Below, piece by piece: positions 1 to 64,000 of a stretch of 64,000 bases of DNA. The DNA lies in assembly GCA_030252795.1 (NCBI GenBank), contig CP127080.1:2931501-2995500 (forward strand), given 5' to 3'. A model generated the notes under the pieces. It had not been told where the DNA came from, did not search any database, and saw nothing but the letters and a program-made list of their open reading frames with translations. Both the position numbers and the translations under genes were made by a program. Positions within the stretch are counted from its first letter, which is position 1, and each line of letters starts with the position of its first letter. The DNA comes from Porticoccaceae bacterium LTM1. GTDB taxonomy: Bacteria > Pseudomonadota > Gammaproteobacteria > Pseudomonadales > Porticoccaceae.

Positions 1-3
1 CAT
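1..3 (-). CDS. Start codon of a gene running off the left edge (possibly gcvT)
   Basis: Reading leftwards, an ATG occupies the first three bases and is preceded by a very good ribosome binding site (GGAG, 7 bases upstream of the ATG). No coding sequence is visible beyond the start codon. In E. coli the gene after ubiI/visC is gcvT (aminomethyltransferase of the glycine cleavage system), so gcvT is the natural guess from gene order alone. The identity is inference; the start codon and its binding site are what the sequence shows. Confidence 0.4.
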
Positions 4-114
4 GTCGTTTCTCCAAAGTGGCTGTCGCCGTAACGTTGATGGGTGCCATTATGGAGAAGGACAATGTTAAGTAGGGTGGTGAAAGCGTAAAGAACCGTAA
101 AAGTAGCTCTTTTC

Positions 115-172
115 CTGACCTGACAGGTCGCGACGATTTGTAAGTTATATGAGGAGTGACCTGTCAGGTCAG
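115..172. repeat. Inverted repeat downstream of ubiI
   Basis: Two 15-base arms (115-129 and 158-172) are perfect reverse complements built on CTGACCTGACAGGTC, with a 28-base loop. Each arm is itself almost palindromic. There is no T-run on either side, so it is not a typical intrinsic terminator. It lies between the ubiI stop and the gene starting at the window edge and resembles the other inverted-repeat elements found in spacers of this window. Confidence 0.6.
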
Positions 173-257
173 TAAAAGTGCGGGCTACTTATACAAAACC
201 CGCAACACAAGAATCTCCGTCTTTCCCAGATTAAACTGAGATTCCTTACAGTTATTC

Positions 258-1469
258 TTACAACCCCATCGCCTGCCTAATCAACTGCTTTTTCAGCGGA
301 TCAATTTTATTCACCAACGACATGCCCTCATTGCGAAGCACGCGAAGAATCGGCAATTCACTGCCAAACAACTCTTTAAATCCTTTCATTGCAGCCATGG
401 TCGCCAGGTTGTCCGGTTTGCGGACGCGCTGGTAGCGGTTGAGCACACATAAATCACCCAGCGGCAGGCCGCGTTCGGTAGCGCGTTTTAGTTCGTCCAC
501 CAGTGCCACTACATCTTTAAAGCCGAGATTTACACCCTGCCCGGCGAGGGGATGAATGGTGTGGGCGGCATCGCCGAGCAGAGCGACATTTGGTTTCACA
601 TAGTCGCTGGCATGGCGCTGGGTCAGTGGAAAACAGAATCGTTTGGAAACGGTTTTTACATTACCGAGGGTAAATTGGCTGGCGCGGCTGAGAGCAGTGC
701 AAAATTCGGCATCATCCAAAGCCATCAACTCTTTAGCTTTTATATTGCGCTGAGACCAGACGATGGAAATATGATGTTCGCTTTCACCATTACCATCCGG
801 TGATTGATTGATTGGCAAAAATGCCAGCGGTCCGTCGGAGCTGAACCACTGCCTCGCCGTAGCACCGTGGGGGTGTTCACATTCAATGGTGGCCACTATG
901 GCAGAGTGGCCATAGGGATCTTCGTTGAGGGCGAAGTCGCACAGGGTACGTACGCTCGAGCGGGCTCCATCGGCAGCTACCAGTAATAGCGCACTGAGGG
1001 TCTCACCGCTGTCCAGAGTGACTGTTAGCTGCTCACCGTTGCGAGTAACGGATTCTACTTTCGCCGGACAGATAAGTTCGATATTTGAATAATCGGCGAG
1101 CTTGTCCTGCAGGGCGCCAACTATATTGGCGTTTTCCACAATATGGCCGATGCTCTCCTCGCCAATATCGTCACCATCAAATTCGATAAAGCCGGTGCCG
1201 TCGCTATCCCACACCGACATATGGGTGTAGGGCGTTACCCGGCGCTGAGCTATGGTTTGCCATACGCCGATCTCAGCGAGCATTCGCCGCGAGGCTTCAG
1301 TCAGCGCCACCACGCGGGGATCAAACTCCGTGTCTTCAAAGTAGCCTGAAAAGGGGTGAGACTCGATTACCGCTACCGACAGGGTCGGCACTTTTTTTGC
1401 CATCAGTGCCGCAAACGCAGCGCCTACCAAGCCGCCACCGGCAACTACTACATCCACATTTCGAGTCAT
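258..1469 (-). CDS. ubiI: FAD-dependent ubiquinone-biosynthesis hydroxylase, UbiI/VisC-like
   Basis: This is a 403-residue flavoprotein monooxygenase of the UbiH/UbiI/VisC family, which hydroxylates the polyprenyl-phenol ring during ubiquinone synthesis. The N-terminus carries the Rossmann FAD motif GGGLVGAA. The middle has the DGARS-type motif of flavin hydroxylases, and near residue 300 the second FAD motif is visible as GDAAHTIHPLAGQGVN. I chose the ATG at 1469, which puts the FAD motif about 10 residues from the N-terminus; an upstream TTG would add 23 unlikely residues. It is 40 bases downstream of ubiH, the same order as E. coli pepP-ubiH-visC, which favours UbiI (C5 hydroxylase). Exact regiospecificity cannot be read from sequence. 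Confidence 0.85.
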   Translation of the reverse strand: MTRNVDVVVAGGGLVGAAFAALMAKKVPTLSVAVIESHPFSGYFEDTEFDPRVVALTEASRRMLAEIGVWQTIAQRRVTPYTHMSVWDSDGTGFIEFDGDDIGEESIGHIVENANIVGALQDKLADYSNIELICPAKVESVTRNGEQLTVTLDSGETLSALLLVAADGARSSVRTLCDFALNEDPYGHSAIVATIECEHPHGATARQWFSSDGPLAFLPINQSPDGNGESEHHISIVWSQRNIKAKELMALDDAEFCTALSRASQFTLGNVKTVSKRFCFPLTQRHASDYVKPNVALLGDAAHTIHPLAGQGVNLGFKDVVALVDELKRATERGLPLGDLCVLNRYQRVRKPDNLATMAAMKGFKELFGSELPILRVLRNEGMSLVNKIDPLKKQLIRQAMGL

Positions 1470-1509
1470 CTTTTCGTTCCGAACGAGTACGCGATGCGCA
1501 CTAAAAATA

Positions 1510-2733
1510 CTATTCCAGGCCCATACCGTAACGGGCAAACTGGCTACGTAATCCCGGCATCATATCCATGGCAAACAGACCAGCGCCACGCGCCAGCGCA
1601 ACTGAAGGTGACGTTTTCGCAAATAGTTTTGGCAGCCAGTCGCTGGCGGTTACTGTGCGCAGTTGATCTTTTTGCTGGCTGTTAAGGTAGCGCTGCAGCA
1701 GCGCCAGATCGCCACAGGATTCACCACGCTTTGTCCCGATATCAAGCGTTTTGGCCAGTGCTGCAATATCACGCAACGCCAGGTTAAAGCCCTGCCCCGC
1801 CACCGGGTGCAGACTGTGGGCGGCGTTGCCAACCACCGCGATATTCCGGCGAACCTGTTCATTGGCCTGAATCAGTTTTAACGGGTAGCAGGCGCGTTCA
1901 CCAACGCCATTGAACTGCCCCTGGCGGTATCCAAACCAGTGATGCAGCTCGGCCAGAAAATCTGCTTCGCTGCACACCATCAATTCACCAGCCCTCTCTG
2001 GAGGCAGTGTCCACACCAATGCGCTGCGATGCTGACTGCCGGCATCCAGCAGTGGCAACAGCGCCATCGGGCCGTTGTCGGTAAAGCGTTCATAGGCGAT
2101 ACCGTTGTGGGGCTTGTTAAGTGCGATGTTGGCGATCAGTCCCATCTGACCGTAATCATCAACCTGGCAGCCGATACCCAGCTTCTCCCGGGTGGCAGAC
2201 TGCGCACCATCGGCGACCACCAGTAGTGAGGTATGAATGGCGTCCTGACGATCACTGAGGGTTAGCCTCACTCCATCGCGAACCATTTCAAGAGCGTCTA
2301 TGGTAGCGGGTGCTGCGAACTCTACATCGGTATTAATCAATGCCCCGTTCAATACTGCCCCGAGGCGACGGTTCTCCACCACATAGCCAAAGGCATCGAG
2401 TTGCTGCTCATGAGCGTGCAATTCAGTAGAGGCAACATGGCCCCGGTCGCTGACCTGAATACTGTTGATGGCGGCAAGCTCTGGCAGCAACTGCGGCCAC
2501 AGGCCGATTTTTTCTAATATACGCCGAGTGCTGAAGGAAAGCGCCGTTGAGCGGGCGTCAAAACTCGGTGCAAAGCTGGTACTGGCTTGCTGTTGCGGAT
2601 TGGCTTCCACGACAAGTACTTTCCATCGATGGGACTGGGCGGCCAACAGCAGGGCCAGGCTGGCCCCTACCATTCCGCCGCCGGCAATCACGATGTCATA
2701 ATTTACGCCACAGTTACTGGATGTCTCAGCCAA
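1510..2733 (-). CDS. ubiH: FAD-dependent ubiquinone-biosynthesis hydroxylase UbiH
   Basis: A 407-residue paralogue of the neighbouring UbiI-like protein. It has the N-terminal FAD-binding GGGMVGAS motif, a central DGAQSATR motif, and the C-terminal GNAAHSLHPVAGQGFN motif that closes the FAD site. UbiH performs the C6 hydroxylation of the quinone ring in E. coli. Its place directly after pepP and before the UbiI-like gene matches the conserved gammaproteobacterial order. The start appears to be TTG at 2733, with GGGAAG a short distance upstream and no usable ATG before the FAD motif. The spacer to pepP is about 30 bases, so ygfB, pepP, ubiH and ubiI are probably one transcript. Confidence 0.87.
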   Translation of the reverse strand: MAETSSNCGVNYDIVIAGGGMVGASLALLLAAQSHRWKVLVVEANPQQQASTSFAPSFDARSTALSFSTRRILEKIGLWPQLLPELAAINSIQVSDRGHVASTELHAHEQQLDAFGYVVENRRLGAVLNGALINTDVEFAAPATIDALEMVRDGVRLTLSDRQDAIHTSLLVVADGAQSATREKLGIGCQVDDYGQMGLIANIALNKPHNGIAYERFTDNGPMALLPLLDAGSQHRSALVWTLPPERAGELMVCSEADFLAELHHWFGYRQGQFNGVGERACYPLKLIQANEQVRRNIAVVGNAAHSLHPVAGQGFNLALRDIAALAKTLDIGTKRGESCGDLALLQRYLNSQQKDQLRTVTASDWLPKLFAKTSPSVALARGAGLFAMDMMPGLRSQFARYGMGLE

Positions 2734-2762
2734 TTCTCACTTCCCGCATCGCACGTTACCCG

Positions 2763-4091
2763 TCACTCGTCTCTCATCTCACGTTGCGCCATCAGCGCTT
2801 CAATTTCATCGGCGTTGGTTGGCACCGAGGCGGTGAGGTTTTCGTAGCCATCTTTGGTAACTGCCACATCGTCTTCAATACGAATACCGATGCCGCGCCA
2901 TTTCTCTTCGACGTTGAGGTTGTCCGGGGCAATATACAAGCCCGGCTCCACAGTAAGCACCATACCCGGTTCCAGCACGCGGGACTGCCCATCCACCTGA
3001 TAGTCACCGACGTCGTGCACATCAAGGCCGATCCAGTGACCGGTCTTGTGCATATAAAACTCTCGATAGGCGCCGTTTTCGATCAGCTCGTCGCGCTTAC
3101 CACGCAACAGGCCAAGCTCGATCAACCCTTCTGTGAGCACTCTCACTGCGGCATCGTGGGGTGCGCTCCAAAGCTTGCCCGGTGCCACTTCGTCAAAGGC
3201 GGCGTGCATCGCAGCCAACACAATATCGTAGAGGGCACGCTGCTCTGGACTGAATCTGCCACTGACCGGGAAGGTGCGGGTGATATCGGCAGCGTAGCCG
3301 TTCAACTCACATCCGGCATCGATTAACACCAGGTCACCATCTTTCAGCTCATCGCGGTTTTCAATGTAGTGGAGAATGCAGCCATTAGCCCCACCACCGA
3401 CGATGGTGCTGTAGGCGGGAAAGCGGGCACCGGAATTGGCAAATTCATGATTGATCTCCGCTTCCAGCTGATACTCAAACAAACCGGGGCGGCAACTATT
3501 CATCGCCCGACAATGAGCACGGGCGCTTATTTCACCCGCTTTACGCATGATCTCCAGCTCAGCGTCGCTTTTAAACAATCGCAGGTCGTGAACCAGGTGA
3601 TCGAGGTCGACAAATTCGCTCGGTGGTACAGCACCGGTGCGCACCTGTTTGCGCAGCTGTTTGACCCACCCCATCAGTTGGTCATCAAAGTCCGGGTGGC
3701 GGCCCATGGAATAGTAGACCCGCTCACGACCTTCCAGCAGCCCCGGCAGAATATCGTCGATATCACTGATCGGAAATGCGTCGTCAGCACCAAATTGCTT
3801 GGTAGCACCCTCGGGGCCAACCCGATATCCATCCCAGGTTTCACGCTCACGATTGCGTTCGCGACAGAACAGCACGGTTTCTCCCTGCTGACGCCCTGGA
3901 ATCAGTACCAGCACTGCCTCCGGCTCGGGAAAGCCACACAGGTAATGAAAATCACTGTCCTGGCGATAGTGGTATTCAGTATCGCGACTGCGGGTGCGCA
4001 TGGGCGCGGCCGGCAGCACCGCGATGCTGCCATCGCCCATCAGGTTCATCAATGTGCGACGACGGCGGCGAAATTCGGCGTTGGTGATCAA
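2763..4091 (-). CDS. pepP: Xaa-Pro aminopeptidase II (PepP)
   Basis: A 442-residue M24B metallopeptidase that removes an N-terminal residue preceding proline. The N-terminal creatinase-like domain is followed by the pita-bread catalytic domain. The dinuclear metal ligands fall in LVLIDAGCE and ADITRTFP (two aspartates), in the HWIGLDVHD region (histidine), in VEPGLYI and in IRIEDDV (glutamates), all in family order. The length matches E. coli PepP (441). The start is TTG at 4091; the following EFRRRRRTL aligns with the EFQRRRQAL start of the E. coli protein, and AGGG lies 9 bases upstream. It is the second gene of the ygfB-pepP-ubiH-ubiI operon. Confidence 0.93.
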   Translation of the reverse strand: MITNAEFRRRRRTLMNLMGDGSIAVLPAAPMRTRSRDTEYHYRQDSDFHYLCGFPEPEAVLVLIPGRQQGETVLFCRERNRERETWDGYRVGPEGATKQFGADDAFPISDIDDILPGLLEGRERVYYSMGRHPDFDDQLMGWVKQLRKQVRTGAVPPSEFVDLDHLVHDLRLFKSDAELEIMRKAGEISARAHCRAMNSCRPGLFEYQLEAEINHEFANSGARFPAYSTIVGGGANGCILHYIENRDELKDGDLVLIDAGCELNGYAADITRTFPVSGRFSPEQRALYDIVLAAMHAAFDEVAPGKLWSAPHDAAVRVLTEGLIELGLLRGKRDELIENGAYREFYMHKTGHWIGLDVHDVGDYQVDGQSRVLEPGMVLTVEPGLYIAPDNLNVEEKWRGIGIRIEDDVAVTKDGYENLTASVPTNADEIEALMAQREMRDE

Positions 4092-4123
4092 AGGAGTGTT
4101 CCCTGTTGCTGCATTTTGATGAA

Positions 4124-4687
4124 TTAGTGAATGGTCGGCTTTTTCTCGCCATCCGGCAGTTGCGCTTCCAGCACTTCTGAGTGCACCAGCAACACCGCCA
4201 TACGAACGTATTCGCTCACTTCAAAAAACTGGTTATCGCCCTCGTCACTATCCATTTCCTGCGGGTCAATCTGGGCAATCTGGGCAAGATCTTTCAGGGC
4301 GTCCGCTGCATCGGCGGAAAACTGGGTGTCGCTGGACAGGCCGGAGAGGCCGAGCCCCACAAGGAAGCCCTGACACCACTCACCAAGGCAATCCAGGCGC
4401 TGGGTGAGTTCATACTCGTCGTCCGGCAGCAATAGCTCAAAGCCAAAACTGGTATCTTCCAGCTGCCCGGCCGTGGCACGACACAGGGCGATAAGAGTAT
4501 CGCTGATGGCACCCAGTTTTTCGGTATCAGCCTGAAACATTTCGGCGACAGCTTTCAGGCAGTCGCTGTCAGTCAGCTGCTGACCACCGGTCAGGCGACC
4601 GCTCAACATCCCGTGCAGTTCGGAAGGGCTTTCGGTGATGCCTGCACCCAGCAGTACATCGGCGATGTTCTCAAAGGTTAAATCCAC
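4124..4687 (-). CDS. ygfB: UPF0149 family protein YgfB
   Basis: A 187-residue, acidic, mostly helical cytoplasmic protein of the UPF0149/YgfB-YecA family, which usually precedes pepP in gammaproteobacteria. The conserved central GEWCQGFLVGLGL stretch near residue 105 and the EVSEYVRMAVLL motif near residue 158 are present. YgfB homologues in Pseudomonas have been linked to regulation of the AmpDh3 promoter and beta-lactam tolerance; whether that applies here is unknown. The start is GTG at 4687 with AAGGA 8 bases upstream. It is the first gene of the operon and is divergent from the ZapB-like/ZapA pair. Confidence 0.88.
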   Translation of the reverse strand: MDLTFENIADVLLGAGITESPSELHGMLSGRLTGGQQLTDSDCLKAVAEMFQADTEKLGAISDTLIALCRATAGQLEDTSFGFELLLPDDEYELTQRLDCLGEWCQGFLVGLGLSGLSSDTQFSADAADALKDLAQIAQIDPQEMDSDEGDNQFFEVSEYVRMAVLLVHSEVLEAQLPDGEKKPTIH

Positions 4688-4881
4688 GATGGAAATCCTT
4701 GTCGTTGGTCAGTTTCAGGCACTTAATATGTGTGCCCGAAATCGTACCATCCTTTTGCCTGACAGGCAGTAACTGCGCAACTTGCCAGAGGCCATTGGCT
4801 GGAATTTGATCAGGTTTTGCGACCAAATTCTGTATCACAGCCCTGCAAATAGCGACGGTATCTAGAATCTGCTTTAAATCG

Positions 4882-4910
4882 TTGACCGCCCGATCACCAA
4901 TCAATATAGT
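4882..4910 (+). promoter_or_regulatory. Sigma-70 type promoter for the zap genes
   Basis: TTGACC (4882-4887) and TATAGT (4905-4910) are separated by exactly 17 bases. Predicted transcription start is about 4917, which would leave only six bases before the ATG at 4923 but about 20 bases, including an AGG, before the ATG at 4938. The promoter therefore supports the later start for the first gene. Confidence 0.6.
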
Positions 4911-4937
4911 TAGCCGCAGAACATGGCAGGCCTAATC

Positions 4938-5147
4938 ATGGATCAGGATCAACTACAAAAAATCGAACAAAAGGTGGATCGACTGATCTCCTTGTGTTCG
5001 CGGCTGCATAAAGAAAATCTGGCCCTCAAGGAACGCGAGGCCAATCTGTTGCGCGAGCGCAGCAAGTTGATTGAGAAAAATGAACAGGCCCGCCATCGCG
5101 TCGAAGGCATGATCACTCGGCTAAAAAGCCTCAATAACGAAGGGTAA
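4938..5147 (+). CDS. ZapB-like coiled-coil cell-division protein (TIGR02449 family)
   Basis: A 69-residue, highly charged protein that is one continuous coiled coil with leucines in heptad register. It matches the small TIGR02449-type proteins encoded directly upstream of zapA in many gammaproteobacteria, thought to act with the Z ring. The ORF can be read from an ATG at 4923, but the promoter at 4882-4910 and an AGG 8 bases upstream favour the ATG at 4938. The stop is 5 bases before the zapA start, so the two are surely co-translated. It is not orthologous in position to E. coli zapB. Confidence 0.8.
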   Translation: MDQDQLQKIEQKVDRLISLCSRLHKENLALKEREANLLRERSKLIEKNEQARHRVEGMITRLKSLNNEG

Positions 5148-5152
5148 CGCCC

Positions 5153-5464
5153 GTGACTTCGCCCAATAGCACCAACATCCGTATTCTCGACAAAGAGTAT
5201 CAGGTGAACTGCTCGCCAGAGGAGCGGCCCGCTCTTCTGCAATCCGCCCAGTCACTCGATCAACGGATGCGCAATATCAAAACCAACGGCAGCGTGCTGG
5301 GTATTGAGCGCATCGCAGTAATGGCAGCTCTCAACCTGACCTACGACCTGATGAAGCTGGAGCAGCAGCCCGGCACCAGTGCCGACATGGAGGCACGCCT
5401 GCTCAAGCTGGACAACACCCTCGACGAGGCGCTGCACAAGTTCGAGAATGAATCCCTTTTTTAG
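5153..5464 (+). CDS. zapA: Cell division protein ZapA
   Basis: A 103-residue protein with the ZapA fold: an N-terminal globular part including the RILDKEYQVNCSPEER stretch, and a C-terminal helix that forms the tetramer coiled coil. ZapA binds and bundles FtsZ filaments at mid-cell. The MAALNLTYDLMKLE segment near residues 62-75 is characteristic. The start is GTG at 5153 with AGGG upstream. The following 6S RNA and ygfA reproduce the E. coli zapA-ssrS-ygfA order. Confidence 0.92.
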   Translation: MTSPNSTNIRILDKEYQVNCSPEERPALLQSAQSLDQRMRNIKTNGSVLGIERIAVMAALNLTYDLMKLEQQPGTSADMEARLLKLDNTLDEALHKFENESLF

Positions 5465-5534
5465 TCTAAAAATATCTCTGACTACTGAGCAACCACTATT
5501 CACAGGCGCATTTTAATCTCGCCAGCTGCGACGG

Positions 5535-5540
5535 TATAAT
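5535..5540 (+). promoter_or_regulatory. -10 box of the 6S RNA gene
   Basis: A perfect TATAAT lies 7 bases upstream of the inferred 6S RNA 5' end. The expected -35 region around 5512-5517 is only a weak match (TTTAAT). Confidence 0.55.
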
Positions 5541-5546
5541 AGTCGG

Positions 5547-5724
5547 CAACCCTGGGGTGTTTGCCAGTTGGCCGATGTCCTGAGCCGATAAAGCAAACCC
5601 CGGATTTCTTTTGCAGATACTGTTGAGCATACCCGCACGACGGGAAGCCTGATGTATCGCTGAGTTATCCACCTTGAATCTTACGGTTCAAGGCTTAAGT
5701 CAACAGCGGCACGCTCGGGGCCTA
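5547..5724 (+). ncRNA. ssrS: 6S RNA
   Basis: The zapA-ygfA spacer contains the hallmarks of gammaproteobacterial 6S RNA: the GTCCTGAGCCGAT box near 5577-5590, the CACCTTGAATC...GGTTCAAGG hairpin near 5671-5697, and complementary ends (CCCTGGGGTG at the 5' side pairing with CACGCTCGGGG at the 3' side) that close the long rod. 6S RNA mimics an open promoter and sequesters sigma-70 RNA polymerase in stationary phase. Ends are estimated from the -10 box and the terminal stem and may be off by several bases. It is probably co-transcribed with ygfA as in E. coli. Confidence 0.88.
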
Positions 5725-5819
5725 TTCCTTTCGTTTCACAATCCCCCTTTTCTCCGCTTCCCTGTTCAAGGTAGAGTAATTGCATCAACTAAAATTGCAT
5801 CGACCTACTACAGGGCACT

Positions 5820-6401
5820 ATGGATAAATCACAAATTCGACGCGAAATTCGCCAGCGCCGCAACGCCCTGACCAAGCAGCAACAGCGTTATGCCGCCGAA
5901 AGTCTTGCACAACAGCTGGCCAATCTGCCGGAGTTTAAACGTGCCAAACGGGTGGCCTTGTATCTGGGCAACGACGGGGAGATCGACCCACTGCCCACAC
6001 TGGCACTGGCCGAAGCCGCTGGCAAAACCTGTTATTTACCGGTGCTGCATCCGCTTAAGCACAACCGAATCCACTTTGTGCGCTATCGCACTGGCGAGCG
6101 ATTGACCACAAGTTACTTTGGCTATCCCGAGCCCCCACTGAAGCATCACCAGATTACCCAACCCTGGGCCATCGACCTGATCCTGATGCCACTGGTCGCT
6201 TTTGATGCCCACGGCAATCGACTCGGCATGGGGGGCGGCTTTTACGACCGCACCCTGGCCTTTACCACCAGAAGCCCGTCCCGCCCGAAGCTGATAGGGC
6301 TGGCCCATCAATGCCAGCAGATCGACCAGATCGACGTGGAGCCCTGGGACATCCCACTGGACGCCATAGTCACCGATAAATCGGTGATTCGCTGCCGTTA
6401 G
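5820..6401 (+). CDS. ygfA: 5-formyltetrahydrofolate cyclo-ligase (YgfA/MTHFS)
   Basis: A 193-residue enzyme of the 5-formyl-THF cyclo-ligase family, which converts 5-formyltetrahydrofolate to 5,10-methenyl-THF using ATP. The N-terminal basic helix (KSQIRREIRQRR) and the C-terminal LGMGGGFYDRTLA nucleotide/folate loop are both present. The ATG at 5820 has an AGGG 5 bases upstream. It follows 6S RNA directly and is followed 49 bases later by rpiA. In E. coli this gene, sharing the 6S transcript, influences persister formation; that role is not tested here. Confidence 0.92.
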   Translation: MDKSQIRREIRQRRNALTKQQQRYAAESLAQQLANLPEFKRAKRVALYLGNDGEIDPLPTLALAEAAGKTCYLPVLHPLKHNRIHFVRYRTGERLTTSYFGYPEPPLKHHQITQPWAIDLILMPLVAFDAHGNRLGMGGGFYDRTLAFTTRSPSRPKLIGLAHQCQQIDQIDVEPWDIPLDAIVTDKSVIRCR

Positions 6402-6450
6402 GCCGCTATAATTGCCGCCACCTTCAAGCCATTAAAAAAGAGCCGATACC

Positions 6451-7137
6451 ATGTCTATGACGCAGGACGAATTGAAACAGGCGGTTGCCAAAGCAGCCGT
6501 GGACTACACCCTGACCCGCATCAACGACGACAGCATTATAGGAATCGGCACCGGCTCCACCGCCAACTGCTTTATCGACGCATTGGCCGAACACAAAGCC
6601 AAGTTCCGCGCCACCGTTGCCAGCTCCGAGGCCTCAGCTGAGCGACTGCGCAAGCACGGCATTGAAGTGATGGATCTCAATAGTGCCGGCGAGCTGGATA
6701 TCTATATCGACGGTGCCGACGAGACCAACCCGCGACTGGAACTGATCAAAGGTGGCGGCGCCGCACTGACCCGCGAGAAGATTGTCGCCGCGGCCTCCAA
6801 AGAATTTGTTTGCATCGCCGACGGCAGCAAGTGGGTAGACACCCTGGGTGAATTCCCGCTGCCAGTTGAAGTGATCCCAATGGCACGCAGTTACGTCGCC
6901 CGCGAGCTGGTAAAACTGGGTGCCGATCCGGTTTACCGCGAAGGCGTAGTTACTGACAACGGAAACGTAATTCTCGACCTCTACAATTTCCGCATTCCTA
7001 CACCGCGCAAAATTGAAGAGCAGATCAATGCAATTGTCGGTGTGGTAACAAACGGCCTGTTTGCCCTGCGTCCGGCAGATTTGTTACTGCTGGGCACTGC
7101 GGATGGCGTAAAAACCATCAAGGCGTCAGACGCGTAA
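6451..7137 (+). CDS. rpiA: Ribose-5-phosphate isomerase A
   Basis: A 228-residue RpiA that interconverts ribose-5-phosphate and ribulose-5-phosphate in the non-oxidative pentose phosphate pathway. The phosphate-binding [11 protein letters not shown] loop near residue 30, the DGADETNP motif near residue 89 and the [11 protein letters not shown] motif with the catalytic glutamate near residue 110 are all visible. Length and layout match E. coli RpiA (219). An ATG two codons further in is an alternative start. It lies close to ygfA and may share its transcript. Confidence 0.95.
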
Positions 7138-7149
7138 TTTTTAAATTCT

Positions 7150-7222
7150 TCCCGCATTTCGTTATCACTCCATACGGGCTACAAAGTTGAGTAGCCCGCA
7201 TGAAGCGACGTGCAATGCGGGA
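7150..7222. repeat. Inverted-repeat element, GTAGCCCGCATGAAGCG family
   Basis: Two imperfect complementary arms (7150-7182 and 7191-7222) built on GTAGCCCGCATGAAGCG... and its complement, with an 8-base loop. Related copies lie at 50003-50081 and 53866-53945. It sits shortly after rpiA. Confidence 0.75.
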
Positions 7223-7334
7223 CAATAGTTAATTTCTCTCCACCCCGTTCCATTATCTCTCTAATTTTTCGTCTGGCAGCTTAAATTACTTACGCCAATA
7301 CTGTTTGTTGTAGAGACAAACAGGACTGTTATTA

Positions 7335-7868
7335 ATGAACCGTCGCAAATTTTTAATTGGATCAACACTGGCCTTAGCGGGTTTTACAACAGGCAGTTAT
7401 TTTTGGCCGCGGCGCTGGAACTACATTGTTATCCATCATAGTGCCGGCAATTTCGGCACCATTGAATTTCTGCAACAGGTGCACCGTGAACGACAATCGC
7501 GCGATCCCATTGACGCCATTCCCTATCACTATGTGATCGGCAACGGCAATGGATTGGCCATGGGTGAAATCGCCAGCGACTGGCGTAAGGAGTATCACAT
7601 TTGGGGAACACACGTTTCGACAAATAACCGGGATCGTAATTTTCGCGGCATAGGCATTTGCCTGATAGGAAATTTTGAAGAGCAGACAGTTCCGAAACAG
7701 CAGTACGATGCGCTCATTAATTTGGTGAAATCACTAATGATTGAACACCAAATTCCAGTCAGCAACATTTCCGGCCACGGTTATACACCCGGTGAACACA
7801 CCAAGTGTCCGGGCAAAAATTTTCCGATGGAGAAGTTTTTAGAAGATCTTTCAATACTGTCATCCTGA
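7335..7868 (+). CDS. Secreted N-acetylmuramoyl-L-alanine amidase (Amidase_2/PGRP fold)
   Basis: A 177-residue protein with an N-terminal RRKFL motif followed by a short hydrophobic stretch, suggesting Tat export and/or a membrane anchor. The rest is an Amidase_2/PGRP domain that cleaves the amide bond between muramic acid and the stem peptide. Candidate zinc ligands are the first histidine of IHHSAG (near residue 34), and the histidine and cysteine of GHGYTPGEHTKCPG (near residues 150-163). The stop codon lies inside the dispersed repeat at 7858-7963, so the final two serines are encoded by repeat sequence. No cell-wall partner is adjacent. Confidence 0.8.
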   Translation: MNRRKFLIGSTLALAGFTTGSYFWPRRWNYIVIHHSAGNFGTIEFLQQVHRERQSRDPIDAIPYHYVIGNGNGLAMGEIASDWRKEYHIWGTHVSTNNRDRNFRGIGICLIGNFEEQTVPKQQYDALINLVKSLMIEHQIPVSNISGHGYTPGEHTKCPGKNFPMEKFLEDLSILSS

Positions 7869-7963
7869 GTGCAACGAATACAAAATCTCAACATAGGTCG
7901 AGATTGTCGCCTTCGGCGCCCAACGCGCTATGCGCTTTTGTCTTCGCTGCGCTCAGGATGACA
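7858..7963. repeat. Inverted-repeat element, TGTCATCCTGAG family
   Basis: Starts with TGTCATCCTGAGTGCAACGA and ends with the complement of the same core (CTTCGCTGCGCTCAGGATGACA). It overlaps the amidase stop codon. Other copies are at 10802, 41299, 44574, 48992, 50101 and 53949. This type of dispersed repeat is common in environmental bacterial genomes. Confidence 0.75.
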
Positions 7964-7983
7964 ACAAAAGTGGTTTTTCTAAC

Positions 7984-8580
7984 TCAGGAGCCCGCCTGCT
8001 CAGCACCCTGCTTTTTCACAAACTTGGTCAGAATCACAATACGAGTTCCATTCACCCGGCCTTCGATATGCTCCGGGTTGTCGGTCAAGCCGATCCCGCG
8101 CACTGCAGTTCCGCGCTTGGCGACAAAACTGGTGCCTTTTACGTTGAGATCCTTAATCAGGGTCACCGTGTCCCCAGCCAACAGCCTGGCACCGTTGCTG
8201 TCAAAAGCCGGCGGATAGTCATCATCTTCGTGCACCGCACCGTCGTTTTCTGCCCAGGCCTTGGTGTCATCATCCAGATACATCATATCCAGCAAGTCCC
8301 GGGCCCAACCTTCACTGTCCAAACGCTTGAGCATACGCCAGGCCATCACCTGCACCGCCGGCACCTGACTCCACATACTGTCATTCAGGCAACGCCAGTG
8401 ATTTACATCCAGATCCGTCTCTCCGGCAATCTGGCTGCGACAGGTTTGGCAAACCATCACCGCTTTATCAACCTCAGCCGCATCAACCGGCGGTACATCC
8501 AGTGCCGAGAGATGTTCGGGGGACGAGCAAAGCTCACATTTGGAGTCACTGCGCTGCAGCAGAGCCTGTTCAATACTCAT
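7984..8580 (-). CDS. PhnA-like zinc-ribbon protein
   Basis: A 198-residue protein related to PhnA (YjdM). The N-terminal zinc ribbon has two CxxC pairs, CELC near residue 15 and CQTC near residue 44. The C-terminal third holds the PhnA-type beta domain (LLAGDTVTLIKDLNVKG...). Despite the family name, PhnA proteins are not established phosphonate enzymes and there are no phosphonate genes nearby. I chose the ATG at 8580; a TTG two codons upstream is possible. It is convergent with the amidase gene across the repeat. Confidence 0.8.
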   Translation of the reverse strand: MSIEQALLQRSDSKCELCSSPEHLSALDVPPVDAAEVDKAVMVCQTCRSQIAGETDLDVNHWRCLNDSMWSQVPAVQVMAWRMLKRLDSEGWARDLLDMMYLDDDTKAWAENDGAVHEDDDYPPAFDSNGARLLAGDTVTLIKDLNVKGTSFVAKRGTAVRGIGLTDNPEHIEGRVNGTRIVILTKFVKKQGAEQAGS

Positions 8581-8682
8581 GGACAAATACCCTTAATCTA
8601 TTTGCGGGTATTATGCCTTTTATTTACAACAAAAGCGCGGATAATGATCCATTACCAGCCTCAGCAGACAGGGATTTGACCA

Positions 8683-8937
8683 ATGTCCAAAATCACTTTT
8701 TCAGCGGATGAAAAAGCCGCCATTACCCCGAAGATTCAAAGGTACCTACTAGAAAAGCTGGATATTGAGGTGGGTTCATTTGATGCCGAATTCCTGCTTG
8801 ACTTTTTTGCCCAAGAGATCGGTGGGTATTTTTACAATCGTGCCCTCTACGATGCACAGGCCGCCCTCCAACAGCAGCTGGAATCTATCCAGGACACCAT
8901 TTACCAGCTCGAAAAGCCCACGGAGTCTCGTCGATGA
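8683..8937 (+). CDS. DUF2164 family protein
   Basis: An 84-residue protein with the DUF2164 pattern: an N-terminal ITFSADEKAAITPKIQRYL stretch and a central LDFFAQEIGGYFYNRALYDAQ stretch. No biochemical function is known for the family. Its stop overlaps the start of the patatin gene by four bases (ATGA), so the two are translationally coupled. No signal peptide or membrane segment. Confidence 0.8.
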   Translation: MSKITFSADEKAAITPKIQRYLLEKLDIEVGSFDAEFLLDFFAQEIGGYFYNRALYDAQAALQQQLESIQDTIYQLEKPTESRR

Positions 8938-9764
8938 ATAAAATTGGGCTTGCCTTAGGAGGCGGCGGCGTTAGGGGTATGGCGCACCTGCTTGCGCTTG
9001 AGGAACTGGACAAACTGGGAATTCGTCCAGCAGCCATTTCCGGTACAAGTATGGGGGCCTTGGTTGGCGCACTCTATGCGTCCGGGCTTAGCGGGAAAGA
9101 AATTCGCTCTGGTGTAGAGCGCCACATCATTCGTAAAGACGACCAACTCAAAGATATTCTTCAAAAGAAATCCGATCTGTTTAAGTGGCTGACGTTTGCA
9201 AAACCCTCACTCAAACGCGGGGGGTTTTTAAGCGCAAATGGCATCATCGGTTACCTGATGGAACAAATTGAAGCGACTACATTTGAAGAGCTGGAAATTC
9301 CGCTCTCCATCGTAGCAACTGACTTCTGGAGTGGCGAACAGATTATTTTTGACAGTGGGGAACTGTTACCAGCACTAACTGCCAGTATGGCGATACCCGG
9401 CGTTTTTGCACCAGTTGAATTTGAAGGCAGGGTATTGGTGGACGGCGGACTGGTAAACAACCTCCCTTACGACATTGTTGCAAAGACTTGCGATTACACC
9501 ATTGCCATTGATGTAGCGCCAACTCGCAAGCCCAAAACCGACAAACCGGTTCCCAACGTATTCGACGCCGCACTGGGTATGTTTGATTTAATGCTGGAAA
9601 AAGCGGTGGAACAAAAGATGGAAATATCGCCTCCAAGCCTCTATTTTCGCCCCGAGCTGATAGGTATCAGAACACTCGATTTTGACGAAATAGAAACTGT
9701 ATTTGATCAAGCCGCACTAAACATGATTCGCCTTAAACAACAGCTGACATCACAACTTAACTAG
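8934..9764 (+). CDS. Patatin-like phospholipase (RssA-type)
   Basis: A 276-residue lipid acyl hydrolase of the patatin family. The oxyanion loop GGGGVRG is at residues 9-15, the nucleophile elbow GTSMG near residue 39, and the catalytic aspartate in DGGLVNN near residue 168. It has no signal peptide, so it should be cytoplasmic or membrane-associated. It starts inside the DUF2164 stop codon and is followed 9 bases later by a secreted SnoaL-like protein, so the three form an operon. Substrate unknown. Confidence 0.88.
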   Translation: MNKIGLALGGGGVRGMAHLLALEELDKLGIRPAAISGTSMGALVGALYASGLSGKEIRSGVERHIIRKDDQLKDILQKKSDLFKWLTFAKPSLKRGGFLSANGIIGYLMEQIEATTFEELEIPLSIVATDFWSGEQIIFDSGELLPALTASMAIPGVFAPVEFEGRVLVDGGLVNNLPYDIVAKTCDYTIAIDVAPTRKPKTDKPVPNVFDAALGMFDLMLEKAVEQKMEISPPSLYFRPELIGIRTLDFDEIETVFDQAALNMIRLKQQLTSQLN

Positions 9765-9773
9765 GAGGTAGTA

Positions 9774-10220
9774 ATGAAAAAAGCATTAGCACTTCTTTTT
9801 TTCGTAACATCCAACCTGGCACTGGCCGACCAAGTACGAGACGAAGACCGTCAGTTATTACTGGATAAGATTGAACAATTCAACAGCGCCATCAGGGAAG
9901 GCGATAAACAGAAATACAGTGATGTTTTCACTGACGATTTTATTTTCACCTGGTCCCGCGATGGTCAGAACTATACCAAGGAAGACATTCTTCCCAATGT
10001 TGTACCTACTCCTGACTACAACCCAATAGTCGATGAAATTGAAATGCGCCAATACGGCAACAGCGCCATTGTAAGCTATCGGGTTCGATTAAAACCGGAA
10101 GCTGCCGGCTCACGAGCAACTTTTAGTTATTGCAAAATTAACGGCGAATGGAAGGTGATCTCTTCTCACAGCACTAAAATTGTGCCACCAAAACAGAATT
10201 TAGAGACCGAAACTGAATAA
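9774..10220 (+). CDS. Secreted SnoaL/DUF4440-like protein
   Basis: A 148-residue protein with a clear Sec signal peptide (MKKALALLFFVTSNLALA). The mature part looks like a cone-shaped NTF2/SnoaL fold of the DUF4440 type: an initial helix (LLDKIEQFNSAIREGD), then FTDDFIFTWS, and a C-terminal WKVISSHSTKI strand pair. A perfect AGGAGG lies upstream of the ATG. It could be a small periplasmic enzyme or binding protein; no catalytic residues can be assigned. It is convergent with yfaE across only 12 bases. Confidence 0.7.
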   Translation: MKKALALLFFVTSNLALADQVRDEDRQLLLDKIEQFNSAIREGDKQKYSDVFTDDFIFTWSRDGQNYTKEDILPNVVPTPDYNPIVDEIEMRQYGNSAIVSYRVRLKPEAAGSRATFSYCKINGEWKVISSHSTKIVPPKQNLETETE

Positions 10221-10232
10221 GCTATTCTACGA

Positions 10233-10775
10233 CTAGCCTTTCAATTTTAATTCGAGGTCAGTTTTAGGCACGCAACAGCAAGGCAGGATTTCATCGTCGT
10301 TGATCCACGCCATTGGCTCCTGCAAGTACGCCACCTCACCGGACAGCAATTGGGTGCGGCAGCTGCCACAGTATCCATCGCGGCACTGATAAGGCACTGC
10401 AACACCTTGTGCTTCGAGAGACTCAAGTAAGGTATGGGCATGTTGAAAATGCACCGAGGCCCGGGCACTTTCATTGCCTTCAATATTGCACACCGACACC
10501 GCGTGAACCGGCTTGGCCATGCCGTCAAATTCAATTTGCGGCGTTGCCTCCGGTTGTTCCGGGTTGCCCAGCGGAATATAGAACTCAACTTGCTGAAAGC
10601 GGTCGAGACTTTCGCTGGCACTGTAAGGCGCAAATAGATCCACGGCGTCGGGCTCCAGTTCAAAAACCGGTTTTTCTGGCTTATTGTCGAGATGAAAATC
10701 TGGGTCGGCGATCAGGGATTGCTGCGCCATATCGTTGTTCTTGTCTTTTTCGGTGGACACGTTTTTTATCGCCAC
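10233..10775 (-). CDS. yfaE: [2Fe-2S] ferredoxin for ribonucleotide reductase cofactor maintenance (YfaE-like), with N-terminal extension
   Basis: The last roughly 80 residues closely match E. coli YfaE, the ferredoxin that reduces the diiron centre of NrdB: YQCRDGYCGSCRTQL supplies three cluster cysteines and LPCCC supplies the fourth. The protein is 180 residues from a GTG at 10775 (or 165 from the ATG at 10730), about twice the 84 residues of E. coli YfaE. The extra N-terminal part is acidic, has no recognised domain, and continues the frame without interruption. It follows nrdB with an inverted repeat between them, as expected for an nrdAB-yfaE operon. Confidence 0.85.
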   Translation of the reverse strand: MAIKNVSTEKDKNNDMAQQSLIADPDFHLDNKPEKPVFELEPDAVDLFAPYSASESLDRFQQVEFYIPLGNPEQPEATPQIEFDGMAKPVHAVSVCNIEGNESARASVHFQHAHTLLESLEAQGVAVPYQCRDGYCGSCRTQLLSGEVAYLQEPMAWINDDEILPCCCVPKTDLELKLKG

Positions 10776-10801
10776 CTGTCTAATATTGATTTTTTAATTC
10801 C

Positions 10802-10868
10802 GTCATCCTGAGTGAAACGAAGGATCTTTTCATTTTAAGTAAGAGATCCTTCGCTACACTCAGGGTGA
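10802..10868. repeat. Inverted-repeat element, TGTCATCCTGAG family
   Basis: GTCATCCTGAGTGAAACGAA and its imperfect complement form a hairpin of about 25-base arms. It fills the spacer between nrdB and yfaE. Confidence 0.75.
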
Positions 10869-10883
10869 GCAGCGAGCAGAGTT

Positions 10884-12014
10884 TTACAGAGCAAATCCAT
10901 CAAACTCTTCGGAGTTGACTTCCGAATCGATGGCACCCACCAGGTAGGAACTGATTTCTGATTCCTGCGGTGCAACCTGTACATTGTCGCTCATCAACCA
11001 GGCGTCCATCCACGGCAGTGGATTGCTCTTCACATCGAAAATCGCCGGCAGGTTGATCGCCTGCATACGCTGGTTGGTAATGTATTCAACGTACTGGCTC
11101 AGGATCTGCTGATTCAAACCGATCATGGAGCCTTCTTTAAACAGATACGCGGCCCAGTCTTTTTCCTGCTGCGCTGCATCGCGGAACATCTGGATAACTT
11201 CGTCCTGACACTCGCGGGCAATTTCGGCCATTTGCGGGTCGTCCTGACCTTTGGCAAAAATTTGCAGCATGTGCTGAGTGGATGTCAGGTGCAGTGCTTC
11301 GTCGCGGGCAATCAGTTTAATTACCTTGGCATTGCCTTCCATTTTTGCGCGCTCGGCAAATGCGAACGAACAGGCAAAGCTGACGTAAAAACGAATCGCT
11401 TCCAGAATATTGACCGAGGCAATGGTCAGGTAGAGCTTTTTCTTCAGGTCGCGTAAATCCACCACAACTTCATTGCCGTTTACAATGTGAGTACCCTCAC
11501 CGAAGTTGTTGTAATTATTCACGCCTTCGATCAGGTCGTCGTAATATTTGGTGACACTTTCAGCGCGACGAATAATGTATTCGTTGCTCATGATGTCATC
11601 AAAAATCTCACCCGGATTCGGAATGATATTGCGAATAATGTGGGTGTAGGAACGGGAGTGAATGGTCTCGCTGAACGACCAGGTTTCAATCCAGGTTTCC
11701 AGTTCTGGTAGTGACACGATCGGCAGCAACGCAACGTTGGGTGAACGACCCTGTACAGAATCCAACAGGGTCTGGTATTTCAGATTGCTGACGAAAATGT
11801 GTTTTTCATGATCCGGCAGTTTTGCAAAATCGCCGCGATCGTTGGACAAGTCCACTTCTTCCGGACGCCAGAAAAACGACAACTGCTTTTCGATCAGCTG
11901 CTCAAAAATTTTATGCTTTTGAACGTCGTAGCGAGAAACATTGACATTCTCACCAAAAAACATCGGCTGTTTCAGTGCATCGAAGTCGTTGCGATTAAAC
12001 GTTTGGTATGCCAT
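10884..12014 (-). CDS. nrdB: Class Ia ribonucleotide reductase, beta subunit (NrdB)
   Basis: A 376-residue R2 protein that houses the diiron centre and tyrosyl radical. The radical tyrosine is in [11 protein letters not shown] near residue 122, exactly as in E. coli. Iron ligands appear in the ETIHSRSY region and in [14 protein letters not shown]. The C-terminal tail carries the acidic/Phe residues that dock to NrdA. The length equals E. coli NrdB. It is 100 bases downstream of nrdA, with a hairpin repeat in between, and is followed by the YfaE ferredoxin. Confidence 0.96.
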
Positions 12015-12038
12015 GGCCAGTTACTTACTCTTTCAAAT

Positions 12039-12065
12039 GGATCCCCGCCTGCGCGGGGATGACAT
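12039..12065. repeat. Hairpin repeat, GGATCCCCGCCTGCGCGGGGATGAC family
   Basis: A compact G+C-rich hairpin (ATCCCCG...CGGGGAT) in the nrdA-nrdB spacer. The same sequence recurs at 38832-38856 inside another repeat. There is no T-run, so it is more likely a REP-like element than a terminator. Confidence 0.7.
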
Positions 12066-12114
12066 AACTATCAGGTTTTATTTTGTTGTTCACTGCACTC
12101 ACAGTGACAGGCAC

Positions 12115-14391
12115 TTAAATCTTGCACGCTCCGCCGGCACAGTTGTCCTCTTCTTCCACTTTGCTCTGGTCCGAAGCGCCATCGCGAGTGTTGTGGTAAT
12201 AGAGGGTTTTCAGGCCCAGTTTGTAGGCAGTCAACAAGTCCTTCAGCAGCAGCTTCATCGGCACTTTATTTTCCGGGAACTTGGCCGGGTCGTAGTTGGT
12301 GTTGGCCGAGATCGCCTGATCGACAAACTTCTGCATGATGCCCACCAGCTGCAGGTATCCGTCGTTGCTGGGAATGCTCCACAGCAACTCGTAGTTGTCG
12401 CGGTATTTATCCAGGTCCGGCACCACTTGCTTGAGAATACCGTCTTTGGAGGCTTTCACCGATACGAAACCGCGCGGCGGCTCAATACCGTTGGTGGCGT
12501 TACTGATCTGGCTGGAGGTCTCGGACGGCATCAATGCTGTCAGGGTTGAGTTGCGCAAACCGTCGCGCTTGATATCTTCGCGCAGCGCTTCCCAATCCAT
12601 GTGCAGCGGCTCATCGCACACCGCGTCCAGGTCTTTTTTGTAGTTGTCGATCGGCAGCTCGCCCTGGGCGTAGCGGGTCTCGTCAAACTTGCGACAGGTA
12701 CCAAATTCACGCGCCAACTGGTTAGAAGCTTTCAACAGGTAGTACTGAATCGCCTCAAAGGTGCGGTGAGTCAGGCCATTAGCGGAACCGTCGGAGTAAC
12801 GCGCACCGTTTTTGGCCAGATAGTAGGCGTAGTTGATAACGCCCACACCCAAAGTACGGCGATCCATGGAGCCTTTTTCGGCAGCAGGAACCGGGTAGTG
12901 CTGATAGGACAGCAGGCTGTCGAGTGCACGAACCAACAGGTCGGCCAGCTCTTCCAGATCGTCCAGCGAATCCAGTGCACCAAGGTTAAAGGCCGCCAGG
13001 GTACAGAGAGCGATTTCGCCATCCAGGTCGTTAATGTCGTTGAGCGGTGCAGTCGGCAGGGCAATTTCCAGACACAGGTTGGACTGGCGTACCGGCGCTT
13101 TGCTCGGGTCAAACGGGCTGTGGGTATTGCAGTGGTCAACGTTCTGCAGGTAAATACGACCGGTTGAAGCACGCTCCTGCATAAATTGACTGAACAGGTC
13201 CACCGCCTTGATGGTTTTCTTGCGAACCGAGGGGTCTTGCTCGTATTTGATGTATAGCTCTTCAAACAGCGGCTGGTTCTCAAAGAACGCGTCGTACAGA
13301 CCGGGCACATCGGATGGGCTGAACAAGGTGATATTGCCGCCCTTGATCAAGCGCTCGTACATCAGCTTGTTGAACTGCACACCGTAGTCGAGGTGACGCA
13401 CACGGTTTTCTTCCACGCCGCGATTGTTTTTCAGTACCAGCAGTGATTCCACTTCCAGGTGCCAGATTGGGTAAAACAGAGTCGCCGCTCCACCGCGTAC
13501 ACCGCCTTGAGAACAGCTTTTAACTGCTGTCTGGAAGTGCTTGTAGAACGGAATACAACCAGTATGGAATGCTTCGCCGCCGCGGATCTCCGAACCCAGC
13601 GCGCGAATGCGACCGGCGTTTACACCAATGCCAGCGCGGTGGCTGACGTAGCGAACAATCGCCGCTGAAGTAGCGCTAATAGAATCCAGTGAGTCGCCGC
13701 ATTCGATCAGAACGCAGGAACTGAACTGACGGGTCGGGGTGCGTACGCCGGACATAATCGGCGTCGGCAGGGAGATTTTGAACAGGGACACCGCATCGTA
13801 GAAACGACGGATGTAATCCATACGAGTCTCTTTCGGGTAGCTGGCAAACAGGCAGGCACCGATCAGCACGTACAAGAACTGTGGGCTTTCGAAAATTTCG
13901 CCGGTCACACGGTTTTGAACCAGGTATTTACCTTCCAGCTGTTTCACGGCCGCATAGCTGAATTTCAGATCGCGGGTGTGATCCAGGAACGAGTCCATCT
14001 CGTCGAACTCTTCCGGGGTGTAATCTTCCAGAAGGCTTTCGTCGTAGCGTTTTGTGTCGACCATTTTGGCAACGTGGTCGAACAGCTTGGGTGGCTCGTA
14101 CTGGCCGTAAGCTTTTTTGCGCAGGTGGAAAATATTCAGTCGCGCCGCCAGGTACTGGTAATCCGGACGCTGCTCGGAAATCAGGTCCGCTGCGGATTTG
14201 ATCATGGTTTCGTGAATATCGGCGGTTTTAATTCCGTCCACCAAATGCAGGTGAGCTTTCAGCTCTACCTCGGACACCGAGACGTTATCCAGGCCTTCTG
14301 CGGCCCACATGACGACTTTGTGAATTTTATCGAGATCAATGGTTTCGGTACGACCATCACGCTTGGTGACCTGGATATTGCTGCTGTTCAT
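12115..14391 (-). CDS. nrdA: Class Ia ribonucleotide reductase, alpha subunit (NrdA)
   Basis: A 758-residue R1 protein that reduces ribonucleoside diphosphates. The N-terminal ATP-cone (VTKRDGRTETIDLDKIHKV) is complete, so dATP overall-activity control is expected. The catalytic core includes SCVLIECGDS (first redox cysteine), the radical-site NLCLEIALP motif, and ETSSQISNATNGIEPPRG near the end of the barrel. The C-terminal tail ends CAGGACKI with the cysteine pair re-reduced by thioredoxin. I chose the ATG at 14391, which aligns with E. coli NrdA and has an AGG upstream. A longer GTG/ATG-type ORF would add 25 unlikely residues. Confidence 0.96.
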   Translation of the reverse strand: MNSSNIQVTKRDGRTETIDLDKIHKVVMWAAEGLDNVSVSEVELKAHLHLVDGIKTADIHETMIKSAADLISEQRPDYQYLAARLNIFHLRKKAYGQYEPPKLFDHVAKMVDTKRYDESLLEDYTPEEFDEMDSFLDHTRDLKFSYAAVKQLEGKYLVQNRVTGEIFESPQFLYVLIGACLFASYPKETRMDYIRRFYDAVSLFKISLPTPIMSGVRTPTRQFSSCVLIECGDSLDSISATSAAIVRYVSHRAGIGVNAGRIRALGSEIRGGEAFHTGCIPFYKHFQTAVKSCSQGGVRGGAATLFYPIWHLEVESLLVLKNNRGVEENRVRHLDYGVQFNKLMYERLIKGGNITLFSPSDVPGLYDAFFENQPLFEELYIKYEQDPSVRKKTIKAVDLFSQFMQERASTGRIYLQNVDHCNTHSPFDPSKAPVRQSNLCLEIALPTAPLNDINDLDGEIALCTLAAFNLGALDSLDDLEELADLLVRALDSLLSYQHYPVPAAEKGSMDRRTLGVGVINYAYYLAKNGARYSDGSANGLTHRTFEAIQYYLLKASNQLAREFGTCRKFDETRYAQGELPIDNYKKDLDAVCDEPLHMDWEALREDIKRDGLRNSTLTALMPSETSSQISNATNGIEPPRGFVSVKASKDGILKQVVPDLDKYRDNYELLWSIPSNDGYLQLVGIMQKFVDQAISANTNYDPAKFPENKVPMKLLLKDLLTAYKLGLKTLYYHNTRDGASDQSKVEEEDNCAGGACKI

Positions 14392-14575
14392 TGCCAACCT
14401 GCTTTTATTATGAGAATAAGTGTCTGGTTTTGATGTTCGGTGCTCAAAACCGCCCCTTACAACCAAAATATGGCGCTGTTCGCCATAAAAAAAGGCGCCT
14501 CAACCAGTGAACTGCTCGGTATTCTGTACAACACAGACCCAACAACACTACATCTAGGGACGCCCTTTTCTTGAT

Positions 14576-14622
14576 ACACAATATAGTGTGCAGTTCAGCG
14601 TTTCGCAACACCATATGTTGTT
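14576..14622 (-). promoter_or_regulatory. nrdA promoter with paired NrdR boxes
   Basis: Two palindromic A+T-rich boxes of NrdR type, ACACAATATAGTGTG (14576-14590) and AACACCATATGTTGTT (14607-14622), start 31 bases apart, about three helical turns, the spacing typical of NrdR sites. On the minus strand a TTGCGA (14603-14608) and TATATT (14580-14585) are 17 bases apart, so box 1 overlaps the -10 and box 2 the -35. This predicts repression of nrdAB by the ATP/dATP-sensing regulator NrdR. Confidence 0.75.
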
Positions 14623-14641
14623 AATTTAGTATGTATAACCC

Positions 14642-14661
14642 TGTGGAAAACCTGTGGATTT
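14642..14661 (-). promoter_or_regulatory. Possible DnaA boxes upstream of nrdA
   Basis: TGTGGAAAA (14642-14650) and TGTGGATTT (14653-14661) differ from the DnaA-box complement TGTGGATAA by one and two bases, and are adjacent in the same orientation. In E. coli DnaA binds upstream of nrdAB, so the position is suggestive. The matches are short and could be chance. Confidence 0.3.
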
Positions 14662-14810
14662 TGCAATGTTGGTATTTACTAACTTTACAGATTCCGTGAC
14701 GAGCGTCACTTAAAAAAGGCAAGAAATTTGATCAGAAATTTTTATTTCAGGTTGGTCGCATTGATTGGACAATGAATAGGCTAGGATAGTGAAATCATTC
14801 ATAAGGAACC

Positions 14811-15245
14811 GTGGTCAATATAATGAACCTGACTGAAATTTATACACCCGCGCTATGGGGTTTGTTGATCATTCTTCTGACCTGGATCGTGCAATGGTTT
14901 GTGGCCAGTGGGCCGAAGGCCAGATTACCGGGAGCAATTCCCGGAAAGATTGACGAAAGCCTGAGTCACTCCTCCTTTGTGTTTCGCGCACACCGCACAT
15001 TTATGAATTCACTGGAAAATGCCCCGGCAATATTGGGCACCATTTTGCTGGCCTTTCTGGTAGGTGCAGAGCCTTTCTGGACGGCGCTGTTTATCTGGGT
15101 ATTTGCCATTTCACGGATACTGCATATGGTGCTCTACTTTGCCATCGCCACCGAAAAGAACCCCAGTCCCCGCACGCTGTTCTTTATGCTTGGGCTGCTT
15201 GCCAATATAGGTCTGCTGGGGTTGTGCGGTTATACGCTGCTATAG
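14811..15245 (+). CDS. MAPEG family membrane protein
   Basis: A 144-residue protein with four predicted membrane helices in the MAPEG arrangement. The loop after the first helix carries the RAHRTFMNSLENAP motif, whose FxNxxE residues are typical of MAPEG glutathione-related proteins. No enzyme activity can be assigned. The start is either GTG at 14811 (AAGGA is only 3 bases away) or ATG at 14823; neither spacing is ideal. The gene is divergent from nrdA. Confidence 0.82.
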   Translation: MVNIMNLTEIYTPALWGLLIILLTWIVQWFVASGPKARLPGAIPGKIDESLSHSSFVFRAHRTFMNSLENAPAILGTILLAFLVGAEPFWTALFIWVFAISRILHMVLYFAIATEKNPSPRTLFFMLGLLANIGLLGLCGYTLL

Positions 15246-15278
15246 TGACCGATTACAAACTGAACGGAATCCAGTTCA

Positions 15279-15638
15279 ATGAACACACACGAAAAACTTA
15301 ATTATGTGGAATTTCAGGCGTCGGACCTGAAAGCAACCAAGGTATTTTTCGAGCAGGCATTTGGCTGGGAATTTGTTGATTACGGCCCAGACTACACCGC
15401 ATTTTCCAATCAAGGGCTGGACGGCGGTTTTGAGCGATCTGACAAGTGTTCAACCGCCTCTCAAGGAAGTGCACTGCTGGTGTTTTACAGCGAGGATCTT
15501 GAAGGCACTCTCGATAAAGTCGCTGGGGCAGGCGGCAAAATAGTCAAACCGATTTTCAGCTTTCCCGGCGGCCGACGCTTTCATTTCACCGAGCCCAGCG
15601 GAAATGAGCTGGCAGTCTGGTCAGATAAAGGCATGTAA
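15279..15638 (+). CDS. VOC/glyoxalase superfamily protein
   Basis: A 119-residue single vicinal-oxygen-chelate domain made of two beta-alpha-beta-beta-beta units. LNYVEFQASDLKATKVFFEQAFGW is the first strand and helix of the fold, and HFTEPSGNELAVWSD is the last metal-side strand. Such proteins resemble YdfO/PhnB-like bleomycin-resistance relatives with unassigned substrates. It is 33 bases after the MAPEG gene and may be co-transcribed with it. Confidence 0.8.
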   Translation: MNTHEKLNYVEFQASDLKATKVFFEQAFGWEFVDYGPDYTAFSNQGLDGGFERSDKCSTASQGSALLVFYSEDLEGTLDKVAGAGGKIVKPIFSFPGGRRFHFTEPSGNELAVWSDKGM

Positions 15639-15712
15639 CCACTGCGCTTTCGCTGGATACCGACCACGGGTTTGATTAAAGTAGGAACAAATTTCCTTGA
15701 GCCAGCAATATT

Positions 15713-15961
15713 GTGTCTGTAGAGCAGTTTGAGTTTTTCGATATTGCCAATCCTTGCATCGGCGTATGTGAAAATGGCCCCAACGGCATGTGCAAGGGCT
15801 GTTTTCGCAAACGCGAAGAGCGCCAATACTGGAACAGCTTGAACAACGATGTGAAACGGCAGATCGTCCAGGCTTGCCAGATTCGAAAACGACGGGCCCA
15901 GCAAAAGGGCAAAACCGGCGCAGAAGATACCGATCAATCCCCTCAGGGTGACCTTTTTTAG
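15713..15961 (+). CDS. DUF1289 family cysteine-motif protein
   Basis: An 82-residue protein with the DUF1289 pattern CIGVC...GMCKGCFR, four cysteines that probably bind a metal, followed by a basic arginine/lysine-rich helix. The family is widespread in proteobacteria and uncharacterised. The apparent start is a GTG at 15713 with no convincing ribosome binding site, so the first residues are uncertain. Confidence 0.75.
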   Translation: MSVEQFEFFDIANPCIGVCENGPNGMCKGCFRKREERQYWNSLNNDVKRQIVQACQIRKRRAQQKGKTGAEDTDQSPQGDLF

Positions 15962-16127
15962 CTCTGTTTCCACGAGACTCAGTCAGCTGATTCCCAATCA
16001 TTTACCTCTCACGTACGCCAAACAACGTCCATACTGAAAATAAACCTTCTCAATAAATCGATACTCTAAGAGGAGAGCAAATAAAGAGAAGTGATAACAA
16101 CAAGCGGATAACAAGAGAGGTACCGCT

Positions 16128-17501
16128 ATGGAAAGAGTCAAAGAGGCCAGTGTACGGCCTATTAAAAGTCTTGAGCTGTTGTCCCACCGGGAGATCTCCG
16201 AGCTGCTGGCAACAAATGCCGATATTTTTCAGCAATTTCGACAATGCGCGCTGGCGGTATTGAACACCGACAGTCAAATTGACGATGCCGAGGAGATGCT
16301 CAATCAGTTTGCCGATTTTGACATTCAGGTTGAACCAACATCACGTGGTTTAAAACTACGTGTGTTCAATGCTCCAGCCACTGCATTTGTGGATGGCCAG
16401 ATGATTCGGGGGATTCAGAATCACCTGTTCGCTGTATTGAGGGACGTGGTGTATACCCATGAGAAAATTACCCGCAATACCAAGTTTGACCTGAAGACTT
16501 CCGACGGGGTAACTGATGCGGTATTTCGTATTCTTCGAAATGCCGACGTAGTACGCCCTAACCTCGCTCCCAATCTAGCCGTGTGCTGGGGAGGCCACTC
16601 CATCAGCCGCACCGAGTACGACTACTCCAAGGAAGTGGGCTACGAACTCGGCCTGCGCGGCTTGAATGTGGCGACCGGCTGCGGCCTGGGGGCAATGAAA
16701 GGCCCAATGAAAGGTGCCACCATCGGCCACGCCAAGCAGCAGATTCACGACGGCCGTTATGTGGGAATCTCGGAACCGGGGATTATCGCGTCGGAATCAC
16801 CGAACCCGATTGTGAACGAGCTGGTGATTTTGCCGGACATTGAAAAGCGCCTGGAAACCTTCGTTCGCCTGGCACACTGCATTGTGGTATTTCCGGGAGG
16901 TGCAGGAACTGCCGAAGAGATACTGTATCTGTTGGCTATTCTTTTGCACCCGAAAAACCGCGAACACCCCCTGCCATTTATTCTCACCGGGCCGGAGTGC
17001 AGCCGTGGCTACTTTGAAGTGATGGATCGTTTTATTCGCAACACTCTGGGTGAAGATGCCACAGACTATTACCAGATTATTGTCGGCGATCCCCAGGGTG
17101 CCGCACGCTCTATTAAAGAGGCAATCGACCGGGTCCACCGTCACCGCCGCAAACACCAGGAAGCCTACTACTTTAACTGGCACACCTATATAGAGTGGAA
17201 CCTGCAAGAACCGTTTGATCCCAACCATGAAAATATGGCGAGCCTGCGATTGGACAAAGATCAACCCGTGCACCTTCTCGCAGCAGAAATGCGTCGCGCG
17301 TTTTCAGGCATTGTGGCGGGTAATGTGAAGTCTTACGGCATCGCCCAGATCAAAAAACACGGGCCTTATCAGCTGCATGGCGACCCGTCGATTATGGTGG
17401 AGATGGAAGCGCTACTGAAACAGTTTGTGGCCCAAAACCGCATGAAGCTGCAAGGCGAATACACTCCCTGTTATCAAATCGAGCCATTTGTTGAGGCTTG
17501 A
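16128..17501 (+). CDS. ppnN: Pyrimidine/purine nucleotide 5'-monophosphate nucleosidase PpnN
   Basis: A 457-residue enzyme matching E. coli PpnN (YgdH, 454 residues), which cleaves nucleoside monophosphates to base and ribose-5-phosphate and is stimulated by (p)ppGpp. The central LOG domain contains the GCGLGAMKGPMKGA loop near residue 185 and the PGGAGTAEE catalytic motif near residue 258, followed by a long C-terminal domain typical of PpnN. The ATG at 16128 is preceded by AGAGAGG. It is convergent with the FAH-family gene across 15 bases. Confidence 0.92.
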   Translation: MERVKEASVRPIKSLELLSHREISELLATNADIFQQFRQCALAVLNTDSQIDDAEEMLNQFADFDIQVEPTSRGLKLRVFNAPATAFVDGQMIRGIQNHLFAVLRDVVYTHEKITRNTKFDLKTSDGVTDAVFRILRNADVVRPNLAPNLAVCWGGHSISRTEYDYSKEVGYELGLRGLNVATGCGLGAMKGPMKGATIGHAKQQIHDGRYVGISEPGIIASESPNPIVNELVILPDIEKRLETFVRLAHCIVVFPGGAGTAEEILYLLAILLHPKNREHPLPFILTGPECSRGYFEVMDRFIRNTLGEDATDYYQIIVGDPQGAARSIKEAIDRVHRHRRKHQEAYYFNWHTYIEWNLQEPFDPNHENMASLRLDKDQPVHLLAAEMRRAFSGIVAGNVKSYGIAQIKKHGPYQLHGDPSIMVEMEALLKQFVAQNRMKLQGEYTPCYQIEPFVEA

Positions 17502-17516
17502 AAGCTGTTCGCGCGG

Positions 17517-18188
17517 TTATCGCACTGTCGACTCCGCGCGAACCAGCCCGGTCAGCTCTGCACAGAGGCTGTCACCAACGGCTAGCGGCCCAACACCAGC
17601 TGGCGTGCCGGTGAGCACCACATCGCCGGGCATCAAAGTAAAGTGCCCAGAGATATACGCCATTAGCTTTAATACCGGCGTCAGCATATCGGATGTGTTC
17701 ACCTGCTGACGAACTTCGCCATTTTGGATGAGTGAAAATTCAAGATTCTGCAGATCGCCATCAAAAGAGACAAATTCCGACAACGGGCAGGCACCATCAA
17801 AAGCCTTGGCTTTTTCCCACGGCTGGCCCTTCTCTTTTAACTGCTGCTGTACATCCCGCAGGGTTAAATCCAGTGCCACCCCCACGCCAAGTATTGCCTT
17901 TTCGGCTTGCGATTCATCGGCATTGCTCAGCCGCTCACCTACCAAAATCGCCAGTTCAGTTTCAAAGTGGCAGCTTCCACGGTCCATTGGAATGGAAAAC
18001 GTCGGGGCAATCGGCACCACAGTAGTAGCCGGCTTTATAAACAGCAGTGGCTCTGTAGGAATCGGGTTATTTAATTCCCGTGCGTGCTCGGCATAGTTGC
18101 GGCCAATACACACAATCTTTCCAACAGGCAAATTGACTTGCTTACCATCCAGGACGTGCTGGTAGGCAGGTAATTCAGCTGAGTTCAT
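17517..18188 (-). CDS. Fumarylacetoacetate hydrolase family protein
   Basis: A 223-residue FAH-fold enzyme. It starts with VCIGRNYAEHARELNN and has FIKPATTV, then HFETELAILVG, which supplies the two metal-binding glutamates, then VALDLTLRD with the aspartate. The C-terminal GDVVLTGTPAGVGP loop is also typical. Relatives act as acylpyruvases or oxaloacetate tautomerases/decarboxylases; the exact substrate cannot be told. The ATG at 18188 overlaps the end of the upstream DUF4870 gene by 14 bases. It is the last gene of a four-gene operon. Confidence 0.85.
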   Translation of the reverse strand: MNSAELPAYQHVLDGKQVNLPVGKIVCIGRNYAEHARELNNPIPTEPLLFIKPATTVVPIAPTFSIPMDRGSCHFETELAILVGERLSNADESQAEKAILGVGVALDLTLRDVQQQLKEKGQPWEKAKAFDGACPLSEFVSFDGDLQNLEFSLIQNGEVRQQVNTSDMLTPVLKLMAYISGHFTLMPGDVVLTGTPAGVGPLAVGDSLCAELTGLVRAESTVR

Positions 18189-18525
18189 ACATCGGCCTGC
18201 GTTCATTAAAATTCAGCCAACCGCGAATGATGCGATAAATCACCCAAATACAGACAGCGGCATAGCCCAAAAAGCCAATCATGACAAAAATCAGTGGGGT
18301 AGCCACAGCGAGCCACAACAACGCAAACCAGAAAGTGCGCATCTGCCAGCGAAAGTGGCTGGCGTACCAGGTGCCCTGAACACTGTCCTGTTTAATGTGA
18401 TTGATGATTACTCCGGCAACCCAGGTTATGCCGCCGACAAAAAAGCCCGCCGCCTGAAGGATATATACCGCCAGGGTCAGGTTGCGTGCCTGCTCTTCAT
18501 CCAACATTTGTGTCTGCTCGTTCAT
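18175..18525 (-). CDS. DUF4870-like small membrane protein
   Basis: A 116-residue inner-membrane protein with three predicted helices: one near residues 17-41, then a pair near 65-100. The ordering (helix, short charged loop with HIKQDSVQGTWYASHFRWQMRTF, helix hairpin) matches DUF4870-type proteins. Function unknown. It is 23 bases after the FAD oxidoreductase and overlaps the FAH gene. Confidence 0.72.
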   Translation of the reverse strand: MNEQTQMLDEEQARNLTLAVYILQAAGFFVGGITWVAGVIINHIKQDSVQGTWYASHFRWQMRTFWFALLWLAVATPLIFVMIGFLGYAAVCIWVIYRIIRGWLNFNERRPMYELS

Positions 18526-18548
18526 AATCCGTCTCTCTTCGCTTCCTT

Positions 18549-19946
18549 TTAATCAAACAGTTTGCCGGGATTCATTATCCCGTTGGGGTCAAACACCTGC
18601 TTCAGCTGTTTCATCAAGTCAATTTCCGTTTCGCTGCAACAATACCCGAGACTGGCTTTCTTGAGCAAACCAATCCCATGCTCGGCGGACACACTTCCCT
18701 CGTAGCGGGACACCAATCTTGCCAGCTCATCACCTATTACTTCACTGTGCCGGGCAAATTGTTCGGTGGTCATCTCATCGGGTTTAAGAATATTGACGTG
18801 GATATTACCGTCACCGATATGACCAAATAGGACCACCTCAAAACGCCGATCCATATCGGTCACCAGACGCTCAATATCCGCAACAAAGCCCGGCAGCCGG
18901 GACACCCGAACCGACAGATCTGACTTGTAGGGCTGGTAGCGGTGCAGCCGCTCGGGAAGATCCTCACGCAAGCACCACAACGCTTTCGCCTGGGCAACAC
19001 TCTGGCTGGCTACACCATCCACAATCAAGCCCTGATCCAAACACTCGCTGAAGGCTGCTTCGGCATGGTGCTGATCCAGCTCGTAGACCGCATCGAACTC
19101 CAGTAAAACGTAACAGGGTGCTACGGTGGCAAAGGGGCGTGAAGACCCCTCCTCTACCACGATCTGCAAGCCACGCTCGGTGAAAAATTCAAAGGCGGTC
19201 AACTCCACAGCCCTTGAAAATACTTTCAGCACCTCGAGAACTGCCGGCAGATCTCGCATCGCCAGTACCATTACCTGCAAGCTTTTCGGTGGCCGGGTGA
19301 GTTGCAGAGTCGCCTCTGCGATAAACCCCAACGTACCCTCTGAGCCAATAAACAGCTGCTGCAGGTTGTAACCGGCGTTGTTTTTGACCAGGCCGTGATT
19401 GAGCTCCAGCACATCACCTGCGCCGGTAACCACAGTAAGGCCGCGTACCCAGTTGCGGGTCATGCCGTAACGAATCACTTTGATACCACCGGCATTGGTA
19501 GCGATATTGCCGCCAATCTGGCTGGAGCCCGAGGAAGCGAAATCTACCGGGTAAAACAACCCGTGCTGCTCAGCGGCATCCTGCACCTGACGAGTAATGA
19601 CTCCTGCCTGACAACGCAGGGTACGATCGGTGGTATCAAGATCGAGAATCCGGTTCATGCGATCCAGGGCAACGACTAACTCTCCATTGGCAGCTACAGC
19701 CCCCCCACTTAATCCGGTGCGTCCGCCGGATGGCACCAGTGCCAACTGGTGCTGATTGGCCAGTTTCACAATCGCTTGCAGCTGCTCGACGCTTTCTGGC
19801 CTTACTGCTGCCACCGGTGCAGGCTGCCAAAAGCGGGTGCGATCCACCCCCAGATCCTCTAGGGTGTTGGGGTCAGTATGCACATAGCGGTTACCGACCA
19901 CATTGGCCAGGCTCTTTAAAACAGAATCGGATAATGCACTATTCAT
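18549..19946 (-). CDS. FAD-binding oxidoreductase, D-2-hydroxyglutarate dehydrogenase/GlcD type
   Basis: A 465-residue flavoprotein with an N-terminal PCMH FAD-binding domain (VPSGGRTGLSGGA near residue 73 and SSGSSQIGGNIATNAGG near residue 140) and a C-terminal oxidase domain. FGHIGDGNIHVNI and SAEHGIGLLKK supply the histidine metal/substrate residues of this class. Close relatives oxidise D-2-hydroxyglutarate, D-lactate or glycolate; D-2-hydroxyglutarate is my best guess because the protein is stand-alone with no GlcE/GlcF partners. The ATG at 19946 overlaps the upstream hydrolase stop (TGATG). Confidence 0.82.
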   Translation of the reverse strand: MNSALSDSVLKSLANVVGNRYVHTDPNTLEDLGVDRTRFWQPAPVAAVRPESVEQLQAIVKLANQHQLALVPSGGRTGLSGGAVAANGELVVALDRMNRILDLDTTDRTLRCQAGVITRQVQDAAEQHGLFYPVDFASSGSSQIGGNIATNAGGIKVIRYGMTRNWVRGLTVVTGAGDVLELNHGLVKNNAGYNLQQLFIGSEGTLGFIAEATLQLTRPPKSLQVMVLAMRDLPAVLEVLKVFSRAVELTAFEFFTERGLQIVVEEGSSRPFATVAPCYVLLEFDAVYELDQHHAEAAFSECLDQGLIVDGVASQSVAQAKALWCLREDLPERLHRYQPYKSDLSVRVSRLPGFVADIERLVTDMDRRFEVVLFGHIGDGNIHVNILKPDEMTTEQFARHSEVIGDELARLVSRYEGSVSAEHGIGLLKKASLGYCCSETEIDLMKQLKQVFDPNGIMNPGKLFD

Positions 19947-20932
19947 CAATCGGGATGTATGTGTTCAAACACTTGGGCGCGAATGTCCTCGCGTTCATTT
20001 ACAAGGTGGTGCATCGCTTGCGGCAACCACACTAACTCTGCATTTGGGAATTGTCGCTCTATAGCGGAGATATTGTAGCGCCAGTCCACCGTTGTATCCT
20101 GTTGCCCCTGAATTACTGTGATTGGCCAAGTGCAGGAGGGCGCTTCGTTGAAGTCCGCTATCCACTGTTTCATCGCACCCACCCAAACCAGAGGGATTCG
20201 GTCCACCTGAAGTGGTTCGTGATGCTCGAGGAATTCGGCAAATACAATGTCATGGGAGTTGCGCCTGAATTTGCGCTTCGTCGTCACCATTCGTCCGTTC
20301 AGCAAGCGGTACAGCCAGATACTGAAGTGCCAGTGCCAGGGCTTGATCAGCGGTGCAAGCAACCAGATATTGCGAAAAGGACATGGTTCGTGCCGGGCAT
20401 TCCTTGATTGAAGAAAACGCAACACGATAGCCGCACCAGTGCTTTGGCCAACAACACTGAATGGACGGGGAAAGTGATTTAACCGGTCCAGCAAGTCTGC
20501 AAAAACGGACTCATAGCTGGCAAAACTTTCGATCGCCAGTCGCTCGCCATCAGACAGGCCGTGGCCCGGTAGATCAAAAGCTACCACGGCCTGCCCCTGC
20601 TGGATAAGGTGTTCGATCAAATTGCCATACAGACCAACGTGATCAAAGTAGCCATGCACCATAAAGGTGGTGCCGCGAGGCGATGCCGGCAGCCAGTAAT
20701 AACAACACACCCTAAAACCTTGTGTCTCTATATGCCCGACTCGAAACTCGACATGAGGATCCTGTCTGGCAGGGAATCGGTAGTCGTGCAGATGCCTGAG
20801 AAGCAGTGGGTTAGCTGGTGTGTGATCATTTCTAGGCTGAAAGATCAGCTCATCCAGCGAGTTCCTGATCTGTACAAAATCATCAACATTCAGAGAAATC
20901 CGTTGCATGGCAATTGCTTCTTTTTCCGGCAT
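19946..20932 (-). CDS. Alpha/beta hydrolase, monoacylglycerol lipase/lysophospholipase type
   Basis: A 328-residue serine hydrolase. The oxyanion motif is in MVHGYFDHVGLY, the nucleophile elbow is GQSTGA near residue 168 instead of the commoner GHSMG, the acid is probably the aspartate in GQQDTTVDW, and the histidine is in AMHHLVNE near the end. No signal peptide is visible, so it is probably cytoplasmic. The start could also be the ATG eight codons downstream. It heads the minus-strand operon and is divergent from the ECF sigma gene. Confidence 0.8.
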   Translation of the reverse strand: MPEKEAIAMQRISLNVDDFVQIRNSLDELIFQPRNDHTPANPLLLRHLHDYRFPARQDPHVEFRVGHIETQGFRVCCYYWLPASPRGTTFMVHGYFDHVGLYGNLIEHLIQQGQAVVAFDLPGHGLSDGERLAIESFASYESVFADLLDRLNHFPRPFSVVGQSTGAAIVLRFLQSRNARHEPCPFRNIWLLAPLIKPWHWHFSIWLYRLLNGRMVTTKRKFRRNSHDIVFAEFLEHHEPLQVDRIPLVWVGAMKQWIADFNEAPSCTWPITVIQGQQDTTVDWRYNISAIERQFPNAELVWLPQAMHHLVNEREDIRAQVFEHIHPD

Positions 20933-20982
20933 TGATTAGATTGCCTGTCGGGAGGGGTTATGGACATCTTCGCAAACCCAGC

Positions 20983-21525
20983 ATGAATTACAAGAATAAA
21001 CAGCGCATTGAAAAATTAATCAAGGAGCACGGTGCCACTCTGGTGCGGTTTTTGACCCGGCGACTGAACAACCGGGAGGACGCCGAGGACATCGCTCAAA
21101 ACACTTTTATGCGCCTTTACACTCTGGACAACCCTGATGAGGTTGAGAATCCGCGTGCCTTTTTGTTTCAGGTGGCCGCCAACCTGTCGGTGGATCAACT
21201 GCGCCGCAAAGTGCGCATGAACAATTATCTCGATGGCGAGCGAGCCAGGGTAGACAGCGATGAAGCGGCCGGACTGACTGCAGGGGAGCACTCCCCGGAA
21301 GAGTTAATGGAAGCTCGTGAGCGGGTACAACGCATTTACGACGTGATCGAATCGATGCCCAACAATGTCCGGCAGGCTTTTTTGCTCAATCGAAACAAGG
21401 GCATGTCTTACAGCGATATCGCCAAATTGATGGATGTTTCGGTGAGCAGTGTTGAAAAATATATGCTGGAAGCATTGAAACAATGCCGCCGGGCTCTTGT
21501 CGAAGACCCGTCCAGTGAGAAATAA
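20983..21525 (+). CDS. ECF-family sigma factor (FecI-like)
   Basis: A 180-residue sigma-70 family member with region 2 (LVRFLTRRLNNREDAEDIAQNTFMRLY) and region 4 (MPNNVRQAFLLNRNKGMSYSDIAKLMDVSVSSVEKYMLEAL). The ATG at 20983 gives a typical FecI length; a 23-residue upstream extension is unlikely. A nine-codon reading frame (20960-20986) with a GGAGG-like site ends in an ATGA overlap with this start and may couple translation. It is the first gene of a sigma/anti-sigma/receptor cell-surface signalling operon. Confidence 0.88.
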   Translation: MNYKNKQRIEKLIKEHGATLVRFLTRRLNNREDAEDIAQNTFMRLYTLDNPDEVENPRAFLFQVAANLSVDQLRRKVRMNNYLDGERARVDSDEAAGLTAGEHSPEELMEARERVQRIYDVIESMPNNVRQAFLLNRNKGMSYSDIAKLMDVSVSSVEKYMLEALKQCRRALVEDPSSEK

Positions 21526-21649
21526 TAACGATCTGGTCACGAAACAAATCATCTAATTCACACTCAATGATGAGGACGATTCATTCCAGTTCGTCTACAC
21601 TGGGCAAGCGATATAAAACTATGAGCCGTTTTCGGGGAATTTTCAGGCG

Positions 21650-22633
21650 ATGACTGCCACTTATACTTACACATCCACAGACGATTTGCTCGATGAAGCG
21701 TGCGAATGGGCTGTGCGTTTGCGTGGCGAAAATGTGGACGACTCATTGCTGGATCAATTTTCCGAGTGGCTGACCACCAGTGAAGACCATCGAATCGCCT
21801 TCACCCAGATCGCAGATTTTTCCGGCGAACTGGATGTAGTCAAAGCCATGCCGATGGATCACCTGATCCCCGAAGCCAAACAGACCGCCAAGCCACGTTT
21901 TGGCTGGCTGCGCCTTTCCGGTGGATTTGCCGTAGCAGCTATTGCAGTTGTTGCCTGGCTGGGCCTGCAACCCACCCTACCGGTAGAACACTATCAAACT
22001 AACGTAGGCAAACAGTTGACTGTATCGCTCAGTGATGGGTCCACTGTAGAGCTCAATACAGATTCAGAGCTGGAAGTTCGTTTTGATGACGAGCACAGAA
22101 CGATTCGTCTGGTGAAAGGTGAAGTTTTCTTCAATACGGCCAAAGACAGCGAGCGCCCCTTTATTGTAGAAATTGGAGATGTCTCCGCACAGGTGCTTGG
22201 CACCAGCTTCAACGTCTACCGGACCACCGAGCAAGCCGCCACAGTAGTCGTTACTGAGGGCGCAGTACGAGTTGCCTCAACACACTATCCGTCCCAGGCC
22301 ACTATCCTGGAAGCTGATCAGGCAGCGGCCTACAACCATGAAAGTGGTATTGAGCCAATCAAGGTAGACCTGGAAGCAATAACCGCCTGGCGCCACCAAC
22401 AGGTTAAATTCGACAACACCCCTCTTCACGAGGTTGTTGCAACCCTGAATCGCTACAGTTCCACGCCGATATCCTTGCTTTCCAACGATATCGCATTTGT
22501 CCCCGTGTCCGGCACCTTCTCTATTGAAGCGCCGATTGACACCGCCCTCGCCGTTGCCGCCAGCCTTGAGCAGCTGGAAGGCACCCTCGAAAACGGCAAA
22601 GTAAAGTTGTACAAGTCCGTTAACAGGATATAA
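21650..22633 (+). CDS. FecR-family anti-sigma/sigma regulator
   Basis: A 327-residue inner-membrane regulator. The cytoplasmic N-terminal part (DDLLDEACEWAVRLRGENVD..LLDQFSEWLTTSEDHRIAF) binds the sigma factor; one membrane helix lies near residues 90-108; the periplasmic FecR domain (TVSLSDGSTVELNTDSEL, LGTSFNVYR) follows; the C-terminal portion resembles an STN-like signal domain. It should pass the signal from the N-terminal domain of the next receptor to the sigma factor encoded upstream. Normal length for the family. Confidence 0.88.
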   Translation: MTATYTYTSTDDLLDEACEWAVRLRGENVDDSLLDQFSEWLTTSEDHRIAFTQIADFSGELDVVKAMPMDHLIPEAKQTAKPRFGWLRLSGGFAVAAIAVVAWLGLQPTLPVEHYQTNVGKQLTVSLSDGSTVELNTDSELEVRFDDEHRTIRLVKGEVFFNTAKDSERPFIVEIGDVSAQVLGTSFNVYRTTEQAATVVVTEGAVRVASTHYPSQATILEADQAAAYNHESGIEPIKVDLEAITAWRHQQVKFDNTPLHEVVATLNRYSSTPISLLSNDIAFVPVSGTFSIEAPIDTALAVAASLEQLEGTLENGKVKLYKSVNRI

Positions 22634-22710
22634 CCTCTCACATTAATGTCTTAGAACTGACTAACCGGTTCCGGTCAGCCCGTGGCTGACTTGTGCTGTA
22701 ACGGAGGTCG

Positions 22711-25680
22711 ATGTCGTTGGGACAGCGTCGTAAATCGAGCAAATACAAGGGCTTCAGGCACAACAGGCTGGCAACCGGACTGTTGTGTGCACTGCTGTGC
22801 GGCTCCGCAACAGCTGGCCTACACGACGCCTATGAGATCACCCTACCCAGCCAATCACTCAAAGAGACCTTGGTAAAATTGGGTGAAATAGCCAAGATCT
22901 CGATCATTTTTTCTGACCGAACGGTCACAAAACTCGACAGCACCGCCATATCGGGCAACATGACGATTGAACAGGCCTTACAACTGGCTATTGAAGGCTC
23001 CGATCTGGAACTGCAGGTCATTTCTCCTCGAGCTGTCGCAATCGTCAGTGCGAAAACGGAACATGTGGTCTCCGAATCCACCCCCGACAGTAACGAAGAG
23101 CTCTTTTATATCGAAGAACTGATGGTGAGTGGCCGCAAGGTAACTGGTTCAAGGTTGCGACAGGCAGATCTCAACGGCTTTGCTCCGGTAGAAATTCTCT
23201 CCGGAACCGAATTACGTATGAGCGGTGCCGAGTCCTTATCTGACTTACTGAAATATATTCCGGTAACCTCCGGCAACTCCACCAGCACCGCAGTGAGCAA
23301 CGGCGGAGATGGCACCGCCACAGTTACCCTGCGCGGCCTGCCCGCAAGCAATACCCTGGTGCTACTGAACGGTCAGCGCATAGCAAGCAACGGGTTTGGC
23401 GGAAAATCCGTCGATATCAATACCATACCCACCGCAGCCATTGAGCGCATTGAAATCCTCAAAGATGGCGCTTCAGCCATTTACGGCTCAGACGCCATTG
23501 CCGGTGTTGTAAATATTATTCTGCACAAACAATTCGATGGCTTACAGCTGGAAACCTATTACGGCCAAAGCGGACATGGCGACAACGGCACCATCACCAC
23601 AAATGCAGTTTGGGGACGGCAGGGCAGCAAAGGCTCTTACATGATTGCCCTGAACCATTATGAACAGGACGGCTTTAACAGTCGCGACCGCGAACTGTCA
23701 CGGGATGCAGATAGTCGCCCATTGGGCGGTATTGATAAACGCTCGACAGCAACACCGAGCGCACGTATCACCATTGATGAAACAACAATGATTGTCAAAG
23801 AGGGCACCTCCGGAGACAGCAGTTCGGATTTTCGGGAAGCCACCGATGAAGATCTCTTTGATTTCCTCGATTACACCTCGTCACTGACACCATCCCAGCG
23901 TACGAACCTGTTTATCAATGGCGAATATGAAATCAGTGAGCGAATAATCGGCTCCCTGTCCGCCAGTTACACGCACACAAAATCCAAGATTACATTTGCG
24001 CCAACACCAATTTTTACCGCTTTTGAAGATACACCGATCATGGTGGCGGCAGATAATCCATACAACCCGTTTGATACCGAAATAGGCGATGTGCGCCGTC
24101 GAATGCTTGAGGTTGGTGAACGCGCCAAGTTTAATAAAAACCGTGCCGCACGAATCTCTCTGGGGTTGCGAGGTCATCTGGAAGATTGGGAGTGGGCCAC
24201 AACCGCAAACTGGAGCCGAACTTCCGCCAACGAGGAATTTACCGGACTGATCAATGCTGACAGGCTGAGACAGGGCCTGGGGTCACCTGACCAGTGCAGC
24301 GAAGATTGTGTAGCCATTAACCTGTTTGGGCCCACCGGCTCTCTGGACCAGGAGCAAGTCGGCTGGATTAAAACCGGCTCCACTTCCACAGGTGAAACCG
24401 AATTGCGCAACCTAACCGTAGACCTGAACACATGGCTGTGGGACCTTCCCGCCGGTGAAGTCGGACTGGCATTTGGTGGTGAGATGCGCCACGAATCCAT
24501 GAACATTACACCGGATCAACTGGCTACCCAAAATAACCTGATCGGCGGTCATAATTTCACCTCCTCGAGCGGAACCCGCAATGTCTTTGAAGCCTACATG
24601 GAATGGATGGTGCCACTTTTAAGCGAAAAACCGTGGGTCAAAGACCTCGACTTCAGCCTTGCTCTGCGTCATTCCCACTTCAGTGATTTTGGCAACTCTA
24701 CAAATCCAAAAGCTTCACTTCGTTATCAATCGAACGAGGACTGGACATTCAGGGCCACCTACGCCACCGGTTTCAGAGCCCCATCTTTGATTGAGCTTTA
24801 TAAAGGCGCAAGCGAGAACCAGAGCCGCTTGTCCGACCCTTGTTCCAAACCTGAAAATGTCGGTGTCCTGCCCGGTTGCCAGCAACAGACTGACCCACTG
24901 CGGATGCAGTACCTTACTCAACTGGGCGGTAATGCCACATTAAAACCCGAGGATTCGAACAGCTACTCGCTGGGCACAATCTGGCAACCAGTGGAGCTCG
25001 GCTCCCTCTCGATTACCCTGGACTATTTCCATATTCAGCAGAGTAATGTCATTGACGCAAATGCCCAGTTTTTTGTAACCAGCAACGCAACGACCGGTGA
25101 ATATGGCGACAGGGTTTTTCGAGATGCCAATGGCGAGATTATTCGAGTTATCAGTACGATGGCCAACCTTGGCGAAAGGGAAGTCACTGGCCTGGATATA
25201 GGTGCCAGTTGGTCTTTAGGGCTTGGTGAATATGGTTCAATCGCCACAAATCTCAGTGCCACACACCTGATGGAATACCTCTCTCAAAGCTCACCGCTAT
25301 CACCAGCAGAAGATCTTGCAGGCACATTTGAGGACGACGCAGCGGACGGCCAGGGCACTCTGCCTGAATGGAAAACTCACCTGAACATTTATTGGCAACA
25401 CCTGCACTGGGAAGCGGCTTACTCCCTGAATTATGTCGGCTCTCTTACCGAGACAATTCCCGGCTCTGAATTGCGACGCTCTATCACTTCATGGGTTACA
25501 CACGACGTACAGATGAGTTACCAGACCCTGCAGGGAAAAGCTCGCCTGACCCTTGGCATTGATAACCTGTTTGACAGAGCACCGCCATTTGCGGCGGCTG
25601 CATTCAATGATAATTTTGATGCGCGAAACTACGATGCCACCGGCCGATTTGGTTACGCCAAAATCACTTTGAAATTTTAG
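22711..25680 (+). CDS. TonB-dependent transducer/receptor with N-terminal STN signalling domain
   Basis: A 989-residue outer-membrane receptor. After a signal peptide (hydrophobic at 20-35) comes an STN domain (LPSQSLKETLVKLGEIAKISIIFSD... through about residue 110) that contacts FecR, then the plug domain (EELMVSGRK, TLRGLPASNTLVLLNGQR, IEILKDGASAIYGSDAIAG) and a 22-strand barrel ending in LKF. An ideal GGAGG precedes the ATG. Following the sigma and FecR genes, it should sense its own substrate and induce the operon. The Oar-like plug suggests a substrate such as oligosaccharide or peptide more than a siderophore, but this is inference. Confidence 0.9.
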   Translation: MSLGQRRKSSKYKGFRHNRLATGLLCALLCGSATAGLHDAYEITLPSQSLKETLVKLGEIAKISIIFSDRTVTKLDSTAISGNMTIEQALQLAIEGSDLELQVISPRAVAIVSAKTEHVVSESTPDSNEELFYIEELMVSGRKVTGSRLRQADLNGFAPVEILSGTELRMSGAESLSDLLKYIPVTSGNSTSTAVSNGGDGTATVTLRGLPASNTLVLLNGQRIASNGFGGKSVDINTIPTAAIERIEILKDGASAIYGSDAIAGVVNIILHKQFDGLQLETYYGQSGHGDNGTITTNAVWGRQGSKGSYMIALNHYEQDGFNSRDRELSRDADSRPLGGIDKRSTATPSARITIDETTMIVKEGTSGDSSSDFREATDEDLFDFLDYTSSLTPSQRTNLFINGEYEISERIIGSLSASYTHTKSKITFAPTPIFTAFEDTPIMVAADNPYNPFDTEIGDVRRRMLEVGERAKFNKNRAARISLGLRGHLEDWEWATTANWSRTSANEEFTGLINADRLRQGLGSPDQCSEDCVAINLFGPTGSLDQEQVGWIKTGSTSTGETELRNLTVDLNTWLWDLPAGEVGLAFGGEMRHESMNITPDQLATQNNLIGGHNFTSSSGTRNVFEAYMEWMVPLLSEKPWVKDLDFSLALRHSHFSDFGNSTNPKASLRYQSNEDWTFRATYATGFRAPSLIELYKGASENQSRLSDPCSKPENVGVLPGCQQQTDPLRMQYLTQLGGNATLKPEDSNSYSLGTIWQPVELGSLSITLDYFHIQQSNVIDANAQFFVTSNATTGEYGDRVFRDANGEIIRVISTMANLGEREVTGLDIGASWSLGLGEYGSIATNLSATHLMEYLSQSSPLSPAEDLAGTFEDDAADGQGTLPEWKTHLNIYWQHLHWEAAYSLNYVGSLTETIPGSELRRSITSWVTHDVQMSYQTLQGKARLTLGIDNLFDRAPPFAAAAFNDNFDARNYDATGRFGYAKITLKF

Positions 25681-26282
25681 TAACGCTCGTCACCATCAGA
25701 TTGATTCAGCTCTCAAACAACCACTCTATACAACCGTTGAATATCACACTCTCCGTGTGAGCTAACTCACAAAACTCGCTCGAGAGTAAACCAGAAAAAT
25801 TTTCCCTCAATAAAAAGTTCAAATTTCTTAAACTTTTTTCGGCCACCCCAAATCATTTATTGCTTAAAAATACATCTCGCAATTTGAGGCTTTATTTCAA
25901 TCAGACCTCTTAATTCATAAAATATATTTCACATATATTGAAGCAAATGTGTACATCTGTACCGACACCTTCCTCTCTGCCTATTAAAGACAAAAATATT
26001 ACAACAATATTACAGGACCAATGCCTGCAGAATGGTCGCACTGCAACATAAAATCGAAAATTACTCAGAGGAATAAGCCATACCTTTTTAGAACAAAAAA
26101 TTATTGAAATTTTATTCCAGTATCAACTTGATATTCTCAACATCATCCCATCTAAAACCTTTTTTCAGTACGTTTTCAGCTTAAAACCTCTTTGAGGTAA
26201 ATGCTTTTCCACCCGTCTCACAATCGGATTCGAAACTTTAGATCCATTGATTATAAAAATCGTTTCATTAAGGGGTATTTAA
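25681..26282. other. A+T-rich intergenic region upstream of a TonB receptor
   Basis: About 600 bases without a credible gene on either strand. It is much richer in A+T than its surroundings. No clear terminator follows the receptor at 25680. The end has an AAGGGG-type ribosome binding site at about 26270 for the next receptor; a TATAAA near 26252 could be its -10 box, but I could not assign a convincing -35. Confidence 0.5.
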
Positions 26283-29042
26283 ATGATTAAGAAATCTTTG
26301 GCTGTCGCCATAAGTTCTGCACTGGGCTTTAGCGCGCTTGGCTTCTCACAAACCATTCTTGCTGACGAGAATACTGAGAACAATACAGCACCAATTGAAG
26401 AAGTAGTTATCACAGGCTCCAGTATTAAACGCGATCTGGATGGCGCCCTCCCGGTTCAAATTATTTCCAAAGTAGAAATCGAACGCAGTGGCGTTGCTAG
26501 CGTTGGCGAGCTGGTACAGTCTCTGCCAGCAATGCAAGGTTTCACCACTACTGCTGACTCAGTTGGCGGCAGTGGTGGCGGTATCGTAACGGCTAACCTG
26601 CGTGATTTGGGCGACCAATACACACTGGTACTGCTGAATGGACGTCGCATGGCTCCCGCTGATTCAGGCAGCTCCATCGACCTGAGCAACATTCCATTGA
26701 GTGCAGTTGAACGCGTAGAGGTTCTGACCGACGGCGCCAGCGCACTTTACGGCTCCGATGCAATTGCCGGTGTTGTTAACTTTATCCTCAAGGATTCTGT
26801 CGAAGGCACCTCTATCAGTGCTCGTATGGATACCCCGCAAGAAAAAGGTGGCGAGAGCTGGAGCTTTGACGTAACCACCGGTTTCGGTGACATTGACGCG
26901 GACGGCTACAGTGTTGTTCTGTCTTACAGCCACCACCGCCAGGATCAACTGGCTTCCAAGGATCGCGATTTTGCCAAGTCCGGCATTATCACCTTCGATC
27001 ACCCCTCTTACACCCAGCAAATGTATTTCTTTAACGGTTCCGGCAATGCCATTCCTGGCAACGCCCGTGTTAAATACATCGATGGTGACGGCGTAGAACA
27101 AACTCGCGTATTTAACCCCTACAGCGCCGCTAACGGTGACTGTGCAGAAAACACCTCTCCAATCGGCGATGAGTGCTGGTTCGATTACACCAGTACTATT
27201 GAAATTATTCCTGAATCTGATCGTGATAGCTTCTTCGCAAACGCTCGCTTCAGATTCTCCGACAACCTGGAAGGTTTCTTTACTGGCGCATACTCCACTT
27301 ACGATATGACCACTCGTATCGCACCATATCCAACAGGCTGGGTTCGGTTACCGAATGACTCCGACCTGGTTATGAGCGAAGTACTGCCGCACTTGACCGA
27401 CGAAGAGCTGGCTGGCCTGACCTCCGTTGACGGCCGCTGGCGTGCGCTGCCAGCCTCCAACCGTACAACTGAATGGTTATCAGAATCGCTGAACCTGACG
27501 TTTGGCCTTGAAGGCAACTTCGGTGACATCGATTATTCAGGTGCAGTCACTCACTCTGTAAACAACCGCGATCAGAATTACCCAACCGGTTGGTTACTGC
27601 GTGAGCCGTTCCAGGACGCCGTAAGTAATGGTGACTTCAATATCTTCGCGCACCCAAGCGATTTTACTGACTCAGATATGGCCGCCCTTGCCCCCACCAT
27701 CTACAGCGGTGACTGGGACAAAGAGAAGATCACCGTTTCAGCAATAGACGGCAAGGCCTCTATGCCAGTATTTGAAATGAATGGCGGTGAAGCACAGGTT
27801 GCGGTTGGCTTTGACTACCGTACTACCCGTTACGATCGCACTATCGCCGAAGCCAACGCCAATGAAGACCTGCTCTTCCTGAGCAAGGACACTCCGTACG
27901 ACATGGAGCGCAGCCAGTGGGGCATGTTCGCAGAAATGCTGTTGCCGGTTACCGACACACTGGAAGTAACCCTGGCTACCCGTTTCGACGAAATCGGCGC
28001 AGTTAAAGACAAGATCAACGGCGGTGACATCAACGAATCAGACAGCGACCTGACTTACAAAGTCAGCGCCCTGTGGAATGTTACCGACTACATGTCCCTG
28101 CGCGCTTCTTACGGCACCGGCTTCAAGGCCCCGTCCATGCGTGAAATTGGCGAGCCGCTGTCAGAGTTCGGCGTAACATCCGGCAACTTTGCCTGCCCGT
28201 TCCCTGCTGGTGACCCGCTGGCTGAGTTCTGTCTGTCTGGCGAATCTCAGTACAACGTATTCCGTCAGGGCTACGCCGGCCTCAAGTCCGAGACCTCAAC
28301 CCAGTACTCCTTCGGTGCCGTATTCACTGCCTCATCAGGCTTCAGTGCGACCATCGATTACTGGAACATTGAGATGAAGGACCTGGTTGAGCGCCTGGAA
28401 GAAGCTCAGATTTTTGCTAACCCGCAGCAGTACCGCGACCTGTTCACCACCAAGCCAAACCTGTCTACTGGTGAAGATGAACTGGCAATTATCCAGGCAG
28501 CCGTTAACGTTGGCTCCTCCAGCAACAGCGGCATCGATTACAATTTCCGCAAGACCTATGAACTGTCGTTCGGACAACTGTCTACTTCTTTGTCTGGAAC
28601 ACACTTCCTGGAATCAGAAAGCTCACTGACCGGCAGCAGTCTGGGCCGCTTTGGTGCTGATGCCGCGGTTACTTTCCGCGATATCATCAAGCTGAATGCG
28701 GTGCTGGATCACGGCAACTTCACCCACAGCGTTTCCCTGAATTACCGCTCTGGTTACAGCGACCAGCTGCAGTGGGTAACCTTGCTGGAGAGTGACGGCA
28801 GCTTCGGTGACGACATTCAGGTTCAGATGCAGGTTCCGTCTTACACCACTATCGACTACCAGACCCAATACCGCATGATGGACGACAGCCTTGTTCTGGC
28901 ATTCGGTATCAACAATCTGGGTGACAAGGAGCCACCACTGTCTCTGCGCACCGAAGGTGCCGGTCACCAGGTTGGTTGGGATCCTCGCTATGTCGATCCA
29001 TACGGTCGCACCCTTTACTTCAAAGCTGACTACAGCTTCTAA
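26283..29042 (+). CDS. TonB-dependent receptor without STN domain
   Basis: A 919-residue outer-membrane receptor with signal peptide (cleavage near LADE, residue 28), TonB-box-like IEEVVITGSSI, plug motifs (SLPAMQGFTT, NLRDLGDQYTLVLLNGRRM, VERVEVLTDGASALYGSDAIAGVVNFIL) and a barrel whose final strand ends YFKADYSF. The plug resembles receptors used for oligosaccharides, peptides or vitamins in marine gammaproteobacteria; no siderophore motif is evident. It has its own terminator downstream and a long leader upstream, so it is probably a single-gene unit. Confidence 0.9.
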   Translation: MIKKSLAVAISSALGFSALGFSQTILADENTENNTAPIEEVVITGSSIKRDLDGALPVQIISKVEIERSGVASVGELVQSLPAMQGFTTTADSVGGSGGGIVTANLRDLGDQYTLVLLNGRRMAPADSGSSIDLSNIPLSAVERVEVLTDGASALYGSDAIAGVVNFILKDSVEGTSISARMDTPQEKGGESWSFDVTTGFGDIDADGYSVVLSYSHHRQDQLASKDRDFAKSGIITFDHPSYTQQMYFFNGSGNAIPGNARVKYIDGDGVEQTRVFNPYSAANGDCAENTSPIGDECWFDYTSTIEIIPESDRDSFFANARFRFSDNLEGFFTGAYSTYDMTTRIAPYPTGWVRLPNDSDLVMSEVLPHLTDEELAGLTSVDGRWRALPASNRTTEWLSESLNLTFGLEGNFGDIDYSGAVTHSVNNRDQNYPTGWLLREPFQDAVSNGDFNIFAHPSDFTDSDMAALAPTIYSGDWDKEKITVSAIDGKASMPVFEMNGGEAQVAVGFDYRTTRYDRTIAEANANEDLLFLSKDTPYDMERSQWGMFAEMLLPVTDTLEVTLATRFDEIGAVKDKINGGDINESDSDLTYKVSALWNVTDYMSLRASYGTGFKAPSMREIGEPLSEFGVTSGNFACPFPAGDPLAEFCLSGESQYNVFRQGYAGLKSETSTQYSFGAVFTASSGFSATIDYWNIEMKDLVERLEEAQIFANPQQYRDLFTTKPNLSTGEDELAIIQAAVNVGSSSNSGIDYNFRKTYELSFGQLSTSLSGTHFLESESSLTGSSLGRFGADAAVTFRDIIKLNAVLDHGNFTHSVSLNYRSGYSDQLQWVTLLESDGSFGDDIQVQMQVPSYTTIDYQTQYRMMDDSLVLAFGINNLGDKEPPLSLRTEGAGHQVGWDPRYVDPYGRTLYFKADYSF

Positions 29043-29194
29043 GAAGAGTGCAACTTTTGTAAGAATGGCAGTCTGTTGAGAAACGCTTTCGCTTCGCAAT
29101 AGCAAAGTCGATAGTTTTCAACAAACTGCCGGGAGCCGGCCCTAACCGGTCGGCTCCTCTCTCTTCAACAACAATAATTGAAAGCATTTTTAAT

Positions 29195-29228
29195 GGGCCA
29201 CGTACGCCCCCCTGGTGGCCCTTTTTTA
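29195..29228 (+). terminator. Intrinsic terminator after TonB receptor
   Basis: A GGGCCAC/GTGGCCC stem (29195-29201 with 29215-29221) is followed directly by six T residues. A second, weaker GAGCCG/CGGCTC hairpin lies just upstream near 29135-29158. Confidence 0.8.
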
Positions 29229-29340
29229 CTTTTATTTCTCATCTTGATTCGTAAAGATTGTTGCTTCATTTAATTTATTTGCCAGTTTTGCCAAGTCCCT
29301 TTTAAATTAAGAGGGTTACTCTCTAACTGGAAATGACGCC

Positions 29341-29793
29341 ATGAAAAAAACCATATTCGTTTTCTTGTTTTTACTTTCGATGTTTAACCCAAGCTATGGC
29401 GACGATTTTCCAGGCATAAAGAAACTCATGACAGAGCAGCAATTTCAAAGCAGCGGGCTGCATAAGCTGACACCTACTGAAATCGATTCTCTCAACCAGT
29501 GGCTCATTCAATACACAGCCCATGACGCCAAGACCATACGCCAAACCACTAAAGAAGTTCGGGAAGCAGAAAGCGCCTTGATTGAATCAGAAATTGATGG
29601 CGTCTTTTACGGCTGGAGTGGGAAAACGACATTTAAACTAAAAAATGGCCAACTATGGGAACAACGCGACAAGGGGAGCTGGGAAACTGAAATAAATTCC
29701 CCTAAAGTAGAAATCAAGAAGAATATTTTTGGCTTTTACAAATTACATATAGTAGGCACAAATCGCTATATCGGTGTAAAGCGAGTGAAATAG
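29341..29793 (+). CDS. Small secreted protein of unknown family, paralogue 1
   Basis: A 150-residue protein with a Sec signal peptide (hydrophobic residues 4-19). The mature part has an N-terminal helical half (LMTEQQFQSSGLHKLTPTEIDSLNQWLIQYTA) and a C-terminal beta-rich half with GVFYGWSGKTTFKLKNGQLWEQR and VEIKKN..GFYKL. I do not recognise the family. A clear paralogue is encoded at 32999-33469, again directly before a TonB receptor, and both are separated from the receptor by 107 bases of partly similar sequence. It may be a periplasmic helper of the receptor; this is inferred from context only. Confidence 0.75.
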   Translation: MKKTIFVFLFLLSMFNPSYGDDFPGIKKLMTEQQFQSSGLHKLTPTEIDSLNQWLIQYTAHDAKTIRQTTKEVREAESALIESEIDGVFYGWSGKTTFKLKNGQLWEQRDKGSWETEINSPKVEIKKNIFGFYKLHIVGTNRYIGVKRVK

Positions 29794-29900
29794 ATCAATT
29801 TTTTTTGAGGACTATTTTTTCTAAATCGTCTCCCTTTTTGAGAGGCTCATTGGGAGTGCTCTCAATTTTCACGTGAGCATCAAATGCCAAGGGGGGCATT

Positions 29901-32750
29901 ATGTTTAAAAAACCACTAACAATGGCTATCAGTTCAGCCCTTTGCTTTTACGGGCTTGGATTGTCCGTTTCAGCAATCGCTGAGGAAGAGAAAGCGAAAG
30001 ATGGCGAACTGATTGAAGAGGTGGTCACCACCGGCTCTCGTATTGCCCGTGGTAACCTGGATTCACCCACACCTGTTACTGTTATTGACTCAGCAAGCCT
30101 GAAGATTTCCTCAGACAGTAATATCGCAGACACCCTGTTTGAACTCCCGTCTACAGGGGTTCCGGGCGTTTCACAAACCACCAGTAACTTCACTGTATTC
30201 GGTGCTGGTATTGCCACCGTTGATCTTCGCAACCTGGGCACAACCCGTACTCTGGTTCTGGTTAATGGTCGCCGTCATGTTGCCGGTGATATCGACAATC
30301 CATCTGTGGTTGACCTCAACTCAATTCCCAATGAATTTATTGAGCGCGTCGAGGTAATTACCGGTGGTGCTTCTGCCGTTTACGGCTCCGAAGCAATGGC
30401 TGGTGTAATCAACATTATTACTAAAGAAAACTTCGATGGGCTGGTTGTAGATGGTAAATACGGCTCGAGCAGCGAAGGTGATGGTCAAGAGTACAACTTC
30501 AACATTACCGGTGGCTCTGAGTTTGCAGATGGCAAAGGCCACGCAATGTTCCATCTTGGTTATCAGGATCTGAAAAGTGTTGAGTCCAAAGATCGCAGCC
30601 TCTCTGATACCGATGATTTCTTCGGTGACTTTATGGCATTTAGCTCCTTTGCCCCACAGGGCAGCATTAATGCACCGACAGGAGATCTGACCAGTAGTGG
30701 TGATACTGAATTCGCGTTTTTTACCGAAGATGCCAATGGTGGCTGGACAAAACAATTTGTTTCTGCAGAAGATGGATTTAACCGTGCAGCATTCCGGAAA
30801 ATTCAACTTCCGCTGACCCGAAAAAACGTCAATTTTAATTTCGATTATCAATTGACTAATACCACAAATATTTTCCTGGAAACATCCTGGACACAAACCA
30901 GCTCTAAAAATAATCTGGAACCAATCTTTGTTGGGCAATTCATCTCGGTTGGTGATGAAGATTTAAATCTGCCGGGAGACAACCCATTTATTCCCGACGA
31001 TATTGTTCAGGCCTATGCCGATGCTGGCGAACCATTAACTGCAGATGACCAAATTGTATTCCGCAAACGCTTCCTGGAAGTGGGTCCACGCATAACCAGT
31101 TCATCACGCGACACCATTCGTGTTGCATTTGGATTTGAAGGCGAGCTTGATAATGGTTCCAACTGGGACCTCTATTATCAGTTCGGTCAAACTGAAAGTT
31201 CACTGGGTCGGAGCGGTGACTACAATACATTCTTCTTTGCACAGGGCCTGAATGTTGAGCCAGATCCAGACAATGCTGGCGAATACCGTTGCAAAGATGC
31301 CCTGGCCCGCTCTCTGGGCTGTGTGCCAATCGATCTGTTTGGCGTCGGTTCTATCAGTCAGGAAGCAGTAGACTATGTGCGCGTACCGGCCAGCTCCGGA
31401 GCACGTCTGCAGCAACAAGTGGTGGGCGGCAACATATCTGGCGACCTGGTTGAATGGGGTCCCGGCATGATTCGCTATGCCACCGGCTTTGAATACCGCA
31501 AAGAGCAATACACCCGTACCACAGATGCTCTTGCAGCTGCCGGTTTGAGCTCATCCAACGCCTCGGCGCCAATCAATGGCAGTTACGACGTATGGGAGTA
31601 TTACGGTGAGGTGGATGTACCTTTGGTTCAAGGTGCCTGGGCCGCTGAATATATCGGCCTGAACCTCGCCTTCCGTTATGGTGACTACAGCACTGTAGGC
31701 GGCGTGGACCAGTGGAAAGCCTCTTTCCAATGGCAGCCAATGGAGGACCTGCGCGTACGCATCACCCAGTCTCAAGCGGTTCGCGCACCGAACGTCGCCG
31801 AGCTGTTTGACCCGGGCTCAGAAACCTTCGAAAGTTTCGTAGACCCCTGTATTGATGGTGGCGTAGGCGGCCCAGGTAATACCGCGGCAAACTGTCAGTC
31901 ACTGGGTATTCCACTTGACTTCGATCCGGGCCCCAGCGGCTCATCAGCTGGGGGGTTCCAAAGTGGTAACCCGAATCTGCAGGAAGAGACTTCAGACTCT
32001 CTCACTGTTGGATTCGTGTACACCCCCAACTGGGCCGACGGCGTATCTTTGACTGTCGACTACTTCGATATCGAAATTGAAGACGCTATTGAAACCATCG
32101 ACCCGCAAATCAAGCTCGACCAATGCTATGCAGCTGGTGACTTCCCGAACAACGTATTCTGTGACGGCATTGTTCGCAACGGTGCCAGCCTTGGCTTCCT
32201 GGTAGATCGACTGGACTTTGGTTACGAAAACATCGGTTTGCTGCAAACTAGCGGTGTCGATGTTGAGTTCCGCTGGGCATTCGATGCCGACCGTCTTGGC
32301 ATGGGCGAAGGAAGCTTCCAATGGAGCTGGCTGGGAACCTATACCGGTGACTGGGAACGCCAGATCTTTGGTGAGAAGGAAGATAACCTTGGCGAACCCG
32401 GCTACAACCGTGTGAAATGGAATAACCGTCTCTCATGGATGGATGGTCCACTGTCCGTTTCATGGACCATGCGCTACATTGGTGATGGGGTTGCGGATAA
32501 TTCACCTTCATTCCAAGGCGAGCCCCTTAATGATGTGAACGGTGAGTCTTATCACGACCTGAATCTGCGCTACACCATGGAAGGCGATACCACCTATGAA
32601 TTCTATATGGGTATCAACAACGTTCTGGACAACGGTGCTCCGTACATTCCAGAGCCTTCTGACAATACCGACACTGGTACCGGCACTGCAGCCGGTGTCT
32701 ATGACGCAGTTGGTCAATACTGGTATCTGGGCATGACTGCCAGATTCTAA
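29901..32750 (+). CDS. TonB-dependent receptor
   Basis: A 949-residue outer-membrane receptor: signal peptide, IEEVVTTGSRIARG TonB-box region, plug motifs (DLRNLGTTRTLVLVNGRRHV, IERVEVITGGASAVYGSEAMAGVINIIT) and a barrel ending YLGMTARF. It resembles the widespread gammaproteobacterial receptors for sugars or peptides. It lacks an STN domain, so it does not itself signal to a sigma factor. A strong ribosome binding site precedes the ATG and an intrinsic terminator follows. The preceding small secreted protein is probably in the same unit. Confidence 0.9.
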   Translation: MFKKPLTMAISSALCFYGLGLSVSAIAEEEKAKDGELIEEVVTTGSRIARGNLDSPTPVTVIDSASLKISSDSNIADTLFELPSTGVPGVSQTTSNFTVFGAGIATVDLRNLGTTRTLVLVNGRRHVAGDIDNPSVVDLNSIPNEFIERVEVITGGASAVYGSEAMAGVINIITKENFDGLVVDGKYGSSSEGDGQEYNFNITGGSEFADGKGHAMFHLGYQDLKSVESKDRSLSDTDDFFGDFMAFSSFAPQGSINAPTGDLTSSGDTEFAFFTEDANGGWTKQFVSAEDGFNRAAFRKIQLPLTRKNVNFNFDYQLTNTTNIFLETSWTQTSSKNNLEPIFVGQFISVGDEDLNLPGDNPFIPDDIVQAYADAGEPLTADDQIVFRKRFLEVGPRITSSSRDTIRVAFGFEGELDNGSNWDLYYQFGQTESSLGRSGDYNTFFFAQGLNVEPDPDNAGEYRCKDALARSLGCVPIDLFGVGSISQEAVDYVRVPASSGARLQQQVVGGNISGDLVEWGPGMIRYATGFEYRKEQYTRTTDALAAAGLSSSNASAPINGSYDVWEYYGEVDVPLVQGAWAAEYIGLNLAFRYGDYSTVGGVDQWKASFQWQPMEDLRVRITQSQAVRAPNVAELFDPGSETFESFVDPCIDGGVGGPGNTAANCQSLGIPLDFDPGPSGSSAGGFQSGNPNLQEETSDSLTVGFVYTPNWADGVSLTVDYFDIEIEDAIETIDPQIKLDQCYAAGDFPNNVFCDGIVRNGASLGFLVDRLDFGYENIGLLQTSGVDVEFRWAFDADRLGMGEGSFQWSWLGTYTGDWERQIFGEKEDNLGEPGYNRVKWNNRLSWMDGPLSVSWTMRYIGDGVADNSPSFQGEPLNDVNGESYHDLNLRYTMEGDTTYEFYMGINNVLDNGAPYIPEPSDNTDTGTGTAAGVYDAVGQYWYLGMTARF

Positions 32751-32773
32751 AACCTGAAACATCCATCCTCTTT

Positions 32774-32800
32774 GACCCGCCAATCGGCGGGTCTTTTTTT
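32774..32800 (+). terminator. Intrinsic terminator after TonB receptor
   Basis: A perfect eight-base stem GACCCGCC/GGCGGGTC (32774-32781 with 32786-32793), a four-base loop and a seven-T tail. Confidence 0.92.
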
Positions 32801-32998
32801 GCCTTCGATTCCAGCACTTCTATCACCATCAAATAGAAAAGCCTCCACTAACAAATAGATATATAAATCGTCATATATATATTTATTAATTATTAAAAAT
32901 CTATTGAATCAACGGAACTTTAATAGACACAAAAAAATATACCGTCTACTTTTAAAAAAACGACCCTATATAAAGAAACGAAATATTGCGTCAATGAA

Positions 32999-33469
32999 AT
33001 GACTGTAAAGACACTCTTTATCACAGTAATTTTCACAGCCCTATTCATCGGTGATGCCCCTCTATGCCTGGGCTCTGACGACTCCCCCACCATTCAATCA
33101 TTAATGTCCACCAAAGAATTCGAACGCTGCGGCCTGAAAAAATTAACTACAGAAGAACTTTCGGCGTTAAACCACTGGCTTATCAAGTACACCGCCAATG
33201 AAGCGGAGATCGTTAAGAAAAACTCACAATTCGTCAAAGAATCTGAAGATCAGGTTATTCAGTCAAGAATTATCGGCAAATTCTACGGATGGAAAAAAGG
33301 CGCAACGTTTCAACTGGAAAATGGCCAGATATGGGAACAGAGAAACACAACTTACTGGAAAACCAATATGGACAATCCAGAAGTAGTAATAAGAAAAAAC
33401 CTTATTGGAAATTACGATATGGAGGTTGTCGATGCAAAAAGAAAAATTGGAGTAACCCGAATCAAATAA
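32999..33469 (+). CDS. Small secreted protein of unknown family, paralogue 2
   Basis: A 156-residue paralogue of the protein at 29341. The alignment is clear across the whole mature sequence: GL.KLT..E...LN.WLI.YTA in the helical half, and FYGW..G.TF.L.NGQ.WEQR followed by a V.I.KN..G.Y pattern in the beta half. It has an N-terminal signal peptide. The ATG at 32999 follows a very A+T-rich leader with no obvious ribosome binding site, so expression control may be unusual. It precedes the receptor at 33577 by 107 bases, the same distance as paralogue 1 to its receptor. Confidence 0.75.
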   Translation: MTVKTLFITVIFTALFIGDAPLCLGSDDSPTIQSLMSTKEFERCGLKKLTTEELSALNHWLIKYTANEAEIVKKNSQFVKESEDQVIQSRIIGKFYGWKKGATFQLENGQIWEQRNTTYWKTNMDNPEVVIRKNLIGNYDMEVVDAKRKIGVTRIK

Positions 33470-33576
33470 GAAGTCAAAGTTAATTTTGAGGAATACGGCT
33501 TATAGCTCGTCTCAGCTGTGTCATGGGAGCTATTTTCCGGTGCAGTTAATACCAAACTGAACAGGGGTTATACATC

Positions 33577-36237
33577 ATGAAAAAGTCAAAGTTATCGACC
33601 TCCATTAGAGTAATACTGGGCGTCGCCTGCACACCAATCCTGTTTTCTCCAGCGGCATTTTCCGCAGATGAAGAAGACCAGGTTTTAGAAGAAGTAGTAA
33701 TAACCGGCTCGCGAATTATTCGCAAAGACCTTGAAGGCGCTTCTCCGGTTACCATTCTGGATAGACAAACCATTGAGCTATCCGGCACCAACAACGTCAA
33801 CGAAATCCTGAAAACACTTCCAGCGATTTCCGGCAACATGCTCACACTGGCCACCACAAATGGCGGCGGTGAAGGGACCACAAACGTTACCATGCGGGGA
33901 CTTCCTGCGACGGCCACTCTGGTCTTAATTAATGGTCGCCGTCTGGCACCTGACGCTGACAGTGGTGAAACACCCGACATCAGCATGATCCCCGTTTCAG
34001 CCATTGAACGGATCGAAGTCCTGAAAGATGGTGCATCCGCCATCTATGGTTCTGATGCCATCGCGGGTGTTATCAACTTTATCACTCGTACTGATTACGA
34101 TGGCCTATCCATCAATGTTGGATACGGGGAAGCAAGCGAAGGTGATTTCGCAAATAAGGAAGCCAGCATAACCTTTGGCAAAACTTTTGACGAAGGACAC
34201 ATTCTCGTTGGCGTCAGCTACGCCGATAACGACCCTGTAAAGTCTCGGGATCGTGACATTTCAGCCGTCACCCAAACCCCTAGCTCCGCACCGCCCTGGG
34301 GTAACTTTTTTGTTGAAAGTGTTGATCCGGATAACCTGCTCACGCTCGGTAACGGCTCAATGATCACCAATCCAACCGCCGCCGATTTCAGACCATTCGG
34401 GGATGGTGATGCATATAACTATTCGGTAATAACTGACGCGGTGATGTCACAGGAACGGACAAGTGTGTGGGCATCGGGAAGTTATAAAATCACTGACGAA
34501 ATAGATCTGTTTTTTGACTCATCATTCTCACAAACCGAAGGTGGCTACGACTCAGCCCCGACCCCTGTTTTTACCACCTTTGAATTTCCATCACTAACTA
34601 TTTCCGCCCTGAATCCATATAACCCCTGGGGTGTTGATATTACTGATGGACGTCGCCGTTTCCTAGAGTTGGGTCCCCGGACAACAAACTTTGAGTATGA
34701 CAACTTTCGGTTTATCACAGGATTGCGTGGTGAATTTGACAACTCCTGGCGATGGGAGATGGCCTGGAACTTCAATACCGCAGATGGCCTACAGAACAAT
34801 ACCAATATCGTTAATAAGACCCGACTTCAGTTAGCCCTCGGAGATCCAGCCAATTGTACTGCAGTCGCTTCTCAGGGCTGTGTACCTCTCAATATTTTCG
34901 GTAGCGGGTTGGCTGGTGCTATCACTCCGGAAATGCAAAGATGGATTCTGGAGGAAACTAACGAGAGCAGCGGGACTGAACTCCAGTCCTGGCACGCTGA
35001 CTTTTCCGGTGACCTGTTTGAATTAGGGGCCGGGACTGTAGGTAGTGCCTTCGGTATTGAATACCGGGAAGAAGACATTGAATTCAACCCAGACGGAACC
35101 ACCGCCGCATTTCAGTCCATTGGTAATACCAACTATGGTCCAACATCCGGGGATCGCAGTGTAAAAGAAGTTTACGCGGAATTTCTGGTACCACTGATGG
35201 AAAACGTGGATCTGGAATTAGCGACTCGCTATTCAGACTACAGTGACTTCGGCTCGACAACAAATCCGAAAATTGGTTTCAAGTTCCGCCCACTAGACAG
35301 TCTATTATTGCGTGCCACTTATTCTGAAGGTTTCCGCGCACCATCACTTCGCGAGCTCTATCAGGGCGCCCAGGAAAACTTCGGCTTCTTCACTGATCCA
35401 TGTGCAGACGCGGCCAATGTGGGTGTTTTACCGGGTTGTACGGTTCAATCCGACCCGAGCCTGATTCAATTCCTGGCACAGGAAGGGGGTAACACCAGCC
35501 TGAAAGCCGAGGAATCTGAAAGTATTACTGCCGGGTTTGTTTGGACACCAGTCGATAACCTCAACTTCAGCTTCGACTATTTTAATGTCAAAACAGACAA
35601 TGCCATTGATACCAATGCGCAGTTTGTAATCGACCAGAATGCTTTAGGCACATCAGGATTTGTCGATCGCGTTTTACGTACAGGCACAGGCAATATTCAG
35701 CTTGTTGACGCTGTTGCCCTGAACCTCGCCTCCCGCGAAGTTACCGGCTTCGACTTTGCAGTCGACTACTCCATTGATACTGACAGTGGTAGCTGGAAAT
35801 TCAAATGGGAAGGCACCTGGATTGATGAATACCTCAACCAGGCCGACTCATCTTCCGACTTCGTAGATGTGGCCGGGGTCTTTGTTGACGATGCAGCGGC
35901 TGGTACTGGCTCAATTCCAGAACTGAAGTACACCCTCAATGCCCTCTGGACATACGAGAACTGGACTGTCAGCTGGACAACAAATTACGTCGACGAACTG
36001 GAAGAGCAGGAGTTTCTCGGCGGCGATGTTGTCCATGTCATTGAAGACTGGTGGACACACGATGTCCAAGTTAATTATGAAATGACCGATTACAACACCA
36101 CCATTACTCTTGGTGCAGACAACATCCTGGACAACCAGGCTCCCAGAGCAACAACCGGCTTTAACGACAATATTGATGCTCGGACCCACAACCTGATTGG
36201 TTCCTACTTTTACCTGAAAGCCAGCATTAAATATTAA
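33577..36237 (+). CDS. TonB-dependent receptor
   Basis: An 886-residue outer-membrane receptor with signal peptide, LEEVVITGSRIIRKD, plug motifs (NVTMRGLPATATLVLINGRRL, IERIEVLKDGASAIYGSDAIAGVINFIT) and a barrel ending YLKASIKY. Its plug and barrel are closest within the window to the STN-bearing receptor at 22711 (for example the shared FRAPSLRELYQGAQEN / FRAPSLIELYKGASEN region and the PGC.Q..DP loop), but it lacks STN. It may import the same class of substrate that the STN receptor senses. The bidirectional terminator at 36256 ends it. Confidence 0.9.
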   Translation: MKKSKLSTSIRVILGVACTPILFSPAAFSADEEDQVLEEVVITGSRIIRKDLEGASPVTILDRQTIELSGTNNVNEILKTLPAISGNMLTLATTNGGGEGTTNVTMRGLPATATLVLINGRRLAPDADSGETPDISMIPVSAIERIEVLKDGASAIYGSDAIAGVINFITRTDYDGLSINVGYGEASEGDFANKEASITFGKTFDEGHILVGVSYADNDPVKSRDRDISAVTQTPSSAPPWGNFFVESVDPDNLLTLGNGSMITNPTAADFRPFGDGDAYNYSVITDAVMSQERTSVWASGSYKITDEIDLFFDSSFSQTEGGYDSAPTPVFTTFEFPSLTISALNPYNPWGVDITDGRRRFLELGPRTTNFEYDNFRFITGLRGEFDNSWRWEMAWNFNTADGLQNNTNIVNKTRLQLALGDPANCTAVASQGCVPLNIFGSGLAGAITPEMQRWILEETNESSGTELQSWHADFSGDLFELGAGTVGSAFGIEYREEDIEFNPDGTTAAFQSIGNTNYGPTSGDRSVKEVYAEFLVPLMENVDLELATRYSDYSDFGSTTNPKIGFKFRPLDSLLLRATYSEGFRAPSLRELYQGAQENFGFFTDPCADAANVGVLPGCTVQSDPSLIQFLAQEGGNTSLKAEESESITAGFVWTPVDNLNFSFDYFNVKTDNAIDTNAQFVIDQNALGTSGFVDRVLRTGTGNIQLVDAVALNLASREVTGFDFAVDYSIDTDSGSWKFKWEGTWIDEYLNQADSSSDFVDVAGVFVDDAAAGTGSIPELKYTLNALWTYENWTVSWTTNYVDELEEQEFLGGDVVHVIEDWWTHDVQVNYEMTDYNTTITLGADNILDNQAPRATTGFNDNIDARTHNLIGSYFYLKASIKY

Positions 36238-36255
36238 TTCCATAACCACAACCAA

Positions 36256-36281
36256 AAGGCCCGCTATTGCGGGCCTTTTTT
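36256..36281. terminator. Bidirectional intrinsic terminator
   Basis: AAGGCCCGC (36256-36264) pairs with GCGGGCCTT (36269-36277), flanked by a T-run on the plus strand and an A-run on the other side. It serves the convergent receptor and TPR lipoprotein genes. Confidence 0.88.
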
Positions 36282-37425
36282 AGTGTTTAATTTTTTCCAG
36301 CTTACTTCGGTATCGCTCCTTGATCGATTCCTGACTTGCATATTTCATTGCCAGGGAAAATTGTTTATCTGCAGATGTAAAATCCTTTAGATCGTAAAAC
36401 ATCAGACCCTTTGTGAAATAAAAGACAGATTCGTCAGATTTTAGCCTGATGGATTTTTCCAAATGTTGTAGTGCGGAGTATGGGTCGCCATTCAAGAATG
36501 CTTGCTGACTTAACCAGTAATGGTAGTAGGGATTAATTTCCCGATAGTATCGAATTCTTTTCTGGTGATATTCAGCGTTTACAAAATCATGCCAATGTTC
36601 ATAAAGACTGGCCAGATTACTGTGAGCAGTATAATTTCTACTATCCTCCTCCAGCGCATAAAGATATGCTGCCTCTGACTGTTTATATAGTTGATTGCGT
36701 GAATATAGGGCTCCAAGGTTAACCCAGATAGACGACGATTTCGGATCGAGCTGAAGTGCTTTTTTCAAGTATCGATAAGCATCCTTGTAGTTTTTATCTT
36801 CCAGAAAACCAATGCCTAAATTACTGTAAAATTGAGCAAAAGCCTCCTGATCACTAATCAAACGTGTGTCGTAATCACTACGGAATTCATCTCGATTGAA
36901 ATCCACCACATTATCGTAAGCAAACTCTATATCGATATACGCATTGATATGTCGGTTCAGGACAATTACGTCACCACCTTTCATCCAGATAGGCGGCACA
37001 TCTACCTGCTGAAATGTGACATCCAACTCCGCTTCTCTTGCCAGCGCCACAAATAAATTGGTAAAGGCCAGGCAATTTCCGGTTTTTTTATGGAATGTAT
37101 CTGATGCGCTGTAAGTTTTCCGGGCATCGTACTCCAGACCCAGCAATCCGTGATCAATCATTCCTGTCAGCAGCGCTTTCGCTCTGCCATTATCCGAGTA
37201 ACGTTTTGCTGTGACCTGATGTACGAAACTCCTCATTTCATCATCGAGTTTCAGAATTTCGTGATATGGCAGCTCCCACTGCTCCGCCTCCTCCCCAAAC
37301 AAAGCAGACCCGCTGAGTAATTCATCACGTGTGATTACTGTTCTCTCCGCATAGTGAGGTGAAGTACAGGCCGTAATGAGGCTGCACAGCAGAATCGAAA
37401 TAATGGAAATAAGTTTGTTATACAT
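36280..37425 (-). CDS. Lipoprotein with transglutaminase-like domain and TPR repeats
   Basis: A 381-residue lipoprotein; the signal peptide ends in a lipobox at LITAC near residue 20. Residues about 85-175 look like a transglutaminase-like domain, with the probable nucleophile in KTGNCLAFTNLFVALAREAEL and a histidine in NRHINAYIDIEF. From about residue 190 to the end there are at least five tetratricopeptide repeats (for example DAYRYLKKALQLDPKSSSIWVNLGALY). Such proteins are often periplasmic peptidases or scaffolds of unknown substrate. It is convergent with the TonB receptor cluster and could process an imported ligand, but that is only positional inference. Confidence 0.8.
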   Translation of the reverse strand: MYNKLISIISILLCSLITACTSPHYAERTVITRDELLSGSALFGEEAEQWELPYHEILKLDDEMRSFVHQVTAKRYSDNGRAKALLTGMIDHGLLGLEYDARKTYSASDTFHKKTGNCLAFTNLFVALAREAELDVTFQQVDVPPIWMKGGDVIVLNRHINAYIDIEFAYDNVVDFNRDEFRSDYDTRLISDQEAFAQFYSNLGIGFLEDKNYKDAYRYLKKALQLDPKSSSIWVNLGALYSRNQLYKQSEAAYLYALEEDSRNYTAHSNLASLYEHWHDFVNAEYHQKRIRYYREINPYYHYWLSQQAFLNGDPYSALQHLEKSIRLKSDESVFYFTKGLMFYDLKDFTSADKQFSLAMKYASQESIKERYRSKLEKIKH

Positions 37426-37502
37426 AGCAACCCTCTTTTTCTAAGAGTAATTTAGTCGCTTTTTTCTCCCCTTGAGAACGCATGTTTTTTAAAAGTTGCT
37501 GG

Positions 37503-37533
37503 TTTGCTTCGTCGTTTCACTCCTCGCAATGAC
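37503..37533. repeat. Single half-copy of a dispersed GTCATTGCGAGGAGTGAA-type repeat
   Basis: Read on the minus strand it starts GTCATTGCGAGGAGTGAAAC and continues ACGAAGCAAA, a sequence type that is dispersed in many bacterial genomes. Only one arm is present and no inverted partner is visible nearby. Confidence 0.45.
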
Positions 37534-37566
37534 CTAAAGCAGCTATGCTCAGGCTAAATCAGGGCA

Positions 37567-37602
37567 TAAAAAAACGCCGCTATTTACTGAATGGCGGCGT
37601 TT
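37567..37602 (-). terminator. Intrinsic terminator of the epd-pgk-fba operon
   Basis: On the minus strand AACGCCGCC and GCGGCGTT form a stem across about 11 bases of loop, followed by seven T residues. It lies 18 bases after the fba stop. Confidence 0.88.
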
Positions 37603-37619
37603 GTTTTGAACAGTAATCC

Positions 37620-38684
37620 TTACTTGATCTTAGGATCCAGTTCACCGGTTTCGTAGCGATGGAACATAGTTTCCAGGCTGACCGGCTTGATCTTGCTGGC
37701 ATTGCCGGCAGTGCCGAACGCTTCATAGCGAGCCACACAGATATCTTTCATCGCTTTGGTAGTTGCCATGAGGAATTTGCGCGGGTCAAACTCGGACTTG
37801 TTCTGGGCCAGGAAGCGGCGTACTGCACCGGTAGATGCCAGACGCAGGTCGGTATCGATATTAACTTTGCGAACACCGTGCTTGATGCCTTCGCAAATCT
37901 GTTCAACCGGTACACCGTAGGTTTCTGGAATCTCGCCGCCAAACTCGTTGATCACAGCCAACCACTCCTGCGGCACAGAAGAGGAACCGTGCATCACCAG
38001 GTGAGTGCCCGGAATGCGAGCGTGAATCTCTTTGATACGGTCGATGGCCAGAATGTCGCCAGTAGGCGGACGGGTAAACTTGTAAGCACCGTGGCTGGTG
38101 CCACAAGCGATGGCCAGTGCATCCACTTTGGTTTTTTGTACAAAGTCGGCAGCTTCTTCCGGATCGGTCAGCAGCTGGTCGTGGCTCAATTTGCCAACAG
38201 CACCAACGCCGTCTTCTTCACCCGCTTCACCGGTTTCCAGTGAACCCAGACAGCCCAGCTCGCCCTCAACAGAAACACCACAGGCGTGCGCCATTTCTAC
38301 CGCGCGACGGGTTACATCAACGTTGTATTCGTAGCTGGCCGGAGTTTTGCCATCTGCTTCAAGGGAACCATCCATCATTACCGAGCTGAAACCCAGTTGG
38401 ATTGAACGCTGACAAACATCCGGTGAAGTACCGTGATCCTGGTGCATAACCACCGGAATGTGTGGAAACTCTTCGATTGCCGCCAGAATCAGGTGACGCA
38501 GGAACGGAGCTCCAGCGTATTTACGGGCCCCTGCAGAAGCCTGCACGATCACTGGAGAGTCGGTCTGGTCGGCCGCTTCCATGATGGCGCGCATCTGTTC
38601 CAGGTTGTTAACGTTAAACGCCGGCACGCCGTAGCCGTATTCGGCAGCGTGATCCAGCATTTGGCGCATTGAGATAAGAGCCAT
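37620..38684 (-). CDS. fba: Fructose-bisphosphate aldolase class II
   Basis: A 354-residue zinc-dependent aldolase of the long Calvin-cycle-like (CbbA/FbaA class IIB) type, splitting fructose-1,6-bisphosphate. Zinc and active-site motifs include [10 protein letters not shown] near residue 84, [13 protein letters not shown] near residue 140, and [10 protein letters not shown] and VMHGSSSVP in the second half. I chose the ATG at 38684, which has AAGGAAG 7 bases upstream and begins [15 protein letters not shown] as in homologues; a longer frame would add 44 unlikely residues partly encoded by the upstream repeat. It is the last gene of epd-pgk-fba. Confidence 0.94.
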
Positions 38685-38730
38685 GATTATCTTCCTTTGT
38701 AGTCGTTCGACTTGATCGTATTTATCTTTT

Positions 38731-38897
38731 GGTCGCACGTCGGCCGTTGCACGTCGCACGCTTTTTCCCGTCATTTCCGCAAAAGCGTAAATCCATCTCG
38801 CTATTTCGTCATCCACTTGATTAACGAAAGTGGATCCCCGCCTGCGCGGGGATGACGAATCTCGTTGGGATTAGCGTCCGACGTCAGACGTCCGACC
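38731..38897. repeat. Heptamer-arm inverted-repeat element A (pgk-fba spacer)
   Basis: Left arm 38731-38762 consists of four GTCGCAC-like heptamers (two degenerate), and right arm 38872-38897 is the complement of three GTCGGAC/GTCTGAC units. The core of about 110 bases contains a nested GGATCCCCG hairpin repeat. In transcript direction the element begins 2 bases after the pgk stop codon. It is the most diverged of the five copies. Confidence 0.8.
38832..38856. repeat. Hairpin repeat, GGATCCCCGCCTGCGCGGGGATGAC family (nested)
   Basis: Same hairpin sequence as at 12039-12065, here inside element A. The flanking CGTCATCC at 38800-38813 makes a longer imperfect inverted repeat with GGATGACG. Confidence 0.7.
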
Positions 38898-38899
38898 AC

Positions 38900-40063
38900 T
38901 TATTCCGCTGCTCGCTCTTCCAGAATAGCTACCGCTGGCAGAACTTTACCCTCCACAAACTCCAGGAAAGCACCACCACCTGTGGAGATGTAAGAAACTT
39001 TATCAGCGATACCGTACTTGTCTACCGCTGCCAGGGTGTCACCACCGCCAGCAATGGAGAAGCCCTGGTTATTGGCAATGGCCAACGACAGTGCTTTGGT
39101 ACCTTCGCCAAACTGGTCAAATTCAAATACACCCACCGGGCCGTTCCAGATAATAGTACCGGCTCCCGCCAGAATTTCTGCAAATGCCGCTGCGGTTTGC
39201 GGGCCGATATCGAAGATCATATCGTCTTCAGCAACCTCGTCCGCGCCTTTGGTAGTGGCTTCGGCAGATTCAGAGAACTCCTTGCCCACAACCACATCCA
39301 CCGGCATCGGAATGTTTACTTTCTCCATCAGCGCCTTGGCGTTAGGGATCAAGTCCTGTTCGCAAAGTGACTTGCCTACCGGCTTGCCGGTAGCAGCCAG
39401 GAAAGTGTTGGCGATACCGCCACCAACGATCAACTGATCCACTTTCTCGGACAGTGCTTCCAGCACGGTCAGTTTGGTAGATACTTTAGAGCCGCCAACA
39501 ATGGCCACTACCGGCTTGGCCGGTTGGTGCAGGGCTTTAGCCAGGGCATCCAACTCTCCTGCCAGCAGCGGGCCAGCGCAGGCAACCGGAGCAAATCTGG
39601 CCACACCGTGAGTAGAAGCCTGGGCACGGTGAGCGGTACCAAAAGCATCCATCACAAAGACATCACACAAAGAAGCGTAGGCCTTGGACAGCGCTTCGTC
39701 GTCTTTCTTTTCGCCCAAATTGAAGCGAACGTTCTCCAACAGAACCAACTCACCTTCGTTCAGCTCAACTCCGCTGCGCCAATCGGTAACTACGGGCACG
39801 CTGCGACCGAGCAGCTCACCCATGTGATCAGCCACAGGCTGCAGTGAGTACTGCTGCTCAAATTCACCTTCTGTCGGGCGCCCCAGGTGAGACATTACGA
39901 TTACCTTGGCACCGGCCTTCAGCGCGAGCTCAATGGTTGGCAGTGCGGCGCGAATACGGGCGTCGGAAGTTACCCTGCCATCTTTTACCGGCACATTCAG
40001 ATCTTCGCGGATCAATACGCGTTTACCGGCAAGATCCAGGTTGGTCATCAGTTTTACAGTCAT
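38900..40063 (-). CDS. pgk: Phosphoglycerate kinase
   Basis: A 387-residue enzyme that transfers the acyl phosphate of 1,3-bisphosphoglycerate to ADP. The N-terminal domain has [21 protein letters not shown] and the basic-patch residues; the C-terminal nucleotide domain has [28 protein letters not shown] and [11 protein letters not shown]. The length equals E. coli Pgk (387). The ATG at 40063 is the correct start; the longer frame upstream runs into element B. It is the middle gene of epd-pgk-fba, with inverted-repeat elements on both sides. Confidence 0.96.
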
Positions 40064-40117
40064 TTGTCGTTCTCTGAGAGTTTGTGCAATTCTGGTGATT
40101 CGGAACGTTTGGCTGTG

Positions 40118-40267
40118 GGTCGCACGTCTGACGTCGCACGTCGCACGCTTAATACCGTCCGCATCAAATTCATCTTTTACGTCAGCATCTCGTAGTACCA
40201 CAACATTCGAGGTCCTTCGAGTTGGTTTTGCTTTTAGCGTGCGACGTCTGACGTGCGACGTGCGACC
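40118..40267. repeat. Heptamer-arm inverted-repeat element B (epd-pgk spacer)
   Basis: Left arm 40118-40149 reads as GTCGCAC, GTCTGAC, GTCGCAC, GTCGCAC, then GCT; right arm 40235-40267 is its near-perfect complement with the odd heptamer shifted. The core of about 85 bases has no gene. In transcript direction the element starts 6 bases after the epd stop codon. Confidence 0.88.
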
Positions 40268-40273
40268 ACTTGC

Positions 40274-41284
40274 TTAAATCTTCGTATTCCAATACCCCAA
40301 CACATCCAGCAATCGATTCGCATAGCCCCACTCGTTATCAAACCAAATCAGCACCTTGGCCAGGCGTTTGCCGCTGACCCGGGTCTGGCCGGCATCGACG
40401 ATTCCGGAACGGCTGTCATGGTTAAAATCGCAGGAAGCCAGTGGCTCTTCGGTGTAACCGAGCACACCACGAAACTGCTGTTCGGCGGCATCTTTGAGAA
40501 TCTGGTTGAGCTGCTTGGCATCGACATCACTGGCCAGCTGTACCGACAGGTCGATAGCCGAGACATTCACTGTTGGAACCCGCATTGCCTGGGCTTCAAA
40601 GCGGCCGGTCAGTTCCGGCAGGATGCGATCTATGCCTCGTGCCAAACCGGTATCCACCGGAATAATCGACTGAACTGCCGAGCGGGTTTTGCGCAGATCG
40701 GTGTGATGGTAAGCATCGATTAGCGGCTGGTCGTTCATCGCCGAGTGGATGGTGGTAATAACCCCGTACTCCACCCCCAGTGTATCGTGCAGTGCCTTGA
40801 TAACCGGTACCACGCAGTTGGTGGTGCAGGAAGCGCCAGACACAATAAGGGACTCAGCGGATAGCAGTGACTCATTGATGCCATAGACAATAGTGGCATC
40901 AACTTCAGGCTTGGCGGGCTGCGAAAACAGCACTCGCTTGGCGCCCTGCACCAGATGATGTTCTGCGGTAGCACGATCGTCAAAACTGCCGGTGCACTCC
41001 AGCACCACATCGACACCAACATCGCTCCAGGGCAGATCATCGATATTCTCGCGATGGAACATCTGAATGCGATCGTCGTTGACGGTCAACACATCATTGG
41101 CCACCGACACCTCGCCCTGGAATCGGCCATGGGTGGAGTCAAAGCGCAACAAGTGGGCAGCCGTTTTACAGTCTGCCAGCTCGTTGATGGCAACAACCTG
41201 TAGCTCGCCTTGACGACCACTCTCGTAGATCGCCCGCAATACCGAGCGACCGATACGACCAAATCCATTGATGGCTATGCGCAA
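40274..41284 (-). CDS. epd: Erythrose-4-phosphate dehydrogenase (Epd/GapB)
   Basis: A 336-residue GAPDH-superfamily enzyme that oxidises erythrose-4-phosphate to 4-phosphoerythronate for pyridoxal phosphate synthesis. Family features are the NAD motif INGFGRIGRSVLRA, VVAINELAD, the catalytic cysteine in SGASCTTNCVVP, TTIHSAMNDQPLIDAYHH and DNEWGYANR. The NELAD and IHSAMNDQ signatures separate Epd from ordinary GapA. The start is a TTG at 41284 with GAGG 8 bases upstream; the in-register upstream ATG hits a stop. The epd-pgk-fba order is that of E. coli. Confidence 0.9.
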   Translation of the reverse strand: MRIAINGFGRIGRSVLRAIYESGRQGELQVVAINELADCKTAAHLLRFDSTHGRFQGEVSVANDVLTVNDDRIQMFHRENIDDLPWSDVGVDVVLECTGSFDDRATAEHHLVQGAKRVLFSQPAKPEVDATIVYGINESLLSAESLIVSGASCTTNCVVPVIKALHDTLGVEYGVITTIHSAMNDQPLIDAYHHTDLRKTRSAVQSIIPVDTGLARGIDRILPELTGRFEAQAMRVPTVNVSAIDLSVQLASDVDAKQLNQILKDAAEQQFRGVLGYTEEPLASCDFNHDSRSGIVDAGQTRVSGKRLAKVLIWFDNEWGYANRLLDVLGYWNTKI

Positions 41285-41298
41285 AGTGACATCCTCGA

Positions 41299-41379
41299 TG
41301 TCATCCTGAAGAGCAAAGCGATGAAGGATCTCAGCGCCACAAGTAAGCCTCGAGATCCTTCGCTATGCTCAGGATGACA
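41299..41379. repeat. Inverted-repeat element, TGTCATCCTGAG family
   Basis: TGTCATCCTGAAGAGCAAAG and its complement CTTCGCTATGCTCAGGATGACA form the arms. It lies between tkt and epd, one base from the tkt stop codon. Confidence 0.8.
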
Positions 41380-41380
41380 G

Positions 41381-43396
41381 TTATGAAAACAAGCTATTAA
41401 CCGTCTCGACCACATTTTCGACGGTAAAGCCGAAGTGCTTGAACAGTTCACCGGCCGGTGCGGATTCGCCAAAGCTATTCATAGTGACGCTCTTGCCACC
41501 AAAACCGATCCACTTGTACCAGTAGTCACCGTGAGCCGCTTCCACCGCTACGCGACGGGTAACAGAGGCTGGCAGTACCGCTTCGCGGTAATCGGCGCTT
41601 TGCGCTGAGAACAGCTCGGCACAGGGCATTGAAACTACGCGTACTTTGCGACCTTGCTCTGTGAGGACATTGGCAGCGTCGACAGCAAGACCAACTTCGG
41701 AGCCAGTGGCAATAACGATCGCTTCCGGAGTACCGTCGCAGTCAACCAGGGTGTAGGCACCGCGGGCTACGTCGGCCAGCTGGGCGTCGTCACGAGACTG
41801 GTGTGGCAAGCCCTGGCGACTGAAAATCAATGAACTTGGGCCGTCTTTGCGCTCGATCGCCGATTTCCAGGCAACCGCTGATTCAACCGCATCACAGGGG
41901 CGCCAGCAGTGCATGTTGGGCGTGGTGCGCAAGTTAGTGATCTGTTCAACAGGCTGGTGAGTGGGGCCGTCCTCACCCAGACCGATGGAGTCGTGGGTGT
42001 AAACAAAGATGCTCTGCTGCTTCATCAGCGCAGCCATACGCACCGCGTTGCGGGCGTACTCCATAAATACCAGGAAGGTAGCACCGTAGTTGATGAAGCC
42101 GCCATGCAGGGCGATACCGTTCATCATCGCCGACATACCAAACTCACGCACACCGTAGTGAATGTAGTTACCGGATGCATCGTCGGCAGAAACACCTTTG
42201 GAACCGGACCAGATGGTCAGGTTGGAACCGGCCAGGTCGGCGGAACCGCCAATCAATTCCGGCAGCAGAGGACCGTAGGCATTCAGGCTGTTTTGTGAGG
42301 CTTTGCGGGACGCAATGGTCTCGCCTTTTTGCTGGCACTCTTTGATGTAGGCGTCGGCCTTCTCGGAGAAGTCTGCCGGCAGTTCACCTTTCATGCGGCG
42401 CTCAAATTCCGCAGCCAGCTCAGGGTAAGCGGCGCGGTAAGCGTCAAACTTGCTATTCCAGTCAGTTTCCAGGGCAGCGCCTTTCTCTTTTGCGTTCCAG
42501 CCAGCGTAAATGTCAGCAGGAACTTCAAAAGGACCGTGGTTCCAGCCCAGAGTCTGGCGAGCCAGTTGAATTTCATCGGCACCCAGTGGTGCGCCGTGAC
42601 AATCTTCTTTGCCTTGTTTGTTCGGAGAGCCGAAACCGATGATGGTTTTACAGCAAATCAGGGTCGGCTTGTCAGTAACAGAGCGAGCCTCTTCGATGGC
42701 TTTTTTCACCGCCTCTCCGTCGTGACCATCAATGGTGTCGATCACATGCCAACCGTAAGAGCGAAAACGCTCTGGAGTGTTGTCGCTGAACCAGGCTGGC
42801 GCTTCGTGACTTCCCGCTACTTCACCGTCGATGGAGATACCATTGTCATCCCAGAACGCAATCAGTTTGCCCAGACCCAGAGTACCCGCCAGCGAGCAAG
42901 CCTCGTGGGAGATACCTTCCATCAGGCAGCCATCGCCGAGGAAACAGTAGGTGTAGTGGTCAACAACAGCGTGGCTGTCGCGGTTGAACTGTGCGGCCAG
43001 TACTTTTTCCGCCAGCGCCATGCCCACCGCATTGGTGATGCCCTGACCCAGTGGGCCAGTAGTGGTTTCGATACCCGGTGCGTAGCCGTACTCGGGGTGA
43101 CCCGGAGTTTTGGAGCCCATCTGGCGGAAATTTTTCAGCTCTTCGATCGGCAGGTCGTAACCGGACAGATGCAGCAGCGAATAGTGCAGCATAGAACCGT
43201 GGCCATTGGAAAGCACAAAACGGTCGCGGTCGGCCCACTCGGGGTTCGCTGGGTTGTGCTGGTAGAAGTCGTTCCAGAGAACTTCAGCGATGTCCGCCAT
43301 GCCCATTGGGGCACCGGGGTGGCCAGAGTTAGCTTGTTGAACGGCATCCATACTGAGGGCGCGGACGGCATTGGCTAGGTCGCGACGAGTCGGCAT
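41381..43396 (-). CDS. tkt: Transketolase
   Basis: A 671-residue thiamine diphosphate enzyme moving two-carbon units in the pentose phosphate pathway. The N-terminal PP domain has [18 protein letters not shown], the [13 protein letters not shown] cofactor motif near residue 155 and DDNGISIDG; the Pyr domain has the [18 protein letters not shown] region with catalytic residues near 470; the C-terminal domain is complete. The length matches E. coli TktA (663). The ATG at 43396 has GAGG upstream. It lies upstream of epd in the same direction, so pentose-phosphate, PLP and glycolytic genes are clustered. Confidence 0.96.
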
Positions 43397-43599
43397 TCGG
43401 GGTGATCCTCGAGTCGAACGGGTGATCGAATATGACCGGAATCTGGCAACGCCGCATCAGCGGCCAGGACTACCGATGGAGTCCGGTCGTGAAAGGGCGC
43501 TATTTTCCCTTAAATGGCCCCATGCAGTCCACCTCGGAGCGGGGCAATCGGACAAGAAGATAGTTTTTTTTGGAAAAAGAGCTGGTCAGATGGCCGGTA

Positions 43600-44439
43600 T
43601 CACTCCGGAACCAGCCATTCCACCACCGATTCAGGCTGATCCGACTGGGCCAGTGAGGATTTCAAATAGGGCATCAGATCGGACATTTGCTCAGCCAATT
43701 TCCAGGGTGGGTTCATCACCCAAAGTCCCGATCCGGTCATACCATATTCAGGGCTGTCCGGCTGGACACACAACTCTAACTTAAGGATTTTGCGAATGCC
43801 CGATTGCACTAATTTTTGCTCGACTCGTTTCACCAGCGCTCTATCCACCACCGGATACCACACCGCGTAAGTACCGGTAGGCCAGCGTTTGTAAGCCGCC
43901 AGCAGCCCATCCACCATCTGCTGGTACTCATTGCCCAGCTCATAGGGTGGATCAATCAACACCAACCCCCGTCGCTCCTTTGGCGGCATGGCGGCCTTTA
44001 GATGCTGATAAGCGTCGGCCTGAAACACCTTTACTCTTTTATCTTTCCGGTACAGTGCCTGAAGCGGTGCGAAATCCAACGGATTAAGTTCGGTAAGGTG
44101 CAAGCGATCCTGAGCGCGACACAAATGGCGAGCCACCTCAGGACTACCGGGGTAGGCCTGCAATTTGCCAGCACTATTAAGCTGCCTCACCGCCGACAGG
44201 TAGGGTGCCATCAACTCAGGAACCTCGCTATTCCACATTCGGGCAATACCATCGAGATACTCGCCGGTTCGCTGAGCGCGATCACCCAGCAAGTCGTAGC
44301 AGCCTGCACCGGCATGGGTGTCGTGATAGATAAAGGGCTTGTCCTTGGCTTTCAGGGACTCAAGCATCAGACTGAGTACCACGTGCTTTAGAACATCAGC
44401 GTGATTGCCGGCATGAAAACTGTGACGGTAGGAGAACAT
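43600..44439 (-). CDS. rlmJ: 23S rRNA (adenine-2030-N6)-methyltransferase RlmJ
   Basis: A 279-residue protein matching the RlmJ (YhiR/ComJ) family, which methylates A2030 of 23S rRNA. It starts MFSYRHSFHAGNHADVLKH, as RlmJ proteins do. The SAM-binding region includes YHDTHAGAGCYDL near residue 38, and the catalytic DPPYE motif is near residue 163 (VLIDPPYELGNEY). The length equals the E. coli protein (280). It is separated from tkt by a 200-base spacer that presumably holds the tkt promoter. Confidence 0.94.
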   Translation of the reverse strand: MFSYRHSFHAGNHADVLKHVVLSLMLESLKAKDKPFIYHDTHAGAGCYDLLGDRAQRTGEYLDGIARMWNSEVPELMAPYLSAVRQLNSAGKLQAYPGSPEVARHLCRAQDRLHLTELNPLDFAPLQALYRKDKRVKVFQADAYQHLKAAMPPKERRGLVLIDPPYELGNEYQQMVDGLLAAYKRWPTGTYAVWYPVVDRALVKRVEQKLVQSGIRKILKLELCVQPDSPEYGMTGSGLWVMNPPWKLAEQMSDLMPYLKSSLAQSDQPESVVEWLVPE

Positions 44440-44573
44440 GATGAAAGCTCACTGGAAAGAGGCGCGATTATGCGCTTTTACACCGCTTTTGGTAGCTTTT
44501 TCGTTCATGAAAACAGCTTTTTCTGACGCCATTCCAATATCCTTCCGCCTGTTACCCCTTACACCCTCCGACC

Positions 44574-44657
44574 TGTCATCCTGAGGAGTGAAGCGACAAA
44601 GGATCTCTTATTTTGGAAGGCCCGAGATCCTTCGTCGCTTAGCTCCTCAGGACGACA
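44574..44657. repeat. Inverted-repeat element, TGTCATCCTGAG family
   Basis: Arms TGTCATCCTGAGGAGTGAAG and CTTAGCTCCTCAGGACGACA with an 84-base total span. It lies between the divergent rlmJ and SahR-like genes, immediately upstream of the SahR-like operator. Confidence 0.8.
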
Positions 44658-44663
44658 AAGTCG

Positions 44664-44709
44664 ACCTATATCAAATTTTTTTGATATAGGTTTTATGCTC
44701 TGTTAATAT
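44664..44709 (+). promoter_or_regulatory. Palindromic operator and promoter of the SahR-like gene
   Basis: Perfect 11-base arms ACCTATATCAA (44664-44674) and TTGATATAGGT (44681-44691) surround a six-base A/T spacer. The right arm contains a -35 box TTGATA (44681-44686), followed after 17 bases by a -10 box TAATAT (44704-44709). Binding here would block polymerase, consistent with autorepression. The predicted start of transcription coincides with the ATG at 44717, implying a leaderless mRNA. Confidence 0.65.
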
Positions 44710-44716
44710 GCCGCCC

Positions 44717-45697
44717 ATGAATCAGGATCCCCAACTTGCCACCAGTGATCTTGCCAGCCTTTTAAAAGCCGCTGGCGATCCATTGCGCCTGGAGATTCTG
44801 CGAATCCTGCAACGCGACTCTTATGGCGTTCTGGAGCTGTGCCAGATTCTGGATCTGCGGCAATCGGCACTGAGTTACCAATTAAAGGTCCTGGCCAAAG
44901 CCGGACTGGTAACCACCCGCAAGGAAGCCAATACGATTTTTTATCGACGCGCCTCGGCCACAGGCCCACAGGCAACCCTGCTGGATGAATTGTTTGGCCG
45001 GATCGACAAACTCGCATTGCGACCGGAACTGCAGTCGGGAATTGATGCCGTACAGACGGAGCGCACCGAAGCAGCACGAGATTTTTTTGAGCGCAATGCC
45101 AAGCGCTTTCATGAGTATCAGGACCTGATTGCCAGCCACAACGATTATGGCGAAGCCATTTGTGGCTTTTTGGACAGTATCGTGCCGGCATCTGCCGATA
45201 ACGTGCTGGAAGTTGGCCCTGGTGAAGGTGAACTACTGCCAGCCTTGAGCAAACGTTTCAAGAATGTAACTGCACTGGAACTCTCCAGCGAAATGCTTGC
45301 CAACTGCCAAGAGCTATCGAGTAAGCAAGCGCTCACAAACATCCAGTTTTTCCACGGTGATACCAGGGAAGCACTGAACGAGGGCATTAGCGCCGATTGC
45401 ATCACCATCAATATGGTGCTGCACCACACCCCCTCACCGGCAGACGTGTTTGCTGATTTGGGTGGCCTGCTGAACCCTGGCGGCACACTGCTGGTTACCG
45501 ACCTGTGTCGCCACGACCAGGGCTGGGCCAAAGAAGCTTGCGGCGACCAGTGGCTTGGCTTTGAGCCAGAAGATTTAACCGAGTGGGCATTGGAAGCCGG
45601 CTTGAGCGAGGGACAGAGTCAGTACCTCGCATTGCGAAATGGATTCAGAGTGCAGTTGAGGCATTTTGTGAAGGATGGTCGCACGTCGCACGTCTGA
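44717..45697 (+). CDS. sahR: ArsR-family regulator fused to SAM-dependent methyltransferase (SahR-like)
   Basis: A 326-residue protein with an N-terminal ArsR winged helix (LLKAAGDPLRLEILRILQRDSYGVLELCQILDLRQSALSYQLKVLAKAGLV) and a C-terminal class I methyltransferase domain with the SAM loop VLEVGPGEGELLPALS near residue 165. SahR-type ArsR regulators respond to S-adenosylhomocysteine and control methionine-cycle genes; metK, ahcY and metF lie directly downstream, which strongly suggests that role. An ATG at 44708 is an alternative start; neither has a ribosome binding site. The last six residues (GRTSHV) and stop codon are encoded by inverted-repeat element C, so the original C-terminus has been altered. 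Confidence 0.82.
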   Translation: MNQDPQLATSDLASLLKAAGDPLRLEILRILQRDSYGVLELCQILDLRQSALSYQLKVLAKAGLVTTRKEANTIFYRRASATGPQATLLDELFGRIDKLALRPELQSGIDAVQTERTEAARDFFERNAKRFHEYQDLIASHNDYGEAICGFLDSIVPASADNVLEVGPGEGELLPALSKRFKNVTALELSSEMLANCQELSSKQALTNIQFFHGDTREALNEGISADCITINMVLHHTPSPADVFADLGGLLNPGGTLLVTDLCRHDQGWAKEACGDQWLGFEPEDLTEWALEAGLSEGQSQYLALRNGFRVQLRHFVKDGRTSHV

Positions 45698-45829
45698 CGT
45701 CGCACGCTTGTTCGCTGCCAACTGCAAGTATCACGCAATCAGCAAGAACGACCCAACTTGCAGGAAACAAAGCGCAGTTTATGAACCTGAGGATTTTAGC
45801 GTGCGGCGTCAGACGTGCGACGTGCGACC
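45677..45829. repeat. Heptamer-arm inverted-repeat element C (sahR-metK spacer)
   Basis: Left arm 45677-45708 reads as GTCGCAC, GTCGCAC, GTCTGAC, GTCGCAC, then GCT; right arm 45797-45829 is its complement with one mismatch. The core of about 88 bases contains no gene. The left arm enters the end of the upstream coding sequence and supplies its stop codon. Confidence 0.9.
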
Positions 45830-45901
45830 TCAAGAACAACGGCGCGGTGCATCAAACCAGCACCGGCCACCCGATAACCACAAAGGTGCAGAGGCAATAA
45901 A

Positions 45902-47059
45902 ATGACCAAGTACACCGTATTTACTTCGGAATCCGTATCCGAAGGCCATCCCGACAAAATGGCGGACCAGATTTCCGACGCCATTCTCGACGCCATGCTG
46001 CAAGACGACCCGGAATCCCGCGTCGCTGTTGAAACCATGGTGAAAACCGGTATGGCAGTGATCGCCGGTGAAGTTCGCACATCCACTTATGTGGATCTGG
46101 AAGACATCGTTCGCAATGTGATTCTGGATATCGGTTACAACAGCAGCGATGTCGGTTTTGACGGTGCCAGCTGTGCGGTTCTGAACGCCATTGGTAAGCA
46201 GTCCAGCGACATTGCCATGGGTGTAGACGAAGCTGACGATAAGGACCAGGGCGCCGGCGACCAGGGGCTGATGTTTGGTTATGCAACCAACGAAACCGAC
46301 GTGTTTATGCCAGCTCCGGTTCACTTCTCGCACCGTCTGGTAGAGCGTCAGGCCTATCTGCGCCACCACAAGGTACTCCCTTGGTTGCGCCCGGATGCCA
46401 AGAGCCAGGTAACCATGCGTTACGACGAGAACGGCCACCCCTGTGCCGTGGACGCCGTTGTGCTGTCAACCCAACACAACCCGGAAGTCTCCCAGTCCGA
46501 TATTCGCGAAGCGGTAATGGAAGAGATTATTAAGCATGTGATTCCGGCCGAGCTGCTGCACGCCGCCACCAAGTTCCACATCAACCCGACCGGCCAGTTC
46601 ATTATCGGTGGCCCGGTAGGTGACTGCGGCCTGACCGGTCGCAAGATCATCGTCGACACTTACGGCGGTATGGCGCGCCACGGCGGTGGTGCGTTCTCCG
46701 GTAAAGACCCGTCCAAAGTGGACCGCTCTGCCGCTTACGCCGGTCGCTATGTAGCCAAAAATATCGTCGCTGCAGGCCTCGCCGAGCGCTGTGAAATCCA
46801 GGTTTCCTACGCCATCGGCGTTGCCGAACCGACCTCGATCAGCGTGAACACTTTCGGTACCGGCAAGATTCCGGAAGAGAATATCGAAGCACTGGTACGC
46901 GATCACTTCGACCTGCGCCCGAAAGGCATCGTCGAAATGCTCGACCTGAAGCGCCCGATCTATCGTAAAACTGCTGCCTATGGGCATTTTGGACGGGAGG
47001 ATGCGGACTTCACGTGGGAGAAGACGGACAAGGCTGAGATTTTGAGGGCCGCGTTGTAA
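45902..47059 (+). CDS. metK: S-adenosylmethionine synthetase
   Basis: A 385-residue enzyme making SAM from methionine and ATP. It has [27 protein letters not shown] at the N-terminus, the [12 protein letters not shown] hexapeptide region near residue 118, and the [23 protein letters not shown] phosphate-binding stretch near residue 260. Its length equals E. coli MetK (384). There is no SAM riboswitch in the upstream spacer, which is mostly repeat element C; control is more likely through the SahR-like regulator. The stop is 7 bases before element D. Confidence 0.97.
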
Positions 47060-47066
47060 GTGATTT

Positions 47067-47543
47067 TGGTCGCACGTCGCACGTCGCACGTCGCACGCTA
47101 AAACCATCAGTTCAGGGAGGAACTGAAAGTATGAAGAAATACCAGAAGTTAGTTGTTTGGAAACAGGCTATGGAATTGGCATTGAGTGTGTACAAAAGCA
47201 CTCAACGGTTTCCTGACGAAGAGAAATTCGGGCTGATCTCGCAAATGCGTAGAGCGAGCGTAAGTATCGCTTCAAACATTGCGGAAGGCGCAGGTCGAGG
47301 TAGTGACAGAGATTTCGTCTGCTTCCTCATAATTGCCAGAGGCTCACTGAACGAATTAGAAACTCAGGTTTTATTAGCGATACAACTCGGCTTTTTACAA
47401 CCACAGGCCGATCTCGAAGACAAAATAGAACACGTCTTCGCCATGCTAAGCAACTTGATAAACAAACTGCAGGATCGCAGTGTCGCCTAATCTGCAGCAC
47501 GCTCCGCTTTTAGCGTGCGACGTCAGACGTGCGACGTGCGACC
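47067..47543 (+). mobile_element. Heptamer-arm inverted-repeat element D carrying a four-helix-bundle gene
   Basis: A 477-bp element whose 36-base terminal inverted repeats (47067-47102 and 47508-47543) differ at only two positions. The left arm is four tandem GTCGCAC heptamers followed by GCTAAAA; in the right arm one heptamer is GTCTGAC on the complementary strand. The core is almost filled by one intact gene (47131-47490) with its own strong ribosome binding site. The element starts 7 bases after the metK stop and ends 21 bases before the ahcY ATG. Four shorter relatives without the gene are in this window. It contains no transposase; mobility is inferred from the repeated, terminally inverted structure. 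Confidence 0.72.
47131..47490 (+). CDS. Four-helix-bundle protein (23S rRNA IVS/S23-like family, TIGR02436)
   Basis: A 119-residue all-helical protein with the signature of the four-helix-bundle family: LVVWKQAMELALSVYKST, FPDEEKFGLISQMRRASVSIASNIAEGAGR and GSLNELETQVLLAIQLGFL. Members are encoded in intervening sequences of 23S rRNA genes and are distantly related to the Avd accessory protein of diversity-generating retroelements; their biochemical role is not settled. The conserved basic QMRRASVSIASNIAEG surface suggests nucleic-acid binding. A GGAGGAACTGAAAGT leader precedes the ATG. The gene lies wholly inside the terminal inverted repeats of element D, in the middle of the metK-ahcY operon and in the same direction. 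Confidence 0.92.
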   Translation: MKKYQKLVVWKQAMELALSVYKSTQRFPDEEKFGLISQMRRASVSIASNIAEGAGRGSDRDFVCFLIIARGSLNELETQVLLAIQLGFLQPQADLEDKIEHVFAMLSNLINKLQDRSVA

Positions 47544-47564
47544 TCGAGAAAAGGACACCGAGCT

Positions 47565-48935
47565 ATGAGCAACACCGATTACAAAGTCGCAGATATCAAC
47601 CTGGCCGACTGGGGCAACAAAGAAATCGCCATCGCAGAAACCGAAATGCCAGCCCTGATGGCTCTTCGTGAAAAATACGCTGCCGAGCAACCGCTGAAAG
47701 GCGCAAAAATCCTCGGCTGTATTCACATGACCATTCAGACCGCTGTACTGATCCAGACCCTGGAAGCACTGGGCGCCGAAGTGCGCTGGACCTCGTGCAA
47801 CATTTTCTCCACCCAGGATCACGCTGCCGCCGCAATCGCTGCCAGTGGTACACCGGTATTCGCCTGGAAAGGTGAGACCGAGGAAGAGTACGAATGGTGC
47901 CTGGAGCAACAGATCCTGAAAGACGGCCAGCCTTGGGATGCCAACATGGTGCTGGATGATGGCGGCGACCTGACTGCTATGCTGCACGAAAAATACCCGC
48001 AAGTACTGGAGAACGTTCACGGCATCACCGAAGAAACCACCACCGGGGTACACCGCCTGTACGAAATGCTGGAAAACGGCGAACTGAAAGTACCAGCTAT
48101 CAACGTGAACGACTCTGTAACCAAGTCCAAAAACGACAACAAGTATGGCTGTCGTCACAGCCTCAACGATGCCATCAAGCGCGGTACCGACCACCTGCTG
48201 TCCGGTAAAAAAGCCCTGGTAATCGGTTACGGCGATGTGGGTAAAGGCTCTGCCCAATCCCTGCGCCAGGAAGGCATGATCGTAAAAGTGGCGGAGATCG
48301 ACCCGATCTGTGCCATGCAGGCATGTATGGATGGCTACGAAGTAGTTTCTCCTTACATCGACGGCATCAATACCGGCGAACGCGACTGCATTAACAAAGA
48401 GCTGCTGGGCAATACCGATCTGGTGGTAACCACCACCGGTAACGTTAACGTCTGTGATGCCAATATGCTGGCCAGCCTGAAAAGCGGCTGTGTGGTTTCC
48501 AATATCGGTCACTTCGACAATGAAATTGATACCGCCTTCCTGCGTAAAAATTACGAGTGGGAAGAAGTAAAACCGCAGGTACACAAAATTTACCGTGACC
48601 GGGCCAACAACGATCACCTGATCCTGCTCTCTGAAGGCCGCCTGGTAAACCTGGGCAACGCCACCGGTCACCCGTCGCGCATTATGGATGGTTCTTTCGC
48701 CAACCAGGTATTGGCACAAATGTACCTGTGGGAACTGAAATTCGCCGATCAGGACGATACCCGTAAAGCTGAGCTGCTGAAAGTGGAAGTATTGCCGAAG
48801 AAACTCGACGAAGAAGTAGCAGCTCACATGGTGCGCGGTTTTGGTGGTGTGATCACCAAACTGACAGAAAAACAGGCCAGCTATATTCACGTGCCAGTTG
48901 AAGGGCCGTACAAGCCGGAAAGTTATCGCTATTAA
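47565..48935 (+). CDS. ahcY: S-adenosylhomocysteine hydrolase
   Basis: A 456-residue NAD-dependent enzyme that splits S-adenosylhomocysteine into adenosine and homocysteine. Substrate motifs include [26 protein letters not shown] near residue 60 and [18 protein letters not shown] near residue 190; the NAD-binding [10 protein letters not shown] is near residue 225; the C-terminal KPESYRY tail, whose lysine and tyrosine reach the neighbouring subunit, is intact. The ATG at 47565 has AAGGA upstream, just outside element D; in-frame codons upstream are repeat sequence. It fits the SahR-MetK-AhcY-MetF methionine cycle. Confidence 0.97.
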
Positions 48936-48941
48936 TTGAAG

Positions 48942-49110
48942 GGTCGCGCGTCGCACGTCGCACGTCGCACGCTAAAACCAAGCACCTTGTTTGTCATCCT
49001 GAGCGAAGCGAAGGATCTCCCACTTCGAAGCAGAAAAGAGATTCTTCACTTCGTTCAGAATGACAGCACAGAGGGTTTAGCGTGCGACGTCAGACGTGCG
49101 ATGTGCGGCC
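48942..49110. repeat. Heptamer-arm inverted-repeat element E (ahcY-metF spacer)
   Basis: Left arm 48942-48979 is four GTCGCAC-like heptamers plus GCTAAAACC; right arm 49075-49110 is its complement with four or five differences. The core of about 95 bases is mostly a nested TGTCATCCTGAG-family repeat. It begins 6 bases after the ahcY stop codon. Confidence 0.9.
48992..49065. repeat. Inverted-repeat element, TGTCATCCTGAG family (nested in element E)
   Basis: TGTCATCCTGAGCGAAGCGA and the imperfect complement TTCGTTCAGAATGACA form the arms. It is inside the core of element E, showing that one repeat family inserted into another or that the core was assembled from existing repeats. Confidence 0.75.
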
Positions 49111-49160
49111 AGTCCAACTATTAAATAACTGCGGTCGTTAAGACCCCTACGGACTGACCA

Positions 49161-50003
49161 ATGACCACTGACAATATCAATATCAGCTTCGAATTCTTCC
49201 CCCCTCGCACTGACGAAGGCCGGGAAAAGTTAAAAAACGTTCGCGCCGAATTAAACAAACTCGGCCCGGAATACTTTTCCTGCACTTACGGTGCCGGCGG
49301 CTCCACCCGCGATAACACCAAAGGTGTAGTACTGGAAATGAAAGGCGAGGGCTACGATATCGCCCCGCACCTCTCTTTTGGCAGCGACAGCGAAGAAACC
49401 ATTCAGCAGCTGTTGAGCGATTACAAAGATGCCGGCGTTAATCGCCTGGTCGCACTGCGTGGTGACCTGCCTTCTGGCATGGGTGCTCCCAAACCGATCT
49501 ATGCAGAGCAGTTGGTGGCATTTACTCGCGAGCACTTTGGCGATCACTTTAATATTGCCGTTGCCTGTTATCCGGAAATTCACCCGCAAGCGCCCAGCTA
49601 TCATCAAGACATCGAATTTCTGAAGCGCAAATTCGATGCAGGCGCAAACTACGGTATTACCCAGTACTTTTACCACGCTGACGCCTATTTTTATTTTGCA
49701 GAAGAGTGTGATAAAGCCGGCATTAATCAACCGATTTATCCCGGTATTATGCCGATCACCAACTACCACAATCTGGCGCGCTTCTCTGATGCCTGTGGCG
49801 CCGATATCCCACGCTGGATTCGAAAGGGCCTGGAAAGTTGTGGGGAAGACAAAGAGGCGATCAAGGCCTTTGGTTTGGATGTGGTCACCAGCTTGTGTGA
49901 ACAACTGATTGATGGTGGCGTACCGGGCTTCCACTTTTACACCATGAATCAGGTGGAACCGACCCGGCAGATTATCGAAAATCTGGGCCTTACCGAACAA
50001 TAG
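49161..50003 (+). CDS. metF: 5,10-methylenetetrahydrofolate reductase
   Basis: A 280-residue FAD enzyme of the MetF family, making 5-methyl-THF for methionine synthesis. The N-terminal SFEFFPPRTDEGREKL contains the catalytic glutamate; LVALRGDLP near residue 97, ACYPEIHPQA near residue 135 and ITQYFYHAD near residue 170 shape the FAD/folate site; GVPGFHFYTMNQVEPT near the end is typical. Length is slightly below E. coli MetF (296). It is the last gene of the methionine-cycle cluster, and its stop codon abuts the composite repeat at 50003-50168. Confidence 0.95.
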   Translation: MTTDNINISFEFFPPRTDEGREKLKNVRAELNKLGPEYFSCTYGAGGSTRDNTKGVVLEMKGEGYDIAPHLSFGSDSEETIQQLLSDYKDAGVNRLVALRGDLPSGMGAPKPIYAEQLVAFTREHFGDHFNIAVACYPEIHPQAPSYHQDIEFLKRKFDAGANYGITQYFYHADAYFYFAEECDKAGINQPIYPGIMPITNYHNLARFSDACGADIPRWIRKGLESCGEDKEAIKAFGLDVVTSLCEQLIDGGVPGFHFYTMNQVEPTRQIIENLGLTEQ

Positions 50004-50168
50004 TAGCCCGCATGAAGCGAATGCGTAATGCGGGACAGTGTCCACCATATCCTGCGTTACACTATCGCTCATACAGACTACCCATAGAAGTTCTAATTTA
50101 GAGATCCTTCGCTACGCTCAGGATGACAACACCCAGATCTTGTCATCCTGAGCGCAGCGAAGGATCTC
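50003..50168. repeat. Composite of two inverted-repeat elements after metF
   Basis: First a GTAGCCCGCATGAAGCG-family element (arms 50003-50035 and 50051-50081), then a TGTCATCCTGAG-family pair in tail-to-tail orientation (50101-50128 and 50141-50168). The same order of the two families occurs at 53866-54015. The first arm begins on the last base of the metF stop codon. Confidence 0.8.
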
Positions 50169-50260
50169 AATCTCTTGCAAATACCACATTTACGTCCTCA
50201 CCCCTACTAAATCACCCGCTCCACCAAACCTCTTATAAGAAGCTGCCAATATTTACAGGT

Positions 50261-50287
50261 AAAAAAAGGCGCTTATAAATAAGCGCC
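50261..50287 (-). terminator. Intrinsic terminator after the TlpA-like gene
   Basis: On the minus strand an eight-base stem GGCGCTTA/TAAGCGCC with a four-base loop is followed by seven T residues. Confidence 0.92.
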
Positions 50288-50344
50288 ACGGCAAAGCCCA
50301 ATTTACTATTGGAGCGGGAAAATCAAATATCTTTTAACTCACAA

Positions 50345-51604
50345 TTACTTTCCAATAACTTTCTCAAGAGCTTTGTGAAGCTCGTCTCCCCGAAGGTTAC
50401 TGGCAACAATTTCACCCTTATCATTCAGAAGAAAGTTCATCGGTATTCCGCTTACACCATAAAGAAGTGCAGCATCATTATCTCGTCCCTTAAGGTCAGA
50501 AACATGAAGCCACGGCATCCCATCCTCTTCGATAGCATTGACCCACTCATCCTTATCATCATCAAGAGATACAGCTAACACATCCAAATATTCGCTGTGA
50601 TATTTTTTGTACTCCTTGAGGATATGGGGATTTTCAGCACGACAAGGAATACACCAGGATGCCCAAAAATCAACCAACAGATAACGCCCCGGACTCAACA
50701 ATTCACTGACTGTAACTGGTTCATTGTTTACATCCGGCTGCGTGAAGTTTTTAAATTTATTTCCAGCTTCAACTTCCATTGCCAACTTTTCCTTTAATGC
50801 GTTTTTATCCATGTAAGCGGCAAAGGATTTGGCTGCCTGTGAATCCCTAAGGTTTTGGTCGAGACCATCTAAAATCGACTTTTGCTGCTCTTCACTCTCG
50901 AAAACCGAGCCGTATCCTCCAGCCATACGATTATCGTGAAGAATAAAGAGCTTTGTTAAATCATCTGTCTTGGGGTCATTTAATTTATTTTTTAGATATT
51001 CACTTCTATCCTTCCCAATGGGTCCCATTTTTTTGCTAAGTTCCTGGAATTTTTTAAGAGACTCTGGATCCATGGAATTCATTGGCTTTGTAAAATCAAT
51101 ATTCAGAGCTGAAACTTGCCCCATCAGACCTTCATACTCTTCATCAAAGCGAACCCACAGATCCTCCGTCAAAGCTTTGTACTTATCGTGGACACCAGAC
51201 CCCTCTACAGACTCTACTGTAAGAACTGTTTTCCCTCTTTTGTTTTTAATAGTTCTGGCTTTGCTACTGTCCAGCTCAGCCAACACCAGGTCAATGTCCG
51301 AATTTTCTGCGTAAATCCATCCTGTATAAAGAATTTTTTTATCTTCAAATACAATTTGAGCACGTGCCGGAGGGTTGACTATTTCACCCTCAAAATGAAA
51401 TTTCCCATCAACCAACTTAGACTTAATACGTTTCTCTGGGGTATTGATATCAAGCTTCTCAAAATCCAGATATATTTCCTGGTCCCGTATTTCTTTTTTA
51501 ATAACCCCCTCAATACTAAAGTGATCATCGGCACAGGCAGTTGTCAGGCCGCAAAAAGCCGATGCCACAAGCAACGACTTAAAAAATACTGATTTCAATT
51601 TCAT
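50345..51604 (-). CDS. DUF4369-TlpA-like thioredoxin-fold protein, copy 1
   Basis: A 419-residue exported protein. A signal peptide (hydrophobic residues 9-22, possible lipobox TTAC) is followed by a DUF4369-like beta domain (FSIEGVIKKEIRDQEIYLDFEK ... GKFHFEGEIVNPPARAQIVFE), a charged helical linker, and a C-terminal TlpA-like thioredoxin domain from about residue 290 with VDFWASWCIPCRAENP; the CIPC pair is the redox site. This architecture is common in Bacteroidetes. The ATG at 51604 has GGAGAGGAG upstream. Two full relatives (56020, 62744) and a truncated one (53028) are in this window, each next to a TonB receptor or its remnant. Confidence 0.87.
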   Translation of the reverse strand: MKLKSVFFKSLLVASAFCGLTTACADDHFSIEGVIKKEIRDQEIYLDFEKLDINTPEKRIKSKLVDGKFHFEGEIVNPPARAQIVFEDKKILYTGWIYAENSDIDLVLAELDSSKARTIKNKRGKTVLTVESVEGSGVHDKYKALTEDLWVRFDEEYEGLMGQVSALNIDFTKPMNSMDPESLKKFQELSKKMGPIGKDRSEYLKNKLNDPKTDDLTKLFILHDNRMAGGYGSVFESEEQQKSILDGLDQNLRDSQAAKSFAAYMDKNALKEKLAMEVEAGNKFKNFTQPDVNNEPVTVSELLSPGRYLLVDFWASWCIPCRAENPHILKEYKKYHSEYLDVLAVSLDDDKDEWVNAIEEDGMPWLHVSDLKGRDNDAALLYGVSGIPMNFLLNDKGEIVASNLRGDELHKALEKVIGK

Positions 51605-51698
51605 ATTCTCCTCTCCATTAAAAGTGGTGAGATATTCATGTCTCACTATTGATACACGCAGCACCCTTCTGAACACCCTACGGGCAAGCGGAATAATT

Positions 51699-51732
51699 GA
51701 AAAAGCAAGAAAAGGGGCGGCGAGCCGCCCCT
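51699..51732 (-). terminator. Intrinsic terminator between receptor remnant and TlpA-like gene
   Basis: A perfect nine-base stem AGGGGCGGC/GCCGCCCCT (51713-51721 with 51724-51732) and a T-rich tail on the minus strand. Same position and core as the hairpins at 57325 and 63919. Confidence 0.82.
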
Positions 51733-51748
51733 GAAAGATAAAAAACTG

Positions 51749-51789
51749 TTAGAAATCAAAGACCTTTTTAATATCGAGGTACATAACAC
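51749..51789 (-). pseudogene. 3' remnant of a TonB-dependent receptor
   Basis: The last twelve codons before the stop read MYLDIKKVFDF, an outer-membrane barrel end closely like the VVYFDITKSFDF end of the receptor entering at the right edge of the window. The reading frame is cut at 51789 by the left end of the insertion sequence, and no other part of the receptor gene remains. Position upstream of a TlpA-like gene matches the two other receptor-TlpA pairs here. Confidence 0.78.
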
Positions 51790-51856
51790 TGTAGTGGTCT
51801 AATAAAACCGGACACCAACTTGGGTGGTAATATCACGCCCCACAGAGAGGTGTTCA

Positions 51857-53019
<1,163 letters not shown>

Positions 53020-53027
53020 CCACTACA

Positions 53028-53417
53028 CTTCAGGTATTTATCGTGGGCAGGTGAGCCGCTTAACTCCGTGACCAAAACACTAAACCCATTCATCGACTTA
53101 TCCAGCGATACCGACAAATTCATCTCAGTATTGCTCAGGTACAGCGAATCAAACCCGAAGTATTTCCCTTTTTCAAAGTGCAAGCTGGCCTTGGAGGGCG
53201 GGTTAGCAATTTCTCCCTTGATTTCAAATTTTCCATCGATAATGCTTCCCGAATAGGTCTTTTTGGGCATCCCCGGGAGTGTTTCCAAAGTAACCGAGAT
53301 TAACTGATCCGGAATCTCTTTGACCTCACCAGAAAGTACAAAACCGCCAGACGCCATACTCATTTCTGAGAAAGCACCAAGCATAAGAATCAATAACAAC
53401 CTGCATAGCTTGAACAT
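53028..53417 (-). pseudogene. DUF4369-TlpA-like gene truncated by the IS element
   Basis: The first 130 codons of a TlpA-like gene: a signal peptide (MFKLCRLLLILML...) and a DUF4369-like domain (GFVLSGEVKEIP ... GKFEIKGEIANPPSKASLHFE). It breaks off after GSPAHDKYLK, which aligns with GSGVHDKYKA of the intact copy at 50345, exactly where the IS begins. The thioredoxin domain is missing. GGGAGGAAAGG precedes the ATG at 53417, so a truncated exported fragment with a few IS-encoded residues could still be made. Confidence 0.85.
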
Positions 53418-53701
53418 AACCTTTCCTCCCACTAAAAAAATCAATCCGCTCGCAATAGGCGGTAACACCGCCTCAACCTACGATCCTATATACAATTTAA
53501 AAGCTGTAACCTTCTTCAGTACACGCACGATGATCACAAATACCCTACTGGCATCCTTAAAGATTCAAACTTTTACTTAGAGAGCTTAGAAGCACTTCGT
53601 GAGCGCTGAATTAACTTGTGAATGCGAGCCTGTTGGGCGGGAGTTAACTTTCCGGAAATGAACTTGATACAGGTTGGTAGAATAGCCTTATTGGAAATAA
53701 C

Positions 53702-53736
53702 ATAAAAAAGATGGGTGACATAAGAGTCACCCATCT
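53702..53736 (-). terminator. Orphan intrinsic terminator
   Basis: On the minus strand an 11-base stem AGATGGGTGAC/GTCACCCATCT (53709-53719 with 53726-53736) is followed by six T residues. No gene precedes it on that strand before the repeats at 53866, so it may end a small RNA or be left from a deleted gene. Confidence 0.7.
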
Positions 53737-53865
53737 GGGTCATTAATCATGGCAGGTGCTTTCTCCCCCAATATTTCATTTTTCATTCTACTCACATTAT
53801 GTTTTATCAATCATGATGGGATCTACCCGGTAGATTATTGAAAATCATGGCATTACGGAATAATC

Positions 53866-54015
53866 GTAGCCTGCATGAAGCGATAGCGTAATGCAGGATA
53901 GTTCCCACCAAACCCCGCATTACGCTATCGCTTCATACGGGCTACCGGGATCCTTCGCTGTGCTCAGGATGACAATATTCAGCCACCTGTCATCTTGAGC
54001 GGAGCGAAAGATCTC
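53866..54015. repeat. Composite of two inverted-repeat elements
   Basis: A GTAGCCTGCATGAAGCG-family element (arms 53866-53898 and 53913-53945) directly followed by a tail-to-tail TGTCATCCTGAG-family pair (53949-53974 and 53988-54015). It is the same combination and order as at 50003-50168. Confidence 0.82.
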
Positions 54016-54121
54016 AAACCATGTAAACTTCTTCTTACACCTTTTCCTTACAAACACCCTTCCGTCCATAACCAGCCTGCCGGATACTCAGTCAATTATT
54101 AAACACCGACTGGAGAACCAC

Positions 54122-54718
54122 ATGGCTCACATGCAACCCCTGCCCGCCGAAACCCATCCGGAACTGGCTGACGACTTTCAGATTTTTGTCGAAATTCTGG
54201 GCTTCGTTCCTAACAGCCTGCTAACCATGCAGCGCAGCCCGGATATGGTGAAAGGATTTGGTGTATTGACCAAGGCAGTAATGAATCCGGAAGGCGGTGT
54301 TGACCTTGGCTTTATGCGTATGCTGGCACACTTTTGCAGTCGCGCTGCGGGCTGTCAGTACTGTGAAGCCCACTCACTGGTAGCCGCCAAAATTCACGGT
54401 ATTCCCCAGGAAAAAATTGACGCGCTGTGGGACTACCAGACCAGTGACCTCTATAGCGAAGCCGAACGTGTTGCCCTTGATTTTGCTCTGGCAGCTGGCT
54501 CTGTTCCAAATAATGTCGACCAGGCACTAATGGATCGCATGAAAGAGCACTGGAGCGAAAAGCAGATCGTGCACATTCTTGGCGCCATCAGTCTTTACGG
54601 CTTCCTGAATCGTTGGAACGATTCAATGGCAACCGATCTGGAAGAGTCACCCAAGGCGATGGGGGAGCGGGTATTGTCATCTGGCGGATGGGATGGTGGC
54701 AAGCACGTCGATAAATAA
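54122..54718 (+). CDS. Carboxymuconolactone decarboxylase/AhpD-like protein
   Basis: A 198-residue helical protein of the CMD/AhpD superfamily. The redox motif CQYCEAH near residue 79, with the downstream histidine, is the AhpD-type active site, suggesting peroxidase-related or alkylhydroperoxidase-like activity. The preceding FMRMLAHFCSRAAG and the C-terminal IVHILGAISLYGFLNRWNDSM helix are typical. It has no signal peptide. It is surrounded by periplasmic redox genes of the opposite strand, but shares no operon with them. Confidence 0.85.
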   Translation: MAHMQPLPAETHPELADDFQIFVEILGFVPNSLLTMQRSPDMVKGFGVLTKAVMNPEGGVDLGFMRMLAHFCSRAAGCQYCEAHSLVAAKIHGIPQEKIDALWDYQTSDLYSEAERVALDFALAAGSVPNNVDQALMDRMKEHWSEKQIVHILGAISLYGFLNRWNDSMATDLEESPKAMGERVLSSGGWDGGKHVDK

Positions 54719-54728
54719 GCCCTACCCT

Positions 54729-54769
54729 AAAAAAACTAAAACCAGCCCTTATTGAGTGATAAGGGCTGG
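54729..54769 (-). terminator. Intrinsic terminator after the thioredoxin-fold gene
   Basis: On the minus strand a ten-base stem CCAGCCCTTA/TAAGGGCTGG is followed by TTTTAG and a seven-T run. Confidence 0.82.
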
Positions 54770-54801
54770 GAGGTAGTTGCTAAACAGTTTTTTAATAAAG
54801 T

Positions 54802-55971
54802 TTATTCACCTTCTCTGGATTCGATACGAAAAAATTCAGTCATTTCTTGAACACCCCGATAACCATTAAACCGCTTTATTTCTTTTCCATCTGGAGAAAA
54901 GAGTATGCCTGTTGGGTAACTTGTTACATTAAGTTCTGCCACCAGCGCTTCTTCCTCATCGCCATCAGCTTTAATGCAGATAATTTCTTTCGCAGCATCT
55001 ACTACCAATTGTGCGGTATACACCATGCTATCCATCTGCTTGCATGGGCCGCACCAACTGGTTTCAAAGTCCAGAAAATAGGCTTTCCCCGCTTGTTGAG
55101 CCTCTTTAATCGCCGCCTGAATGTCGTGTCGGAAAGCAAGAGGTGAGCTGGCCCGTTTGGCAATTTTGTCTTTATAGTGCCTGTCCCTGCTCAAACGATC
55201 TTCTTCTTCGGTTATTCCAGGGTCAAACATTTCCAGCCAGCCCAATCTTCCCGAAGCACCTTCCAACGACAGCTTATAGGCTTGACCGTTGAGCCAATAA
55301 AAATCACCCACTTCACGAGGTGTCGTAAAGCGGGAGGTTTCATTGGCTGCACGAATGCCCCATTTATCTCCCGCTTCATAGCGCCCATCGTTATTACCGT
55401 CAGAAAGAACAACCACATATTCTTCTTCCGCGATCTCTACCGGGCTAATCATAAAGCTGTTATTGGCATAACGCAGTGATTCAGGCACTTCCTCCTGCGA
55501 CTTTACTGCAATCCAATACGAAAGGTTAATAACTTGATCTGCAGCTTGAGCCTCGTTCTGATATGCAACGGTTACTTGCCCGGCGAACATAGACCAGGTT
55601 TTATTGCGTATCTCTCTTAACTTCGCCTTAATTACCGGATCATTCTCGGCCGAGCCATCACCATCGGCATCAATCGCCAAACGATCAAACATGCCCTCTG
55701 GCTGACTGCGCCATAGTTTCAGCGCACGACCGGGACCATCTTCACCCTCGAGTTTAAATCGACCTTGCAACTCTTCTGCCCGCACTCCTTTGGTGAGAGA
55801 GATGGCTCCAGCTTTGGGGCTGAAGCCTGGTTTGTGAACAGAGCCTTTTTCACCATGGGCGAAGTTCAAGTCCATTTTTGCAGAAGACGTCACAGCCGCT
55901 TGATCACCACCAAATGCAAATGGCGACACCGCCATTATCAAAATGGCCAATAAATTTTTGCGAAAAATCAT
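54802..55971 (-). CDS. Exported thioredoxin-fold protein (DsbD-gamma-like C-terminus)
   Basis: A 389-residue exported protein. The signal peptide spans about residues 1-22. The first 270 residues form an unfamiliar beta-rich domain, including EF-hand-like calcium loops (DADGDGSAEND near residue 100 and DGNNDGRYEAGDKWG near residue 200). The last 110 residues are a thioredoxin domain with FLDFETSWCGPCKQMDS. I chose the ATG at 55971, with AGGTG upstream, over a GTG at 55980. It follows the TlpA-like gene at 56020 by 48 bases and is probably co-transcribed with it. The calcium loops may stabilise the fold in a marine periplasm; that is inference. Confidence 0.8.
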   Translation of the reverse strand: MIFRKNLLAILIMAVSPFAFGGDQAAVTSSAKMDLNFAHGEKGSVHKPGFSPKAGAISLTKGVRAEELQGRFKLEGEDGPGRALKLWRSQPEGMFDRLAIDADGDGSAENDPVIKAKLREIRNKTWSMFAGQVTVAYQNEAQAADQVINLSYWIAVKSQEEVPESLRYANNSFMISPVEIAEEEYVVVLSDGNNDGRYEAGDKWGIRAANETSRFTTPREVGDFYWLNGQAYKLSLEGASGRLGWLEMFDPGITEEEDRLSRDRHYKDKIAKRASSPLAFRHDIQAAIKEAQQAGKAYFLDFETSWCGPCKQMDSMVYTAQLVVDAAKEIICIKADGDEEEALVAELNVTSYPTGILFSPDGKEIKRFNGYRGVQEMTEFFRIESREGE

Positions 55972-56019
55972 TGAAGTCACCTATCTACACTGATGTTTAA
56001 TTGCTGTGGTCATTTAAAA

Positions 56020-57273
56020 TTATTTACCGAGAAGCTCCTCTACTTTCTTCTCAACATCCAGACCACGCATATTTACGCCAATAACCTTCCCGGTCTTCGC
56101 TTCTACCAGAAAATTGGAGGGTACACCGCGCACCTGAAAAGTACCCACTACCGGACTTTTCCAACCCTTCAGGTCACTGACATGAATCCAATTAGCCTCA
56201 TCTTCTTCCACCGCTTCAGCCCATTCATCCGCATCTTCATCCAGACTGAATGCGTAAATTTCAAAGCCGTGTTGATGATACTTATCGTAAGCCTGCTTAA
56301 TGTATGGTGATTCAGCCCGACAAGGCCCACACCAGGATGCCCAAAAATCAACCAATACATACTTTGCATCACTGAGGACATCTTTTAGAGGTACCAGATT
56401 TCTATCCATATCTTTCTGGCTGATCTCGGGGATCTTTTTCCCCATAAATCCGTTTTGGCCACCGTTGCTGTTTTTCATCACTTTCAGGCGAAATTCCAGT
56501 TGAGCAATATACTCCTTCGCCCAATCAGAAACACCCGATTCATTGAGCAGCTCTTTAGATACTGCCAATTGCCATTCAATATTTTGATCTCTCACACGCA
56601 ACAAAGCCAGTTTACGTGCATAAGGATCTCGACTGTTCATCGCCACGTCTTTGAGATGCTCTCTCTCAATAGTGCCGGCCAAATCTCGATGACGGGCACC
56701 CTCTTTATTGAAAGCATCTTTTTCTTCCAATGACAGTTCTTTATTAGCGCCTTTATTAAAAGCCAGAGTGGAAGCCTGCCTCGCCGCAATAAATTCATCG
56801 GTCTTTGCATAGCCTAGAACTATTTCATTATAGTGCCCGCCGGAAACTTCAACTTCCCAGCCTTTTTGGGTCACCTTAATATTTCCAGGCTCCAAAATAA
56901 ATCCTATCTCGCCTCCAAGTTTACCGGTAAAGACGCCATCCTTTTTCCCTTCGTGAACAATATAGCGAACAAAGCGAATATCATCCTTTTCAACAGTCCC
57001 TTTAAGCTTTGCATGGCCTTTATCGACCGGAGCCCTATCAACCAAAGACATCCATGGCGATACTGGCCCTAATCTTTTGTTTTTTTCCTTTCGAGCTTGT
57101 TTCCATTCGGAAGCTTCTTCTTTTGAAGGTGCCCGTTTATCCCAAAGTATCAACTCGCCTTCGTCATAATTACTGGAAACATTCACATCAATTTCGTATT
57201 GATCACCTTTTTTGTCAGCAAAACAGTTAACAGACAGCATTGCCGCCATCAATATTGTGATAAATTTTCTCAT
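56020..57273 (-). CDS. DUF4369-TlpA-like thioredoxin-fold protein, copy 2
   Basis: A 417-residue exported protein: signal peptide to about residue 19 (LSVNCFA), a beta-rich N-terminal domain in the DUF4369 position (YEIDVNVSSNYDEGELILWDK ...), a helical middle, and a TlpA-like thioredoxin domain near residues 285-417 with VDFWASWCGPCRAESPYIKQAY. It shares SLDEDADEW...EE...WIHVSDLKGW with copy 1 at 50345. GGAGAGGG precedes the ATG at 57273. It lies 125 bases after an STN receptor, separated by a terminator-like hairpin, and before the exported thioredoxin-fold gene. Confidence 0.87.
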   Translation of the reverse strand: MRKFITILMAAMLSVNCFADKKGDQYEIDVNVSSNYDEGELILWDKRAPSKEEASEWKQARKEKNKRLGPVSPWMSLVDRAPVDKGHAKLKGTVEKDDIRFVRYIVHEGKKDGVFTGKLGGEIGFILEPGNIKVTQKGWEVEVSGGHYNEIVLGYAKTDEFIAARQASTLAFNKGANKELSLEEKDAFNKEGARHRDLAGTIEREHLKDVAMNSRDPYARKLALLRVRDQNIEWQLAVSKELLNESGVSDWAKEYIAQLEFRLKVMKNSNGGQNGFMGKKIPEISQKDMDRNLVPLKDVLSDAKYVLVDFWASWCGPCRAESPYIKQAYDKYHQHGFEIYAFSLDEDADEWAEAVEEDEANWIHVSDLKGWKSPVVGTFQVRGVPSNFLVEAKTGKVIGVNMRGLDVEKKVEELLGK

Positions 57274-57324
57274 TTTCCCTCTCCTTAACAAAAATCAATA
57301 AAGCTTATCGATAGAACCTTATGG

Positions 57325-57352
57325 AAAAAGACCGCCCATAAAAAAGGGCGGC
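57325..57352 (-). terminator. Intercistronic hairpin between STN receptor and TlpA-like gene
   Basis: CCGCCC/GGGCGG stem (57332-57337 with 57346-57351) with a U-rich tail on the minus strand. Same position and core as the hairpins at 51699 and 63919; expected to reduce readthrough from receptor to TlpA-like gene. Confidence 0.75.
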
Positions 57353-57398
57353 CAAACCACATCAAATAGGCAAAAAATTGCCTCCAAGAGTTAAAAGA

Positions 57399-60300
57399 CT
57401 AAAACTCCTTACTGAGACTCAGGCGCCACAATCTACCCTGACCATAAGCTGTCTGTGCATTACTTTCATAAGGGGTTTGAACCAAAATTTCACCAAGACT
57501 ATTACGTTGAGTGTAGATAGTCTTTGTGAAGTCATCGGTAATATTTTGAATACCAAATGTTGCTTTTACACCAGACAAAAAGTCCATTCTGGGCAATAAG
57601 TCGCCACTATCGAAGTCATAACTGAATGTCAAGTTTGCCAGCGTCGGGTACTCTGAAGTAAAGCGAAGCTGCTCAGTGCCTGAACCAAAAGTTGAAAACC
57701 GCTCGACATCACTACGAGCAGTGACGTTTAAAGAAGTATCCAGACCTCGATAAGACCAGGTTACTTGTGCTGATCCGCTGTATTCCGGCACAGCAAAGAA
57801 GCGAGACCCAAGGCTAACCTCACCAACCAGATCTACAGGACCATTTGGATCCTCTTCAAACAGAGTCAGCTCATTTGTGAAGACCTGCGCCACATTAACG
57901 TTGAAGAAAAACTCACCCCAGTTATCGGTAGGCAATTCATAAGTCAGGCGATAATCCATACCTCTATGAGTTTGTGAGGCAACATTGAATGCTCGTGCAT
58001 CAATAGTGTAAGTACTATTCAGGAGCCAAGTGCCATATGTCTCAAAGCGGCTACCTGCGTAGGGGTTTTCTCCATTCCAGTCACGGATAACATTTGGTGG
58101 CAACGGCGCTCCAACAACAATTACTGATGGGGTTGAGGCATAAATTTTGTCGTTATAATTGGTCTCATGCCATGCTGCATTAAATGTTAATCCTGGGGCA
58201 AACCCTGGCGTTAACTCAAGACTCGCAGTAAACGTATCCACATGCTCTGATTCCAGCTGTGGATTGCCACCGGTAATTGCAAACCTTTGGTTTTGGCTTA
58301 ATCCAATGCTGCTAAAGCCTACTTCTGGCGGAAATAGCAAATTAACCCCAAAGTCTGCTTGAGATGCCGGACTCGTTAAGCTAATCAATTGATTAAGTTG
58401 AGGCGCTACAAAAGACGTACTTTTATTCAAACGGAGCCGAGCATGATCATTTAACTGCCAGATCAAGCCCAAAGCCCAAGTAGAGTCCGCTCCAGGGTCT
58501 TTAAGTTCGTTAATGGAATCGTCCAGCCAGCCGGGATCTTCACCGCTAATCGAGAGATTACGAGAAGCTTCCGGTTTGTCATAGCTATCGTAGCGGCCAG
58601 AAAAAGTAACATCCAGAGATTCAGACCCTTCCTCCATCAAAGGAACCAACCCTTCAATAAAGAACGCATACTGATCACGAGAAATGGAACTTTCAAACGC
58701 GCTGCTAGCAACCAGAGAAGTGCTGCCTTCACTGAGATCAAATGAAGATTCAGCTTCCAGTTTGATTTTCTGCCATTCAAATCCGGCTGAAACTACTACA
58801 TCACCAGCAGGCAGACTAAAAGCAGCGCCGCTGAATACACCACCAAATGTGTCCGTATAATTTGAGCTGGACGCAAACTCCGTGGGCTTCAGATAATTAT
58901 TCATATCAAGGTTGGCAGGGTCATCTGCAACCGCTGGACATTCCCACTTGTGGGTACCTGAAGAGAAAACTTGCACCAGGGTGCAATCTTCTAAGGGAGG
59001 AAGACGATCAGGGCCGAGAAAGACATTTTTAATACCGTCCGTGCCTACACCGTCATTATCCATTACATAATTCAATTTTACGCCATCGAGTCTACGCCCC
59101 CTAACCCCTTCCAACTCACTTTGGTTATGAGCACCTCTGACAGTCCAGTCCCAATCACCCAGCTTGCCATCGACATTGAAGTTAAAGGTCAAGCGATCTG
59201 TATCGCCGTAATCGAACTGCGATCCAAACTCTGGAAACGTTCTTCCAAACCGGTACTCGGTACCCAGCTGGTTAAACGGGTTGTCTGCGCTGACTTTGAC
59301 ACCGCCAAATACCGGGACCCGTCCACCGGTTTTAGTGTCACGATTTTCATAGATCAATTGACCAAAGAAGCTGATATCTTCGGTTAAGTCCTGCGACAGA
59401 GAGACTGTAAAAGTATTGGATTCACGAACAGGTATAGCCAATCGACCAAATTCAGTACTGCCGTCACCAGAAGCACTAAAGTCCTTAAGAATCAGATTAC
59501 CGTCTTCATCATAGGCCGGCTCTAACTGATCGAGCGACCCATCCCAGTCACGTGGAGCATTGACTCTATCAACGCCTACATATCCAGCTTGATCTGCTGG
59601 ATCCAGAGCAGTCCAGTCTGAAACCGTGATATTGTTTCCACTTCCATCCGTGTAAAAAAGAGGCGCTGTAACAGCACTTGTACCACCTACTAGTGAGGGA
59701 AACTCGCCAGGTGCTGGGCGTGTATTACCAAGCGGCCAATCAGGGGAACTGGAATCAGGCTCTCTACCAGCAAGGTCATCTCTGTCACTTAAATACAGTC
59801 CAGAATGCTCGGAGCGCTCAAAACCAAGGCCCAGTCGACCGCCATCCCAACTAAACGCGCCATCCAGGCCAAACTTCCATTGGTTGAAACCACCAGCAGA
59901 AGGCTCTTCATACTCCATGTTAGCAATAACGCCCTGATAATCTTTTTTGGTGATTATATTGATAACACCACCTACGGCATCAGCACCATAAATTGCTGAA
60001 GCACCATCCAGAAGCACCTCAATGCGCTCAACACGAGACAAAGGGATTGAGCTGATATCGGTCACACCACCCACAAAACCATCGTGTCCCATGCGATGTC
60101 CGTCAACCAGAACCAGAGTCGCTTGACTACCAATACCTCGCAAGTTAGCAGTAGATCCGCCTGCATAGTTAGGCGCTGAGTTAAACGTAGACCCAAAAAA
60201 ATCAGTATCGCCATTTGAATTTTGTGGGATTTGCCTCATAAACTGAGCTAAATTTGTCGCGCCGCTGGCACGAATTCTTGCCGCGTCGTAAGTGATAACC

Positions 60301-60722
60301 TGACCGGACATTTCAGCAGGGTTGCTGGTTACCCGGCTACCGGTTACGACTAACTCTTCTACTACTTTTTCGTCAGATGAGCCTTCCTCCTTCTCATCCG
60401 ACGCTTTGATAGTTACCAAACTGTCTGAAGTGAATTCATAAGTAAGCCCTGTGCCTTTCAGCATTTGATCAAGAGCTTCTTTGAGTGTGAATTGACCAAC
60501 GATTGTGGATACCTGAATATTTCTACCCAGCTCCGGCGGAATCATAATCTGTACGCCGGCTTTTTCACCCAGGTCCAGCAAAGCTGTTCCTGCACTTTGT
60601 TCTTTGATATCGAGACTTACCGATTCATCGGCAGCGTGTGCACTTATTGTCCCAACCATCAAGGCAGCAGTTATACCCACGGCCAAGCTGTTTCTTTTAA
60701 ATGATCTGAACTTCTGATTCAT
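57399..60722 (-). CDS. TonB-dependent transducer/receptor with STN domain
   Basis: A 1107-residue outer-membrane receptor. Signal peptide (cleavage after AHA, residue 30), an STN domain (VSLDIKEQSAGTALLDLGEKAGVQIMIPPEL ... to about 105), an acidic linker, the plug (VVEELVVTGSRV, ANLRGIGSQATLVLVDGHRM, VERIEVLLDGASAIYGADAVGGVINIIT) and a barrel ending LSLSKEF. AGAGAGG lies upstream of the ATG. FecR and ECF sigma genes are directly upstream in the same direction, making it the sensor of a cell-surface signalling system. Two periplasmic thioredoxin-fold genes follow, suggesting that its ligand needs disulfide handling. Confidence 0.9.
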   Translation of the reverse strand: MNQKFRSFKRNSLAVGITAALMVGTISAHAADESVSLDIKEQSAGTALLDLGEKAGVQIMIPPELGRNIQVSTIVGQFTLKEALDQMLKGTGLTYEFTSDSLVTIKASDEKEEGSSDEKVVEELVVTGSRVTSNPAEMSGQVITYDAARIRASGATNLAQFMRQIPQNSNGDTDFFGSTFNSAPNYAGGSTANLRGIGSQATLVLVDGHRMGHDGFVGGVTDISSIPLSRVERIEVLLDGASAIYGADAVGGVINIITKKDYQGVIANMEYEEPSAGGFNQWKFGLDGAFSWDGGRLGLGFERSEHSGLYLSDRDDLAGREPDSSSPDWPLGNTRPAPGEFPSLVGGTSAVTAPLFYTDGSGNNITVSDWTALDPADQAGYVGVDRVNAPRDWDGSLDQLEPAYDEDGNLILKDFSASGDGSTEFGRLAIPVRESNTFTVSLSQDLTEDISFFGQLIYENRDTKTGGRVPVFGGVKVSADNPFNQLGTEYRFGRTFPEFGSQFDYGDTDRLTFNFNVDGKLGDWDWTVRGAHNQSELEGVRGRRLDGVKLNYVMDNDGVGTDGIKNVFLGPDRLPPLEDCTLVQVFSSGTHKWECPAVADDPANLDMNNYLKPTEFASSSNYTDTFGGVFSGAAFSLPAGDVVVSAGFEWQKIKLEAESSFDLSEGSTSLVASSAFESSISRDQYAFFIEGLVPLMEEGSESLDVTFSGRYDSYDKPEASRNLSISGEDPGWLDDSINELKDPGADSTWALGLIWQLNDHARLRLNKSTSFVAPQLNQLISLTSPASQADFGVNLLFPPEVGFSSIGLSQNQRFAITGGNPQLESEHVDTFTASLELTPGFAPGLTFNAAWHETNYNDKIYASTPSVIVVGAPLPPNVIRDWNGENPYAGSRFETYGTWLLNSTYTIDARAFNVASQTHRGMDYRLTYELPTDNWGEFFFNVNVAQVFTNELTLFEEDPNGPVDLVGEVSLGSRFFAVPEYSGSAQVTWSYRGLDTSLNVTARSDVERFSTFGSGTEQLRFTSEYPTLANLTFSYDFDSGDLLPRMDFLSGVKATFGIQNITDDFTKTIYTQRNSLGEILVQTPYESNAQTAYGQGRLWRLSLSKEF

Positions 60723-60902
60723 ACCTACCTCTCTGGATTATCCTGTCAACACATTAAGCGCACTCAAGTATTGTTATTTAGTGGCTTAACATGTGGACGG
60801 CTGCCTAAGTAGAACACCCTACCTTCAAGAGGAAATATTTCTAATAATTATTGAATAACTACTTTAACTGTCTTTTGATATTCCCTTTAACCGGAACGTG
60901 AA

Positions 60903-61955
60903 TTACTTATCTGTGCCGACAATTACTATGCGATCAAAGTGCTTTGTGACCTTGATAGGCATTGTGGTTTCAAGCCCCAAAAGGGCACTATCCAGTTGCT
61001 TGAGATTGACCAGAGCGAATATTTTCATATTCATAATTCTGTCGTCTTCGATCAGAATTTTCTTACCGCTGTATCGATTTAACTCCTTAACCACCTGATA
61101 CAGAGGAACATCTTCAAACCTTAATTGGCCACTACGCCACTGCTGGAATCGGGAGATTTTCGAATCATAGTGCGCCACCATCCTTTGTTTGGCATGACTG
61201 TAATTCACCACAGTTCCAGCCGTCGCACGATAAGCGCTTTTGGCCGAAGCAGTTTTATCCTGGCCTGCCGAAACGTCCAGCAAAGGCTCATCGCCTTTTG
61301 CCGTATCGGTATTTGAATGAATCGCCACAACACCATCCAGAACCGCTAATCGAAAGGAATCCGGCTCTTTGCGGATATCAAAAGCAGTGCCGAGTGCCGT
61401 CACTGCCGTGGCGCCCAAATCGACTACAAAGGGTCTATTGGCATCTTTAGCCACATCAAAGAACGCCTCACCCCGCTGCAGAGTGACTTTGCGCTGATTG
61501 CCAGACAACTCAACCAACAATTGCGTACCTGTATTCAGGTTAATAACACTGCCGTCGGTCAAATTTACCTGCTTTTGCTCTCCAACACGGGTGACATAAC
61601 GGAGTACTTCTATATTCTCTTTAGCGCCTTCATCAACTGGCATCCATACATTAAAACTCACGGCAACAGCTAACATAACCGTAGCTGCCATAGCCCACAC
61701 TGGCCAGCGTTCAGCAGCTCTTTCCAGCCTGGTTACTTTTCCGGAATTCTCTCCTGCTGCGGCCAGTATTTCAGGGTCATCTGCAAGAGCCTCCAAATCA
61801 GCCATCAACTCAACTGAGGTTAAAAATTGCTGCTGGTACTCACTGGATTTATTCCGCCAACTCTCAGATGGACTGACACTAGGCTCTTCAGAGTAAAGCT
61901 TTGCCAAATCAGTGGCCGCACTCATTTTTTCCTTTAGTCGCTTGAGCGTTTTCAT
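60903..61955 (-). CDS. FecR-family anti-sigma/sigma regulator
   Basis: A 350-residue membrane regulator. The cytoplasmic part is longer and less typical than the FecR at 21650. A membrane helix is at about residues 86-105 (WPVWAMAATVMLAVAVSFNVWM). The periplasmic FecR domain has QVNLTDGSVINLNTGTQL and ALGTAFDIRK, and the C-terminus has an STN-like region (LRFEDVPLYQVVKELNRYSGKKI). Its ATG overlaps the sigma stop by four bases, so the two are co-translated. It should link the STN domain of the receptor at 57399 to the sigma factor. Confidence 0.88.
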   Translation of the reverse strand: MKTLKRLKEKMSAATDLAKLYSEEPSVSPSESWRNKSSEYQQQFLTSVELMADLEALADDPEILAAAGENSGKVTRLERAAERWPVWAMAATVMLAVAVSFNVWMPVDEGAKENIEVLRYVTRVGEQKQVNLTDGSVINLNTGTQLLVELSGNQRKVTLQRGEAFFDVAKDANRPFVVDLGATAVTALGTAFDIRKEPDSFRLAVLDGVVAIHSNTDTAKGDEPLLDVSAGQDKTASAKSAYRATAGTVVNYSHAKQRMVAHYDSKISRFQQWRSGQLRFEDVPLYQVVKELNRYSGKKILIEDDRIMNMKIFALVNLKQLDSALLGLETTMPIKVTKHFDRIVIVGTDK

Positions 61956-62557
61956 GATCCTTTCTCTCCACTCTCATCCTGAGCATATTCCGCGGACTCA
62001 CGTATTCTGATCAGTGCCTGTTTCATGTATTTCTCTACTTGCTTGACCGACACACCCATATCATCAGCAATTTGCCGATAACTCTTATGTTTAAAGCGGT
62101 TTTGGATAAAGGCCTGTCGCCACCGGGGGCGCAGCCCGAGAATCACATCCTTAACCCGCTCCAGCTCCTCCCGATTGAGGGCAAGCCTTTCGGGTGAAGC
62201 ATGCTCTATGGCGGACTCTTCCGTTAACTGGTGCTGCTCTTTTTTCAAGAACCTTTGTCGAACCTGTTTATAACGCGCCAGGTCTACTACAAGGTTATTT
62301 GCCATCGCAAACAGGTATGAGCACCACTTACCTCGATCTGTTGGCAATCGGGCTATAAGGTCGTCTTCTTTGGCTAATTTGGCGAAAATCTCTTGAATGA
62401 TGTCGTCCAGTTCGTGACTGCTACCCATCACACTGGTCAAAAAAGCCCGCAATGAGGTGCCGTGCTCCCTGAACAATTGTTCGAGAAGCTGCTGTTTAGA
62501 CACCGCTCGATGACTAACCAGATCAATCACATCGCTCTTCTTGCGCATCAGTCGCAT
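61952..62557 (-). CDS. ECF-family sigma factor (FecI-like)
   Basis: A 201-residue sigma factor with region 2 (LRAFLTSVMGSSHELDDIIQEIFAKLAKEDDL) and region 4 (LRPRWRQAFIQNRFKHKSYRQIADDMGVSVKQVEKYMKQALIRI). It starts at the ATG at 62557, with AGGCAA upstream; an internal ATG three codons later is possible. It is first in the sigma/FecR/STN-receptor operon. It is clearly paralogous to the sigma factor at 20983, so the window encodes two separate surface-signalling systems. Confidence 0.9.
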   Translation of the reverse strand: MRLMRKKSDVIDLVSHRAVSKQQLLEQLFREHGTSLRAFLTSVMGSSHELDDIIQEIFAKLAKEDDLIARLPTDRGKWCSYLFAMANNLVVDLARYKQVRQRFLKKEQHQLTEESAIEHASPERLALNREELERVKDVILGLRPRWRQAFIQNRFKHKSYRQIADDMGVSVKQVEKYMKQALIRIRESAEYAQDESGEKGS

Positions 62558-62685
62558 AGCTATTGCCTGTACCTATCCAACTATAGGACGGCCAGCTACC
62601 CATCGCACCCTACCTTTACTCAATAATTTTAAAGGCTTCTCTACAAGAACTACCTCGAAAGGCCATACGCGGTCGTTGTACATAC

Positions 62686-62717
62686 AAAAATGGCGCTTTC
62701 AAATGAAAGCGCCATTT
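62686..62717 (-). terminator. Intrinsic terminator after TlpA-like copy 3
   Basis: On the minus strand a 14-base perfect stem AAATGGCGCTTTCA/TGAAAGCGCCATTT with a two-base loop is followed by a short T-run. Confidence 0.88.
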
Positions 62718-62743
62718 CGGTTAATAGTTAGCAGGCTTGAAAA

Positions 62744-63901
62744 CTACTCCTGGAAGTATGACTCCAACTTCTCATCCAGTTTCCACTCTCGTAGCCCTAC
62801 ACCCTGAATCACACCCTCCGAATCAATCAGGAAGTTCGCGGGGATTCCCTGAATAGCGTAGTCTTTGACATATTGATTAGCCCAGCCGTTATCAATTAGC
62901 AGATTAAGCCATGGCACTTTCTCCTCTTCACTGGCAACCAGCCAGTCATCCCTGTCTTCATCCAGAGAAACTGCATAAATCTCAAAACCTTTATCTTTAT
63001 ATTTTTCGTAGGCCTTTTTTAAGTGAGGAAACTCACCACGGCAAGGGCCACACCAGGAAGCCCAGAAGTCAAGCAAAACCAGTTTATTTTTTTCAACCAC
63101 CTCTGACAACAAAACATCTTTCCCGTCAATATCATAGGCTGTAACGGGTTTATAGGTTTTTCCCTTCGAAACAGACTCTCTAGCTTTTTCTTCTTCAATC
63201 CACTTCTCAAGACTTTCTCTATATTCTATAGCAGATTGATTTCCGCCAAGATCTTTCTCAAGTTCAGACACCATCGAAATTCTTTGACGAACATCAAAGC
63301 GGTTCCAATCCTGGTTTTTCATTAAAGAAAGGAGTCTCACTAAGGGCGACTGATCTTCTCTGAACAATTTTTCTGTATGAGAATTAACAATATCACTAAC
63401 TTTTTTACTGGCCTCATTACTTTTACTTCGGGCACTTTTAACAGCCTCTTCATCCATCATATCCAGATCAGTGAATACTTCTTTATTCACTTTTTTGCTG
63501 TTTTTATAAGCTGAAATATATTCAGGGTTTTTCCGATAGCCATAAATCTTATTGTTAATATCTCCGCCATCAACAATTGGACCAATATCTGTCCAGACAA
63601 CCTGATACTTATCATTTTCCAGTATCATTTCTATATTAAACTGCGATATTGATATTGTTGCCTTTGCCGGCTGATCAATAGAGCCAGAACCCGTAAACTC
63701 TCCGTCTTCTATATCACTTTTCGCGATTAGTTTATTGCCATCATAAAAAATGGATACTGAATCAGCTTTAACCCCCTCAGCCAATGATCCATGAATCATA
63801 AATCCATCAGACTCTGAACAAGCTGACAATGAAATTAACACGGTTATTGCAAAAGCAATGAACTTGGCAAGATTAATCGCCACAAACTTCTTACTGCTCA
63901 T
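62744..63901 (-). CDS. DUF4369-TlpA-like lipoprotein, copy 3
   Basis: A 385-residue lipoprotein with lipobox LSAC near residue 28. A DUF4369-like domain (FMIHGSLAEGVKADSVSIFYDGNKL ... GEFTGSGSIDQPAKATISI), a lysine/glutamate-rich helical middle, and a TlpA-like thioredoxin domain from about residue 245, with LLDFWASWCGPCRGEFPHLKKAYEKYKDKGFEIYAVSLDEDRDDW, follow. GGGAGAA precedes the ATG at 63901. A TonB receptor ends just upstream at 63957, with a strong hairpin in between, which repeats the arrangement at 57399 and 51749. A cis-proline region IPANFLID is conserved. Confidence 0.9.
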   Translation of the reverse strand: MSSKKFVAINLAKFIAFAITVLISLSACSESDGFMIHGSLAEGVKADSVSIFYDGNKLIAKSDIEDGEFTGSGSIDQPAKATISISQFNIEMILENDKYQVVWTDIGPIVDGGDINNKIYGYRKNPEYISAYKNSKKVNKEVFTDLDMMDEEAVKSARSKSNEASKKVSDIVNSHTEKLFREDQSPLVRLLSLMKNQDWNRFDVRQRISMVSELEKDLGGNQSAIEYRESLEKWIEEEKARESVSKGKTYKPVTAYDIDGKDVLLSEVVEKNKLVLLDFWASWCGPCRGEFPHLKKAYEKYKDKGFEIYAVSLDEDRDDWLVASEEEKVPWLNLLIDNGWANQYVKDYAIQGIPANFLIDSEGVIQGVGLREWKLDEKLESYFQE

Positions 63902-63918
63902 TTATTTTCTCCCATCCT

Positions 63919-63945
63919 AAAAAATCCGCCCCCAATAGGGGGCGG
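63919..63945 (-). terminator. Intercistronic hairpin between receptor and TlpA-like lipoprotein
   Basis: Eight-base stem CCGCCCCC/GGGGGCGG (63926-63933 with 63938-63945), four-base loop, followed on the minus strand by six T residues. Third member of the receptor-TlpA hairpin set. Confidence 0.85.
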
Positions 63946-63956
63946 CTAAAGTAAGC

Positions 63957-64000
63957 TTAAAAATCAAATGACTTTGTAATATCAAAATAAACAACTCGCC
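63957..64000 (-). CDS. 3' end of a TonB-dependent receptor, cut by the window edge
   Basis: The last fourteen complete codons read RVVYFDITKSFDF plus stop, ending in an aromatic residue as outer-membrane barrels do. It closely resembles the MYLDIKKVFDF remnant at 51749. Followed by a terminator hairpin and a TlpA-like lipoprotein, it is the third receptor-TlpA pair in the region. Identity as a TonB receptor is inferred from this end and from context. Confidence 0.65.
   Translation of the reverse strand, partial: RVVYFDITKSFDF

Follow-up and report, generated by a model that had tools for sequence, protein, structure and literature searches.

The locus raises the question of what a short unit with inverted repeats at its ends, and with a single gene of the 23S rRNA intervening-sequence protein family (PF05635, here called IVP), is doing between two protein-coding genes. 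It lies in the 64,000-nucleotide stretch of the Porticoccaceae bacterium LTM1 genome that was analysed here (the window; contig CP127080.1, positions 2,931,501 to 2,995,500). The two neighbours, which we take from their translations to be metK and ahcY, enclose the unit, so that its site is not a 23S rRNA helix; a third host gene is presumably metF. By tblastn, metK has a homologous position in relatives and metF was also found in them, and ahcY was matched in 29 of 29 genomes searched.

The first-pass annotation had described a unit of 477 bp with 36-nt terminal inverted repeats and two mismatches. The repeats are as described (36 nt each, 94% complementary), and the length has to be corrected to 476 bp because position 47067 is unpaired. 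Both arms are built of tandem heptamers (Table 1). The RNA fold of the element has a long terminal stem (z = -6.8), and ahcY has its own start region, which lies outside the right arm. The intact four-helix-bundle gene proposed as the sole cargo is indeed alone: no other ORF of at least 80 aa lies wholly between the arms, and, as also proposed, no transposase is found inside. ORFs which we take to be an IS3-like transposase are located near the region at 51824-53019; no relation to the arms was seen.

Table 1. Features of the metK-ahcY element, its host genes and related elements, in window coordinates.
Feature	Position	Strand	Basis
IVP element, inverted heptamer arms around the PF05635 gene	47068..47543	+	repeat search; ortholog in G001, remnant in G002
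Left arm of IVP element: G + GTCGCAC x4 (47069-47096) + GCTAAAA	47068..47103	+	
Putative ribosome-binding site AGGGAGG, 10 nt 5' of the IVP ATG	47114..47120	+	read from sequence
Four-helix-bundle protein gene, PF05635 / TIGR02436, 119 aa, purifying selection	47131..47490	+	
Right arm of IVP element, inverted: GTCGCAC GTCGCAC GTCTGAC GTCGCAC (47515-47542) + GCTAAAA	47508..47543	-	
Presumed metK, upstream host gene	45902..47059	+	name from translation
Presumed ahcY, downstream host gene	47565..48935	+	name from translation
Presumed metF, host gene	49161..50003	+	name from translation
Decayed element with 4 units in the left arm and three GTCGGAC/GTCTGAC-like units in the right arm	38731..38897	.	
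Gene-less element, 4+4 units, same arms, interior 92 nt	40118..40267	.	
Gene-less element (4+4 units) with a 95-nt interior, before metK	45677..45829	.	
Gene-less element (4+4 units) in the ahcY-metF spacer, with a GTCATCCTGAGCG palindrome nested in its 111-nt interior	48942..49110	.	

The ORF matches PF05635 (23S_rRNA_IVP) with E = 2.7e-36 and TIGR02436 with 2.4e-36, and is the only PF05635 match in the 3.13-Mb single-contig genome. Between LTM1 (G000) and its congener G001 the gene shows a pN of 0.14 and a pS of 0.79 (saturated), and two IVP copies from Desulfoferrobacter give a dN/dS of about 0.08; judged by these substitution rates the protein is under purifying selection. To our knowledge it has no known catalytic motif. 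The AF2 model (pLDDT 95.4) has its best fold match in 2gsc, the XCC0516 protein (TM 0.87-0.91), which is a homopentamer (PMC4990558). Matches to Avd of diversity-generating retroelements (4dwl, TM up to 0.76) and to the chains of their ribonucleoprotein (TM 0.59-0.74) have weak E-values of 0.02 and above; homology of PF05635 and Avd has been proposed (PMC10053308).

The arms are not restricted to this site. The LTM1 genome contains 92 matches to CACGTCGCACG versus 7 to the reversed control, and 84 matches to GTCGCACGTCGCACG versus none to its control, which excludes chance. In a strict scan every CACGTCGCACG match cluster was fetched and arrays less than 600 nt apart were paired, and 33 paired GTCGCAC elements as well as four single arrays could be identified, one of the latter, at 38731, having a decayed second arm. 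Thirty-two of the 33 paired elements are gene-less, short and non-coding with terminal inverted repeats, as is typical of MITEs. Four heptamer units are found in 24 of the 33 left and 26 of the 33 right arms. The interior of the IVP element is 418 nt long; of the other elements, 28 have interiors of 86-128 nt and four of 36-54 nt. Between arm pairs less than 600 nt apart IVP is the only gene, both in the 33 pairs of LTM1 and in the 21 pairs of G001 among the matches listed, and none of the unpaired exact CACGTCGCACG 11-mer matches in LTM1 has an opposite partner within 10 kb that would be able to enclose a transposase. The elements reside mostly between aligned ORFs (28 of 33 by script); two more, at window positions 47069 and 48943, were misassigned by the script, which picked antisense ORFs where the real neighbours are aligned. 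A single gene cluster (L054) has five of the 33 in consecutive spacers, all within 7.8 kb.

Four short gene-less elements of the window had been singled out earlier as sharing the ends of the IVP element and as its non-autonomous derivatives. The shared ends are confirmed for the elements at 40118, 45677 and 48942; in the one at 38731 the right arm is degenerate, with 10 mismatches to the 35-nt arm consensus (14 in the best of 200 shuffles). Their origin by deletion from the gene-bearing unit was considered and rejected, because the interiors are mostly unrelated to one another: among the 30 of 33 elements with an interior of usable length, 19 of 435 pairs score above the best shuffled score, nine of the ten strongest similarities are among elements with a nested palindrome, and no remnants of the IVP gene were found in this comparison. 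Among the LTM1 elements the arms are conserved and the interiors mostly are not.

The nested palindrome GTCATCCTGAGCG was tried as a part of the system and dismissed, since most of its 98 genome matches lie outside heptamer elements and few interiors contain it. Six GTCATCCTGAGCG sites in one orientation, spaced by 196-198 bp, form a tandem array (G000 C1:1252217-1253213); elsewhere in the genome the repeat is dispersed. G000 and G001 also contain inverted pairs of a second heptamer family, GAGAGAT/GGGAGAT. It has 52 matches in G000, 73 in G001 and three in the other congener, G002; those in G000 are 26 forward and 26 reverse with at most one mismatch (e.g. C1:1726061-1726132 and C1:2498088-2498233). 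No IVP gene cognate to this family was found in G000, and a matching gene is therefore not strictly needed for persistence.

Within the genus the copy number of the arms follows the IVP gene. PF05635 genes are present in G000 and G001 and absent from G002, and GTCGCACGTCGCACG has 84, 63 and 3 matches in these genomes, respectively, and none in the other 94 relatives searched. In G009, which belongs to another genus of the family, the heptamer GTCTGAA is matched 33 times versus zero times in five other relatives; the reversed-pattern control for this count is invalid because a reversed tandem array contains itself.

A comparison of the metK-ahcY spacers in sister strains had been suggested in the first-pass annotation, and the element turned out not to occupy the identical site in all of them; arms elsewhere are moreover strongly associated with PF05635 genes (see below), and the refuting outcome named in that annotation therefore did not arise. 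G001 carries an IVP element at the same place, while the G002 spacer has collapsed to 69 nt with a remnant of the outermost heptamers, GGCCGCACG...CGTGCGCC. Among 28 aligned ahcY loci an IVP is located there only in G000, G001 and G009, the last with GTCTGAA arms; no IVP was found at the other 25, and the 11 of these spacers that were measured span 52-134 nt between aligned ends. Further IVP elements occupy the metK-ahcY spacer of G083, from another family (GGGAGAC-type arms), and of Alcanivorax hongdengensis (GTCGGAC/GTCTGAC arms), the genes being recognised from flank translations in both cases. The same spacer in five genomes thus holds IVP elements of four heptamer types, a recurrence that fits shared descent as well as a preferred target.

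The five elements of the L054 cluster (E1 to E5) were compared with both congeners by eye. The E1 site is empty in both; no target duplication is evident there by eye against the two empty sites, whose flanks have diverged. At E2, E4 and E5 G001 holds other heptamer families in the same spacer; G002 has no element at E5 and an interval of 2.3 kb at E2. E3 is common to G000 and G001 with the same interior; G002 lacks it, along with E4 and the gene that follows. At the site corresponding to 48942, G001 has the same arms around a different interior. When 20 G001 regions and L145 were compared, 11 flank-matched sites among the matches listed were occupied in both genomes, with interiors alike at five (one of them the IVP gene) and unlike at six. 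Orthologous spacers in sister species are thus empty, decayed or filled with another heptamer family.

We also asked how often IVP genes lie between paired arms in general. From a similarity search of genome contigs the best 80 of at least 475 relatives were taken, and together with further loci from genome searches 82 were examined, without L061 and L064 (the same place as L056) and without loci with flanks below 200 nt. An inverted-repeat score of at least 30 is reached by 50 of these 82 loci versus one of 820 random windows. With a stricter, gene-centred control and a threshold of 28 the numbers are 52 of 81 versus 8 of 208; this comparison leaves out the window's own locus, and in the scoring L062 gave no match and the L084 flank was too short. 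Autocorrelation at lag 7, compared with the random windows, is 0.563 at IVP loci versus 0.388, and other lags are at or near this control. Since the first loci were chosen by similarity, the IVP genes of ten multi-copy genomes were also taken, and 31 of the 68 loci outside the first set reach a score of 28. Below it remain 29 of 81 and 37 of 68 loci, respectively, including all seven loci of Roseivirga and all five of one Cyclobacteriaceae genome; some loci lacking an arm pair have a one-sided or decayed array.

The arm unit is usually a heptamer, and its sequence is not universal. Of 80 distinct elements scoring at least 28, 65 have 7 as their best arm period, 11 have 8 and four have another value; the median arm is 31 nt long. 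A self-match of 60% is reached by 66 of the 80 and, after shuffling, by none of 87, seven of which are duplicates; the 80-element set has none of these seven, and the later arm comparison left one duplicate pair (L075/L226). After normalisation for rotation 61 different heptamers are counted among 67 elements, so that nearly every IVP lineage has its own. The idea that the heptamer is a property of the whole genome was rejected, as the IVPs of one multi-copy genome differ in it. In thirty genomes reached via the loci the number of PF05635 matches ranges from 1 to 23, and in the genome with 23 copies (G113) GAGTGAC arrays are few, with four matches.

In 55 of the 70 loci that could be classified (14 of 84 could not), the IVP gene points the same way as both of its neighbours. 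The host spacers include accB-accC (L073), secD-secF (L066) and guaB-guaA (L069), names which we presume from the flank translations; these three loci are below the inverted-repeat threshold. At L073, from Rhodanobacter, the IVP lies beside GGGAATC units and the genome has 25 matches to GGGAATCGGGAATC, with an inverted-repeat score of only 19.

One locus connects the elements to the rRNA genes. In L060, bases 1-3187 of 3327 match Rfam LSU_rRNA_bacteria; the IVP gene lies within, and its arms consist of CAGAGGA-type heptamers. L060 is the only one of 176 loci checked with a 23S location. With this one case the classical 23S intervening sequences become a likely special case of the same element and may be one of its manifestations. 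The association of inverted heptamer arms with IVP genes spans many phyla, and together with the 23S rRNA case this means that it is not a local curiosity.

IVP genes have been reported from further contexts: 18 were counted in cas loci (PMC3936711), a CRISPR survey names the protein in a figure legend (PMC10910872), and it occurs in rRNA insertions of CPR bacteria (PMC11270868). On a plasmid of Pseudanabaena galeata (NZ_CP112875.1, L176) an IVP and long heptamer arrays lie between annotated cas6 and cas4, beside type I-D cas5. The presence of IVP in cas operons may reflect insertion of the element rather than a CRISPR function. Relatives of IVP were found in 29 plasmid records, mostly cyanobacterial. 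The flanks were read at eight of these, and inverted arrays are present at four (two Calothrix plasmids with the same sequence, Pseudanabaena, and Stanieria with a 15-nt match), while those of two Nostoc, one Trichormus and the Nostoc HK-01 plasmid show no long inverted match. The two Calothrix plasmids share the flanking genes too and are therefore no evidence of a jump. Among 50,697 phage records no IVP protein match was found at E 0.001.

What is maintained in these elements was approached by comparing the arms. In G000 (20 elements) the two arms of one element differ by 3.00 mismatches and arms of different elements by 2.59 (permutation p 0.95); in G001 (15 elements) the values are 2.80 and 2.31 (p 0.96). 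Arms belonging to one element do not resemble each other more than arms from different elements do, so pairing between them is not what is maintained, and stem pairing as the selected trait was rejected. This lack of co-variation speaks for the heptamer itself being recognised rather than for a selected stem. The conserved unit number and word, next to interiors that are not conserved, likewise point to the heptamer as a recognition word, as does the sharing of words among closer proteins: at 55% protein identity or more, 11 of 25 pairs (one a duplicate) share an arm word versus 5 of 25 with reversed arms, and below 55% the share is 0.4-3.3% of pairs (0.2-1.5% reversed). Below 55% identity the similarity of the arms no longer follows that of the protein, which counts against the explanation preferred below.

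The explanation that we prefer, and hold with slightly more confidence than doubt, is that the unit is an autonomous representative of a class of selfish elements that is widespread and has no transposase. Their Avd-like protein would recognise its own heptamer and would sustain the gene-less copies too. Each end would be an inverted tandem-heptamer array, usually of four units in this genus, and the sole gene would encode an Avd-like four-helix-bundle protein with a pentameric ring as its nearest solved relative. This protein would bind the tandem heptamers of its own lineage and in trans sustain the dozens of gene-less elements with the same arms, which would depend on it. It would drive movement or homogenisation of the elements, probably by recruiting some other machinery; a reverse transcriptase or another host enzyme as the partner is a guess from the Avd fold. 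The elements would take up residence in intercistronic spacers that are transcribed and co-directional and, now and then, in rRNA genes, where they would be the 23S intervening sequences of the classical kind. Their sense orientation within operons is compatible with an RNA route as well as with selection against harmful insertions. Of the GGGAATC repeats of one Xanthomonas species, 83% have the same position in another, in surroundings whose stability exceeds that of controls (PMC4692102). This argues for long residence and not for frequent movement, and so do the 11 sites occupied in both G000 and G001 among the matches listed. Further points against the preferred explanation are that no target duplication was seen by eye, that the second heptamer family persists in G000 with no cognate IVP gene found, that many IVP loci score below the threshold and that the interiors are not remnants of the gene.

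Stable places are also what would be expected if the elements were not mobile at all and served in regulation or RNA processing, as intercistronic hairpins that RNase III cuts or IVP binds and that tune the operon mRNA, spread slowly by recombination and are kept by selection. We regard this as unlikely, but as the most serious competitor. The position between aligned ORFs, the reading of the IVP gene with the operon and the long terminal stem agree with it, RNase III cuts the 23S intervening sequence (PMC4990558), and the Xanthomonas arrays are mostly transcribed (PMC4692102). Against it, the arms of one element show no compensatory match, interiors turn over, congeners have vacant sites or other heptamer families in them, and lineage-specific heptamers with bursts of copy number look selfish.

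Mobility could instead be provided by an unlinked transposase (RAYT and IS enzymes are examples) for which the heptamer ends of MITE-like elements serve as recognition sites, with IVP as a passenger. Terminal inverted repeats, many short copies and the lack of a catalytic gene inside are features of MITEs, the genome harbours another abundant palindromic repeat (the 98 matches mentioned above), and the presumed IS3-like transposase is close by. A mere passenger, however, would hardly be PF05635 in lineage after lineage with different ends, even if the loci were collected by that gene, nor would it be under strong purifying selection; in addition IVP is the only gene enclosed by the arm pairs less than 600 nt apart, and the unpaired 11-mer matches have no opposite partner within 10 kb. 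This makes the passenger reading quite improbable. We give hardly any credence to the view that the arrays are simple-sequence repeats produced by polymerase slippage, or retained as G-quadruplexes, with IVP nearby by chance. Slippage was offered to explain why heptamers are abundant, and GGGAATC arrays with their four units are compatible with G4 formation (PMC4692102), but three consecutive G are lacking in GTCGCAC and many of the other units, which would therefore not form that G4, the inverted repeats surround IVP genes far more often than control genes (52/81 versus 8/208), unit number peaks at four, and the interior length is narrow.

In comparison to known systems the LTM1 unit is closest to the 23S rRNA intervening sequences with an S23/IVP ORF, such as the 428-nt Coxiella element (PMC4990558), with which it has in common the protein family, the size, the stem-forming terminal inverted repeats and the sense orientation in a transcribed unit. 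It differs in its location in a protein-coding operon, and dozens of gene-less copies sharing the arms are a feature of the LTM1 elements; in the part of the Coxiella account available here (PMC4990558) no mention of a heptamer structure of the arms was found. The arms themselves resemble orphan heptamer repeats, which are likewise intergenic, lineage-specific tandem 7-mers in many copies. In Xanthomonas 186 and 183 GGGAATC arrays per genome were reported, with four units preferred and 70 and 75 inverted pairs, located between aligned ORFs and, as far as the available part of the report goes, with no general link to mobile elements (PMC4692102). TAACTGA arrays are known from Beggiatoaceae and cyanobacteria (PMC4679880), and heptamer and octamer arrays from Geobacter metallireducens, some ascribed to an unidentified regulator (PMC2700814). 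All of these are described, in the available parts of the three reports, without an IVP gene (PMC4692102, PMC4679880, PMC2700814).

The fold likeness to Avd (4dwl) does not extend to the organisation of diversity-generating retroelements, as the IVP element has no template, variable repeat or reverse transcriptase inside. In REPIN/RAYT systems, too, one protein gene is flanked by repeats and many gene-less inverted-repeat copies occupy intergenic spacers. RAYT is a catalytic HUH transposase; the gene between the LTM1 arms is PF05635 only, with no Y1/HUH transposase, and the ends of IVP elements differ in being tandem heptamers. The first-pass annotation had suspected that IVP as the cargo of a terminal-repeat element in protein-coding operons was undescribed, and no paper linking heptamer arms to the IVP protein was found in the literature searched (mostly openly accessible papers, partly by title or abstract, with preprints outside the scope). 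In this literature the heptamer repeats and the IVP family are each described separately and are not linked.

The locus joins two open questions, the nature of orphan tandem heptamers and the role of the 23S intervening sequences and their protein, and many natural pairs of protein and word are available. We tentatively extend the preferred reading, with more doubt than belief, to an enzyme-less mobile class in many phyla: a pentameric IVP would read a lineage-specific heptamer, at about one word per subunit on tandem arrays, would recruit host or reverse-transcription machinery and would spread word-flanked cassettes into operon spacers, and the satellites of cyanobacteria, Xanthomonas and Geobacter as well as the 23S intervening sequences would be its footprints. 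If it is true that IVP reads a heptamer which varies between lineages, the family would represent a new nucleic-acid recognition module, and if the protein-word model holds, the elements would be a new kind of mobile element.
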